Part shown: one piece after another, positions 1 through 54,114 of the stretch
How positions within the stretch are numbered: the first letter of the stretch is position 1
How the letters are laid out: every line of letters begins with the position of its first letter
NCBI GenBank assembly: GCA_017883075.1
Contig: JADGOI010000003.1
Coordinates: forward strand, 1-54,114
DNA length: 54,114 nucleotides
From: Acidimicrobiales bacterium
Lineage (GTDB): Bacteria > Actinomycetota > Acidimicrobiia > Acidimicrobiales > RAAP-2
Reading direction: 5' to 3'
The notes under the pieces: generated by a model
Databases searched by the model: none
Told to the model about the DNA's origin: nothing
The model's input: the letters and a program-made list of their open reading frames with translations, nothing else
Program-made: the position numbers and the translations under genes

Positions 1-1241
1 ACGAAGTTGTAGGCGCTCCGCAGCTGCGCCGTCAGCGTTTCGATGCCCACGCCGAGGAATCCGACCTCAGGGTTTATCGTGTGGTTCCTCAGGCCAGCCA
101 GCAGACCGGTGATCTTGTTGGCCGGCATGGCGAAGCCGATGTTCTGAGCCTGAGCGCTCCCATCCGAGCTGGCGGCCACCGCGGTATTCATGCCGATCAC
201 CTTGCCCGAGCTGTCGACCAGCGGCCCTCCGGAGTTGCCGGGGTTGATGGCGGCGTCAGTCTGGAACATGTTGGTGAGGGTTTCAACGGCATTGGAACCA
301 GAGCTGCCCGCCTGAACGGTTCGTCCCTTGGCCGAAATGATCCCTTGGGTGACCGTGGGCGTCCCAGCGGAGAGACCGAGGGCGTTGCCGATGGCGACAA
401 CCGCGTCACCGACCTGCACGTTGTCCGAGTTCTCGAAGTTGACGGTGGGAAGATTCGACGCACCGGTGATCTGCAGAAGTGCCACATCATTGGTCGGGTC
501 GGTATCCACCAATGTCGCTGGCATCGCCTTTGTCTGGCCGTAGAGGGTGACGGTGATCACCGTGGCCCCAGAGATGACATGGTTGTTGGTGACGACTTCA
601 CCACCGGAGCTGATGATCATCCCGGTTCCTTGGTCCTCTTGGGTGGCGCCGCTCTGTGGCCGTCCAAAGTTGCCTTGGGATGTGGGTTGCGGGGTCTTGG
701 CATCGATGGACACCACCGCGGGGAGCACCTTGGCGATGACCGATTCAATATTGGTCGTCCCGTTGAGCAAGGCAGGGCCGGCAGAGATCTGCTTCACGCT
801 GGTGGTCGAACCGTTGTGATTGGCGGCGTTCACGATGGATCCGCCCACCACTGAGCCGAGCAACGCTGCGACCACGGCGACAACAGCCCATCGCCAACCC
901 CCCGACGTCGTTCTCGTCACCGGAGGGGCGAGCGGCGGACTGGCTGTGCCCCACACCGGGGCTGTTCCGGGCATCACCGGTATGGGGCCCATCGACGGTG
1001 GCTGGTTCCACGGCGATCCGGGCGGGCTCATTGGAGGCGGCAGTGTCCCACCCCACGGCGGAGTGAAGGGCGGCGAGGCGGCGGGCGGAGGAGGACCTGT
1101 CACGGGCGTCTGCTCGGTCTGAGCCGGAAGGTCGACAGGCACCGGGCTGGTCGGCTGACCCGGTGCCGGCGGAGCGAGAGGTGATCCATCCGGCATCTCT
1201 CTGGCTGTTGGTGTTTCGCCTTCGGCATCGGACTGTTCCAT
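1..1241 (-). CDS. HtrA/DegP-like (S1C) trypsin-like serine protease, membrane anchored, C-terminus truncated by window edge
   Basis: Minus-strand reading frame open from ATG at 1241 to the window start: Pro-rich N-terminus, TM segment WRWAVVAVVAALLGSVVGG, then TNNHVIS, DPTNDVALLQI and GNSGGPLVD triad motifs. No stop in window, so absent from the ORF track. Confidence 0.93.
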   Translation of the reverse strand, partial: MEQSDAEGETPTAREMPDGSPLAPPAPGQPTSPVPVDLPAQTEQTPVTGPPPPAASPPFTPPWGGTLPPPMSPPGSPWNQPPSMGPIPVMPGTAPVWGTASPPLAPPVTRTTSGGWRWAVVAVVAALLGSVVGGSIVNAANHNGSTTSVKQISAGPALLNGTTNIESVIAKVLPAVVSIDAKTPQPTSQGNFGRPQSGATQEDQGTGMIISSGGEVVTNNHVISGATVITVTLYGQTKAMPATLVDTDPTNDVALLQITGASNLPTVNFENSDNVQVGDAVVAIGNALGLSAGTPTVTQGIISAKGRTVQAGSSGSNAVETLTNMFQTDAAINPGNSGGPLVDSSGKVIGMNTAVAASSDGSAQAQNIGFAMPANKITGLLAGLRNHTINPEVGFLGVGIETLTAQLRSAYNF

Positions 1242-1441
1242 TCGCCGGCTCCTCTTCGCTTGCGCCCATCGTTGGACATTGCTTCGTCTTGGGTTGGTCT
1301 TCAGCCAACACTGCGGTGTCATCGTACGGCGATGATCAGATGCCATACCCCCATTTCAGAGGGTTCTTAGCCGCTTCTTAGGCCACGCTTATCCTCACCG
1401 TGCCCGTGGGGGTGCGCGTCGGCAGTAGCGTGTCGCCCGGT

Positions 1442-2764
1442 ATGGCTCATCGCATAGAGATCGAACTCACCAGCCGGACAGACGAAACCACCTGGACGTG
1501 GCGCGCCGCAGGGGCGAAACAACCCCGCGGCACCGTGGATGCCTCCTTGGTTCCTGCCGGGACCGCAGCCGGAACTGTCCTGAGGGCGGAAGTCGAGTCC
1601 ACCCTCGACGGGACAACCGTGATCGCCCTGCTCCCGCCCAAGGGCAAGACAGCTCCCAGGAAGATCGAGACGATCGAAGTGGTCGGGGTTCCCACCTCCG
1701 GGCCCGACGTCAATGTCGTTCTGGCCTCCAAGGCAAAGGGTCGTCGTCGAGACGAACGCCCCGGCGGCGGTCGTGACGGGGGTCGAGACGAACGCCCCGG
1801 CGGCGGTCGTGACGGGGGTCGAGGACCCTCTGATCGCCGACCTCGCGCCGATTCAGCCGAACGGGGACCCCGCCGAGATGGCGGAGGTCGCACGGGAAGT
1901 GGGGACGGTCCCAGTTCCGATAAGCGGCGCGAGCGTCCCAGTCGCCCCGGGGGACATGAGGGTGGCCATCGCGATGCACCACGCCGGCCCGCCCAGTCGA
2001 CGACCTACCGCAACGCTGCCCTCGCCACCCTCAAGCCCGAGCAGCTCCCCGTGGCCGAGCAGTTGCTGCGGGGGGGCATCCCTGCCGTACGCCAAGCCAT
2101 TGAGGAGCAGAACGCCCGGGCCCGAGCCGAGTCCCGGACAGAAGTCACACCGGGCCCGCTCCTCACCCTGGCCGAGCAGCTGCTGCCGATCGTGAATCTG
2201 GCGGCGTGGAAAGACCGCGCTTCGATGGCACGAACCGAAGGCAAAGATGTTCCCCTTCGGGAGTTACGCTCCATCGTGGCCTCGGCGTCCACCGTCACCC
2301 TCGACGAGGAGGGCCGTGAATTCTCGACTGCCCTCCGTGCTGCCCTGGATGTGCGTGTCACGGCGCTTCGCGACGGCTGGGTTGAACGCATCACTATCGC
2401 CCTGGACGAGGGACGGGTGGCCGATGCCCTCCGAGTCTCGAATCGTCCTCCCGAGCCGGCCACCCGCTTGTCGGCCGAGCTCGCCGTCCGCTTGGCGGAC
2501 TCTGCCGGTCATGCCATGTCGTCGGAATCCACCCCGGCCGACTGGCTGGCGATTCTGGAGGTGGTCATCGATTCGCCGGTCCGGCGCAACGTGAAGCCGG
2601 CGGGAATCCCCACCGGTGCCGACGAAGCCCTCTTGGTGGCTGCCAACAAGGCATCGGGATACGTGCCTGAACTGGCCAAGCTCCTGGGCCTTCCCATTCC
2701 TCCCCCACCCGGGCCTCGTCGTCCGGTCCCGGCTCGAACCACACCGGCCAGGCGTCGCTCCTGA
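1442..2764 (+). CDS. Hypothetical protein with long RG/GG-rich disordered segment and alpha-helical C-terminal domain
   Basis: ORF 1400..2764; MAHRIEIELT at 1442 is the more natural start. RRRDERPGGGRDGGRDERPGGGRDGGRGPSDRR low-complexity region between two ordered parts. Confidence 0.8.
   Translation: MAHRIEIELTSRTDETTWTWRAAGAKQPRGTVDASLVPAGTAAGTVLRAEVESTLDGTTVIALLPPKGKTAPRKIETIEVVGVPTSGPDVNVVLASKAKGRRRDERPGGGRDGGRDERPGGGRDGGRGPSDRRPRADSAERGPRRDGGGRTGSGDGPSSDKRRERPSRPGGHEGGHRDAPRRPAQSTTYRNAALATLKPEQLPVAEQLLRGGIPAVRQAIEEQNARARAESRTEVTPGPLLTLAEQLLPIVNLAAWKDRASMARTEGKDVPLRELRSIVASASTVTLDEEGREFSTALRAALDVRVTALRDGWVERITIALDEGRVADALRVSNRPPEPATRLSAELAVRLADSAGHAMSSESTPADWLAILEVVIDSPVRRNVKPAGIPTGADEALLVAANKASGYVPELAKLLGLPIPPPPGPRRPVPARTTPARRRS
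1748..1819 (+). repeat. 36-bp tandem repeat, 2 copies, in-frame (RDERPGGGRDGG x2)
   Basis: cgagacgaacgccccggcggcggtcgtgacgggggt occurs twice back to back. Confidence 0.9.
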
Positions 2765-2772
2765 GAGAACCC

Positions 2773-3579
2773 CTATCCGGATGACGCCCGTCGGTACGGC
2801 ATCATCAGGTGGGTCGTCTCGTCGGAGAGGAAATCGAGGACAATCCGATTGAACAGCGATGGTCGCTCAATCGGCGCGGCATGAGAGAGTCCGGGCAACA
2901 CTGCCAACTCCCCCTCAGGGAGGGCCCGATACATGGCCGTGGCATGTTCCAACGTCACCAGATCGTCATCGGCCACCATCACCAAGGTGGGAGCCTTGAT
3001 CGAAGTCAGTCGATCGGTGAAGTCGAACGGCGCTGACCACAGTGCCCGGACCTTTCCCCAGACCACAGAGAAATGGTCGGGCCCGTCGGGACTCACCGGG
3101 TCATACATGGCCCGGAACTCAGCAATCTCGGGCCCGTCGGCCGGTTGGTCGAGCAGAGACCCGATACCACCGGGTTGATAGCCCTCACTGCTCGAGTTCG
3201 ATCCGAACACCACCACCTTGGAGATCAGGTCGGGATAGGTGATGGCCAAGAGAAGGGCGATGATGCCGCCGTCGCTCCAGCCGACCACAGAGACCGGTGG
3301 CAGTCCCAGGCCGGTCAGAAAGGCTTCCGTGTCATCTGTCATCTGCTCGTAGCTGTAGGGCCCAGCAATGTCAGCGGTGTGACCATGCCCGGGTCGCTCG
3401 GGGGCGATCACCCGGTATCGGGCCGAGAAGTCGTCGATCTGGCCCATCCACCCCAGGTTCGACGACATGCCGCCGTGCAAGAGCACCAGTGGATCGCCCT
3501 CCCCGGCACTGTCGAAATACATCTCGATGCCATTGGCATCCACCGTTCCGTGGTCCACTGGATCGGTGGGCGGCGTCAT
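2773..3579 (-). CDS. Alpha/beta hydrolase
   Basis: LVLLHGGMSSNLGWM, APERPGHGHT, VVGWSDGGIIALLLA nucleophile elbow. Confidence 0.9.
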   Translation of the reverse strand: MTPPTDPVDHGTVDANGIEMYFDSAGEGDPLVLLHGGMSSNLGWMGQIDDFSARYRVIAPERPGHGHTADIAGPYSYEQMTDDTEAFLTGLGLPPVSVVGWSDGGIIALLLAITYPDLISKVVVFGSNSSSEGYQPGGIGSLLDQPADGPEIAEFRAMYDPVSPDGPDHFSVVWGKVRALWSAPFDFTDRLTSIKAPTLVMVADDDLVTLEHATAMYRALPEGELAVLPGLSHAAPIERPSLFNRIVLDFLSDETTHLMMPYRRASSG

Positions 3580-4052
3580 TCGAACGTGTGGTGCATGGTC
3601 AACAGCCGGGCCTTGAATCCGGAGGCCTCGAAGAAGTTCTTCGCTTCCCGATCACCGGGGAGAGCCGCCCCGTCGACCCCGACACACTTCCGATCCGAAA
3701 GCCACCCTACGACCCCATCCAACAACAAGCGCCCGAGCCCGACCCCGCGGGCATCTGGTTCCACGTAGCAGGCATCAAGATGGCCGAGCGGCCTCCCATC
3801 GGGCAACGGTTCGACATGGCCCATTGCCAGTCCCGTCACCATGCCGTCGAGAGTGCCAATCAACACCAATCGGTCCGGATCATCGAGCAGCTGACCAAAC
3901 CGGGCAACATCCGATATCCACCCGGTTGAGTCCCCCGACTGAGCCAGAAGGAGGGAACCACCTCGTCGCAAGGCCAACCCGGAGACGAATTCCTCCGCCA
4001 GTTCGAAACATCTCTGAGCATCGTCGGCCTTCGCAACCCTGACTCCCTCCAT
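3576..4052 (-). CDS. GNAT-family N-acetyltransferase
   Basis: DACYVEPDARGVGLGRLLLDGVVGWL acetyl-CoA binding motif; ATGA-type overlap with downstream hydrolase. Confidence 0.85.
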   Translation of the reverse strand: MEGVRVAKADDAQRCFELAEEFVSGLALRRGGSLLLAQSGDSTGWISDVARFGQLLDDPDRLVLIGTLDGMVTGLAMGHVEPLPDGRPLGHLDACYVEPDARGVGLGRLLLDGVVGWLSDRKCVGVDGAALPGDREAKNFFEASGFKARLLTMHHTFE

Positions 4053-4096
4053 GCCATCCCCTCGGCCGAGCCGAACCCCCGCTCGGAGAACCGCAA

Positions 4097-4711
4097 CTAG
4101 GCCCGTTCGTCCAGCAGCTGGTCGATTCTGCTGAGAATAGTCCGGCGTCCGCGTGTGCCTGTCTCATAGGCCCGGGCCGCCACTAGCTCCCCGCGGCTCA
4201 AGCCGTCCAGGCGCTGGACGACCTGCGATGCGGACAAGGTATCGAAGCCGGGGATGGCAAGGGATGACACCGTGGGAACGTGCCCGTTGTCGGACGGAGG
4301 GGCGACCGCCGCCGCCGGGGTCTCAGGTATGGACGATGGAGTGGGATTCGGAAGAGGCGACAACGGAGGGGTCGGAATCGGAGCCTCTTCCGATTCGCCG
4401 CCCGCTGGTGAAGCCGGAACCGAGTGGAGGCCCACTGGACTCTCGTCGGCCGGGTTGGTACCAGAGCCACGATGCAAGAGGCCGCCACCCCTCCGCTTGA
4501 TCTCGTCGCGCCCGACCTTGACCGCGAACTCGCCGATGGCTCGGGCCGTCGATACCTGGGTTCCCAACCGTTCGCGACCCAACGCCGCCAACTTGGGAAA
4601 ATCGTCCAGCGCGGAGAAGACGAACCCTGCCGGTCCGTACACGAGTACATCGAGGAGACGGTCGTTCAGTGACACGTCATCGTTGGCTTCATCGACCATG
4701 GCGGCCTCCAC
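4097..4711 (-). CDS. Conserved actinobacterial protein of unknown function
   Basis: C-terminal segment IPGFDTLSASQVVQRLDGLSRGELVAARAYETGTRGRRTILSRIDQLL resembles a recurrent actinobacterial domain. Confidence 0.7.
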   Translation of the reverse strand: MEAAMVDEANDDVSLNDRLLDVLVYGPAGFVFSALDDFPKLAALGRERLGTQVSTARAIGEFAVKVGRDEIKRRGGGLLHRGSGTNPADESPVGLHSVPASPAGGESEEAPIPTPPLSPLPNPTPSSIPETPAAAVAPPSDNGHVPTVSSLAIPGFDTLSASQVVQRLDGLSRGELVAARAYETGTRGRRTILSRIDQLLDERA

Positions 4712-5206
4712 TCACACGCAATCGCGGCACAGCATCTTCTTCCGATCCGCGAGCTGATTCGGGTGCTTCACCAAGAAGCACGAACGGCAGACAAACTCGT
4801 CAGGCTGTTTGGGGAGCACCCGATCGACCCCGTCGGTGCGGTCTTCCGGCTCGGGAGCATCTTCGTCCTCTTCGGGCTCCTCGACCACCAGACGCTCTTT
4901 GAGGATGACATCAAGGCTGGCCTCGACGTCCTCGTCATGCTCCTCTTCCTCTTCCTCTTCCTCTTCCTCGCCGGCGGCGGCAGGCTTGGCGACCACCGCG
5001 GCACCGGGAACAACCTCTTCCTCGATGGCGTCAACGGCCAGGTCCTCGTCATCATCGACATCGACGGCCAGGTCGACGTCGACGTCGACATCGACGGCCA
5101 GGTCGACGCCATCGATCAGGTCATCATCGTCGTCGTTCGCCAGCGCGTCGAGGTCATTCTCGGCGAGCTCTTCGGGTTCTTCTAGTTCTTCGACATCTTG
5201 CGGCAT
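4712..5206 (-). CDS. DUF4193-like protein: very acidic repeat region plus C-terminal zinc ribbon
   Basis: C-terminus RVLPKQPDEFVCRSCFLVKHPNQLADRKKMLCRDCV matches the DUF4193 pattern; N-terminal two thirds is mostly D/E/V. Confidence 0.85.
   Translation of the reverse strand: MPQDVEELEEPEELAENDLDALANDDDDDLIDGVDLAVDVDVDVDLAVDVDDDEDLAVDAIEEEVVPGAAVVAKPAAAGEEEEEEEEEEHDEDVEASLDVILKERLVVEEPEEDEDAPEPEDRTDGVDRVLPKQPDEFVCRSCFLVKHPNQLADRKKMLCRDCV
4942..4969. repeat. Simple repeat (ctcttc)n encoding poly-Glu on the minus strand
   Basis: ctcttcctcttcctcttcctcttcctc; encodes EEEEEEEEEE. Confidence 0.85.
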
Positions 5207-5596
5207 ATCGGCCCTTCAATGGTGAGTTGGCCGGGAGCATAGACGGTCAGGGGCCTCCTCGGTGCATGAATCAATGGTGGGCAGGACTACGAAGGACAGC
5301 AGGGAGTGGGGTGCCGTCCGAGAGCCGGCCAACTATCCGGGTGCGGGGACACTGCCAGGTCAGGCGGATCGACCCAGGGGTTCTTTGGTACCACTCCCCC
5401 GCATACCTCGGCTCTCGCCTTCGGTTTCGGGAAACCGTTCTCTACTCGAACCCCCGGGGTCATTTCCGCCTCTCACGCCACCCCCCCCTCAATCCGGACC
5501 GGACAGCAACCGCCGCCGCGAACGTCAATTGGGGCGCATGGGATTGAGCGCACATTACGCCACAGGTCCCCGAGGTCGTCAAACGACAAAAGTGGG

Positions 5597-5634
5597 CCCT
5601 GACCAGGTACGACTCCCAAGTTCCCAGGTCAGGG
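5597..5634 (-). terminator. Candidate intrinsic terminator overlapping the stop codon of the ThyX-like gene
   Basis: Minus strand: CCCTGACC-T-GG ... CC-T-GGTCAGGG hairpin followed by CCCACTTTTGTCGTTTG. Confidence 0.55.
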
Positions 5635-7287
5635 GCGTGAAGTAATATTGTCGGCAGCCTGCCCGGCGCGCTTCTCTTCGGCCCGCCGCTCTGATTCCAA
5701 CCGCTCCAGGTCCTGGCCGCCGTAGTCGACGTAGGACATGGCCTCGGCCAGGAGCCGGTGCCCGGCCTGTTCAGCGATCAGCCGATGCATCTCCTGGGCT
5801 ACCCAGCGGTAGGAGGGATGGCCTTGCGAGCCCGACCGCAGTTCGGTGAGGTGCATGGCCTCGCGGGCGTTCATCTGCATCGAATAGCGGATCCGGTAGG
5901 CCAATGCCACCGCGTAGGCGGATTCGTGGGGGAATACCGGCGCCAACGCGGCGTAGAGGTCACGGGATCTCTCCAAAGACGCTGCGTAGCGGACCGCCAC
6001 TCCCGCCTCTTCCACTGTCTCGGGAATGTCGTATCCGAGCGACGAACCCAACGGCTGCCAATCGATGGTCAACATCCGATGGCGCTGCAGATCGCGGAAG
6101 GCCCCGTAGTCGCTGACCACATCGAAGCGGTAGTCGGTTCGCTCAAAGGCCCGCCCGGGTCGGTGGCGCCGGTTGGTTCGATCCCCCACATACGAACGCA
6201 GCAATGACCGGCGGTCCTCGACCCCCAGCAGTCCGACCCGACGGATCACCTCTTCTTCCGGTCGGCTGGTGAGTGGCGCACAGATGGCGGCAATCACCTT
6301 CTCCTCGCCATCGGGATCGAAATCGACCAGGGTGACCGAAGGTGCGCCCGAGGGCCCCGCAATCGGATCGTCATCGTCCACGCACAGATCGGGGAAGAAC
6401 GCTTCCACCAGCCGTCCGGTGTCGGTGCGGGTCTTCTCGAGGTAGGCCGACCACGCCACTCCCCGCTCAGCCCGATCCACCCGTTGCAAGAATGACGGAA
6501 TGACCTTGCGGAGCTCATCGAGCATCATGTCCGCGTACCGGCGGGCTTCGGGGAGTGGATGTGACCGCATCCGTAGCAACAGCATCTCGTAGGACTGCCC
6601 GGTCCCGTAGATGCCGACATTGGACAGAGACCCGGCAGGGAGCAGGCCCCTCAGGGAATCGAGGGCCTTGGCCCTCACTGCCTGTCGGTGAACGAAATCC
6701 GAGTCGCCGGTCTGGCGCGGATGCCGCTTGGTCAGCCAGGCCTGGACTTCCACCAGGAGTTCGGCGTAGGTGTCGAACATGCGGTCCATGTCACCCACGT
6801 AACGGGCGCCCAAGGAAGATTCGAGCAGGGCCGGGTCCCGGTAGAACCGGTAGTGCCCGGTGGAGAGTCGGTTGTCGTAGCCGATATATCGGGTGGATTG
6901 CTCGAGGTAGGCCATCAGCCTCCCCCACTCGAGGACCTTGGTGAGGACATTGGAGGCCTGCTCACAGGCCAGGTGTACCCCGCCGAGCTGAGCCACCGAA
7001 TCGTCGCCGTACTCGAAAAACACCTTTTCGTAGAGTTGTTCAGCCCGTTCCACACCTACCGTGGCATCCACCGAGGCATCACCGGAGATGTCCAACTCGC
7101 CCACGAACTCGTCCAGAAACAGCCGGCGAAGGCTTTTGGGGGAGCGCGAATACCGGGCAAACAACGCGCCTTTTACCACCTCGGGCAGATTGACCAGGGC
7201 GAACACCGGTAAGTCGAGGTTGGTGACATACCGGCGGAGAATGTCTTCTTCGTCGGCGCTAAAGGTCTCAACGGCGTAAGGGAACAT
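5629..7287 (-). CDS. Duplicated ThyX-like (FAD-dependent thymidylate synthase superfamily) protein
   Basis: N-half LEWGRLMAYLEQSTRYIGYD and C-half DLQRHRMLTIDWQPLG each resemble part of the ThyX motif RHRxxSxxxxSxR; 552 aa is about twice the length of single-domain ThyX. Confidence 0.8.
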   Translation of the reverse strand: MFPYAVETFSADEEDILRRYVTNLDLPVFALVNLPEVVKGALFARYSRSPKSLRRLFLDEFVGELDISGDASVDATVGVERAEQLYEKVFFEYGDDSVAQLGGVHLACEQASNVLTKVLEWGRLMAYLEQSTRYIGYDNRLSTGHYRFYRDPALLESSLGARYVGDMDRMFDTYAELLVEVQAWLTKRHPRQTGDSDFVHRQAVRAKALDSLRGLLPAGSLSNVGIYGTGQSYEMLLLRMRSHPLPEARRYADMMLDELRKVIPSFLQRVDRAERGVAWSAYLEKTRTDTGRLVEAFFPDLCVDDDDPIAGPSGAPSVTLVDFDPDGEEKVIAAICAPLTSRPEEEVIRRVGLLGVEDRRSLLRSYVGDRTNRRHRPGRAFERTDYRFDVVSDYGAFRDLQRHRMLTIDWQPLGSSLGYDIPETVEEAGVAVRYAASLERSRDLYAALAPVFPHESAYAVALAYRIRYSMQMNAREAMHLTELRSGSQGHPSYRWVAQEMHRLIAEQAGHRLLAEAMSYVDYGGQDLERLESERRAEEKRAGQAADNITSRP

Positions 7288-7299
7288 GCCCCGGTCACA

Positions 7300-9369
7300 T
7301 TAGAACGGCAAGGACCCATCAGGCGCGGACCCCCCGGGAACAGGATCATCGGCGGCCACCACTCCGCGGCGAAGGAGGGCCACCGCCAGGTTGGCGGCCT
7401 CGGCCGTGCCCGGATCCGGTGCCACCTGGGCCAACTGGCGGACCAGATCGATCAGTTGGCGAATGTTCCTCACGAAGTCTCCCGGGGCCACATCGTTGTG
7501 GCGCAGAACCGACGACAACAGCCCTCCCTGGGCCCAGGCGACCACCGAGCGAGCCAGGCCCGGATCTGGGAGCCTGGTCCGCCTGAGCCCGTGGCGGCGC
7601 TCCTCCGCTCTCAGATCGCCCGCCATGGCCTCGAGAGCGCTCAGGCGCTCTGCCACCAGCCGCTGCCGCGGGCCATCCGGGTCCTCTTGGGCCCGCCGAG
7701 CCTCGAAGGTGAGCCCAGAGACCACGCCGGCCAGAAGCGCCGGCTGCAAACCATCGAAGATCCCCGCATTGAGCGCTTCCGATACCAGCAGATCGGATTC
7801 ATGGTAGATACCGGCGAGGACACTCCCGGCGCCGGTAATTCGCCAACCGTCGACATACCCCCGCGACTCCAGTACGGCCAACCGGCGGTCTAGTTGGGCC
7901 GGGAGTGACACCGAGCCCGGAGGAGCCTGCCACTGCCCATAGGAGGCGGCCAGCAGGCTGTGAGCTTCCTCTCTGTCCCAGCGCCTGACCAAGTTGACCG
8001 CCAGGTTGTAGGTGGGATGAAAGGACGAGAGAAGGTCGGGCGGTGGGGCCGAGGCGGTGGCGGCCACCGTGGCGAACGTCGTGGCGTGGGACCAGAGGAT
8101 GAACGCATGACCGACGGTGTCGATGCCTCGTCGCCCGGCCCGCCCGGTCAGCTGTTGGTACTCCCCCGCCGTCAACGCCGACGTGTCGCTGCCCCGGAAC
8201 TTGGCGAACCGCTCCACTACCACCGTGCGGGCCGGCATATTGATTCCGAGGGCCAGGGTTTCGGTGGCGAACACCAGTTTGAGGAGGCCCTCCGAGAAGC
8301 AGTGTTCCACCGCCCGGCGGAAGGCCGGCACCAGGCCGGCGTGGTGAGGCGCGATCCCGGCTTCGAGGGCGGCCGACCACTGCCCATATCCGAGAGTCTG
8401 GAGATCATCGTCGGACAACCGCTCCACCGCCTTCTCGGTGAGCTCGCGTATGCGTCTCTGCTCTCGGGGGTTTGTCAGTCGGAGACCGTCCTGAAGGCAC
8501 TGTCGGGTGGCGTCGTCACAGGCGGCCCGGGAAAAGATGAAGGTGATGGCCGGCAGCATGCCCGCGTCGGACAGATACTCGGCAACCTCGGTGCGCCGTG
8601 GCGTTCGAAAGCGATGTCGGGCATTGCGCTGTCGGCGTTCGTCGAGGCGCAGGCCGTCGGGGTTGGGCTTTCCTTGGCGGAAGAGGGGGAACACGCTGAT
8701 CCGGTCACTGCCCCGCTCAGCCACGGCGTAATGATGTTCGAGCGTGACCGGTCGATGCGTTTCGACCACCACGTGGGTGGTTCCTCGCACCGAGGTGAGC
8801 CACGCCCCGAAGTCCCTCGAGTTGTTGACGGTGGCCGACAGGCTGATGAAGGACACGTCCGGCGGCGTCAGTACCAGAATCTCTTCCCACACCGACCCGC
8901 GATACGGATCTTGGAGGTAGTGAACCTCGTCGAGGACGATGACGGCGAGGTCATCGAGCATCGAAGAGCGGGCGAACAGCATGTTCCGCAGGACTTCCGT
9001 AGTCATGACCACGATCGGAGCCTGCGACTGGTACGACACGTCCCCGGTCAACAGGCCCACCCGGCGCGATCCGTACCGATCGGCCAATTCCGAGAACTTC
9101 TGGTTGGACAGGGCTTTCAGGGGTGTGGTGTAGAACGCCTTGCCCCCGTGGTCCAGCGCCCTGGCCGCGGCGTAGTCGGCGATGATCGTCTTGCCCGATC
9201 CGGTGGGAGCCGACACCAACACCGATTCCCCCCGCTCGATGGCATCCATGGCCTCGTGTTGAAACTCGTCCAGAGGGAACCCGAGACCGGATTCGAAGCG
9301 GGCCCGGAGGCCATGCCCATCGGCTCCGTCGGCACCCCGAAACCGACCTCCGGCCTGCCCGGAAGTCAC
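7300..9369 (-). CDS. helY: Ski2/Mtr4-like DEAD/DEAH RNA helicase (HelY-like)
   Basis: APTGSGKTIIADYA, TTPLKALSNQKFSELADRYG, VIVLDEVHYLQDPYRGSVWEEI, QLTGRAGRRGID; follows tatC as in mycobacteria. Confidence 0.92.
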   Translation of the reverse strand: MTSGQAGGRFRGADGADGHGLRARFESGLGFPLDEFQHEAMDAIERGESVLVSAPTGSGKTIIADYAAARALDHGGKAFYTTPLKALSNQKFSELADRYGSRRVGLLTGDVSYQSQAPIVVMTTEVLRNMLFARSSMLDDLAVIVLDEVHYLQDPYRGSVWEEILVLTPPDVSFISLSATVNNSRDFGAWLTSVRGTTHVVVETHRPVTLEHHYAVAERGSDRISVFPLFRQGKPNPDGLRLDERRQRNARHRFRTPRRTEVAEYLSDAGMLPAITFIFSRAACDDATRQCLQDGLRLTNPREQRRIRELTEKAVERLSDDDLQTLGYGQWSAALEAGIAPHHAGLVPAFRRAVEHCFSEGLLKLVFATETLALGINMPARTVVVERFAKFRGSDTSALTAGEYQQLTGRAGRRGIDTVGHAFILWSHATTFATVAATASAPPPDLLSSFHPTYNLAVNLVRRWDREEAHSLLAASYGQWQAPPGSVSLPAQLDRRLAVLESRGYVDGWRITGAGSVLAGIYHESDLLVSEALNAGIFDGLQPALLAGVVSGLTFEARRAQEDPDGPRQRLVAERLSALEAMAGDLRAEERRHGLRRTRLPDPGLARSVVAWAQGGLLSSVLRHNDVAPGDFVRNIRQLIDLVRQLAQVAPDPGTAEAANLAVALLRRGVVAADDPVPGGSAPDGSLPF

Positions 9370-10115
9370 CGACGGATGATCTTACCGATGATGATCGACG
9401 CCTCGTAGAAGAAATACAGGGGAATGGCCAGGGCCATCATCGAAAACGGGTCTGAACTGGGGGTGATCACTCCCGCTACCACCACGATCAGCACAATGGC
9501 CCACCGGCGCCACGAGGACAGCTGTTTCGGCGTCAACACGCCCGCTACCTCCAACGACACCAGAAGGACCGGAAACTCGAAGGTCAGGCCAAAGACCGTC
9601 ATCAACAAGACGATCAGGCTTAGATACTTGGTCGGGTCGAGGATCTGGTTGAGCCCTGGGCCCCCGACCGAATCGAGGAACTTGAGGGCATGGGGAAACG
9701 TCTCGTAGGCGGTCAGGCACCCGAGCGAAAAGAGCACAATCGAGGCGGCGATGAACGGCACCGCATACTTCTTCTCTTTCGGATTCAATCCCGGGGTGAT
9801 GAAGCGCCACAATTCCCATAAGAGAACCGGTGATGCGGCAAAGAGCCCGCCGTAGGCCGAGATCTTTACCCTCAATGACAAGCCATCGAGCGGCCCGGTG
9901 ATGTAGAAGGCGCAGTGGTGTGGCGCCACCTGGCAGTACGGCTCCTTCAAGAAAGCGAGAATCGGGTTGTAGACGATGAAGGCCACCGTTGCGGCCACGA
10001 TGAACGCCAGTGCACACACCAGAACCCGACGTCGGAGCTCGGTGAGGTGCTCCACCAGCGTCATGGATTCGGGCTCGGATGTGGTGTCGTTGCGCCGCTT
10101 CAGGCTGATAGCCAT
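9366..10115 (-). CDS. tatC: Sec-independent protein translocase TatC
   Basis: MTLVEHLTELRRRVLVCALAF N-terminal motif; polytopic; FELPVLL-like FEFPVLLVSL segment. Confidence 0.95.
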   Translation of the reverse strand: MAISLKRRNDTTSEPESMTLVEHLTELRRRVLVCALAFIVAATVAFIVYNPILAFLKEPYCQVAPHHCAFYITGPLDGLSLRVKISAYGGLFAASPVLLWELWRFITPGLNPKEKKYAVPFIAASIVLFSLGCLTAYETFPHALKFLDSVGGPGLNQILDPTKYLSLIVLLMTVFGLTFEFPVLLVSLEVAGVLTPKQLSSWRRWAIVLIVVVAGVITPSSDPFSMMALAIPLYFFYEASIIIGKIIRR

Positions 10116-10158
10116 CGTGTTCGTCCTCGATCCGCCGGTGATCCGTGATCCGACGTGA

Positions 10159-10656
10159 CTAGTTCATGCCGGGGTCATCGGGGACGACAACGCCGGTAAC
10201 GCGTACCTGGTGGACCACACCTCCGGAATCGGTTGAGGAATCACCCGGGACACCGGGTCTCTCCTCTTCCGGCCACACGGTCCCCGAGGGCCGGTTGATT
10301 CTGCCCGACGGTTGGATAGCGTCTCCGGAAGCACCAACTGATTCGGAACTGTCACTCACTACGGATGTCGTGCCATTCTCCGACTCGTGGGTATCTGCCA
10401 GGGTACCGAGGAAGGTCAGGGGCGACCGGACCGCCTGGGCGATCTTGTCGGTCGACGGCAGGTCGGGGAACGACCCCCGTACGTCGGTCTCCAGGCGTTC
10501 ACGGAACTTACGGAAGTCCCCCCAGAGCCCACCGATCTGCTTGGCCACCTTGGGCAATTTGTCGGGTCCGAGCACAACCAGAGCGACCACGAGAATGATC
10601 AACAACTTGGCGGGACTGAGGAACGGCACGTTGCCGAGTGTATCGGTGACCACCAC
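10159..10656 (-). CDS. TatA/TatB-family translocase subunit
   Basis: FLSPAKLLIILVVALVVLGPDKLPKVAKQIGGLWGDFRKFRERLE; GTG start near 10656 inferred inside the longer ORF 10159..10935. Confidence 0.88.
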   Translation of the reverse strand: MVVTDTLGNVPFLSPAKLLIILVVALVVLGPDKLPKVAKQIGGLWGDFRKFRERLETDVRGSFPDLPSTDKIAQAVRSPLTFLGTLADTHESENGTTSVVSDSSESVGASGDAIQPSGRINRPSGTVWPEEERPGVPGDSSTDSGGVVHQVRVTGVVVPDDPGMN

Positions 10657-10706
10657 GTTTGAGGCGGCGCTACCCCGCCCCGGCCCCGTGGTGGCCGGAT
10701 CGGCTG

Positions 10707-11327
10707 TCAGAGTCCCTTGAGCCGGCCCACCGGCCACACCACCGCAACGGCGCGACCGACGATGAGCGACTTCGGAATCGGTCCGAAGTAACGGCTGTCC
10801 TCGGAGTCCGTCCGGTTGTCCCCCATCACGTAATAATAGCCCTCCGGTATCTTCACGGGACCCGGCATATTGAACTGTTGATGAGCATTGGACGCCAGCG
10901 GCCCGGTAAAGCTCTGGGGCCCTGTCGGAAGCCACGGTACGGAGAGCAGCTTTCCATTGATGTAGACGTTTCCGTTCACCGTCGAGATGGTTTCGCCCGG
11001 AAGCCCGACGACCCGCTTTACCAGATCGGCATAGTTCTGGGCCTCGAGCGGTGGGCGTTTGAAGACCACGATGTCCCCCCGGTGCACGCCGTGGAAGTCA
11101 TAGCTCAACTTATTGACGATGATGCGATCACCGATGTGCAGGGTGGGAAGCATCGATCCCGAGGGAATCGAGAAGGTCTGGATCACGAACATCCGCAGAA
11201 TGAACGTCAATCCGACCACCAACACCAGGATGATCGCCCACTCGACCAACCAACGCCCGATCGCGCCCGATCGAGCCGGTTGCACACCAGACGTTGGCGT
11301 CGCTGTGTCGGAGGTTTCGGTAGTCAC
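10707..11327 (-). CDS. lepB: Signal peptidase I
   Basis: IPSGSMLPTLHIGDRIIVNKLSY, RGDIVVFKRP, VMGDNRTDSEDSRYFGPI. Confidence 0.96.
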   Translation of the reverse strand: MTTETSDTATPTSGVQPARSGAIGRWLVEWAIILVLVVGLTFILRMFVIQTFSIPSGSMLPTLHIGDRIIVNKLSYDFHGVHRGDIVVFKRPPLEAQNYADLVKRVVGLPGETISTVNGNVYINGKLLSVPWLPTGPQSFTGPLASNAHQQFNMPGPVKIPEGYYYVMGDNRTDSEDSRYFGPIPKSLIVGRAVAVVWPVGRLKGL

Positions 11328-11363
11328 AATCGGTGGACCCTAGTGCACGCTGACCCGCATGAC

Positions 11364-12722
11364 TCACAAGCCGGCGATCAGCTTGTCCACCCGGTCGTCC
11401 TTGGACTTGAACGGGTCTTTCAACAGCACCGTCCGCTGCGCCTGATCGTTGAGCTTCAGGTGAACCCAATCGACCGTGAAGTCCCGTCGGCGTTCCTTCG
11501 CCTTGCGCACGAATTCGCCTCGAAGCCGCGCCCGGGTGGTCTGGGGGGGTGTGGACATGGCCGTGGCGATATCGGCGTCCTCACAGATCCGATCGAGTTG
11601 ATCGTGGTGCTGCAGCCGATAGTAGAGCCCCCGGGTGCGATCCACATCGTGGTACTTCAGATCGAGCAACGACACCGCCGGGCTGTTGAGCGGCAGTTGG
11701 TGGCGATGGCGGTAGCTGTCGATGAGCCGATACTTGGCCACCCAGTCACACTCGCGGTGGAGCGACAGCGGGTCAGAGCCCAGGCCCTTGAGGCAGTGCT
11801 CCCACATATCGAGGGCACGGTCCTCCTGGGAGGACAGACCCTGCCGGTCGCGGAACTTCAATGCCCGTTGCAGGTACTCGGTTTGCATGTCGAGTGCGCT
11901 CATCTCCCGGCCATTGGCCAAACGCACCGTGCGACGACAGGTGATGTCATGGCTGATCTCACGGATGGCCCTGATCGGATTCTCCAGGGTGAGGTCGGGC
12001 AGTACCGTTGCCGGGTCCTCGAGCATCCTCAGCATGATGCTGGTGGTACCCACCTTCAGAAACGTGGCGTACTCGCTCATATTCGAGTCGCCCACGATCA
12101 CGTGGAGCCTCCGGTACTTTTCGGCATCGGCATGCGGTTCGTCCCGGGTATTGATGATCGGGCGGCTCCGGGTGGTGGCCGAGGAAACTCCTTCCCAGAT
12201 GTGCTCGGCCCGCTGGCTCAGACAGAACACCGCGCCACGGGCAGTCTGGAGGACCTTGCCGGCGCCGGCGTAGATCTGTCGACTGACCAGAAACGGAATG
12301 AGCACCTCGGTGTAGTGCGCGAAGTCATCCTTCCGGCTGGTCAGATAGTTCTCGTGGCACCCGTAGGAGTTTCCGGCCGAATCGGTGTTGTTCTTGAACA
12401 GGTAGATGTCGCCACGGATGCCCTCTTCTTGCAGACGGGCCTCCGCCCCGTCCACCAACGATGACAGGATCCACTCCCCCGCCTTGTCGTGGACGACCAG
12501 CTCGGCGATATCGTCGCACTCGGGAGTGGCGTACTCGGGATGGCTGCCCACGTCGAGATAGAGACGCGCGCCATTCTCGAGGAACACATTGGAGGACCGT
12601 CCCCAGCTGACCACCCGCCGGAACAGATATCGGGCGACTTCATCTGGGCTGAGCCGCCGCTGCCCGCGTAGCGTGCAGGTGACCCCGTATTCGTTCTCCA
12701 AGCCGAAGATGCGCTTGTCCAT
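11364..12722 (-). CDS. pafA: Pup--protein ligase PafA
   Basis: [70 protein letters not shown]. Confidence 0.97.
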
Positions 12723-12794
12723 GCCCTCACGGTACCGTGCGCCGGCCGCATCCCAACGGACGGTGTCCGAGCCGGCGGATACTCCGGCTCCGGA

Positions 12795-13472
12795 CTACGT
12801 CAGAAGAGCGTCCAGTTCGTCATCCATCAGGCGATGGAAGGAGCGCCGGCCACTTCCCTCGGTGAGGACCGCCGCCTCGAGATCCTTGCCGACCAGCGTC
12901 CGTTCGGCTCCGGCCAAGGCTCCCACCGTGGTCTGGAGGGCGGCCGAAAGTGACCAGTTCTCCTCCCATCCGGATTCGACTTGTTGAGCGATGGTCTCGG
13001 TCTCACCTCCGAGGACCGCGTACCGATCCTCGTCGGTGATGGTTCCCTCATAGGCGATGTGGTAAAGCTGGTTCGGACGCAGTTCGGTGCCCAATTCGGC
13101 CACCAGGATCTCCACCTCCAACGGCTTCATCTCGTGGGTGAAGACCTGACCGAGGTACTGCGCATACAGGTTGGCCAACGAACGGGCGTCGACGTCCTCA
13201 CGGCTGTAGGCGTAGCCCTTGGTGTCGGCGTGGCGAACACCCGAGACCCGCAGCTGATCGAACTCGTTGTACTTTCCCACCCCGGCAAAGGCTATGCGGT
13301 CGTAGATCTCGCTGATCTTGTGGAGCGACCGCGAGGGGTTCTCCGCCACGATGACGATTCCCTCAACATAGGTGCTGGCGATGAGCGATCGTCCTCGGGC
13401 GATTCCCTTCTGCGCATACTCGGCACGGTCTTTCATGACCTGTTCGGGGGCCACGTAGTACGGCATTGTCAT
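12795..13472 (-). CDS. prcA: 20S proteasome alpha subunit
   Basis: MTMPYYVAPEQVMKDRAEYAQKGIARGRSLIA; 4-nt overlap with prcB. Confidence 0.96.
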   Translation of the reverse strand: MTMPYYVAPEQVMKDRAEYAQKGIARGRSLIASTYVEGIVIVAENPSRSLHKISEIYDRIAFAGVGKYNEFDQLRVSGVRHADTKGYAYSREDVDARSLANLYAQYLGQVFTHEMKPLEVEILVAELGTELRPNQLYHIAYEGTITDEDRYAVLGGETETIAQQVESGWEENWSLSAALQTTVGALAGAERTLVGKDLEAAVLTEGSGRRSFHRLMDDELDALLT

Positions 13473-14299
13473 GGCTCGCGACCTTCCACCCGTCGACGTT
13501 CGATCAGCGTGGCGAACCGGAGTGCCACTTCCTCTTCGGTGACAGCTTCAAAGCCGGCGGCGGTCACAGTGGCCACCAACGGATAGATGCCTCTCACCAG
13601 ATCAGGACCTCCGGTGGCCGAGTCCTCGTCGGCAGCCTCAAAGAGGGCCTGGACCGCCAGCTCGACCGCGTCATCCCGGGCCATGCCCGTCCGGTAGCCG
13701 AGTTTGATCGTCGTCCGGGCGTCGCGTCCCCCCGACCCGGTGGCATTGTGCTCCGTCTCCTCGTAATGACCACCGGTGACGTCATAGGTGAAGATCCGGC
13801 CCGTGCCGCGGGCCAGGTCATATCCGGCGAACAGCGGTATCACTGCCAACCCCTGCATGGCCATGGGAAGGTGCTCACGCACCATCTGGCCCAGTTGGTT
13901 GGCCTTTCCCTCCAGGCTGAGCACAGCCCCTTCCACCTTCTCGTAGTGCTCGAGCTGGGTCTGGAACAGGCGGACCATCTCCACCGCGGGTCCGGCGGCC
14001 CCGGCGATGGCCACCGCCGAGAAGCGGTCGGCGGGGAAGACCTTCTCCATGGCACGGTGGGCGATGGAATGACCTTCGGTGGCCCGGCGGTCACCGGCCA
14101 TCACGATGCCGTCGGCGAACCGGATGGCCACCACCGTGGTCCCGTGACGGTATTCGGGGCCTCCGGGCCCTCCGGCACCCATGGGCACCTGGGGACCGCC
14201 GATGTTGGCCGGAGCACGCATCGGGATCTGAAGTCGGCGGATGAGTCCGGCGAAATCGGGACCGGGGTCATCCAATGGGGTAAAGAACGGCAACGTCAC
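13469..14299 (-). CDS. prcB: 20S proteasome beta subunit
   Basis: Propeptide ending YRHG followed by TTVVAIRFADGIVMAGDRRATEG (N-terminal Thr nucleophile). Confidence 0.96.
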   Translation of the reverse strand: MTLPFFTPLDDPGPDFAGLIRRLQIPMRAPANIGGPQVPMGAGGPGGPEYRHGTTVVAIRFADGIVMAGDRRATEGHSIAHRAMEKVFPADRFSAVAIAGAAGPAVEMVRLFQTQLEHYEKVEGAVLSLEGKANQLGQMVREHLPMAMQGLAVIPLFAGYDLARGTGRIFTYDVTGGHYEETEHNATGSGGRDARTTIKLGYRTGMARDDAVELAVQALFEAADEDSATGGPDLVRGIYPLVATVTAAGFEAVTEEEVALRFATLIERRRVEGREP

Positions 14300-14304
14300 C
14301 GGAT

Positions 14305-14502
14305 CTACTCGCCGCCCTTCTGTACGTAGTTGCGCACGAACTCCTCGGCATTGTCTTCAAGTACCTCATCGATCTCGTCGAGGAGGTCATCCAGCTCTGC
14401 CTTCAGCTTCTCGCCCTTGGCCGAGGTGGCGGGCACCTCCTCCACCGATTCTTTGGCGTGGTCGGTGCCGCTGCTCTTCTTCTTCAATTCTCGTTCAGCC
14501 AT
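14305..14502 (-). CDS. pup: Prokaryotic ubiquitin-like protein Pup
   Basis: 65 aa, coiled-coil region LKAELDDLLDEIDEVLEDNAEEFVRNYVQKGGE, C-terminal GGE; between dop and prcB. Confidence 0.97.
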   Translation of the reverse strand: MAERELKKKSSGTDHAKESVEEVPATSAKGEKLKAELDDLLDEIDEVLEDNAEEFVRNYVQKGGE

Positions 14503-14514
14503 CTGCCACTCTCC

Positions 14515-16008
14515 CTAGCTGCTCAGCCGGTCCAACAACTCCGACGGAGTTGCGCTCTGCTGCAATAGTTCGTCCACGTGATCGGCCGTGCCTCGTAGGG
14601 GGTCCATCATAGGGACGCGCCGCAAGGGGTCGGTGCCGAGGTCGAAGACCAGCGAATCCCAGTTGGCCGTGACCACTTGCGCCGGCCACTTGGTCAGGCA
14701 CTGCCCCCTGAACCAGGCCCGGGTATTCCGTGGGGGCTCGGTGATGGCGCTGATCACCGATTGCTCATCGATCAACTTTTCGGTGTCGAGTCGGGCGAAG
14801 AGCGACCGCTCGGGGCGGAGGTCGTGATACTGCAGATCCATGGCCGCCAGCCGCGGATCGTCCCACCCACATCCGTGGCGCTCCTGATAGGCCTCGAGGA
14901 GTCGCAGCTTGGCCACCCAGTCGAGTTGACGGGCCAGGGACATCGGGTCGGTTGCAAGCCCGTGGAGCACCATCTCCCATCGGCGGAGGACCTCCTCGCC
15001 CACTCCCTCGTTACCCATGAATTCGAGGCCTCGGTCGTCGGCGTACTTTCGAGCCAACGAGAAGAGCTCCCACTGGATCTCCAGAGCCGTGGCCGTGGTG
15101 CCGTCGGACATCTCCAAGGCACGGCCGAGTCTCCGATCGAGCGATACCTGGTGCATGGCCCGGACCGGGTCAGCCAGGTCGAGATCGCGGTCCCCGATGA
15201 TGTTGTCCTCGATCATGGCCAGTACCAGCGACGTGGTGCCCACCTTGAGAAGTGAGGCCACCTCGGCCAGGTTGGCGTCACCGACGATGACGTGGAGGCG
15301 ACGGTAGCGGTGGGGATCGGCGTGCGGTTCATCCCGGGTGTTGATGATGGGTCGCTTGAGGGTTGTCTCGAGCCCGACCCGTTCTTCGAAGAACTCGGCC
15401 CGCTGTGTGATCTGGAAGTCGACCTGGCGACCGTCGTGGGTCGGGGTCTCTGATCCCACCTTCCCCGCTCCGGTAAAGATCTGCCTGGTCACAAAATGAG
15501 GGGTGATCCCATGGATGATCCGGTCAAAGGGTGTGGCACGGTCCATCAGATAATTCTCGTGGGTTCCGTACGAATTGCCCTTCCTGTCGGAATTGTTCTT
15601 GTAGACGATGAAGCGACGGCCGTCGGGGACTGCCGAGTTCGCAGCCGCCATCGATCTGATGAGGATCTGCTCGCCGGCCCGGTCGTATCGCACGCATTCC
15701 AGGGCATCGGCGCATTCGGGAGTGGAGAACTCCGGATGGGCATGGTCGACATAGAACCGCGCCCCATTGGTGAGCACGGTGTTCAGCAGGTGGGTCTCCA
15801 CCTTGGGTGGCATCGATCCCTCTCGGGCGTACCCCCGGGCGTCATTCCCCGGGGACTCGTCTTCAAAATCCCAACCGGTCTGTTGGCGAACGATGTCCTG
15901 CGCATAGGCGTTGATGAGCACCGACGAGGCAGCAATCGGGTTGGGATCGCCGTTTTCCACATGGATGCCGTACTCGGTCTCGATGCCGCAGACCTTCGGG
16001 ATGGCCAC
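14515..16008 (-). CDS. dop: Depupylase/deamidase Dop
   Basis: MAIPKVCGIETEYGIHVENGDPNPIAASSVLINAYA; FYVDHAHPEFSTPECADALE; paralogous to PafA. Confidence 0.96.
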   Translation of the reverse strand: MAIPKVCGIETEYGIHVENGDPNPIAASSVLINAYAQDIVRQQTGWDFEDESPGNDARGYAREGSMPPKVETHLLNTVLTNGARFYVDHAHPEFSTPECADALECVRYDRAGEQILIRSMAAANSAVPDGRRFIVYKNNSDRKGNSYGTHENYLMDRATPFDRIIHGITPHFVTRQIFTGAGKVGSETPTHDGRQVDFQITQRAEFFEERVGLETTLKRPIINTRDEPHADPHRYRRLHVIVGDANLAEVASLLKVGTTSLVLAMIEDNIIGDRDLDLADPVRAMHQVSLDRRLGRALEMSDGTTATALEIQWELFSLARKYADDRGLEFMGNEGVGEEVLRRWEMVLHGLATDPMSLARQLDWVAKLRLLEAYQERHGCGWDDPRLAAMDLQYHDLRPERSLFARLDTEKLIDEQSVISAITEPPRNTRAWFRGQCLTKWPAQVVTANWDSLVFDLGTDPLRRVPMMDPLRGTADHVDELLQQSATPSELLDRLSS

Positions 16009-16033
16009 GCGCCGACCCTATCCTCACTTCAGA

Positions 16034-17821
16034 CTAAAGATACTGACCGGTGCCCACCCGCTCGATCGACCGGCCACCCTTGGTTCCTCGATCCTCGCTG
16101 ATGAGCGTGCGGATGTAGACGATTCGCTCGCCCTTCTTTCCGGAGATCTTCGCCCAATCGTCGGGGTTGGTGGTGTTCGGGAGATCCTCGTTCTCCTTGT
16201 ACTCCTGGCGGATCGACTCGAAGAGGTCATCCAAGCGAATACCCCGGCCGGTTCCGGCGATGGCCCGCTTGATGGCCAGCTTCTTGGCCCGGCGAACAAT
16301 GTTCTCGATCATGGCGCCGGAGGCGAAGTCTCGGTAGTAGAGGATTTCCTTGTCGCCGTTCTGGTAGGTGACCTCGAGGAATCGGTTCTCCTCATCGTCC
16401 CGGTACATTTCGGCCACCGTCGACTCGATCATGGCCTGGGTGGCCTTGGCCGGGTCACCCCCTCCCCGGGTGCGGACCTCCTCGGCGTCGAGCGGGAGAT
16501 CCGGGGTCAGGTACCTGGCGAAGATCTGTGCTGCTGCCACTTCGTTCGGTCGCTCAATGCGAATCTTGACGTCCAGGCGACCAGGGCGGAGGATGGCCGG
16601 GTCGATCAGATCCTCACGGTTCGATGCCCCGATGACGATGACATCGCGCAAGGTCTCCACCCCGTCGATCTCCGCCAACAGCTGGGGCACGACGGTCGAT
16701 TCCATGTCCGAGCTGATGCCGGTGCCCCGGGTTCGGAAGAGCGAGTCCATCTCGTCGAAGAAGACGATGACCGGAACCCCTTCTTCGGACTTCTCCCGGG
16801 CCCGCTGGAAGACCAGGCGAATCTGACGCTCGGTCTCCCCGACGTACTTGTTCAGGAGCTCGGGCCCTTTGATATTCAGGAAGTAGCTGCGGGTGTTGGT
16901 GTTGCCGGTCACCTGAGCGACCTTCTTGGCCAACGAATTGGCCACCGCCTTGGCAATCAGCGTCTTCCCGCAACCGGGCGGGCCGTAGAGAAGAATCCCC
17001 TTCGGTGCCGGCAGCTTGTGCTCGGCAAACAGCTCACGGTGGAGATAGGGAAGCTCGACTGCATCGGTGATCGCCTCGATCTGGGAGTCGAGCCCGCCGA
17101 CATCGGCATAGGTGACGTCGGGCACCTCCTCGAGGACGAGTTCCTCGACTTCAGGACGGGCGAGCTTCTCCACCAACAGACCGGTACGGGACTCCATCAG
17201 GACGGTATCTCCAGAGCGGAGTTTCACCCCGATGAGTGCGTCGGAGAGCTCGACCACCCGCTCTTCGTCGGCGCGACTGTAGATGAGGGCACGACGTCCG
17301 TCCTCGAGCAATTCCTTCACCACCACCACTTCACCCGACCCTTCTCCTTGCCGGGCCAGGACCACATTGAGTGATTCGTTGAGGACGACCTCGTTCCCCT
17401 TTTGCAAGTCACCAGACCCGATCTCGGGGTGCAGCGAGACCCGCATCTTCCGACCTCCCGAAAACACGTCGACCGACCCGTCATCATTGGTTCCGAGGAA
17501 CGTTCCATAGGCCGCCGGAGGTTGGGTGAGCTTCTCCACTTCCTCGCGGAGGTTGGTGATGTGCTCCTTCGCCGTCTGCAGAGTGAACGTCAGCTTCTCG
17601 TTCTGTGAGATGGCCTGGGCGAGCTGGCCCTTCGTCTCGAGCAGCTTCTCCTCGAGGGTCTGGACCCGAAGCGGGCTCTCCTGGAGGCGACGCCTGAGCA
17701 GGGTGACCTCTTCCTCGGCCTCCTGGGCGCGGAGGCGCAGGGTGGCGAGATCGTCGCTTCCCATCCCATCGCCGGGTCGATGCTGGCCCACTTCTTCGTC
17801 GGGATCAGTCGTCGCACTCAC
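16034..17821 (-). CDS. mpa: Proteasome-associated AAA ATPase (ARC/Mpa)
   Basis: N-terminal coiled coil, [31 protein letters not shown]-terminal GQYL. Start uncertain (GTG 17821 or ATG near 17763; ORF runs to 17932). Confidence 0.95.
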
Positions 17822-18079
17822 CTCGCATATATCTAGGCTCCTGAGTGGCGACCATACACCGGCACCTGGGCGGTTCAAGCGCCACCCGGAAGCCTGGGGC
17901 CCGGTGACTGACCGAGTATCAACTTGGGCCAACCGCAGTTCGGGATAGCATGGTCTCCACGGGTTGCAGGCCCCCCGAGGGACTGACGGCGGGCTGTTGG
18001 CGCTGTCAACCTGCAGGAACCGCCCCGTCGGCTGTCCGCATGCATGTGGACCGAAACGTACGTAGGAGAGTTGTTACTG

Positions 18080-18316
18080 ATGAAGGTCTGGATCGACCAG
18101 GATCTCTGCACCGGAGATGGCCTCTGTGAGGAGATCGCTCCGGCCGTCTTCACTCTGCTGGACGACGGCCTTGCCTATGTGAAGGATGGCAGCGACGTGA
18201 AGAATGAGCCGGGTGGCTCGGCCGGTCTGGCCAGTGTGCCCGCTGATCTCGAGGATGCCGTCGTGGAGGCCTCCGAAGAGTGCCCCGGTGAATGCATCTT
18301 CATCGAACAGAGCTGA
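18080..18316 (+). CDS. Small 3Fe-4S/4Fe-4S ferredoxin
   Basis: MKVWIDQDLCTGDGLCEEIAPAVF ... EECPGECIFIEQS; upstream ggagag RBS. Confidence 0.9.
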   Translation: MKVWIDQDLCTGDGLCEEIAPAVFTLLDDGLAYVKDGSDVKNEPGGSAGLASVPADLEDAVVEASEECPGECIFIEQS

Positions 18317-18563
18317 GTAGTCCGGGGTACCTCACCAAAGAGGCCGTGGCATATCGACACTTCGGATCCAAGCGGGGTCTGGGAGGACCGGCCAGCACAA
18401 GGACGCCCGACAACGCCGATCCGTCCCCTGTTGCCGCCCCCGGTTGATCAAAGGCTCATCCTCGCGTGAGATGGGTAGGTCCGACCAACTTCCGGATGAC
18501 CGGGGTCGCGCCATTTGGTGCACTCGTGGGACCGCACAACGGGGATAGGTCGGAGTCGGTAGA

Positions 18564-19448
18564 TCAGAATTCCGTGGAGACCAATCCGGGCTCGCTGGGA
18601 GACTCGGCATCTCCGGCTGTCTCGTACTTCTTGGCGTTATAAGGGGATCGGTCAGGGTCCGGCACCAACAGTCTCGCGGTGGTGAGAAACCCGGTGTGGC
18701 CCACCATGCGATGGTCAGGTCGGACCGACCGGGTTTCCACATGCCACGTCCGATAGAGCACCTCGACGGTTGCCGCCATGCCGAAAGGGGTGTGGGCGAG
18801 TGCGTTGCGCAGCTGTGATGTCTGGTTGATGGTGGGGAGATAGGAGCAGAGAATGCCCCCCGGACGCATGGCCACTTCCGCGTGGGGCAGCACCCTCCAT
18901 GGTTCCGGAAGATCGAGGACTATCCGGTCGAGGCCCCGTTCGTCGATTCCCTCGTAGATGTCGCGTATCTCTACCCGGTAGGGGGCCTGCTCCCCCACCA
19001 GGGCTTCCACGTTTGTCCGCGCCCGATCGGCAAAGTCTTCTCGCAACTCGTAACCGACCACATCGGCGCCGGCCCGCAACAGGGCCATCGACAACGCCCC
19101 GGACCCTACGCCCGCTTCGAGAACGCTCACGCCGGGGGCAATGTCGGCCAAGACCATGATGGCGGCCAGGTCCTTCGGGTAGATCACCTGGGCGCCGCGA
19201 GGCATCTTCAGCACAACGTCGGCCAAGGTCGGCCGGACCACCAGGAAGCGCCGCCCGGTACTGCCAACAACGGTCGACCCCTCGAACGCACCGATCAGGT
19301 GATCGTGGGCGATGATGCCCATGTGGGTATGGAACGAGGTCCCCGCCCGCAGGGTGATCAGATACTGACGCTCTTTGGCATCGACCAATAGCACCCGCTC
19401 GCCTTCCACAAGAATCGACCGCCCGTCGTCGCTGCCCACCGTTGTCAA
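18564..19448 (-). CDS. trmI: tRNA (adenine-N1)-methyltransferase TrmI
   Basis: GTSFHTHMGIIAHDHLIG, IYPKDLAAIMVLADIAPGVSVLEAGVGSGALSMALLRA, IRDIYEGI. Confidence 0.94.
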   Translation of the reverse strand: MTTVGSDDGRSILVEGERVLLVDAKERQYLITLRAGTSFHTHMGIIAHDHLIGAFEGSTVVGSTGRRFLVVRPTLADVVLKMPRGAQVIYPKDLAAIMVLADIAPGVSVLEAGVGSGALSMALLRAGADVVGYELREDFADRARTNVEALVGEQAPYRVEIRDIYEGIDERGLDRIVLDLPEPWRVLPHAEVAMRPGGILCSYLPTINQTSQLRNALAHTPFGMAATVEVLYRTWHVETRSVRPDHRMVGHTGFLTTARLLVPDPDRSPYNAKKYETAGDAESPSEPGLVSTEF

Positions 19449-19660
19449 TCGCCGGACAGCTTGGCGTCGCCAGGGTTCCTGGTCTCCACCACCAGCCGTT
19501 CACCGGGAAGCAGAACCGTCCGGTAGATGACGTCATCGTCGCGTCGGCGGGCGCGGATCAGCAACCAGGCTGATGCCCCGATCACGAACCACACCGGATG
19601 TTCACCGCGAAAGCCGCGGCGGAATCCGTTCTTCAGGAAATAGCGAAGGAGGCGGTCCAC
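19445..19660 (-). CDS. Small hypothetical protein with one TM-like segment
   Basis: VDRLLRYFLKNGFRRGFRGEHPVWFVIGASAWLLIRARRRDDDVIYRTVLLPGERLVVETRN; GTG start inferred; overlaps trmI start. Confidence 0.65.
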   Translation of the reverse strand: MDRLLRYFLKNGFRRGFRGEHPVWFVIGASAWLLIRARRRDDDVIYRTVLLPGERLVVETRNPGDAKLSGD

Positions 19661-19664
19661 GTCT

Positions 19665-19877
19665 TCAGATTCGCCGGACCTCGACCACTGCCGACCGACT
19701 GCGGCCACGTCGCCGACCGGCCATATAGGCGATGACGACCACCACCACTGCGGATGCAATTCCGACAGCCAACAGTTTGGACCGGGCAGATTCAACTTCG
19801 GTGGCAACCTCGCCATTGAGCTCGCGGAAGCGTGCTTCTATGTCGGCGCGGGTGATGGTTGAGCTTTCGGGGCTCAT
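19665..19877 (-). CDS. Small membrane protein, hypothetical
   Basis: LLAVGIASAVVVVVIAYMAGRRRGRSR TM helix plus basic tail; in tandem with neighbours. Confidence 0.7.
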   Translation of the reverse strand: MSPESSTITRADIEARFRELNGEVATEVESARSKLLAVGIASAVVVVVIAYMAGRRRGRSRSAVVEVRRI

Positions 19878-20239
19878 GCGGTCTCCTTGTGTCGTTCAAC
19901 CTGTCGCTTGCCCTGTCCCCGGCTGATGGCAGCCACCGCCGCCGAGGCGACCGCCAACACGAACACTGTGCAGATCAGGTAAGGGGCCCACGACCAGTTG
20001 CCGGTAAACGTGCTTCCCGTCTCGCCCTGGAGCAGGCGGAGGAATCCCACGGTCAGGATCACCAGGCCGATCCCCAATGCCACCGATCCGGCCACACCGA
20101 ACACGATGAACCGTCCCAGGCCTTTCAACGGCTGGAGGGTCTCCTGCTTGACGTAATCGACGACCAACTGGAGGGTGTCGCCCCCCATCGCCTGGATCCG
20201 TCCGCTCCCCTTGTCGTTCTCCTTACGGCCTCTGGTCAC
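19874..20239 (-). CDS. Phage-holin-X-like two-TM membrane protein
   Basis: VKQETLQPLKGLGRFIVFGVAGSVALGIGLVILTVGFLRLLQ ... WAPYLICTVFVLAVASAAVAAI. Confidence 0.7.
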   Translation of the reverse strand: MTRGRKENDKGSGRIQAMGGDTLQLVVDYVKQETLQPLKGLGRFIVFGVAGSVALGIGLVILTVGFLRLLQGETGSTFTGNWSWAPYLICTVFVLAVASAAVAAISRGQGKRQVERHKETA

Positions 20240-20389
20240 GGTCCTCCTCCATTGGTCTCATCGTCCCTCGAACCATCGCCGTCCCGAGGGTGCCGCTCTA
20301 CGCAACTATACGCAAAGCGACATGCCGCCTTGAGATTCGGCAACGTACCACGGCGTGCGGCAAGCCGCTGGGGCCCAGAGGCACCGGAA

Positions 20390-21400
20390 CTATGAGGACC
20401 CGTCCTCGACAAGCGGCAGGGTGCGGGCCTCGGCGTCCAACTGATGGGCGGCACCGCCACTCTCCCACCGCACGGAAACCGCCGCGGGTGGGGTCACCCG
20501 CCGATGGAGGGTGGCCAGGGCCACCGGTGAACCGAAAAGGGGAGACCAGGCCACCGAGGTCAGGTGGCCGACCTCGTGCTCACCATCAGGGGTCCACACC
20601 TCCGCCCCAAGCGGAGGAAGATCACCGCGGCCACTCCCGCTTTCACCCGACTCGGAAGCGATCACCAGACCGGCCAGCTTCCGGGCGACCTTCGAACCCC
20701 GGGAGTCGAGGCGGGCCACCAGCTCCTGACCGGTGAAGCATCCCTTGGTGAACGACACCGCCCTTTCCACCAGCCCGACTTCCGCGGCGATGGTCGAATC
20801 GTTGATCTCGCGCCCGTTGAGGGGAAGCCCGGCTTCGATGCGTACCGCTTCCCAGGCGCCGTCACTGCATCGCACCACCCCTTCCCCCACCCAGGCGTCG
20901 GGCGTTCCTCCACCTGCGGTGGCCGGGCCCAGCAGGTCGAAGCCCGAGAAACCGGGCCAGGCGACAGGGATGCGCAGCACCGACGGATCGCCGGCCACGG
21001 CCGCAGTCATCACCTTGGTCGGGTCGGCGCCGGGGCCGCGCACGGCCATGCACTCCCATTCGAGCAATTCCAACTCCACCTTGACCCGAAGGCGGAACCG
21101 CTCCAACCGGGTCTTCACCGTCTCGCCGAATCCGCCGTCGGTGTCGATGACGAATTGGTCGTCCCCTGTGCGATTCACCCTTACGAACGCTTCCATCTTC
21201 CCCTGGGGGCTGAGAAGCAGCGCCTCGGCTGTGCCTCCCACGGCCAGACCGGCCACGTCCTGGCTGCACTGTCCTTGTAGGTAATCCACCGCATCCGGCC
21301 CCGCCAACCGCACGATGTCGCGGTCGATCCGGTGGGCGGCCACCGAGGTACGCAAGGCGGCGTATCCGATTGCCAACGTTTCATCCGGAGCCGCACTCAT
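20390..21400 (-). CDS. ygfZ: Folate-binding YgfZ/GcvT-like protein
   Basis: KGCFTGQELVARLDSRG signature; DYLQGQCSQDV. Confidence 0.92.
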   Translation of the reverse strand: MSAAPDETLAIGYAALRTSVAAHRIDRDIVRLAGPDAVDYLQGQCSQDVAGLAVGGTAEALLLSPQGKMEAFVRVNRTGDDQFVIDTDGGFGETVKTRLERFRLRVKVELELLEWECMAVRGPGADPTKVMTAAVAGDPSVLRIPVAWPGFSGFDLLGPATAGGGTPDAWVGEGVVRCSDGAWEAVRIEAGLPLNGREINDSTIAAEVGLVERAVSFTKGCFTGQELVARLDSRGSKVARKLAGLVIASESGESGSGRGDLPPLGAEVWTPDGEHEVGHLTSVAWSPLFGSPVALATLHRRVTPPAAVSVRWESGGAAHQLDAEARTLPLVEDGSS

Positions 21401-22983
21401 CGATCAGCACCCGTTCCGCTCACTGCCCCGGTCGACGGCGTCCCCCCGGTCGATGCCGACGCCCTGGTCATGGCCACCGCCGAGAGCATGGCTGCCGCCT
21501 TGTGGGCGCACTCGGCATTCTCCGACGCCGGGTCACTGTCCGCCACGATCCCCGCGCCGGCCTGGACCGAGGCACGACCATCGGGATCCACGGTCATGGT
21601 GCGAATGGCTATGGCAGTGTCGAGATTCCCCGAGAAGTCGAGATACCCGACCACTCCCCCGTAGATCCCCCGCTTGGTCGGCTCGAGGTCATCGATGATC
21701 TGCATGGCCCTCACCTTGGGGGCCCCGGAGAGGGTGCCGGCCGGCAATGTCGCGCGCAGCACGTCGATGGGCCCTTTGCCCGGAGCCAGGCTCCCCGAGA
21801 CCTGAGAGGTGAGATGCATGATGTGGCTGTAGCACTCCACCACCATCATCTCGTCGAGATGCTCGGTCCCGAACGACACCACCCGCCCCACGTCGTTGCG
21901 GGCCAGATCCACCAGCATCACGTGTTCGGCCACTTCCTTCGGATCTTCCGCCAGCTCACCCTGGAGGCGCAGGTCCTCCTCTGGGCTCCGGCCCCGGGGT
22001 CGCGATCCGGCGATGGGCCGGGACGTCACTGTTCCGTCCCGGAGACGCACCATGGGTTCGGGGGAGGCACCCACCACCGTGACCTCGGGGAATCGGAGGA
22101 AATACAGATAGGGACTCGGGTTGACCAGTCGGAGCACCCGGTAGACGTCGAAGGGGTCGACCCCCAGGCACGGGAGATCGAAACGTTGCGACAGCACGAC
22201 CTGGAACACGTCCCCGGCGGTGACGTGTTCCTTGGCCACCCGCACTGCATCTTCGTAGAGACTGTCCGACATGGTGCGCTCTACGTCGGTAGGCGCACCG
22301 GTTCTTGTCGGCAGGAGACGAGGCGGTTCGTCGAGCGGACGGAAGCAGTCAGCCGCGAGTTCGTCCAAACGCCCCTGGGCGGCGGCATGAGCCGTGTCCA
22401 TTTCGTCGACGCCCCACGTAGGATCGATCACGACGTTGTCAATGAGGACCACCCGCTGGCGCCAGTGGTCGAAGGCCGCCAGCTGGCCGATGACGGCCAG
22501 GATGGCATCGGGGTGGCCCAGATCGTCCCTGGGGGTGTCGGGGAGGTGCTCGACCTCGCGCACTACGTCATAGCCCAGGTACCCGACCAACCCGGCGTGG
22601 AGAGGGGGTAGATCGGGGAGCTCGGGTGATTCGAAGGCGTTGAGGATCGCCTCCATGGCCACGAGCACACCCCTGTCCCCGGTGACCGCGTTGTCGGTCA
22701 CCGCGTCGAGGTCGAGGGGGCCGGCGGTAGTGACCGCGTCACCCACCGCGGTGACGGTGGCCAGAGGATTGCGGCCCACAAAGGAGTAGCGACCCCATCG
22801 TTCTCCCCCCTCCACCGATTCGAGCAAGAACCCGACGTTGTCACCGGTGCCCACGATCTGGAGGAATGCCCCCACCGGGGTGATGGTGTCGGCGATCAGT
22901 TCCCGCCACACCGGGACAATCCGGTGTTTGCCCGCCAACGACCGGAATCCGGCCTCACCCGGCCCGGAGCCAGTGTCGGTCAT
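21397..22983 (-). CDS. trpE: Anthranilate synthase component I
   Basis: [69 protein letters not shown]. Confidence 0.95.
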
Positions 22984-23375
22984 GCGTCCGCGGATGGATC
23001 GCCGAAGGATCGGTAGAAACAGGTGCGGTTGCCGGTGTGGCAGGCACCCTTTCCCTCCTGGTCGACCACGATGAGCAAGGTGTCGCCGTCACAGTCGTAG
23101 CTGAGGCTACGCACGTACTGGCGATCGCCGGAAGTCTCGCCCTTGCACCAATACTCCTTGCGGCTCCGGCTCCAGAACCACGTACGCCCGGTCTCGAGCG
23201 TCCTCCTCAGCGAATCCTCATTCATCCACGCCAGCATGAGCACGGCATGGTCGGAGGCATCCTGGACGATGGCCGGCACCAGGCCGTCGGCGTCGTAGGC
23301 CACCTCGGCCAGCTCTGCGGAGGTGAACGGAATGGGAGTGGCAATGGATTTGGACTGCTGCTCGGTGGTACTCAC
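22980..23375 (-). CDS. hisI: Phosphoribosyl-AMP cyclohydrolase
   Basis: [60 protein letters not shown]. Confidence 0.96.
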
Positions 23376-23417
23376 AAGACGTACTCCCTGGATCTGGGCA
23401 TTGTGGTCAATCGTCGT

Positions 23418-23789
23418 TCAGAGATAGAGGCCGGTGCCGCTGTCGATGCGGGTGGAGGCCACTGCGTGAATGTCCCGCTCTCGCAGAATGACGTACTCGT
23501 CTCCCTGCACCTCGACTTCGAACCGGTCCTCCGGATTGAACAACACGTTGTCCCCCACCTTGATGGTCCGGACATGGGGACCGACGGCCACCGCTTCGGC
23601 CCACGCCAATCGGCGGGATACCTGGGCAGTGGCGGGAATCAAGATCCCTGACCGGGACCGGCGCTCCCCCTCGGCCTGCCCCATCTGGACCAATACGCGG
23701 TCGGCCAGCACGGTGATGGGTTGTTTGGGCCCGTCTCCCGCGCCATCGCGGCTGATGTCCGGTGTCACTCTGGTCGCGGTAGCCACCAC
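23418..23789 (-). CDS. GroES/Cpn10-like protein
   Basis: ITVLADRVLVQM, RSRSGILIPATAQ (mobile-loop position), KVGDNVLFNPED, EYVILRERDIHAV. Confidence 0.85.
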   Translation of the reverse strand: MVATATRVTPDISRDGAGDGPKQPITVLADRVLVQMGQAEGERRSRSGILIPATAQVSRRLAWAEAVAVGPHVRTIKVGDNVLFNPEDRFEVEVQGDEYVILRERDIHAVASTRIDSGTGLYL

Positions 23790-23841
23790 CCCAGGCTACC
23801 AACGCCGGCCGGGATGCCCTTCCCGGCCTCCCGGGTGACCT

Positions 23842-24642
23842 TCACGCCGGGCGGACAGCCACGCCGGCCGCGGCCAGGTGATCCTTGGCCTCCCCCACCG
23901 TGAACTCGCCCAGATGGAAGATCGACGCGGCCAGGACGGCGTCGGCCGCACCTTCGACGGCTCCGGCCACCAGGTGATCGAGCTCCCCTACCCCTCCCGA
24001 GGCGATCAGGGGCACCGGGCAACAATCGGAGATTCGCCGGGTGAGGTCGATGTCGAATCCATCCCGGGTGCCATCACGGTCCATCGAGGTGAGAAGGATC
24101 TCACCGGCGCCGATGGTTGCGCACCGTTCCGCCCAATGGACCGCGTCGATGCCGGTGGAAGTGCGCCCTCCATGGGTGAACACTTCCCAGGCCACACCTT
24201 CACCTTCACCTTCACCTTCACCTTCACCATCCGCAGCTGGGCGGCGGCGGGCATCGATGGCCACCACCACGCACTGGGCACCGAACTCCGTGGCGATTTC
24301 GGTGATCAGCTCCGGTCGCTCCACCGCCGCGGTGTTGATGCCCACCTTGTCGGCACCGGCCCGCAACAACCGGCGGGCATCTTCGACCGACCGGACGCCG
24401 CCGCCCACCGTGAAGGGGATGAATACCTGCTCGGCGGTGCGGGAGACAACGTCGACCATGGTCTGGCGGTGGTCCGAGGACGCGGTGATGTCGAGGAAGA
24501 CCAGCTCGTCGGCCCCCTGGGCGTTGTAGCGGGCAGCCATCTCCACCGGGTCGCCGGCGTCGACCAGATCGACGAATTGGATGCCTTTGACGACGCGCCC
24601 GGCGTCCACGTCGAGACACGGGATGACTCTCACCGTGCGCAT
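23842..24642 (-). CDS. hisF: Imidazole glycerol phosphate synthase cyclase subunit
   Basis: [65 protein letters not shown]; start 24642 overlaps hisA end. Confidence 0.96.
24195..24228. repeat. Hexanucleotide microsatellite (cacctt)~5.7 inside hisF, encoding (GE)5G
   Basis: caccttcaccttcaccttcaccttcaccttcacc; minus-strand translation [18 protein letters not shown]. Confidence 0.95.
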
Positions 24643-25385
24643 GCCGCCACCCCTTCTTCTACGGTCATGTAGCCGTCGACCAGGGCCTTGCCGCAAATCG
24701 CACCGGCAAGGTGCCGCTTGAAGCCTCCCGGCCGTGCCGACATGGTGGCCAGTGCCCGGATGTCCTCCACCGAGCCGATCCCGCCCGACGCGATCACCGG
24801 AAGCGCTGTCGCCTCCAGGACCGCGGCCAGGCCGGCCAGGTCAGGGCCTTGCAGCATTCCGTCCCGATCGATGGCGGTCACGATCACCGCGGACAGATCG
24901 ACCTGGGCGAGCTCTTCGAGCAGGTCGGCCAGGATGCGACCACTCCGCTCTTCCCAGCCTCGGATGGCGACCTCGGCCCGGCCTTCGGCATCGACCCGGT
25001 AGTCGAGGCCCACAGCGATCCGCCCCGGGTGGCGGGCGGCGGAACGGAGGGCGAGCCCGGGGTCATCGAGCACGGCGCTGCCGAGGATGACCCGGGCGAC
25101 ACCGCCGGACAACAGCTCGTCGATGTCCTCGTCGGTTCGCACTCCCCCACCGGTCTCCACGGGAACGTCCACCGCCGCGGCGATGGCCAGCACGGTGCTC
25201 CGGTTGACCGGACTGCCGGTTCGGGCTGCGTCCAGATCGACCACGTGGAGCCAGGGGGCACCAGCATCGGTGAAGGAACGGGCCAGAACCAGCGGGTCCC
25301 CGTAGTCACTCTGTCGGTCGAAATCCCCCTGGACCAACCGCACCGCCGCGCCGTCCCGGATGTCGATGGCCGGATAGAGGTCCAC
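24630..25385 (-). CDS. hisA: ProFAR isomerase HisA/PriA-like
   Basis: [69 protein letters not shown]. Confidence 0.95.
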
Positions 25386-26056
25386 TACGAACCCGTGCCC
25401 GACGGAGCCGGCCGACCGGTCACCGGGCGGGCCGAGACCCCCGGCCCGGCGCCTGCAACTTCGCGCGCGAAGTTCCCCAGAATGCCGAGCCCGACCGAAC
25501 CGGACTTCTCGGGGTGGAACTGGGTACCCCAGAGCGGACCCCGCTCCGCCGAGGCAGTGATCGGGCCGCCGTAGTCACAGGTGGAGGTGGTGTCGGAGGT
25601 CATCTCCGGGGCAAAGGAGTGCACGAAGTAGACCCAGGCTGGGTCGGGTGTCCCGGCCAAGAGACCGGATTCGCGGTCGGCTACCCGGTCGAGCACGTTC
25701 CACTGCATCTGGGGGTGCTTGACCCCTCGGGGCAGGGCTCGAACCATCCCGGGGAGCACCCCGAGACCCGGCTGGTCGGGATCTTCCTCCGAGCCCTCGT
25801 AGAGCAGTTGGAACCCTATGCAGATTCCCAAGAAGGGCGTGCCCCGGGCAATGGCGTCGAGGGCCGCAGATTCGAGTCCGCTATCACGAAGTGCTCGTGC
25901 ACACGGGCCGAACGACCCAACCCCGGGCAGCACCACGCCATCGGCGTCGGCCACCCGGGCGGGGTCACTGACCAGACGAGCGTCGGACCCCACATGCTGA
26001 AGTGCCTTTTCGGCGGAACGCAGGTTGCCGATGCCGTAGTCGAGGACAGCAATCAC
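25385..26056 (-). CDS. hisH: Imidazole glycerol phosphate synthase glutamine amidotransferase subunit
   Basis: MIAVLDYGIGNLRSAEKALQHVG, LGICIGFQLLYEGSEED, WGTQFHPEKSG. Confidence 0.96.
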   Translation of the reverse strand: MIAVLDYGIGNLRSAEKALQHVGSDARLVSDPARVADADGVVLPGVGSFGPCARALRDSGLESAALDAIARGTPFLGICIGFQLLYEGSEEDPDQPGLGVLPGMVRALPRGVKHPQMQWNVLDRVADRESGLLAGTPDPAWVYFVHSFAPEMTSDTTSTCDYGGPITASAERGPLWGTQFHPEKSGSVGLGILGNFAREVAGAGPGVSARPVTGRPAPSGTGS

Positions 26057-26099
26057 GAGTCAGTCGGGCCACCACGACCCAGGGCAAACGGCCCGGAGG

Positions 26100-26744
26100 T
26101 CACAGGGTCCCCTTGGTGGAAGGAATGCCGCCACCTTCTTGGCGAACGGCATCACGCAGGGCGCGTGCCACCCCTTTGAAAGAGGCCTCGATGATGTGGT
26201 GGGCGTTCTTCCCGGTGCGAAGGCGGATGTGGAGGGTGATCCCGGCGGCGGTGGCGAACGCCCGCCAGAACTCCTCAGCCAACTGCGGGTCGAACGGTGG
26301 GGTGCCCAGGGCGATCACATCAGGGGCGAAGTCGACGTCGTACGTGAGGAACGGGCGCCCCGACAGGTCGAGAGCGACCTCGACCAACGCCTCGTCCAGG
26401 GGAAGGTTGATCGATCCGAACCGTCGGATGCCGGCCTTGTCTCCCAGCGCCTCGGCCAGAACTTCCCCGAGGGTGATGCCCACGTCTTCCACGGTGTGGT
26501 GGGCATCGACCTCGAGGTCCCCCCGGGCCGCCACGGTGAGGTCGAAACCGCCGTGTTTGCCGAGTTGGCTGACCATGTGGTCGAAGAAGGGCAGGCCGGT
26601 GGTGACCGCTGTGGACCCGGTGCCATCGATGTCCAAGGTGACCTCGATGGAGGTCTCCTTGGTGGCGCGACTGGTGGACGCGGTCCGATGGGCAGGCGTC
26701 CCGGTAGTCGTGGCGGCGGTGTCAGTCGGTCTGGTGTCGGTCAT
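26100..26744 (-). CDS. hisB: Imidazoleglycerol-phosphate dehydratase
   Basis: TGLPFFDHMVSQLGKHGGFDLTVAARGDLEVDAHHTVEDVGITLGE; NAHHIIEASFKGVARALRDAV. Confidence 0.97.
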   Translation of the reverse strand: MTDTRPTDTAATTTGTPAHRTASTSRATKETSIEVTLDIDGTGSTAVTTGLPFFDHMVSQLGKHGGFDLTVAARGDLEVDAHHTVEDVGITLGEVLAEALGDKAGIRRFGSINLPLDEALVEVALDLSGRPFLTYDVDFAPDVIALGTPPFDPQLAEEFWRAFATAAGITLHIRLRTGKNAHHIIEASFKGVARALRDAVRQEGGGIPSTKGTL

Positions 26745-27862
26745 CGCAAGCTCTCGTTCAGGGCCTCCAAGAATCGGTCATTCTCGCCAGGCAGGCCGAC
26801 TGTCACCCGAAGGCACCCGGTGACGCCCGGCCACTCCGAACAGTCTCGCACGAGCACCGACTTGTCGAGAAGGTCGGTCCACACCTGGCGGGCCGATCGC
26901 TTGATTGGCCGGAACAGGATGAAATTGGCTTCGGACGGCCATGTCTCCACCGGCAGTCCGGCCAGTGCGGCGGCGATGCGCCCGCGTTCCTCGGTCAACA
27001 TGGCAACCCGGGTCTCCATCTCGCTGACATAGTCAAGGGCCAGACGCCCGGCCAGTTGCTTGGCGGCGTCGAGATGGTAGGGAAGCGCCACCAGTTCACA
27101 CGCCTCCACCACTTCGGGCGTGGCGACCAGGTAGCCGAGTCGGGCGCCGGCCATGGACCAGGTTTTCGAGAACGTTCGCACCACCACCGTGCGGGCCGCT
27201 CCGGCAGAGGCACCCCGCAGGATGTCGAGCGCGCTCGATGGCGCGAACTGGCCGTAGGCCTCATCCACCACCACCAGGCCTGGTGCCCGGGCGACCACCG
27301 ATTCGATCATCTCGGGCGGGTCGGCACGGCCGGTCGGGTTGTTCGGCGAGCACAGGAAGGTGATCACCGGTTGGTGGGCATCGAGAACTCTGCCCACTTC
27401 GTCGGGATCGAGACGGAAATCATCGGTCCGGCGGCCGGCCGCCACCGTGGTCCCGGTGGTACGGGCGATTTGGCCATGCAGGGTGTAGGTGGGCTCGAAG
27501 AGCGCCACCGTTCGCCCTGGACCGCCGTAGGCCAGCATCAAGGACTGGAGCACCTCGTTGGAGCCGTTGGCACAGAAGATCTGGGAAAGGTCGACCCCGT
27601 GGCTTTCGGCCAGCGCCTCACGCAGTGCCACCGCTTCGCGATCCGGATACCGGTTGAAGTCGAGGTGAGCCAGTTCGCTCTGGAACGCTTGGAGCCAGGC
27701 ATCGGGAGGCGGCAAGGGTGATTCATTGGTGTTGAGCCGCACCTCGACGTCGATCTGCGGCGAGTGGTAGCCGGTGAGCGCCACCAGATCGGGACGGACG
27801 GCGGGCATGCCGACGGGTGCGCCAGTGTCATTGCCGACTCCGTCGGCAGTCAGGTCGGCCAT
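26741..27862 (-). CDS. hisC: Histidinol-phosphate aminotransferase
   Basis: LNTNESPLPPP, FCANGSNEVLQ, NNPTGR, VVDEAYGQF, RTFSKTWSMAGARLGYLVA. Confidence 0.95.
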   Translation of the reverse strand: MADLTADGVGNDTGAPVGMPAVRPDLVALTGYHSPQIDVEVRLNTNESPLPPPDAWLQAFQSELAHLDFNRYPDREAVALREALAESHGVDLSQIFCANGSNEVLQSLMLAYGGPGRTVALFEPTYTLHGQIARTTGTTVAAGRRTDDFRLDPDEVGRVLDAHQPVITFLCSPNNPTGRADPPEMIESVVARAPGLVVVDEAYGQFAPSSALDILRGASAGAARTVVVRTFSKTWSMAGARLGYLVATPEVVEACELVALPYHLDAAKQLAGRLALDYVSEMETRVAMLTEERGRIAAALAGLPVETWPSEANFILFRPIKRSARQVWTDLLDKSVLVRDCSEWPGVTGCLRVTVGLPGENDRFLEALNESLR

Positions 27863-29151
27863 CGCAGCCTTACCGAATCGGCGTGGGCGGGCAGGCCTTC
27901 GGTCTCGGCCAGGGTCACCACGTGTGGTCCCAACTCGGCCAGGCCCTCGTCACTCACCGTCACCGCGTGAATGTGCCGGCGGAAGTCATCGACCCTCAGG
28001 GCACTCGCGAATCGGGCTGTGCGGTTGGTGGGCAATACGTGGTTGGGCCCGGCGAGGTAGTCCCCCACACTGGCCGGCGAGGACGGCCCGAGGAACACCG
28101 CCCCGGCCGACCACACCAGGGGTAGCAACGACGCAGCGTCCCGGGTGAGGATCTCCAGGTGTTCGGGGGCCACGATGTTAGAGATCTTGAATGCCTGTTT
28201 GGGCCCGTCCACCAAGACTGCATACCCGCCTGTACCCAGGGTCGCTTCCAGATCCCCCCGCCGCGGCGACGCCCGGACGATGCGATCGACGTGGGCGGTG
28301 ACGGCATCGGCCACCTCTTCGGACCAGGTGATGAGCCAGGCCAGTCCGTCAGGCCCGTGTTCGGCCTGCACCACCAGGTCAATGGCGGCGAGCTCGGGAG
28401 GTGTGTCGGGGCCGGCGATGACCACCACCTCTGACGGACCGGCAAAGGCCGAAGCCACTCCCACCACGCCGGACACTTGCCGCTTGGCCTCGGCCACGTA
28501 GCGGTTCCCGGGTCCGACGATCACGTCGACCGGAGCAATCGATTCGGTCCCGTATGCCATGGCCGCAATGGCCTGGGCCCCACCTACCCGATAGACCTCA
28601 TCGACACCGGCCACCGCCGCGGCCGCCAGGGTGGCGTCGTCGACGGAGCCGTCGGGACCAGGGGGCACGCACAGCACCACCTCTTCGACTCCGGCCACCC
28701 GGGCCGGAATGGCACACATGAGGACGGTGGAGGGGTATCGGGCCCTTCCTCCCGGGGCGTAACAACCGGCCCGGGCCACCGGGCGGGTGAGGTGGGTGAC
28801 GGTGATCCCGGCCGATTCGAAATCGTCGGTCTCCGCCGATGCCGCCTCGTAGGCGTGATAGGCGAGAATCCGGTCGTGAGCGATGTCGAGGGCGTCCTGC
28901 AGGGCGGCCGGGATGCGGTCCAAGGCGGCGGTGACCTCGGACGCCGGCACCCTCAACTCGTCCAGCACCACTCCGTCGAACTTTTGGGTGAAGTCCCGCA
29001 GCGCAAGGTCTCCACGGGCCCGGACCTCGGCGATGATGGCGGCCACCGTTTCGCCGGCCCGCTCCTGTTCGTCAGCCGGGCGCGGGAGCGCCTCGCGCAG
29101 TTCACTGCGGTTTCCGGTAAACCCGCGAAAGTCGAGCCGACTGAGCAACAT
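27850..29151 (-). CDS. hisD: Histidinol dehydrogenase
   Basis: GCYAPGGRARYPSTVLMCAIPARVAGV, GPGNRYVAEAKRQVSGVVGVASAFAGPSEVVVIA, AEHGPDGLAWLIT. Confidence 0.96.
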   Translation of the reverse strand: MLLSRLDFRGFTGNRSELREALPRPADEQERAGETVAAIIAEVRARGDLALRDFTQKFDGVVLDELRVPASEVTAALDRIPAALQDALDIAHDRILAYHAYEAASAETDDFESAGITVTHLTRPVARAGCYAPGGRARYPSTVLMCAIPARVAGVEEVVLCVPPGPDGSVDDATLAAAAVAGVDEVYRVGGAQAIAAMAYGTESIAPVDVIVGPGNRYVAEAKRQVSGVVGVASAFAGPSEVVVIAGPDTPPELAAIDLVVQAEHGPDGLAWLITWSEEVADAVTAHVDRIVRASPRRGDLEATLGTGGYAVLVDGPKQAFKISNIVAPEHLEILTRDAASLLPLVWSAGAVFLGPSSPASVGDYLAGPNHVLPTNRTARFASALRVDDFRRHIHAVTVSDEGLAELGPHVVTLAETEGLPAHADSVRLRWPT

Positions 29152-29260
29152 GGTCTGTCGATGCTACCCGGGCCGGTTCGGATCCACTGTCGTGGGTGGG
29201 TGGCCCGCCGGAGAGGATGGTTCCCTGTGCGATCGGCTCCGCAGGTGCCATGATCGTCCC

Positions 29261-29458
29261 ATGGCCGCCAGCACCGCAGAACTCTCATCCCTCACCACCG
29301 CCCTCGAGGATCTGACCCGTCGGGTGACAGCCCATGCTGATGCGGCCCACGGCGCCAAAGAGGATGAGATGGCCAAAGAGCTGTTCGCCATCGAGCGCTC
29401 CCTGATCGGGGCCAGCCGCCGGCTCACACGGCTGACCTCGGCGATGCGTCGACCCTGA
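29261..29458 (+). CDS. Small hypothetical helical protein
   Basis: MAASTAELSSLTTALEDLTRRVTAHADAAHGAKEDEMAKELFAIERSLIGASRRLTRLTSAMRRP (65 aa); divergent from hisD. Confidence 0.65.
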   Translation: MAASTAELSSLTTALEDLTRRVTAHADAAHGAKEDEMAKELFAIERSLIGASRRLTRLTSAMRRP

Positions 29459-29501
29459 GGACCATCCCCGAGCCGACCCCGACATGTCCGTGCGTGGCAT
29501 T

Positions 29502-29523
29502 TAGTTGGTGTTCCAACTATCGT
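29502..29523 (+). promoter_or_regulatory. Dyad operator candidate TAGTTGG-tgtt-CCAACTA overlapping a -10-like TATCGT upstream of icmF
   Basis: Perfect 7-bp arms (29502-29508, 29513-29519); TATCGT 29518-29523 lies 7 nt before ATG 29531. Confidence 0.6.
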
Positions 29524-29530
29524 ATGTCCA

Positions 29531-32500
29531 ATGAATAGATCGGCGGGAGCCCCGTCCGGGCCCGAAGACACCTTCGAGCTGCACCGCCCCATCCACCCGG
29601 TGAGATTCATCAGTGCCGCCAGCCTGTTCGACGGTCACGACGCCGCCATCAACATCATGAGGCGCCTTCTCCAGGCCCAAGGGGCCGAAGTGGTTCACCT
29701 CGGGCACAACCGCTCGGTCGACGAGGTGGTGGCGGCGGCGGTGTCCGAAGATGTCCAGGGTGTCGCCATCAGCTCATATCAGGGGGGGCATCTCGAGTAC
29801 TTCCGCTATTTGGTGGACAGGCTCCGCCAAGAAGGACGCGGCGACATTCAGATCTACGGCGGCGGCGGCGGCGTCATCATTCCTTCGGAAATCGCACAAC
29901 TCGAGGAGTACGGCGTGCGCCGCATCTTCTCGCCGGTGGATGGCCAACGACTCGGCCTCGAGAGGATGATCAATGTCCTCGTCGAGGAGTGCGACATCGA
30001 CCTGGCTTCCCACCAGCCATCAACACTCGATGAGCTGCTTCTGGGCAACGTCGCCGACCTGGCCCGGGTGATCACCGGGATCGAAGCCGGCTCGTTGGCG
30101 CCGGAGATGACCGACGGACTGCACCGAGCGGCACGGAAGCGGTCGGTCCCGGTTCTCGGGATCACCGGGACGGGCGGATCGGGCAAGTCCTCGCTGACTG
30201 ATGAACTGATCCGTCGATTCCGACTCGACCAAGGCGACAAGCTGCACATCGCCGTGTTGGCGGTGGACCCCACCAGGCGGAGAAGCGGGGGTGCACTTCT
30301 CGGTGATCGCATCCGGATGAACGCCATCGACACACCGCAGGTGTTCTTCCGCTCCCTGGCAACCCGAGGGAGCGCGTCAGAGATCCCCTCCCCCGTCCCT
30401 TCGGCCATCGATGCCTGTCGGGCCGCCGGATTCGATCTCATCATCGTGGAAACCCCGGGCATCGGACAGGGAGACGCCGCGGTGGTGGACATCTCGGATG
30501 TATCCCTCTACGTCATGACGCCCGAATACGGGGCCCCCTCCCAGTTGGAGAAGATCGACATGTTGGACCTCGCCGACGTGGTGGCGATCAACAAGTTCGA
30601 TCGACGGGGAGCCGACGATGCACTGAGGGCCGTCCGTCGCCAGTGGACACGCAACCACTCCGGAAGGTTGGCTCCGGGCGGTCCCGACTCCGGGGAACCT
30701 CCCGTCTTCGGCACCATCGCCTCACGCTTCAACGACCAGGGGACCACCGCGCTCTACCAACACCTGCGCGACGCGTTGGCCGGGCACGGCCTCCCGGTGT
30801 TCGGAGGCCAGCTTCCAACGGTGGACGTCCGCGCGTCCCTGGCCGGTTCCGCCATCGTGCCGGCCGAGCGGACCCGTTACCTCTCCGACATCTCCGAGAC
30901 GGTACGCGACTATCACGCCGCCACCGAGCAACAAGCCGGCATTGCCCGCCGGATACAACAACTGGAAGACGTCGCCGACCTGGTGGCATCCCGCGGTCGA
31001 GCATCCGACGGTCCGGGGCAGGGTGGGATTCCCGAGGTGCTCGACGCGTTGATGGTCGAGAGCACCGACGCCCTCGAACCGGCCAACCGGGATCTGTTGG
31101 ACGAGTTGTCCAGCCTTCGGGAACAGTTCGACGGGGACGAGATGATCGTCCCGGCTGCTGATGGCACTCGGGCCGTTCCCCTCGCGACCACCTCCCTGTC
31201 CGGAACCCGCGTCCCCAGGGTGGCTGTCCCTCGCGGCACCGATCAGGGGGACCTCCTCAGGTGGCTGCGGGCAGAGCATCTTCCCGGCCATTTCCCGTTC
31301 ACCGCCGGCGTCTTCCCGCTCAAGCGCGAGAACGAGGATCCGGCCCGCATGTTCGCGGGCGAAGGCGATGCATTCCGCACCAATCTCCGGTTCCACCTTC
31401 TGGCCGCCGACCAACCGGCGACCCGGTTGTCCACCGCCTTCGACTCGGTGACCCTGTACGGGCGCGACCCGAATACCCAACCCGACGTCTATGGGAAGGT
31501 CGGGACTTCGGGAGTCTCCATCGCCACGCTCGACGACATGAAGGTCCTCTACTCGGGATTCGATCTGTGCAACCCGGCCACCTCGGTGTCCATGACCATC
31601 AATGGGCCGGCCCCGACGATTCTGGCCATGTACCTGAACACTGCCATCGACCAGCGGTTGGAACGGTTCGAAGAAGACCACGGGCGCCCCCCGACCCACT
31701 CGGAGGCCGAGGACGTGCGCGGATGGGTCCTTCGTACGGTTCGCGGCACCGTGCAGGCCGACATCCTCAAAGAGGATCAGGGCCAGAACACCTGCATCTT
31801 CTCCACCGAGTTCTCGCTGGGCGTCATGGCCGACATCCAGGAGTTCTTCGTCGACAACGCAGTGCGGAACTTCTACTCCGTATCAATCTCCGGCTATCAC
31901 ATCGCCGAAGCCGGGGCCAACCCCATCACCCAGTTGGCGTTCACCCTGGCCAATGGTTTCACCTATGTGGAGTCGTATCTGGCCCGTGGTCTGGCCATTG
32001 ACGACTTCGCCCCCAACCTGTCGTTCTTCTTCTCGAACGGGATGGATCCTGAGTACACGGTGATCGGCCGGGTGGCCCGCCGCATCTGGGCGGTGGCCAT
32101 GCGTGACCACTATGGGGCCAACGAGCGATCCCAGAAGCTGAAGTACCACGTCCAGACTTCAGGGCGTTCCCTCCACGCCCAGGAAATGGCCTTCAACGAC
32201 ATCCGGACCACCCTGCAGGCACTGTGCGCCATCTATGACAACGCCAACAGCCTGCACACCAACGCTTACGACGAGGCGGTCACCACTCCCTCGGCGGAGT
32301 CGGTACGCCGGGCCCTCGCCATCCAACTCATCATCACCCAAGAGTGGGGCTTGGCCGCCAACGAGAATCCACTCCAGGGCAGTTTCATCGTGGAGGAGCT
32401 CACCGACCTGTTGGAGGCCGCGGTGCTCGCCGAACTCGACAACCTGTCCGAGCGGGGTGGTGTTCTCGGTGCCATGGAGACCGGTTACCAGCGAGGCCGG

Positions 32501-32842
32501 ATCCAAGATGACTCGATGGTCTACGAACATCGCAAGCACGACGGCACGCTCCCGATCATCGGCGTCAACACCTTCATCGCCGATTCCGGTTCCGAGACGC
32601 CTGCGTCCCTCGAGCTCGCCCGGGCCACTTCGGAGGAGAAAGAGAGTCAGATCAAGCGGTTGGCCGACTTCCATCAACGGCATACGGCCGACGCTCCCAC
32701 CGCCCTGGCCGATCTGCGCGATGCGGCGTTGCGGGGAGACAACGTCTTCGAAACCCTTCTGCGCACCGTACGCAGCGCCTCGTTGGGTCAGATCACCCAG
32801 ACCCTCTTTGAGGTCGGCGGCACCTATCGAAGGAACGTCTAG
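29531..32842 (+). CDS. icmF: IcmF-type fused B12 acyl-CoA (isobutyryl-CoA) mutase with central G-protein chaperone domain
   Basis: B12-binding LFDGHDAAINIMRRLL; P-loop GITGTGGSGKSSLTDEL; mutase YGKVGTSGVSIATLDDMKVLYSGFDLCNPATSVSMTINGPAPTILAMYLNTAIDQ. 1103 aa single chain. Confidence 0.94.
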   Translation: MNRSAGAPSGPEDTFELHRPIHPVRFISAASLFDGHDAAINIMRRLLQAQGAEVVHLGHNRSVDEVVAAAVSEDVQGVAISSYQGGHLEYFRYLVDRLRQEGRGDIQIYGGGGGVIIPSEIAQLEEYGVRRIFSPVDGQRLGLERMINVLVEECDIDLASHQPSTLDELLLGNVADLARVITGIEAGSLAPEMTDGLHRAARKRSVPVLGITGTGGSGKSSLTDELIRRFRLDQGDKLHIAVLAVDPTRRRSGGALLGDRIRMNAIDTPQVFFRSLATRGSASEIPSPVPSAIDACRAAGFDLIIVETPGIGQGDAAVVDISDVSLYVMTPEYGAPSQLEKIDMLDLADVVAINKFDRRGADDALRAVRRQWTRNHSGRLAPGGPDSGEPPVFGTIASRFNDQGTTALYQHLRDALAGHGLPVFGGQLPTVDVRASLAGSAIVPAERTRYLSDISETVRDYHAATEQQAGIARRIQQLEDVADLVASRGRASDGPGQGGIPEVLDALMVESTDALEPANRDLLDELSSLREQFDGDEMIVPAADGTRAVPLATTSLSGTRVPRVAVPRGTDQGDLLRWLRAEHLPGHFPFTAGVFPLKRENEDPARMFAGEGDAFRTNLRFHLLAADQPATRLSTAFDSVTLYGRDPNTQPDVYGKVGTSGVSIATLDDMKVLYSGFDLCNPATSVSMTINGPAPTILAMYLNTAIDQRLERFEEDHGRPPTHSEAEDVRGWVLRTVRGTVQADILKEDQGQNTCIFSTEFSLGVMADIQEFFVDNAVRNFYSVSISGYHIAEAGANPITQLAFTLANGFTYVESYLARGLAIDDFAPNLSFFFSNGMDPEYTVIGRVARRIWAVAMRDHYGANERSQKLKYHVQTSGRSLHAQEMAFNDIRTTLQALCAIYDNANSLHTNAYDEAVTTPSAESVRRALAIQLIITQEWGLAANENPLQGSFIVEELTDLLEAAVLAELDNLSERGGVLGAMETGYQRGRIQDDSMVYEHRKHDGTLPIIGVNTFIADSGSETPASLELARATSEEKESQIKRLADFHQRHTADAPTALADLRDAALRGDNVFETLLRTVRSASLGQITQTLFEVGGTYRRNV

Positions 32843-32914
32843 AGCTTCCGATCTGGGTGGCTGCCGGGTGCAACGACTACGAGGATCCCGTTGTCGGCGA
32901 GTCCAGGGTGGAAG

Positions 32915-33118
32915 TCACTGGTCTCCTCGGACCGACTCATTGTCGAAGTGCTTGACGGCCCAGTACAACGCGATCATTCGGAACCCACCGGTGAAGGCAC
33001 GCAAACGTTGCCGGTCGCCGCTCTGGCCGACCGATCCGACAGAGCGGGGATCGGCCACGGACACCTGAGCCATCTTGTCGGCTCTCTTCGTCCACTGCCT
33101 GCGAACAGGCTTCCACAT
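32915..33118 (-). CDS. Possible small basic protein, unknown
   Basis: MWKPVRRQWTKRADKMAQVSVADPRSVGSVGQSGDRQRLRAFTGGFRMIALYWAVKHFDNESVRGDQ; GC-rich third positions, but short and without recognised homologue. Confidence 0.35.
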   Translation of the reverse strand: MWKPVRRQWTKRADKMAQVSVADPRSVGSVGQSGDRQRLRAFTGGFRMIALYWAVKHFDNESVRGDQ

Positions 33119-33180
33119 TCAGGTGTCCAGCACACCACGAGGACGGATGATGGCGCCTTCGGGCATCACCAGAAACAGCA

Positions 33181-33208
33181 GCAAAGGCGCCCCGGAGGGC
33201 GCCTTTGC
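33181..33208. terminator. Perfect 12-bp-stem hairpin, candidate terminator between convergent icmF and nth
   Basis: gcaaaggcgccc-cgga-gggcgcctttgc; on the minus side followed by TGCTGTTTCTG. Confidence 0.65.
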
Positions 33209-33360
33209 GCGAGCGGGCCGAGCGGCGGGGCCCGAACACCGCTCCCCGGAACCAGGTGGCGGGAACCGGTTCCGAGTACCCAATTCAACATCATGTGGGA
33301 CCTTTGTTCCAGTCAAAGCTCCAATTTCCCGGAACTTCTCCGATTGGCCAGAATTGTCCC

Positions 33361-33395
33361 TATGGTCCCGATGGTCCCGATGGTCCCTATGGTCC
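33361..33395. repeat. 9-bp tandem repeat, about 4 copies (tatggtccc/gatggtccc)
   Basis: tatggtcccgatggtcccgatggtccctatggtcc, just 3' of nth. Confidence 0.85.
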
Positions 33396-33408
33396 GGTCA
33401 TCTGTGGG

Positions 33409-34146
33409 TCAGCGTGCCCGGATCAAGGTGGTGTCACCCGCCACGCTGGGGCAGAAATCTGCCAGCCCGCATTCGCCACACCGTGGCGACCGGGCCACAC
33501 AGGTGCGACGGCCATGCAAAATCAACCGAAGGCTGAATCGTCCTTGTTCGCGCCTCGGAATCAGCCGATTCAGTTCCAATTCCACTTTCACCGGATCCGT
33601 CTCGGTGGTCAACCCCAACCGACGGGCAAGCCGGCCCACGTGGGTGTCGACCGGGAGGCCGGGAAGTTCGAATGCCACGCTGCGCACCACATTGGCCGTC
33701 TTCCGGCCGACTCCGGGCAGTGTGACCAGGTCCTCCCGACGAGTAGGGACTTCTCCGCCGAAGCGGCCCACCACCGCCTGCGCCATTCCGATCAGATTCC
33801 GGGCTTTGGACCTGAAGAACCCGGTGGAGTGGATGATCTCCTCAACCTCACCGGGATCCGCAGTGGCCAGTGTTGGGGCATCGGGATACCCGGCGAAGAG
33901 AGCTGGCGTCACCATGTTGACCCTCTCATCTGTGCACTGGGCGGAGAGGATGGTAGCGACGAGAAGCTGAAACGGGCCGGCATGGTCCAGAGCACACAGT
34001 TCGTCGGCGGATCCGGGGAACTCAGCGCCAAGACGGAGATTGACCTCTCGGGCACGGCCTGCGGGAGTTCGAGGTCGAGCCACCTCGAGGAGACTACCGG
34101 TAGCGTCACCACCATGAATGGGGTACTCCTCACCGTGGTTCACCAA
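33409..34146 (-). CDS. nth: Endonuclease III; annotated N-terminus probably too long
   Basis: LLVATILSAQCTDERVNMVTPALF, LPGVGRKTANVV, VDTHVGRLARRLGL, C-x6-C-x2-C-x5-C cluster CVARSPRCGECGLADFC. ORF start overlaps the divergent mshD start. Confidence 0.94.
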   Translation of the reverse strand: MVNHGEEYPIHGGDATGSLLEVARPRTPAGRAREVNLRLGAEFPGSADELCALDHAGPFQLLVATILSAQCTDERVNMVTPALFAGYPDAPTLATADPGEVEEIIHSTGFFRSKARNLIGMAQAVVGRFGGEVPTRREDLVTLPGVGRKTANVVRSVAFELPGLPVDTHVGRLARRLGLTTETDPVKVELELNRLIPRREQGRFSLRLILHGRRTCVARSPRCGECGLADFCPSVAGDTTLIRAR

Positions 34147-35193
34147 CTCGATGGCGACTCACGTGCCCACATTGCTCAGCTCGCCGAGTCGGCTGAGGCC
34201 GCGGATGGCTACGATGCTCTCAGCGAGCACAAGCGGTTGGAACTCACTCTGGCGATGCATCGCTCGACGGATGCAGCTGATCCGAGAGAGCCGGCGGCCG
34301 GGTTGGCTGGGTCGGAGGATGATGGCGGCGGCGCTGCCGTTGACAGACACCACGAGTTCGCCGCCGTATTCGCCTGTCTGGCCGATGAGGCTGAACCAGT
34401 GGGATACGCCCAGGTGAATTCGGCCGGCGCCAACGGAGGCTTCGGCGTGGAGCTGGTGTTGCATCCGAACTATCGAGATCCGGCCCTCGGGATTGCCGAC
34501 GCACTGCTCGGGGCGGCGCTCAGCGAAGCTGACCGGCTCCGCGGCAGTGGTTCGGGTGCCGATGGCGGCACGGTGAGGTACTGGGTATCCCATGCCAGCC
34601 GGCGTTCTGACGCATTGGCCGCATCCCACGGACTCCACCCGGAACGGGACCTCATCCAGATGCGCCGCCCGCTTCCGGTGGAGGACCGGCCTCGGGACAT
34701 TGCGACTCGACCGTTCGTACCGGGGACGGACGAGGATGCCTGGTTGTACGCAAACAATCGAGCCTTCGCCACCCATCCCGAGCAGGGAAACTGGACCCTC
34801 GCCACCTTGCTCGAACGGGAAGCCGAACCGTGGTTCGATCCGGCCGGCCTCTTGCTCTACGAAGAACAGGGGCGAGTGGTGGGCTCTTGCTGGACAAAGG
34901 TCCACACCCATACGTCTCCACCCATGGGTGAGATCTACGTGATCTCTGTCGACCCGGATTTTCAGGGGCGCGGATTGGGTAGGGCACTGACGCTCGCTGG
35001 TCTCGACAGCCTGGCCGGCGCCGGTCTACGGGTCGGGATGCTCTACGTCGATGCTGACAATTCCGCCCTGTCCCTGTATGGGTCGATGGGCTTCACCGAG
35101 GACCACACCGATAGGGCATACGTCGGTTCGGTGGGTTCAGTCGGTTCGGTGGGTTCATCGGGCCCGATCGACCTGGAAGGGTCGATCGGCTGA
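34114..35193 (+). CDS. mshD: Mycothiol synthase-like tandem GNAT acetyltransferase
   Basis: LLYEEQGRVVGSCWTKVHTHTSPPMGEIYVISVDPDFQGRGLGRALTLAGLDSL ... LYVDADNSALSLYGSMGF. Confidence 0.88.
   Translation: MNGVLLTVVHQLDGDSRAHIAQLAESAEAADGYDALSEHKRLELTLAMHRSTDAADPREPAAGLAGSEDDGGGAAVDRHHEFAAVFACLADEAEPVGYAQVNSAGANGGFGVELVLHPNYRDPALGIADALLGAALSEADRLRGSGSGADGGTVRYWVSHASRRSDALAASHGLHPERDLIQMRRPLPVEDRPRDIATRPFVPGTDEDAWLYANNRAFATHPEQGNWTLATLLEREAEPWFDPAGLLLYEEQGRVVGSCWTKVHTHTSPPMGEIYVISVDPDFQGRGLGRALTLAGLDSLAGAGLRVGMLYVDADNSALSLYGSMGFTEDHTDRAYVGSVGSVGSVGSSGPIDLEGSIG
35122..35157 (+). repeat. 18-bp tandem repeat, 2 copies, in mshD C-terminus (VGSVGS x2)
   Basis: gtcggttcggtgggttca occurs twice in tandem. 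Confidence 0.85.
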
Positions 35194-35226
35194 GGTGAGT
35201 GTGATGGAGCACGGTGGCGACCTGAT

Positions 35227-36039
35227 TCAGTGACCGCCGCCGATGAAGTGGCCGATCGTGAAGGTCACCGCGGCAGCTACGCCCGAGATCAACAACTGCC
35301 GGGTGGCCGACCACAGCCAGGATCGCCCGGTGAAATGGGCGAGTGCCGAACCCACCCCGAACGCGCTCGCGGCTCCCAGAATGACCGACCACCACATCGC
35401 CACTGCTCCATGGGCGATCAGCCAGGGAAGGAGCGGGATGAACGCTCCGATGGCGAACATCACGAATGACGACCCGGCTGCCTGAAACGGCTTCCCCGTT
35501 TCTGCGGGATTGATGCCGAGTTCCTCACGGGCGTGCGTTTCCAAGGCAACTTCAGGATCGCTCATCATTCTTTCGGACAATTCTTGAGCCATGCCCGAAT
35601 CGAGGCCGCGGCGCTCGTAGATGGCTGCGAGCTCGCGACGTTCGCCCTCGGGCTCGTGCCGGATGGCCTCCCGTTCGATGTCGAGCTCCCTCTCCACCAG
35701 CTCGGACTGCGCCCGCATCGACACATACTCCCCCGCCGACATCGAGAATGCCCCTCCGACCAGGCCGGCCAATCCCGCCAGCCTCACGGCCCCGCCGGAG
35801 GAATTGGCTCCGGCCATCCCCAGGATGAGAGCGACATTGGAGACAATGCCGTCGCTGATGCCAAATACCGCGGCCCGGGCACCTCCGCCGTGCAAGTTCC
35901 GGTGATTGTGTACTTCGTCCACTCGAGGAAGCGTAGCGATGCCGGGCGGTGAGGCTGAACTGAACTTCCCGCGTAGGACACCCTGCACGAATCGGTCGCC
36001 CTCCCTCGATGAGGTGGTGATGCCCACGTCAGATCCCAT
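35227..36039 (-). CDS. VIT1/CCC1-family (Fe/Mn) membrane transporter-like protein
   Basis: AAVFGISDGIVSNVALILGMAGA, GAFSMSAGEYVSMRAQSELVERELDIE, C-terminal TM segments. Start uncertain; the ORF extends to 36081, overlapping the divergent MaoC gene. Confidence 0.85.
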   Translation of the reverse strand: MGSDVGITTSSREGDRFVQGVLRGKFSSASPPGIATLPRVDEVHNHRNLHGGGARAAVFGISDGIVSNVALILGMAGANSSGGAVRLAGLAGLVGGAFSMSAGEYVSMRAQSELVERELDIEREAIRHEPEGERRELAAIYERRGLDSGMAQELSERMMSDPEVALETHAREELGINPAETGKPFQAAGSSFVMFAIGAFIPLLPWLIAHGAVAMWWSVILGAASAFGVGSALAHFTGRSWLWSATRQLLISGVAAAVTFTIGHFIGGGH

Positions 36040-36050
36040 ACACTCCGTCC

Positions 36051-36506
36051 ATGGCAACCACCGTGCATGGCATTGACACATTTCACGAGCTGATCGGGCA
36101 GCATCTGGGCTACAGCAAATGGCACCGGATCGATCAGGAGCAGGTGAATCTCTTCGCCGACGCCACCGGCGACCATCAGTGGATCCACGTCGACCCAGAA
36201 CGGGCCAAGACCGGCCCGTTCGGCGGTGCCATCGCGCACGGGTACCTGACCCTGTCCCTCGCCCCGGTGTTTCTCGGCGAGGTCCTCGTTGTCGAGGGAA
36301 TGTCGTTCGGGGTCAACTACGGCTGCAACAAGGTGCGATTTCCCTCGCCCGTCCCGGTTGGGAGCAATCTCCGGATGGGCGTCGGAGTGGAATCCGTCGA
36401 TGATGTCAAGGGTGGCGTCCAGGTCGCACTCGGCATGACGTTTGAGACGGAGGGTTCCACCAAGCCCAGTTGTGTCGCCGAGGTGGTCTACCGCTACTTC
36501 CACTGA
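36051..36506 (+). CDS. MaoC-like hotdog dehydratase
   Basis: VNLFADATGDHQWIHVDPERAKTGPFGGAIAHGYLTLSL. Confidence 0.93.
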   Translation: MATTVHGIDTFHELIGQHLGYSKWHRIDQEQVNLFADATGDHQWIHVDPERAKTGPFGGAIAHGYLTLSLAPVFLGEVLVVEGMSFGVNYGCNKVRFPSPVPVGSNLRMGVGVESVDDVKGGVQVALGMTFETEGSTKPSCVAEVVYRYFH

Positions 36507-36542
36507 CCGGGACAACCCTCTCAGGAGCACTTTGGGAGGACG

Positions 36543-36580
36543 CTCACACAATAGGAGCGATTACTCCTACAATCGTGCTC
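36543..36580 (+). promoter_or_regulatory. MerR-type promoter candidate: CTCACA-19 bp-TACAAT with dyad TAGGAG-N6-CTCCTA in the spacer
   Basis: Dyad 36552-36569; -10-like TACAAT 36568-36573; ATG of the MerR gene at 36581, 7 nt downstream. Confidence 0.65.
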
Positions 36581-37429
36581 ATGGAGATTCGCGTCGAAGA
36601 ACTGTCGGCTGACGCCGGGGTGTCCGTCGACACCATTCGGTATTACCAGAGCAAGGGTCTGCTTGATCCGCCCCGACGAGAGGGTCGGGTGGCGTGGTAC
36701 AACCCGGACCACCTTGCCCGCATCGCCCGAGTCCGTTCGCTTCAAGAACGTGGCTTCACGCTGGCCACCATCGCCAGGTTGCTCAACGGTGACCTCGACG
36801 CCGCCGACGAGGCCCTCGTCGAAACACTGGCGGGAGAAATGAATGGAGAAACGGGAACGGGCATCGCACCCCTCTCCCCTTCGGAGACATCAGAACCGGA
36901 ACTGTTCACCCTGTCCGAATTGGCAGAGCAGACCGGGGTGCCGCTCGTACTTCTCAAGGCACTCGAAGCCGAGGAACTGCTCATCCCACGTCGGGTGGGA
37001 TCGGTCGAACGGTACACCCAGCAAGATGTCGAATCGACGGGAGCGGCCCTGCTTCTGTTGGAATGGGGGCTCCCCCTTTCCGAACTCCTCGACCTCTCAC
37101 GACGTCACCATTCCGCCACCGTCGTGGTGGCCCGCTCCGCAGTCGAGATGTTTTCCACCCACATCAGGGGGAAGTTGCGGGAACATCCGTTCGCCGGTGT
37201 CGATGGAGTCGGTCCCGATGGGTCTGACGACGAGAACGCCACCCAACTGGTTGAAGCCTTCACCGCGTTGTTGCCGGCGGTTACGACACTCGTCGAGCAT
37301 CACTTCACTCGAACCCTCTTGAAGGCGGCATTCGACCACATCGAGCAGGTCGGATCGGATGTTGAGCGCGAGGCCGTGTGGGAACAGGTGAACCAGACGG
37401 TGTCCCCGGCAGAGACAGTGTCTTCCTGA
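36581..37429 (+). CDS. MerR-family transcriptional regulator
   Basis: MEIRVEELSADAGVSVDTIRYYQSKGLLDPPRREGRVAWYNPDHLARIARVRSLQERGFTLATI. Confidence 0.92.
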   Translation: MEIRVEELSADAGVSVDTIRYYQSKGLLDPPRREGRVAWYNPDHLARIARVRSLQERGFTLATIARLLNGDLDAADEALVETLAGEMNGETGTGIAPLSPSETSEPELFTLSELAEQTGVPLVLLKALEAEELLIPRRVGSVERYTQQDVESTGAALLLLEWGLPLSELLDLSRRHHSATVVVARSAVEMFSTHIRGKLREHPFAGVDGVGPDGSDDENATQLVEAFTALLPAVTTLVEHHFTRTLLKAAFDHIEQVGSDVEREAVWEQVNQTVSPAETVSS

Positions 37430-38190
37430 TGGCTCGGGACCAGAGTCTCGAGCAAGCCGAGACCAGGACCGCATTCAGCGCGGCAGCCCGCGCCGCGGAA
37501 GCCGGTCTCCCTTCCGGTGATGAGAAGACCGCGCTGGTCCGCACCATGTTCGACAGCATCGCCCCTCGTTATGACCTGGTCAACCGCCTGATGACCTTCG
37601 GTTTAGACATCAGTTGGCGCAAGCAGTCAGCCCGCGCCCTTGGACTTCCCGCCGGATCATCCGTGCTCGACCTCGCCTGTGGTACGGGAGACTTCCTGAA
37701 GATCCTCCGCCGAGCCGGGCTTCGACCGTTTGGGATGGACCTGTCATGGGGGATGCTGGCCGCCAACCGAACCGGGACCCCCCTGGCGCAGGCCGATGCC
37801 GCCGCCCTTCCCGTGGCCACTGGTGCGGTGGACGGTATTACCTGCGGATACGCACTGCGAAACTTCACCGAACTCGTCCCGGTCTTTGCAGAGTTGAGCC
37901 GGGTCGTACGTCCGGGGGGCCGGCTCTGCATCCTTGAAGTGGCTGAACCTGACCATGGGCTGCTGCGGATCGGAGACCGCATCTGGTTCCGCCGAGTGGT
38001 TCCGGTCATCGGCGGCATCCTGTCCGATGGCGCCGCCTACAGGTACCTTCCCCGGTCGACTGCCTACCTCCCACCCACCGAAGAGTTGCGGTCGATGCTC
38101 AACCACGCCGGCTTCTCATCAGTCAACCGGCGTGCCCTCTCCGGGGGCCTCAGCCAGATATTGATCGCCACTCGACGGGGTCGACCATGA
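37429..38190 (+). CDS. menG: Demethylmenaquinone methyltransferase-like (UbiE/MenG)
   Basis: MFDSIAPRYDLVNRLMTFGLDISWRKQSARAL, VLDLACGTGDFLKIL; TGATG coupling with the MerR gene. Confidence 0.9.
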   Translation: MARDQSLEQAETRTAFSAAARAAEAGLPSGDEKTALVRTMFDSIAPRYDLVNRLMTFGLDISWRKQSARALGLPAGSSVLDLACGTGDFLKILRRAGLRPFGMDLSWGMLAANRTGTPLAQADAAALPVATGAVDGITCGYALRNFTELVPVFAELSRVVRPGGRLCILEVAEPDHGLLRIGDRIWFRRVVPVIGGILSDGAAYRYLPRSTAYLPPTEELRSMLNHAGFSSVNRRALSGGLSQILIATRRGRP

Positions 38191-39542
38191 CCGGCCCGAT
38201 GTCGCTCACCGCCGTGCGCCGTCGTCTTTCCCCGGGGCCGGCACTCGACCCCTACGCTCTGGCCGGACCGACCGGAATCGTATTCGACACCGGCGATCGG
38301 CTCCTGGTGGGCATCGGTTCGGCTCTCATCATTCCCCTCGGTGACGGGCTCGACTCCCCTCCGGATCTCAGCCGGGCCCGACGGACCCTGGCTGCCATCC
38401 GCTGCGACGACCAGGCGGTCGGGGCCGGGTCGGCGGTCATGGCGTTCGGGGCGCTCCCCTTCGACCGGTCCGAGCCCACTTTCCTGGTCATCCCCGAAGT
38501 CATCTACGACCGTCGTTCGAATGGGGACGAGTGGGTCACCACTATTGGCGGGGCAGTCACCGACCACTCTCGAGACACCTTGATGGCTTGCCGACACGGG
38601 GCTCCGACTCCAACCCCTGACACCGGGCATCTCATCGAGGGCGGTGCCGTTGGCGGTGCGGTAGTCGAATTCCTATCCTCCAATGCCGATTTCCTCAATA
38701 TCGTGGGCCAAGCCGTGGCCTCGATCGATCGCGGGGAGTTGACCAAGGTCGTGCTCTCCCGGCAGGTCGACGTCCACCTCGGAGGACCGGTCGACCTCCC
38801 AGCCCTCCTCCAGCGTTGGCGTGCCATGGAACCCAACTGCACGGTCTTCTCGATGCCGACCCCCACAGGGCAGTTCGTAGGGGCCAGCCCGGAACTGTTG
38901 ATCGAACGCCGGGATGACCAGGTGAACAGCCGGCCGCTGGCCGGGAGTACCGGTCAGATGTCCGATCACGATGCGGCCGAATTCCGTTCGTCGGACAAGG
39001 AGAACCTCGAGCATCGTCTGGTCACCGAGGCGATTGGCAACGCGCTCTCCCCTCTCTGTGTCGTCCTGGATCTCCCCCCGGGACCGGATCTGGTCCGTCT
39101 GCACAACATCATCCATCTGGGAACAGTCATCCGCGGGCAGCTCCGGCGGCGTCCGACCGATGACAATCCGGATGGCGATCTCCCCACCGCTCTCGACCTG
39201 GTAGCCGCACTCCACCCCACACCGGCGGTGGGAGGCGTTCCGACACAGCGTGCCATCGACACCATTGACAGGCTCGAATCCGAGGTTCGGGGGTCCTACG
39301 CTGGGCCGGTCGGATACGTCGACGGAAACGGCGATGGTCAGTGGGTCGTAGGCATCCGAGCTGCCACCCTGAACGGGTCGACGGCCAGATTGGCGGCAGG
39401 CGTAGGAATCGTCGATGGCTCCGAGCCCCACGCCGAGCTCATGGAGACGCTGCTCAAGTTCACCGCGGTGTTCGATGCGCTGGTGCCGGAAGTGCCTTTC
39501 TCGACAGTGCCTCAACGACAGAAGGCACCTGCCGTCCCGTAA
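38187..39542 (+). CDS. menF: Isochorismate synthase
   Basis: Chorismate-binding fold: SRPLAGSTGQMSDHDAAEFRSSDKENLEHRLV; LTKVVLSRQVDVHL; ATGA overlap with menG. Confidence 0.9.
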   Translation: MTGPMSLTAVRRRLSPGPALDPYALAGPTGIVFDTGDRLLVGIGSALIIPLGDGLDSPPDLSRARRTLAAIRCDDQAVGAGSAVMAFGALPFDRSEPTFLVIPEVIYDRRSNGDEWVTTIGGAVTDHSRDTLMACRHGAPTPTPDTGHLIEGGAVGGAVVEFLSSNADFLNIVGQAVASIDRGELTKVVLSRQVDVHLGGPVDLPALLQRWRAMEPNCTVFSMPTPTGQFVGASPELLIERRDDQVNSRPLAGSTGQMSDHDAAEFRSSDKENLEHRLVTEAIGNALSPLCVVLDLPPGPDLVRLHNIIHLGTVIRGQLRRRPTDDNPDGDLPTALDLVAALHPTPAVGGVPTQRAIDTIDRLESEVRGSYAGPVGYVDGNGDGQWVVGIRAATLNGSTARLAAGVGIVDGSEPHAELMETLLKFTAVFDALVPEVPFSTVPQRQKAPAVP

Positions 39543-39605
39543 CTGATCGCCCGCTCCACCCGCGTCGTCCGTACCGCGCGGATTCTGGAACCGGCGACCG
39601 TTGGC

Positions 39606-40550
39606 CTACTCCGTCAACAGGGATTCCGCCCTTCGATCGGTGATGGCAATGATCTCCGCCAAGCGGATCGAAGCGTCCCGCGCCACGAAATGTCCGACAC
39701 CATGGATCTCGAACAGCTCTGCGTGTGGAATGGCGGCGGCGAGGCTGCGGGAGGCATGCGGTGGCACCACGACGTCCCTCGTCCCGAACACCACCGAGGT
39801 TGGAACATCGATCTTCGCCAACGAGGAGGTGACCGCGGAGAGTTCTTCGAGCAGGGTCCGTTGTTCATGCATGAAGGTGCGCCTGTCTCTTCCCCATGCT
39901 CCACGCCAACCTCCAAGCACCATTTCGTTGGGAAGGGAGACCGCCACAGAGGAACGAATCCTCGTTGTCAGTGTCTCCCGGGGTAGGTCCCGACCGGGCC
40001 CCGGCGCCGAGACCGGCTCGGGCTCGGGCTTCACGTGCTTTCTCGACGATGCGGCCCGGCGTCGCTGGTCCATCCCCTTCGCGAGCCCCCTGATCTGTGG
40101 GAGCACCACCCCAATGCCGGTCAGCGCCGCCACGGTAAGGATGTCGCCGATCCCGGGCACCACCAGGAGCCGATCCAACCCGTTCACGCTGTCAGGTGTC
40201 CCCACCGCTCCCACCAGTACGAGACTCCGGACCATCTCTGGGTGGTGTAGAGCCAAGAGGACCGCCACCCCACCCGACCAGCTATGACCCACCACGGTTG
40301 CCGGCGCCGCACCGTGAAGGCGGAGAAATTCGGCCACGGCGTCGCTGTTCTCCGCCATGCCCATGGCCTTCCCCCCGGTGTCGCCATATCCGGGCCGGTC
40401 CGGAGCCAACACCCGAAACTGCGGAGTCAGGTGGTCGATCAGAGGAGCCCACGACGCCTTGCTCCCCGGTTGCCCGTGCAGTAGCACCACCGGAGGACCG
40501 GATCCCGTGTCAATTGTCGCCAGCATCGGATCCTCCACTCGGCGAGTCAT
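39606..40550 (-). CDS. Alpha/beta hydrolase
   Basis: VVLLHGQPGSKASWAPLIDHL, APDRPGYGDTGG, VVGHSWSGGVAVLLALHHPEMV. Start 40550 or 40526. Confidence 0.9.
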   Translation of the reverse strand: MTRRVEDPMLATIDTGSGPPVVLLHGQPGSKASWAPLIDHLTPQFRVLAPDRPGYGDTGGKAMGMAENSDAVAEFLRLHGAAPATVVGHSWSGGVAVLLALHHPEMVRSLVLVGAVGTPDSVNGLDRLLVVPGIGDILTVAALTGIGVVLPQIRGLAKGMDQRRRAASSRKHVKPEPEPVSAPGPGRDLPRETLTTRIRSSVAVSLPNEMVLGGWRGAWGRDRRTFMHEQRTLLEELSAVTSSLAKIDVPTSVVFGTRDVVVPPHASRSLAAAIPHAELFEIHGVGHFVARDASIRLAEIIAITDRRAESLLTE

Positions 40551-42084
40551 TCCGAGAACCTCCGGTTGGTACCGAGGGCGGTTCCGGCAGTCGCTCGACC
40601 GTACCCTCGACCGCACCCACACCATCCCCACGCGGAGCGATGGGTCCCAAACCGTACGAGGGAAGGACCACTTCGAAGGTGGCACCCTTCCCCACCGCAG
40701 TATCCACGGTCACCGCCCCCCCGAGCGCCCCGGCCACCGCAGCCACAATGAACAGGCCGAGTCCCGATCCTCCGTCCGAACGGGCGGAATTGCCCCGGTA
40801 GAAACGATCGAAGATGCGGCTGGCCTGTTCCGCATCCATGCCCGGGCCCCGATCTTTGACCTGCAGGACCGCCCGCCCGCCTCGGTTCGCCACCGTCACC
40901 TCCACAGGAGTGCCGGCCGGGGTATGCACCAGTGCATTGGCGAGGAGATTGTGAATCATCTGCCCGAGGCGCTGCTCATCCCCGGCCACCGGAACCGGTT
41001 CAGGGGCAGCCACGGTGATGGACCGACTCCCATCCAGGGCCCGAGCATCAGTGGCCGCATCGATGACCAGCGGCACCATGTCGATCCGCACGCTTTGCGG
41101 TGCGGGGCCCTCACCCAACCGAGCCAAGGTGAGGAGATCCTCCACGAGCAGACCCATCCGCGCCGCTTCACTCTCAATCCGGGTCAGCGCCCGTTCGCGG
41201 TCTTCGTCCCCGGTCAATGCATCCTTCGCCAAGAGCTCCGCATACCCCCGGATCGAGGTCAGGGGAGTTCGCAGCTCATGGGACGCGTCGGCCAGAAAAC
41301 GTCGCAACCGATCCTCGGACTCGGTCCGTTGGTCGAATGCCGCTTCAATTTGCGAAAGCATGCCGTTCAAGGCCCGACCCAATCTGCCGATTTCTGTCTC
41401 AGGGTCAGAGGGCTCCACCCGACGGGTGAGGTCCCCGGCGGCAATGGCATCGGCCTCCTTGGTCATGTCCTCGAGCGGACGCAGGCCACGTCGGACCAAC
41501 AGCGTCATCAGCACCAACAGCGCGGTGACCACGCTGAGGGACACGGCTAGTTCGATGTTCCTCAACGAGGCGAGGGTGGCGTTGACCGAGTCGAGCCTGG
41601 TCGCCACCACCAGCGTGCCACCCGGCAGGGCCGACGCCTGCATCCGGTACTCAGGACCATGCGCGGGATCGGAGGTCACGTTGATCGAATTGACGGCGGG
41701 GTGATAGCTCCCGTGGGACTTCGCCTGCTGTTGCACCGACAGGGTCGGTTGCACTGGTAGGCGGGCCGGCAGCCGAGGCGCCGGGTCGGACGAAGTGATG
41801 GTGCCCGATGGTCGGGAGACGGTGACCTTGCCGTCGGCATTGAGGATCTCCACGTAGACATCGGGGCTCACCCGTGTCTGGATCTCCCCGCGATTGACCT
41901 GGATCCCCCGCGTGTCGGCTCGGAGCACGAAGTCCTCGACCAACTCGTGGGCCACATTCAACTGATCATCGACCCGCCCGTAGAGATAGGAGTGCAGTGA
42001 GTTGAGAGTGATGATGTCCACGGCGGCGAGCCCCAGTACCACCAGAATGATCATGAAGGCAACCAGCCGGCGCCGGAGGGTCAT
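40510..42084 (-). CDS. Sensor histidine kinase (HAMP, HisKA, HATPase)
   Basis: DASHELRTPLTSIRGYAELL H-box; NLLANALVHTPAGTPVEVTV; VKDRGPGMD; SGLGLFIVAAVAGALGG. Confidence 0.95.
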   Translation of the reverse strand: MTLRRRLVAFMIILVVLGLAAVDIITLNSLHSYLYGRVDDQLNVAHELVEDFVLRADTRGIQVNRGEIQTRVSPDVYVEILNADGKVTVSRPSGTITSSDPAPRLPARLPVQPTLSVQQQAKSHGSYHPAVNSINVTSDPAHGPEYRMQASALPGGTLVVATRLDSVNATLASLRNIELAVSLSVVTALLVLMTLLVRRGLRPLEDMTKEADAIAAGDLTRRVEPSDPETEIGRLGRALNGMLSQIEAAFDQRTESEDRLRRFLADASHELRTPLTSIRGYAELLAKDALTGDEDRERALTRIESEAARMGLLVEDLLTLARLGEGPAPQSVRIDMVPLVIDAATDARALDGSRSITVAAPEPVPVAGDEQRLGQMIHNLLANALVHTPAGTPVEVTVANRGGRAVLQVKDRGPGMDAEQASRIFDRFYRGNSARSDGGSGLGLFIVAAVAGALGGAVTVDTAVGKGATFEVVLPSYGLGPIAPRGDGVGAVEGTVERLPEPPSVPTGGSRNDSPSGGSDAGDN

Positions 42085-42124
42085 GGTGCGGCACCGCAGG
42101 CAACCTTGCCGGCTGGATGCAGAT

Positions 42125-42835
42125 TCATCCTCGCGGCTGCCGCAGGCTGTAGCCCACCCGCCGGATGGTGTGCACCAACGGGGGATCGTAACAATCGACT
42201 TTCTTACGTAGATAGGAGATGTACGTCTCGACGATATTCGGGTCGCCTTCGAACTCGTAGTCCCACACCGCGTCGAGAATCTCCGACTTCGTCAACACGC
42301 GCCGGGAATTGACCAGTAGGTACCAGAGGAGGTTGAACTCGGTGGCGGTGAGTTCAATGAGCTCCCCGGCTCGCCACACTTCGCGGGTCTGGTCGTCCAT
42401 CACCAGATCGGCGAAGCGCCGGCGGTGGTCGATCTCGGTCGACTCCGACCGCGCCCGGCGCAGGACCGCACGGATGCGCGCCACCAACTCGTCGAGGCTG
42501 AACGGCTTGGTGACGTAGTCGTCACCAACTTCCAATCCGGCCACCTTGTCACCCACGGTGTCGCGGGCGGTGAGGAACAGAACGGGGGTGACCACGCCAG
42601 CCGATCGAAGCATGCGGCATACTTCGGTCCCTTCGATATCGGGAAGCATGACGTCCAGCACAATCAGATCGTGCCCCCCCGACCCCGCCATGGCCACGGC
42701 CTGGGCACCGGTGCAGGCGACCTCGGTGGCGAACCCCTCGAAACCCAGGGCGGCGGCCAGGACGTCGGTGATGTAGGGCTCGTCGTCGACGATGAGGATG
42801 CGACCGGAGCCGGGAACCGGCCCCCTTTCACCCAC
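42125..42835 (-). CDS. OmpR/PhoB-family response regulator
   Basis: ILIVDDEPYITDVLAAAL, LIVLDVMLPDIEGTEVCRMLR, winged-helix C-terminus FNLLWYLLVNSRRVLTKSEILDAVWDYEF. Confidence 0.95.
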   Translation of the reverse strand: MGERGPVPGSGRILIVDDEPYITDVLAAALGFEGFATEVACTGAQAVAMAGSGGHDLIVLDVMLPDIEGTEVCRMLRSAGVVTPVLFLTARDTVGDKVAGLEVGDDYVTKPFSLDELVARIRAVLRRARSESTEIDHRRRFADLVMDDQTREVWRAGELIELTATEFNLLWYLLVNSRRVLTKSEILDAVWDYEFEGDPNIVETYISYLRKKVDCYDPPLVHTIRRVGYSLRQPRG

Positions 42836-43571
42836 CGGCCGTCCGCGGCTTCCGGCGGAAAGCGTGCAGGACGCGTTGAATCCCCCACCACGTCACCAGG
42901 CCAAGCGCCTCCACCACGATGAACATCGACATCTTCGATTCGCCTTCTATCCGGTCGACGAACCGTATGGGGACTTCCACAATCGGGGCACCGGCCCTCT
43001 TGGCCTGATAGGTCATCTCGATCTGGAACCCGTACCCTTCGGCACGAATGTCATCGAGGGCGATCCGGTTGAGCACGGAAGCGGAATAGGCCCGGAACCC
43101 GGCGGTGGAGTCGGTCACCCCCAACCCGAGGAGAGCGGAGGCGTACACATTGCCTCCGCGGGACAGGAGACGCCGGTGCCACGCCCAATTGGGAATCGAC
43201 CCCCCGGGTACGTATCTCGATCCGATGACCAGCTCGAAACCCTTGCCCAGCGGTGCCACCAGACCGGGAAGGGCATCAGGGTCATGGGAAAGATCGGCGT
43301 CCATCTCTACGCAGACATCGAACCCATGATCGAGGCCCCACCGGAAGCCGGCTCGATACGCACTCCCGAGACCGGACTTCTCGGTTCTCCGGAGGAGTTC
43401 GATGTTGCCGATCTCCGTTCCCACCTTCTCGGCGATGTCCCCTGTCCCGTCAGGGCTGCCGTCATCAACCACCAACATGGTGGCGTCGGGAAGCGCCACA
43501 TGGACCCTCCGGAGCACTCGTTCTATGTTCTCGGATTCGTTGTAGGTGGGAATGACGACCAAGACTTGCAC
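42828..43571 (-). CDS. Polyprenol-phosphate mannosyltransferase (Dpm1/Ppm1-like) GT2
   Basis: VLVVIPTYNESENIERVLRRVH, VVDDGSPDGTGDIAEKV, EMDADLSHDPDALPGL. Confidence 0.92.
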   Translation of the reverse strand: MQVLVVIPTYNESENIERVLRRVHVALPDATMLVVDDGSPDGTGDIAEKVGTEIGNIELLRRTEKSGLGSAYRAGFRWGLDHGFDVCVEMDADLSHDPDALPGLVAPLGKGFELVIGSRYVPGGSIPNWAWHRRLLSRGGNVYASALLGLGVTDSTAGFRAYSASVLNRIALDDIRAEGYGFQIEMTYQAKRAGAPIVEVPIRFVDRIEGESKMSMFIVVEALGLVTWWGIQRVLHAFRRKPRTAGG

Positions 43572-43580
43572 AGGCGCAGT

Positions 43581-44858
43581 TTACGGGGTCGGCCTGTCAT
43601 CACCGTGCTCAGGGTCTTCCGAACGCTCGTTCCCATCGACCCCCGAGCTCGCGAGGGGTCCGGATACGGTCGAAACGCCAGAGGCGACCGCCCTGGCGTC
43701 ATCACTTCCTCCCTGGGTCGGCCGAGTCTGGGCCCACACTTCCTTGCTGATCACCTGAATGGCTCCGCCCACCGGGATTGCCACCAGAGCACCTGCCAAC
43801 GCACCCAGGGCAGAGCCGAATGCGCCTCCGAGGTTGGCCCCCACCAACACGGAGAGCAGCACCAGCAGGGGATTCATGCGGACCGTCTTGCTCATGACGA
43901 CCGGGTAGAGGAAGTGATTCTCGATCAGCTGGAACCCGACGAATACCGCCAGCATCACCAGCGCCGCGGTCGGAGAGTGCAAGAGGGAGATGACCACGCT
44001 GGGCACGCCGGCGATCAATCCCCCGACCAGGGGGATCATCGCCACCAGGGCAACCCACAATCCGATGAGTAGGGCAAAGGGCACCCCGAGGATGGCCAGG
44101 GTCACAAAGACCACGGCTCCGAAGAGCAGCGACAACACCATGGTGCCCAGGACGTAGGACGTTACCGAGCGGGACACCCGGGTAGCGACTTCTTCGACTG
44201 TATGACGCCTCTCGGCCGGAAGAGCACCGAGGAGCGCCTTCCGCATCAACGGCGCCTCGACGAGCATGAAGAGCGACAAGAAGGCAATGGTGGTCAGGGC
44301 GAGCATGGTGGAGAAGACCGCTTTGCCCAAATTGGCTCCCACGTTGAGTGCCGGCTTGCCCAGCTTCTGGGCCGCGGTCTGCAATTTCGGGGCGTTCTTT
44401 TGAACCCAGGTCAGCAGGTGGAAGTGCTGCAAGTTATGAGCCAGCCGGCCGTGCCCCTTCTCGAGCTGATCGACCATGGAAGGCAGCCGGGTGGCGAAGT
44501 GGGACAAGGAGTTGACCAACGGGTATCCGAACAAGCCCAACAGACCGATGAACACGACGAGTGCGGCAAAGAAGACGATGCCGACCGCTGGGGCCCGGCG
44601 CAGCCGGTGACGCTGGAGGAATCCCACCGCCGGGTCGAGCACCAGGGCGATGAACGCCGCGATCAACACCCAGAGAATGATCTCCCGAAGACGGCCGAGC
44701 AGGCGGTAGGCCGTCCAGGTGATGATGACCACCGCGTCGATGGTGAGAATGGTCCGAAGAGGGACACCCTTGGCCTCAGCCGCGGCGAACAGGCGGTCCA
44801 AGCGCGGTCCCTTGTCACCCGCCGACTCGTACTCGCCTCCGGCCACCGGGTCGGTCAT
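43581..44858 (-). CDS. AI-2E family transporter (TIGR/PF01594-like)
   Basis: Eight or so hydrophobic segments; LFGYPLVNSLSHFATRLPSMVDQLEKG; GLIAGVPSVVISLLHSPTAALVMLAVFVGFQLIENHFLYPVVMSKTVRMNPL. Confidence 0.9.
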   Translation of the reverse strand: MTDPVAGGEYESAGDKGPRLDRLFAAAEAKGVPLRTILTIDAVVIITWTAYRLLGRLREIILWVLIAAFIALVLDPAVGFLQRHRLRRAPAVGIVFFAALVVFIGLLGLFGYPLVNSLSHFATRLPSMVDQLEKGHGRLAHNLQHFHLLTWVQKNAPKLQTAAQKLGKPALNVGANLGKAVFSTMLALTTIAFLSLFMLVEAPLMRKALLGALPAERRHTVEEVATRVSRSVTSYVLGTMVLSLLFGAVVFVTLAILGVPFALLIGLWVALVAMIPLVGGLIAGVPSVVISLLHSPTAALVMLAVFVGFQLIENHFLYPVVMSKTVRMNPLLVLLSVLVGANLGGAFGSALGALAGALVAIPVGGAIQVISKEVWAQTRPTQGGSDDARAVASGVSTVSGPLASSGVDGNERSEDPEHGDDRPTP

Positions 44859-44899
44859 CGACCCAGCATGTCAGGTCGGCATGCCCTTGGCGTGTCAAC

Positions 44900-46357
44900 A
44901 TGAGGGGAATGGTCGCCGATACGGGTCAGGAACCAGACCCGAAACCCGGGTCCGACACGATGCCGACGGCACCGGTTACGGAACTGCCGACAGAACAGGC
45001 AGCGGGCCGGCCGAAGGGGCATCGACGTTGGTGGTACCGGGGTCCCTTCGTGAGCCGGAGCGTGCGCATCAGTGTCGGTGTCGTGGTCATCTTCCTCTTC
45101 TTGTTCTATGTGGCGTTACCACTACTGGCCAGCCACCGCGCGGAGGTCGAGTCGCTCGGGCACATTCACATCCAGTACGTGGCCCTCGGGCTCATCCTCC
45201 AAATCGGCGCGTTGGCTGCGTATACCGAGCTCACCCACGCGGTGTTGCCTCCGCACGGGCCCCGTCGATTCCGACTGTTCCGGATCAACCTGTCATCCTT
45301 GGCCCTCAACCACGTGTCGCCGGGCGGGGGCGCTCCGGGGGCGGCGCTCTGGTACCGACTGGCCACCCAGTCGGGAGTGAGCAGCGGGGACTCGGGATTC
45401 GCCCTCGCCACGCAGGGAATCGGCTCCGCCGTCGTGCTCAACGTACTGTTCTGGTTGGGACTGGTGGCGTTTCTGGTGGTCCACGGTTTCCACCCCCCCA
45501 CCGGCCAGCATGGCGGCCAGTACATCTCTGGATCGACCCTGGTCACCGTGGCCGCCGCACTGGGGGTCATCCTGATGGCCGCGTTCGGTGGCCTCTTCTA
45601 TCTGCTCACCCGGGGTCAGGATCGGGCCAACAGGTTGGTCGTGCGCATTGCCACCCGGCTCCGGTTTCACCATCCGGATCGCATCGCCGTGTCGGTCGAA
45701 CGTGTAGCCGAGCGGTTCGCCCTTCTCTTGGACGACCGACCGCTCCTGTACCGTGCCACGGGGTGGGCCACTGCCAATTGGTTGCTCGACGCTGCATCGC
45801 TTTGGGTCTTTGTGGGCGCCTTCGGACACTTCATCTCTCCGGTGGACCTGATGGTGGCGTACGGGCTGGCCAATATCCTCTCCGCCATTCCGATCACGCC
45901 GGGTGGCCTCGGCATCGTCGAGTTCGTGCTGGCATCGATGATTACCGGCTTCGGCCCCTCCGCCGCCCAGGCACTCTCGGCGGTACTGGCTTATCGGGCT
46001 GTCAATTTCTGGCTGCCCATCCCGTTCGGGGGTCTTGCCTACGCATCGCTGGAGTTCGAGTGGGGCACCTTGGCCCGACGGCTTCGACTGTACTTCTTTC
46101 GTCGCCACCGACTCCGTCGAGGCATGGACAGGGCCGATGGCGGAGACCCCGCCCCACCGGCCGGTCAGGGCCCTGTTCCCCCAGCTGACGGTACGGTGGT
46201 TTCCCCGGTGAGGACACCTTCCGATACCAACGGCCCCACCATTGGTTTCGCCGGTGGGCAGGATGACCGGGTCGAGGGAACAGTCGCGGCCCAGGTCGCC
46301 CACCGGGCCGGCGGGAGGGCCGCAGGCCGGGCCGACACCGATCAGGATCCGACCTGA
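44900..46357 (+). CDS. Lysylphosphatidylglycerol synthase TM-region/UPF0104-like flippase-fold membrane protein
   Basis: LSSLALNHVSPGGGAPGAALWYRL ... GLANILSAIPITPGGLGIVEFVLASMI. Confidence 0.85.
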   Translation: MRGMVADTGQEPDPKPGSDTMPTAPVTELPTEQAAGRPKGHRRWWYRGPFVSRSVRISVGVVVIFLFLFYVALPLLASHRAEVESLGHIHIQYVALGLILQIGALAAYTELTHAVLPPHGPRRFRLFRINLSSLALNHVSPGGGAPGAALWYRLATQSGVSSGDSGFALATQGIGSAVVLNVLFWLGLVAFLVVHGFHPPTGQHGGQYISGSTLVTVAAALGVILMAAFGGLFYLLTRGQDRANRLVVRIATRLRFHHPDRIAVSVERVAERFALLLDDRPLLYRATGWATANWLLDAASLWVFVGAFGHFISPVDLMVAYGLANILSAIPITPGGLGIVEFVLASMITGFGPSAAQALSAVLAYRAVNFWLPIPFGGLAYASLEFEWGTLARRLRLYFFRRHRLRRGMDRADGGDPAPPAGQGPVPPADGTVVSPVRTPSDTNGPTIGFAGGQDDRVEGTVAAQVAHRAGGRAAGRADTDQDPT

Positions 46358-46493
46358 GGGCGGGTCCCTGTACGTGGGTACGACCGCGGCTACGGAATCG
46401 GCTCTGTTCCGCTCAATCCCCGGGACCCACGGGGTCCACCCGACATGAGGTCGTGCCCACGGTGGTGGCGCGTGCGCCATTAGGATCCCCCCC

Positions 46494-47906
46494 GTGCCGG
46501 TGATGACCTTGCGAACTCCCCAGTCGATGCGGCGCGCCCGGGGTGTGAAAGCACGCCGCCGCACCGAATTCGGTCTCCTGGTCCTTGCCTCCCTCGTCAT
46601 CGTGGCCGCCTACACCCTGATGGTCCTGGGAAATACCTCCAGGCTCCCGTCCGATTCGATACCTCTACTGGTGAGTTTGTTTCTGCTGGCCGCGGTGGCC
46701 CATGTGGCCAATCGGGTCTTGGCACCCAATGCCCATGCAGTGATCCTCCCCATTGTCTTTCTGCTGAACGGCATCGGCTACACGATGATCGTCCGCATCG
46801 ACCTTGGAACGGGGAAGCACTACGCCCCGCTGCAGGCGGTCTGGACTGCGGCCGGGGTCGCCGCCTACGTCATCACCCTGTTCGTGGTCCGCCGTTCCCG
46901 GGACCTCGACCGGTACCGCTACCTACTCCTGTTCGGCGGTGTGGTTCTGATGCTCGTCCCCCTGGTGCCTCACCTGGGTGCCAATATCAACGGTGCCCGA
47001 CTTTGGATCCGGCTCGGCTCCCTCGAGTTCCAACCGGTGGAGTTGGCCAAGATCGTCCTCTGCATCTTCTTCGCCTCCTACTTCGCCGAGAAGCGTGAGT
47101 TGCTCACCATCCCCACCGCCCGACTCGGGAACCGGTTGGTGCTCGACCCCCGGCCCCTGGTGCCGATCGCCCTGGCCTGGGTGTTCGCCATCGGGGTCAT
47201 GAGCCTCGAGCACGACATCGGTTTTTCGGCGTTGCTGTTCACCCTGTTCATCGGGATGTTGTGGGTGACAACCGGACGGACTGGCTACCTTGTCCTGGGC
47301 GTGGCGCTGTTTGCCATCGGGGCATACATCTCAACCCGCTACTTCGCCCAGACCCACATTCGGATTGAAACGTGGCTCGACCCGTGGAAGGTGATCTCAC
47401 CGTCTGATCCGGGGGGCCAGCTCCGCCAGGCATGGTATTCATTGGGCAGTGGCGGGATCGGCGGAACCGGGCTCGGGCTCGGATCGCCATGGCTCATCCC
47501 CAACGTGAGGACCGACTTCATCTTCGCGGGAATCGGAGAGGAGATGGGCCTCCTCGGCTCAACCATGGTGGTAGTGGCCTTCCTCCTCATCGTCGGCGCC
47601 GGATTGCGGATAGCCCAGGCGGCCAAATCCGAGTTCTCCAAGTTGGCAGCCACCGGTTTGACCATCATCATCGGCTTTCAGGCCTTCTTCATCATCGGGG
47701 GCGTGGTCAGGCTGCTACCCCTCACCGGGATCACCCTTCCATTCGTCTCCTACGGAGGGTCGGCTCTCATCGCCAACTACGTCTTGATCGCGCTTCTCAT
47801 GCGCATCTCCGACGAAGGCGGGACCACCGCGGACGCGGCCGAAAAGGAGCAGTACGAGAAGAACGAGGAGAGCCGAAGGGCGTTGTTGGCGGGTCCGAGG
47901 CGCTGA
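46494..47906 (+). CDS. SEDS-family FtsW/RodA-like protein
   Basis: GARLWIRLGSLEFQPVELAKIVLCIFFASYF; SYGGSALIANYVLIALLMRIS; GTG start with TAGGAT 7 nt upstream. Confidence 0.93.
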   Translation: MPVMTLRTPQSMRRARGVKARRRTEFGLLVLASLVIVAAYTLMVLGNTSRLPSDSIPLLVSLFLLAAVAHVANRVLAPNAHAVILPIVFLLNGIGYTMIVRIDLGTGKHYAPLQAVWTAAGVAAYVITLFVVRRSRDLDRYRYLLLFGGVVLMLVPLVPHLGANINGARLWIRLGSLEFQPVELAKIVLCIFFASYFAEKRELLTIPTARLGNRLVLDPRPLVPIALAWVFAIGVMSLEHDIGFSALLFTLFIGMLWVTTGRTGYLVLGVALFAIGAYISTRYFAQTHIRIETWLDPWKVISPSDPGGQLRQAWYSLGSGGIGGTGLGLGSPWLIPNVRTDFIFAGIGEEMGLLGSTMVVVAFLLIVGAGLRIAQAAKSEFSKLAATGLTIIIGFQAFFIIGGVVRLLPLTGITLPFVSYGGSALIANYVLIALLMRISDEGGTTADAAEKEQYEKNEESRRALLAGPRR

Positions 47907-48103
47907 GCCTTCGCGAGGATCCCATCCGAAGGGCCCATCCGACCTGTCACCGCTTGACCGGCACTGAGAACTGCCGGGCCAATGCGGCTGCCGGGCACAC
48001 ACCTCGGGCGATCTTCCCGCCAGGATTCCCGGGCCGATTCACGCTGTCCGCTGATGGGATCCGCGGCAATCGGATTGGTCGGGAAACGGTGGTCGGCCGA
48101 CGT

Positions 48104-48373
48104 TCAGTCCGGGAGGACGCGTATGTGGGACTGCTGGACCGTTCCTGTCCGGTGGATCACGCTCTCGTCCGTGAGCCGATTGCCGCCCGGTGGGATCCGG
48201 GGCATTCCGAGCGTCGTGGTCGGACGGCTCACTGCCAGGTAGCTGCGGACCCGATCCGCCAGTGCCGAGAAGCGAGCTGCATCTTCCGGCGACTCACAAG
48301 CATCGCCGGCCATGTCCAGAACATGGGCAGCCTCGATGAGAAGATCCATGCCGGTGTCGTACCCCCCGACCAC
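48104..48373 (-). CDS. Small hypothetical protein
   Basis: VVGGYDTGMDLLIEAAHVLDMAGDACESPEDAARFSALADRVRSYLAV...; GTG start overlaps the preceding stop as TAGTG; the ORF-track start 48421 would overlap the zinc-ribbon ORF. Confidence 0.5.
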   Translation of the reverse strand: MVGGYDTGMDLLIEAAHVLDMAGDACESPEDAARFSALADRVRSYLAVSRPTTTLGMPRIPPGGNRLTDESVIHRTGTVQQSHIRVLPD

Positions 48374-48492
48374 TATTCGGTGCCGAACAAGCTGCGATGG
48401 CAGGCTGGACATGCCCACCACTTCGGGTGTGGAGACGCCGCGGGGTCAACGGAGAGGAACTGCCTGCACCGGCCACACTGACGGGTATGCAT
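48373..48492 (-). CDS. 39-aa zinc-ribbon mini-protein
   Basis: MHTRQCGRCRQFLSVDPAASPHPKWWACPACHRSLFGTE; two CxxC knuckles. The longer ORF 48373..48678 has an unconvincing N-terminus. Confidence 0.55.
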   Translation of the reverse strand: MHTRQCGRCRQFLSVDPAASPHPKWWACPACHRSLFGTE

Positions 48493-48839
48493 CTGTTCAG
48501 ACGGAGGAGGCGGTTTGGCAGCCTGCAACTGCGCTCTGCCAGTCTTCCCACGAGTGCGCCCATGGTCATCCGATCCGAGGAACTGGACCGTGTTGGTGGG
48601 TCCCATCGGGACTCTCGATCTTGTCACCGTAAGCGGGGACGCTGGTGCCCTCAATGAGCCATGACGACGGTACACCACACGGCGGCGCTCACCGACACCG
48701 GGGGATCATCCTCTTGGCGGTCTTGGACGCCGCAGTCGCCGCCGGCCAGGCGGAGGCCCCCCGAATCGGCAGGGAGCGGGCCGGGGTCCCGACAACGAAC
48801 GTCGAGCGGCGAGCGGCCCGGGCCCACCGACACCGCGGT

Positions 48840-49376
48840 TCAGTGAGGAGCGACGTCGCCCAGTACTTCGAACAGCCTCGAGTCAATGAGAATCGGCACG
48901 GGAACAGGCTGGCGCAGAGCGATGGTGATTGCGTCCGACGGTCGACAGGAATGTACGGATCGACCGTTTCTGCCTCGCAGATCCAACTCGGCAAAGTAGA
49001 TGCTGCCATGGCGTCCCACCAGCCGGACCGCTACGACATCGATATCGAACCCCTGCAGAATGTCGGCCACCAGCTCGTGGGTGAGGGGTCGAGGGGTAGG
49101 AACCCGACGCAGCGCATGGGAGAGGCCCACTCCGTCCTGGAGCCCGACCGAGAATGAGAGTTGCCGTCGGGGTGACTCGGTCTCCCGCAGTACGACAGTG
49201 GGGTGCTGGTTGGGGAGATCCACCGTGACGGAGGAGACAATCGCCGTCCGGTAGTCATCCGTCGAGACGGGTTGGGGGGCCTCCTCGATCGGTTGAGCAG
49301 AGGCAACTGCAACTGGCCCAATGGGAGGAACCTCTATGGGTTGGGGTGGAACATCCTCCATCGGCTGATTCGACAT
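48840..49376 (-). CDS. Bifunctional nuclease-family (BFN/DUF151) protein
   Basis: PRPLTHELVADILQGFDIDVVAVRLVGRHGSIYFAELDLRGRNGRSVHSCRPSDAITIALRQPVPVPI. Confidence 0.88.
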   Translation of the reverse strand: MSNQPMEDVPPQPIEVPPIGPVAVASAQPIEEAPQPVSTDDYRTAIVSSVTVDLPNQHPTVVLRETESPRRQLSFSVGLQDGVGLSHALRRVPTPRPLTHELVADILQGFDIDVVAVRLVGRHGSIYFAELDLRGRNGRSVHSCRPSDAITIALRQPVPVPILIDSRLFEVLGDVAPH

Positions 49377-49381
49377 TTCGG

Positions 49382-50515
49382 TCACCGCCCGCTCCTTGCA
49401 TGCACGCTGACCGTGAGCCCGACCGCGGCGAAGAACACCACCGAGGCGGAGCCCCCGTAGGACAGGAAGGGCAGTGGGATGCCGGCTACCGGCATGATTC
49501 CCATGTTCATGCCCACATTCTCGAACACCGAGAACACCAAGAGGGCGAATACTCCCGCGCACAGGAGGCGGCCGAAGGTGTCCCGGGCCAACTCGGCCGT
49601 CCGGAGAATCCGCCACGCCACCACCCCGTAGAGCATCAACAGCAGACTCGAACCCACGAAGCCCACCTGCTCGCCTACGGCGGAGAAGATGAAGTCGGTC
49701 TGCTGAAACGGGACATAGGAGAGGTTGGTCTGAGCGCCGCGGAACAAACCCTTCCCGAGCCAACCCCCGGCACCAATGGCATCCTTTGCCTGGGTGACAT
49801 TGTAGGTGGCGGCCGAACTGGCGCCCTTGGGATTGATGAAGCTGGTCAACCGAGCAATCTGATAGTGCTGAAGCAGTCCCAGGTTGAGAGCCACGATGAT
49901 GATCAGGACTGCACCGACGATGATCATCACCAGGTATCGCCCCGGCATACCGGCCACCGCCAGGATCACCACCAGGATCACACTGAGCACGATGCCGGTC
50001 CCGAGGTCAGGCTGCTTGATGATCAACAGAATCGGCACCCCGGCCAGAATCAGGAGCCGGACCAGGTCCCGAAATGCCAACCCGTCGCGACGGCGGGCGC
50101 AGTAGGTGGCCATGGCCACGACAATTGTCAAAGTGGCGAACTCCGACGGTTGCACCTGAAACGGACCCAACGAGAACCAGCGCTGGGACCCCAATGCGCT
50201 GGACCCCAGGACGTACACCCCCATCAGCGCCAATAACGTGCCAACGTAGAGAATGGTGCTGAACTGCTCGAGACGCCGGTAATCGAACAGGGCCAGCACC
50301 ACCATGACCACCAACCCGATGACTATGAAGATGGCCTGGCGCTTCAGGTAATAGTGGGGGTCCACCCCGGCCAACGCCAGCTTCCCCCGGGTGGCTGAGT
50401 AGATCATCACCACGCCGGTAGCGGCCAAGAGCAAGGCTGTCCCCACCAGGACCACGTCGAACCGGGCCGTGATCTGGCGCGACCGACGGTCGGCGTGTGC
50501 AGGGACGTAATTCAC
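49382..50515 (-). CDS. rodA: RodA-like SEDS glycosyltransferase
   Basis: GSQRWFSLGPFQVQPSEFATLTIVVAMATY; LRTAELARDTFGRLLCAGV; PLPFLSYGGSASVVFFAAVGL. Confidence 0.93.
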   Translation of the reverse strand: MNYVPAHADRRSRQITARFDVVLVGTALLLAATGVVMIYSATRGKLALAGVDPHYYLKRQAIFIVIGLVVMVVLALFDYRRLEQFSTILYVGTLLALMGVYVLGSSALGSQRWFSLGPFQVQPSEFATLTIVVAMATYCARRRDGLAFRDLVRLLILAGVPILLIIKQPDLGTGIVLSVILVVILAVAGMPGRYLVMIIVGAVLIIIVALNLGLLQHYQIARLTSFINPKGASSAATYNVTQAKDAIGAGGWLGKGLFRGAQTNLSYVPFQQTDFIFSAVGEQVGFVGSSLLLMLYGVVAWRILRTAELARDTFGRLLCAGVFALLVFSVFENVGMNMGIMPVAGIPLPFLSYGGSASVVFFAAVGLTVSVHARSGR

Positions 50516-50537
50516 CAGGGGACTCCAGGATGCAAGG

Positions 50538-51464
50538 TTACTCGGAGGTGAACTCTGAAATCGCCCGCCACATGGCGTCTACGGGTGGTTCCTGGCCAGT
50601 CCACGTTTCGAGTTGGAGTGCCGCCTGGTGGACGAGCATGCCCAGGCCGTTCAGGACCTCGGCACCACGACCCCGGGCCACCTCCAGCCAAGGGGTGACA
50701 GCCGGGTGGTACACGAGATCCACCGCGACCTGACCCGGACCCAGCAGCCCGGGGTCGAGAGCCCACGGATCGAGCCGGTCCGGTTCTGGCGGAAGAGAAT
50801 GGGCCGACGAGCCCGACGATGGCCCGGGCGGAGAGCTGATCCCCTGCATGCCGGCGGGTGTGGCGTTGACGACCAGGTCACACTGGCTGGCATCGCCCGA
50901 AATGCCCACTCGGCCCACCCCACCGGCCAAAGCGGCCGCGGCCACTGCCCGCTCTTCGGTCCTATTCACCACCACCACCTCCGAGGCTCCCGAATCTGCC
51001 AGTGCGGCAATGATCGATCTGGCCGCTCCCCCGGCCCCGACCACCAGACACCGCCGTCCAACAGGGTCGAAATGACCCCCGCGGCGAAGGGCGTCCACCA
51101 GACCACGTCCGTCCGTATTGTCACCAACCAAGGTTCCGTCGAGATTTGTCACACAGTTCACCGCACCAAGACGCTCGGCAATCTCGGTCCGTCGGTCCAC
51201 CAGGGCGGCGACAGTCTCCTTGTGGGGCATTGTCACCGACAGACCTCTCAACCCAAGGGCCCTCGCCCCGACGAGGGCTTCCGCCGCGCTCCCCTCGACG
51301 ACCCGGAAGCCCACCGACACCCAGTCCAGACCAAGGTGGGCAAAGGCCACGTTATGAAGGAGTGGAGACAGCGAGTGGGCAACCGGGTCCCCAATCACCC
51401 CGACCACAGTGGTTGCAGCCGAGAGGTTCCGGTATGAGACAGGGTCGGTGGTCTCGGGGGTCAT
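50538..51464 (-). CDS. aroE: Shikimate dehydrogenase
   Basis: GVIGDPVAHSLSPLLHNVAFAHLGLDWVSVGFRV, LSVTMPHKETV, NTDGRGLVDAL, VVGAGGAARSII. Confidence 0.94.
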   Translation of the reverse strand: MTPETTDPVSYRNLSAATTVVGVIGDPVAHSLSPLLHNVAFAHLGLDWVSVGFRVVEGSAAEALVGARALGLRGLSVTMPHKETVAALVDRRTEIAERLGAVNCVTNLDGTLVGDNTDGRGLVDALRRGGHFDPVGRRCLVVGAGGAARSIIAALADSGASEVVVVNRTEERAVAAAALAGGVGRVGISGDASQCDLVVNATPAGMQGISSPPGPSSGSSAHSLPPEPDRLDPWALDPGLLGPGQVAVDLVYHPAVTPWLEVARGRGAEVLNGLGMLVHQAALQLETWTGQEPPVDAMWRAISEFTSE

Positions 51465-51471
51465 GCTTCTC

Positions 51472-52746
51472 CTACCCGAGCCCGCGTTGGGCGGCGACAG
51501 CTTCGTTCGCCAGTTGCTGGGCATAGGTATCGGCAAAGGCCTCGGTCCCGTCGGATTCGACAACCACGAAATACAGCCAGGTTCCGACCGGGGGGCTCAG
51601 CGCAGCCTCCAGCGCTGCCGGCGCCGGGAAACAGACCGGCGTCGGGGTAAGGCCACTATGGAGATAGGTGTTGTACGGCGTCTGAAGTTTGAGGTCTTGG
51701 CTGGTCACCGGCCCCCCGTCCCGGCCTTCCGAGTAGAGAACCGTCGAGTCCATCTGCAGGGGCATCTTCTTGGCCAGGCGATTGAGGATGACCCGGGCGA
51801 CCGGTCCCAGGTTCTTTTGGATGACCCCCTCCTTCTCGACAATGGAGGCCAAGGTGATCGCCTCATACGGGGTCAGCCCGAGCGCCCCGGCTCGGGCTGG
51901 GAGGTTCGCGCTGTTGGCCTGGCTGTTGAAACGATCAATCATCTGGTTCAGCAACTGCGTGTCGGTCTCGCCGGGAAGTAGCCGATAGCTCCCGGTGCCG
52001 AGCAGCCCATCGAGACTGGTCACCCCCGCCGGTTGCCACGAAGAATGGAGAGAGCCCCCGGTGGCAAGTACCTTGAACGTCGTACCGTCGTGCCCGGGGA
52101 ACTGGCCCAGCCGGGTTGCCACTTCCGACACGGTGAACCCGGGCAACACCTCGAGATCGAAGACATTGGGTCCTTTGGCGAGCACGTTCTTGATGGTTCC
52201 GAAACTCTCGTTCTTATTGAAGGCGTAGGACCCGGCAAGGACGCCCGGGTCACCGTGCACACTGATCCAGATCCGAAAGGCCAGAGAACTGCCGATCACC
52301 CCATCCTTTTGCAAGGTTCCCGCGAACGAACTGAGGCCCGCCCCTTTGGGCACCACCGCAATCACCTGTGCGCCCTTCGGCCCCGACGGGTTGGCTTCGC
52401 TGTTGAGCCAAAGGTAGCCACCCACGATCACCACCAACCCGAACAACACGAAGAGCAAACCCAGAATCCGCAACGGGTGATGGGCAAACAGGGATGGACG
52501 GTCCGCACCGGCATGCCTCCGATTCCCTGTACGTGCGGAATCGGTAGTCGGCTCGGATCCCGCGGCCACCGGGTCGGCCGGATCGACGTTGGCTGTGAAC
52601 TGGGACGTCGGGACGGTCTGCGGATCGGGGCGGGGGGAGAAACCCTCCGGGATGGGACGCTCGTCACGCTCACTTTCGGGAGGAAGATGATCGGCACCTG
52701 TCGGCTGATGAGGCCGCCCCAAGTCTTCCGGGGGTTCGGGCGTCAT
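51472..52746 (-). CDS. mltG: Endolytic transglycosylase MltG (YceG-like)
   Basis: EAITLASIVEKEGVIQKNLGPVARVILNRLAKKMPLQMDSTVLYSEG, YNTYLHSGLTPTPVCFPAPAALEAALSP. Confidence 0.94.
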   Translation of the reverse strand: MTPEPPEDLGRPHQPTGADHLPPESERDERPIPEGFSPRPDPQTVPTSQFTANVDPADPVAAGSEPTTDSARTGNRRHAGADRPSLFAHHPLRILGLLFVLFGLVVIVGGYLWLNSEANPSGPKGAQVIAVVPKGAGLSSFAGTLQKDGVIGSSLAFRIWISVHGDPGVLAGSYAFNKNESFGTIKNVLAKGPNVFDLEVLPGFTVSEVATRLGQFPGHDGTTFKVLATGGSLHSSWQPAGVTSLDGLLGTGSYRLLPGETDTQLLNQMIDRFNSQANSANLPARAGALGLTPYEAITLASIVEKEGVIQKNLGPVARVILNRLAKKMPLQMDSTVLYSEGRDGGPVTSQDLKLQTPYNTYLHSGLTPTPVCFPAPAALEAALSPPVGTWLYFVVVESDGTEAFADTYAQQLANEAVAAQRGLG

Positions 52747-53231
52747 GTGGATTCCTTCTGTGCCTCGAGCCACGCCTGCAACATCACTGTGGCCGCTGAT
52801 CGGTCGATGACCTTGCGGCGGGCCCGGCCGCCTTTGCCTCCCGCCGCCAGCGATTGATGTGCTGTCACCGTCGTCAGGCGCTCATCGAACAACTCCACGT
52901 CGACCCCCCGGGGGACGAACAGGGATCGGAGCTCTTCAGCTTCGGCCGCGGCTTCGACTGCCGCTCGACCACGGGACCCGTCCAGGGACAGGGGCAGTCC
53001 GACCACGACGATCCTTGCCTCCTCTTCGATCACCAGGTCGACCAACGCACGACGATCGCGTTCGAGATCACCGGACCGGACCACCGTCGTGCGCGGAGAG
53101 GCCAGTCTTCCACCCGAGTCGCTGACCGCCACACCGATCCGCCGGCTCCCCAGGTCGATGCCGACCGCTCGGCCACGGGTCACCAACGTGACCACCGACC
53201 CGCCCACCCTGCCCCCCGCCGTTCCACGCAT
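52743..53231 (-). CDS. ruvX: Putative pre-16S rRNA nuclease/Holliday junction resolvase YqgF/RuvX
   Basis: AVGIDLGSRRIGVAVSDSGGRLASPRTTV, VVVGLPLSLDGSRG, FDERLTTVTAHQSL. Confidence 0.93.
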   Translation of the reverse strand: MRGTAGGRVGGSVVTLVTRGRAVGIDLGSRRIGVAVSDSGGRLASPRTTVVRSGDLERDRRALVDLVIEEEARIVVVGLPLSLDGSRGRAAVEAAAEAEELRSLFVPRGVDVELFDERLTTVTAHQSLAAGGKGGRARRKVIDRSAATVMLQAWLEAQKEST

Positions 53232-53247
53232 CGGGACCGTTCCACCA

Positions 53248-54114
53248 TTACCCACTCGCGAGGGCCCGGCGCGCCTCATCGAGTGCGTCGTCAATTCCCG
53301 CTGGATTCTTCCCGCCGGCCACCGCCATCTCGGGCGAGCCTCCCCCACCGCCTCCCAACAATGGGGCGATGCGCTTGACCAGGTCACCGGCGTGCGCACC
53401 CGGGGCGCCGTGCCCGTCCGGCCCGCCCGCGGGCTGTGCGGACACCGACACGGATACCGCTACCGCCGCTTTGGCACCGTCAGGGCTGCCCCCCAACACC
53501 ACAGCCCGCAACCCTGCCGACTTCCGAGCGCTCTGGGCCAGGTCACGAAGCTCGTCGGGAACCAGTCCGTCCCGCCGTGCGACCACGATCCCGTCGATGG
53601 CGATGGCAGCCAACGCCGCGGCGGCAGCCTGCATCTCTCGACTCCTCATCCGCTCGAGTGCCTTCTCGGCGGTGCGTTGTCGTTCCAATAGCCGTTCGAT
53701 CGTCTCCGGAACATTCTCCGGTTCGGTACGCAGCAGCATTGCCGCCTCGGTCAACAGTCCCTCACGGGCCACGATCCGATCGAATGCCCCGGTGCCGGTC
53801 ACCGCCTCGAGCCGCCGGGTATTGGATCCTATGGACGACTCGGACACCACCGTGATCGGTCCGATCTTGCCCAGGGCTTCGACGTGGGTCCCTCCGCACA
53901 ATTCGATGGAGTGCTCCCCCGCTCGCACCACGCGGACCCGCTCACCGTATTTGTCCCCGAAGAAAGCCAATGCCCCCATCGCTTCGGCTTCCGCTTTGGT
54001 GGTCTCGACCACTGTCACCTCAGCGTCGGTGAGAACTTCGGCGTTGGCCATGGATGCAACTGCAGCCAACTCCTCAGGAGCGACGCCTCCGTGATGACTG
54101 AAATCGAAACGCAG
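53248..54114 (-). CDS. alaS: Alanyl-tRNA synthetase, C-terminal fragment (5' end outside window)
   Basis: FDFSHHGGVAPEEL, FFGDKYGERVRVVRAGEHSIELCGGTHVEALGKIGPITVVSESSIGSNTRRLEAVTG; frame open to window end. Confidence 0.94.
   Translation of the reverse strand: MRFDFSHHGGVAPEELAAVASMANAEVLTDAEVTVVETTKAEAEAMGALAFFGDKYGERVRVVRAGEHSIELCGGTHVEALGKIGPITVVSESSIGSNTRRLEAVTGTGAFDRIVAREGLLTEAAMLLRTEPENVPETIERLLERQRTAEKALERMRSREMQAAAAALAAIAIDGIVVARRDGLVPDELRDLAQSARKSAGLRAVVLGGSPDGAKAAVAVSVSVSAQPAGGPDGHGAPGAHAGDLVKRIAPLLGGGGGGSPEMAVAGGKNPAGIDDALDEARRALASG

Follow-up and report, generated by a model that had tools for sequence, protein, structure and literature searches.

Thymidylate synthase is essential. 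In the flavin-dependent enzyme ThyX, a tetramer, each active site is built from residues of three subunits (PMC6514825). In the enzymes of M. tuberculosis (Mtb) and H. pylori, subunit A supplies the RHR motif and Arg199 (R174 in T. maritima numbering, here Tm), subunit B supplies Ser71 and Arg190, and subunit C supplies the Gln103 backbone, Ser105, Arg107, and the Tyr108 lid, the last three being Tm S88, R90, and Y91 (PMC6514825). In PBCV-1 ThyX, Gln75 and Arg182 come from monomer A, and Ser88 and Gln89 from monomer B (PMC3498832). The substitutions S88A, R90A, and Y91A cripple the reaction of T. maritima ThyX (PMC8316439), in which H53 contacts both flavin and folate (PMC11940539). A duplicated ThyX was reported from Chloroflexi by Valas and Bourne in 2009, with the remark that it "has not been characterized" (PMC3224940). 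This was the only mention of a tandem or duplicated ThyX that we found in the openly licensed literature, where our searches also gave no description of complementary half-sites and nothing on ThyX in Acidimicrobiia. No assay of any tandem-form ThyX was found in the literature searched.

Here we analyzed a tandem ThyX gene from a soil bacterium of the Acidimicrobiales, located in a window of 54,114 nucleotides (contig JADGOI010000003.1), to which all coordinates refer. The named close relatives of this genome are metagenome-assembled genomes of Acidimicrobiales, Actinomycetota. Judging from sequence, this bacterium and nearly all of its relatives appear to make dTMP with a double-length ThyX. 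We consider it about 80% probable that the tandem protein is the flavin-dependent thymidylate synthase of the organism, in which two ThyX folds divide the catalytic residues between them and form composite sites.

Two ThyX folds in one chain

7300..9369, minus strand: helY-type DEAD/DSHCT helicase, the immediate upstream neighbor on the same strand (Pfam DEAD 7.5e-28, DSHCT 2e-32)
5629..7287, minus strand: tandem ThyX gene, 552 aa, with an ATG start 12 nt past the helY stop
6472..7209, minus strand: N-terminal ThyX-fold half, about residues 27-272 (PF02511 55.4 bits at residues 80-265; hhalign; AlphaFold model)
5722..6342, minus strand: C-terminal ThyX-fold half, about residues 316-522 (PF02511 52.4 bits; hhalign probability 98.2)

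The tandem gene ends a run that encodes two proteasome subunits, Pup ligase, TatA, TatC, and helY. Its position directly downstream of helY at the end of the proteasome/Tat cluster, already pointed out in the initial annotation, is borne out by the 12 nt gap and the shared strand. In 63 of the 76 related loci with enough flank, helY likewise precedes the tandem on the same strand. We gave this adjacency no functional weight, because it is lost in its exact form among more distant tandem members. An annotation artefact or frameshift fusion was considered and rejected, because in nearly all 60 relatives, as well as in 99 aligned proteins, one open frame covers both halves. Plasmid-borne members currently carry the NCBI name "FAD-dependent thymidylate synthase", a pipeline label that conceals the divided two-half architecture.

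The Pfam Thy1 profile (PF02511) matched the protein twice, once per half, and both scores exceed the curated cut-off of 24.8 bits. It was the only family detected in the Pfam scan, in which the ThyA profile (PF00303) had no match. We then aligned each half to a ThyX profile built from 38 single ThyX sequences in T. maritima numbering, using hhalign. The N-half aligned with a probability of 97.5 (E 5e-12) and the C-half with 98.2 (E 6e-14).

An AlphaFold2 model based on a 99-sequence alignment reached a pLDDT of 89.7 and a pTM of 0.88; this alignment was used instead of one of 27 close relatives, which had given a pLDDT of 63 for the N-half. In the model, strands and helices follow the same order in both halves. 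The elements E104-112/H113-119/E126-129 of the N-half match E385-393/H394-401/E407-410 of the C-half, and E220-228/H230-241 corresponds to E464-473/H474-484. The best 50 PDB matches of the model in Foldseek were all T. maritima ThyX (probability 1.00), each covering one half; the ThyX fold of the half left unaligned rests on the profile and the secondary structure. A PDB sequence search with the protein or its profile returned nothing significant. Both halves are ThyX folds. The protein is thus duplicated and ThyX-like as first described, and the profile search of each half that had been proposed as a check matched in both cases, with neither half departing from the fold.

Division of the catalytic residues between the halves

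7147..7149, minus strand: N-half S47, aligned by eye with the folate-loop S30 of Tm ThyX (A-R-x-S)
6886..6921, minus strand: N-half loop R123-L-M-A-Y-L-E129-Q-S131-T-R133-Y134, matching Tm R80...E86, S88, R90, and Y91, the dUMP/flavin-side residues; RHR is degenerate
6637..6651, minus strand: N-half R213-G-L-L-P217, matching Tm R147-I-V-L-P151
6076..6084, minus strand: C-half R402-H403-R404, matching Tm R78-H79-R80 (FAD and dUMP contacts)
5836..5871, minus strand: C-half N473-A-R475...E482-L-R484, matching Tm N163-A-R165...R174 (FAD Arg and dUMP-activating Arg)

The N-half segment ...EWGRLMAYLEQSTRY aligns with F77-R78-H79-R80...E86-L-S88-G-R90-Y91 of T. maritima ThyX. It keeps R80 (as R123), E86, S88, R90, and Y91 and has lost R78 and H79. 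The C-half segment QRHRMLTIDWQPLG keeps R78-H79-R80 and has lost S88, R90, and Y91. The initial annotation had read the ThyX signature as divided between the halves and complete in neither. We examined 88 tandem proteins, comprising 70 actinobacterial and 18 distant ones (from phages, Bacillus and Paenibacillus plasmids, and IMG/VR contigs) down to about 24% identity, and found the complete RHRxxSxxxxSxR motif in none of them, anywhere in the chain; no half held a complete canonical site. Its description of an N-half that retains E-Q-S-T-R-Y (E129, S131, R133, and Y134 are present) and of a C-half that keeps RHR (R402-R404) without the SxR part likewise agreed with the alignment. The loss of RHR from the N-half needs a correction: it holds for R78 and H79, but the last Arg is kept.

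The divided residues were found to be strongly conserved. In the 99-sequence tandem set, the motifs E[QHK]STRY and QRHR were both present in 99/99, as were the loop residues R123, Y127, E129, S131, T132, R133, and Y134. The R and H of the C-half RHR persist in all 88 proteins, including the distant forms. S131, R133, and R213 of the N-half and R402, H403, and R484 of the C-half were each found in 88/88, and Y134 in 87/88. The C-half equivalent of R213 (Tm R147) is Tyr or Phe in all 88 (Tyr in this protein). Ser occupies the position of S47 in all 70 actinobacterial tandems and in 17 of the 18 distant ones. The C-half further keeps Tm E58, N163, R165 (R475, 70/70 actinobacterial), and R174, and the latter, the catalytic R484, is invariant in the C-half only. 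In the N-half, the R174 position is variable, Q75 is lost, and R78 is lost (W or R). In single ThyX, R78, H79, R80, S88, R90, R147, R165, and R174 occur together in one chain (38/38). If six key residues were lost at random from either half, only 2 of 64 patterns would sort this cleanly.

Taken as a whole, the tandem chain carries all catalytic and ligand residues of ThyX with the exception of H53, which is absent from both halves of the actinobacterial form (D95 in the N-half, P377 in the C-half). This position is Asp in 70/70 actinobacterial N-halves and His in 13 of the 18 distant ones. An Asp here does not exclude ligand binding, since structures of T. maritima H53D with FAD (4kar) and with FAD and dUMP (4kas) exist, according to their PDB titles.

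The split between the halves follows subunit origin in solved ThyX: the C-half corresponds to the subunit A set and the N-half to the subunit C set. The loop residues retained in the N-half are the catalytic ones, as indicated by the crippling effect of S88A, R90A, and Y91A in T. maritima ThyX. The subunit B set (Mtb Ser71/Arg190) is not cleanly sorted: the Ser is in the N-half (S97), whereas actinobacterial forms have Arg165 in the C-half and most phage forms have it in the N-half.

As the catalytic residues are shared out between them, the halves would have to pair to work. The C-half would act as subunit A, with RHR holding FAD and dUMP and R484 activating the uracil, and the N-half would act as subunit C, with the E-x-S-x-R-Y loop and R213 binding dUMP and covering the reactive carbons. 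Two chains would form a pseudo-tetramer (pseudo-222) with two working sites at the C-half/N-half interfaces and two degenerate sites devoid of every key residue. Working and degenerate sites being equal in number, about one FAD per chain would be expected. The chemistry would be that of ThyX, in which the methylene group passes from CH2-THF via FADH- to dUMP and THF is released, so that no dihydrofolate reductase (DHFR) would be needed. The two folds, the residue split and its universality, the separation of N-half and C-half clades, and the distribution of the gene come directly from computation. We infer the activity, the composite geometry, the dimer-of-tandems, and the FAD stoichiometry, and the reading of one composite plus one dead site, as first suggested for the fused pair, is inferred in the same way. 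The suggestion that the fused pair could form a composite site fits every sequence test that we ran.

We considered two other arrangements of the same protein. In the first, one half alone would carry out the chemistry by means of substitute residues, and its partner would be purely structural. Each half does contain many invariant residues without a canonical role, such as R373, R374, R379, D393, and D399 in the C-half. However, a structural half would not need its catalytic residues, and these are invariant in opposite halves; moreover, no replacement SxR was found in the C-half and no RHR in any N-half. We therefore regard this arrangement as very unlikely. In the second, the catalytic site would be composite, as in our preferred reading, and the degenerate site would bind a nucleotide or folate and regulate the enzyme. 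Invariant charged positions that are unlike catalytic ThyX, namely D95, D96, Q100, and K117 in the N-half and R370, R373, R374, R379, and D399 in the C-half, speak for such a site, but they may simply be needed by the working site or by the two folds, and we consider regulation of this kind unlikely. It is similarly doubtful that complementary loss in an ancient tandem fixed two obligate, unequal half-sites and left the degenerate pocket, which has invariant residues of its own, as a regulatory ligand site. If true, allosteric control would be built into this thymidylate synthase.

Thymidylate supply in the genome, its relatives, and the phylum

A search of the source genome (94% complete) with Pfam profiles, along the lines of the check proposed at the outset, found no ThyA (PF00303) and no second PF02511 match, and a second thyX or a thyA elsewhere in the genome was rejected on this basis. 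The genome also had no match to DHFR (PF00186) or thymidine kinase (PF00265). Salvage of thymidine through the latter was rejected as well, the kinase being absent here and present in only 8 of 61 relatives. The tandem without a separate single ThyX was found in 60 of the 61 relatives, including the complete single-contig genomes G038 and G042. The one relative without it, G022, is an 89% complete draft that has no ThyA either, and the absence is probably a gap. PF00303 matched three relatives weakly and only in part, over about 140 positions. DHFR was found in none of the 61 relatives, as would be anticipated if folate stays in its reduced form during dTMP synthesis (PMC9931769). These results agree with the tandem standing in for ThyA with no need for DHFR.

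We extended the search to 297 genomes of the phylum, of which 95 had the tandem, 122 a single ThyX, 5 an unusual single ThyX, and 75 no ThyX, as assigned by reading of profile match counts and scores. Among the 75 genomes without ThyX, the PF00303 match was strong in 33 and weak in 37. The weak matches span roughly 75-125 positions in frames of mostly 220-250 aa, some of them with a stop codon at the edge of the match, and these genes are possibly a distant type of ThyA. A ThyA-family match below 1e-20 was found in 2 of the 95 tandem genomes, one in two pieces and one a 74-position fragment. The Fisher p of 6e-41 for exclusion is descriptive only, related genomes being treated as independent. 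Within the class of the source genome, the only genome without ThyX (G227) has ThyA. Family f71 has members with the tandem, with a single ThyX, and with ThyA, family f65 has members with the tandem and with ThyA, and families f48 and f72 have members with the tandem and with a single ThyX. This replacement of one by another within families is the pattern of interchangeable enzymes.

Several unusual genes were observed along the way. G247, a tandem-bearing genome of the same class as the source genome, also has a ThyA gene that is split into two neighboring pieces and looks broken. In family f52, a single thyX (L124; G330:C1, about 3664056-3665600) has an in-frame insert within one 563-aa frame; the insert resembles an intein that includes an HNH-type segment and lies inside the ThyX signature (MRHRVGW / C...VVHN / SYNEESGRY). 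An unusual ThyX (L126 in G110 and L127 in G098, likely also L128-L130) is about 290-300 aa long and looks circularly permuted, with the signature THRxFSRNSxSSRAIP first and the normally N-terminal part ARCARVSY...HWSPxEH last. In G098, the gene lies between dapB-like and dapA-like genes. The genomes with the unusual form do not have the tandem that other members of their families carry.

These distributions bear on whether the protein could be a different FAD/dUMP-binding enzyme, such as another nucleotide or RNA methyltransferase, and not the thymidylate synthase of the cell, an alternative that the initial annotation had raised. Each half is distant from canonical ThyX, with about 20% identity, and the protein scores 41.4 bits against TIGR02170, the equivalog of canonical single-domain ThyX, below the cut-off of 87.9. 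However, a different enzyme would leave the source genome and the complete genomes G038 and G042 with no other thymidylate synthase, and it is at odds with the way in which the tandem alternates in the phylum with ThyA and with single ThyX, the missing DHFR, and the phage copies, one of which (in phage Tunturi_5) comes after a gene for dCMP deaminase, a source of dUMP. We consider this alternative highly improbable. The sole candidate thymidylate synthase of a whole order and of many other actinobacterial families is an enzyme that has seemingly never been assayed.

Phage and plasmid relatives and comparison with known systems

The same two-half layout and residue split were found in Microcystis phage Ma-LMM01 (gp020), Vibrio phage vB_VmeM-Yong (XC31), and Tunturiibacter phage Tunturi_5 (gp50). 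In the fold search, viral matches over the full length came from Ma-LMM01 and from a protein of 461 aa, a length that the Vibrio phage copy shares. Tandem ThyX proteins of Bacillus and Paenibacillus plasmids share the layout and split their residues as in the actinobacterial form. The phage and plasmid tandems are about 24% identical to the actinobacterial protein, and in their N-half His53 and Arg165 are often still present, whereas the actinobacterial N-half has Asp and Gln there. On non-mobilizable Paenibacillus/Bacillus plasmids of about 200-230 kb (L225-L227), the tandem is divergent and has RHN instead of RHR in the C-half. A tandem 45% identical to the source protein adjoins genes for an ATP-binding protein and a HIT-domain protein on NZ_OY725790.1, which is labelled as a plasmid of Parabacteroides distasonis.

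We constructed a 68-row tree of the halves, in which the root position is not fixed and some deep branches are very long. All N-halves formed one clade (100/100) and all C-halves another (97/93), each holding actinobacterial, Bacillus-plasmid, and phage members. This suggested that the specialization of the halves is ancient. One duplication or fusion, followed by divided specialization before spread among these groups, would be the simplest account.

The duplicated ThyX of Chloroflexi resembles the tandem in its domain duplication and in being the only thymidylate synthase present (PMC3224940). No residue analysis was given there; the source protein has two ThyX domains likewise, and direct homology is likely. 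A duplicated ThyX and the family name were thus already known, and a divided active site was not found described in the openly licensed literature. The tandem would be a natural case of complementary degeneration, in which a symmetric homotetramer became an asymmetric enzyme with one subunit's share per half. Because each role lies on its own domain, the tandem makes it possible to ask directly from which subunit a given ThyX residue acts, and it would also allow a test of half-site behavior in ThyX. With single ThyX (PF02511; T. maritima TM0449, M. tuberculosis), the tandem shares the fold, the catalytic residues of the whole chain, the use instead of ThyA, and the absence of DHFR. Single ThyX is a single domain that forms a homotetramer with four equal sites, whereas the tandem has two diverged domains per chain.
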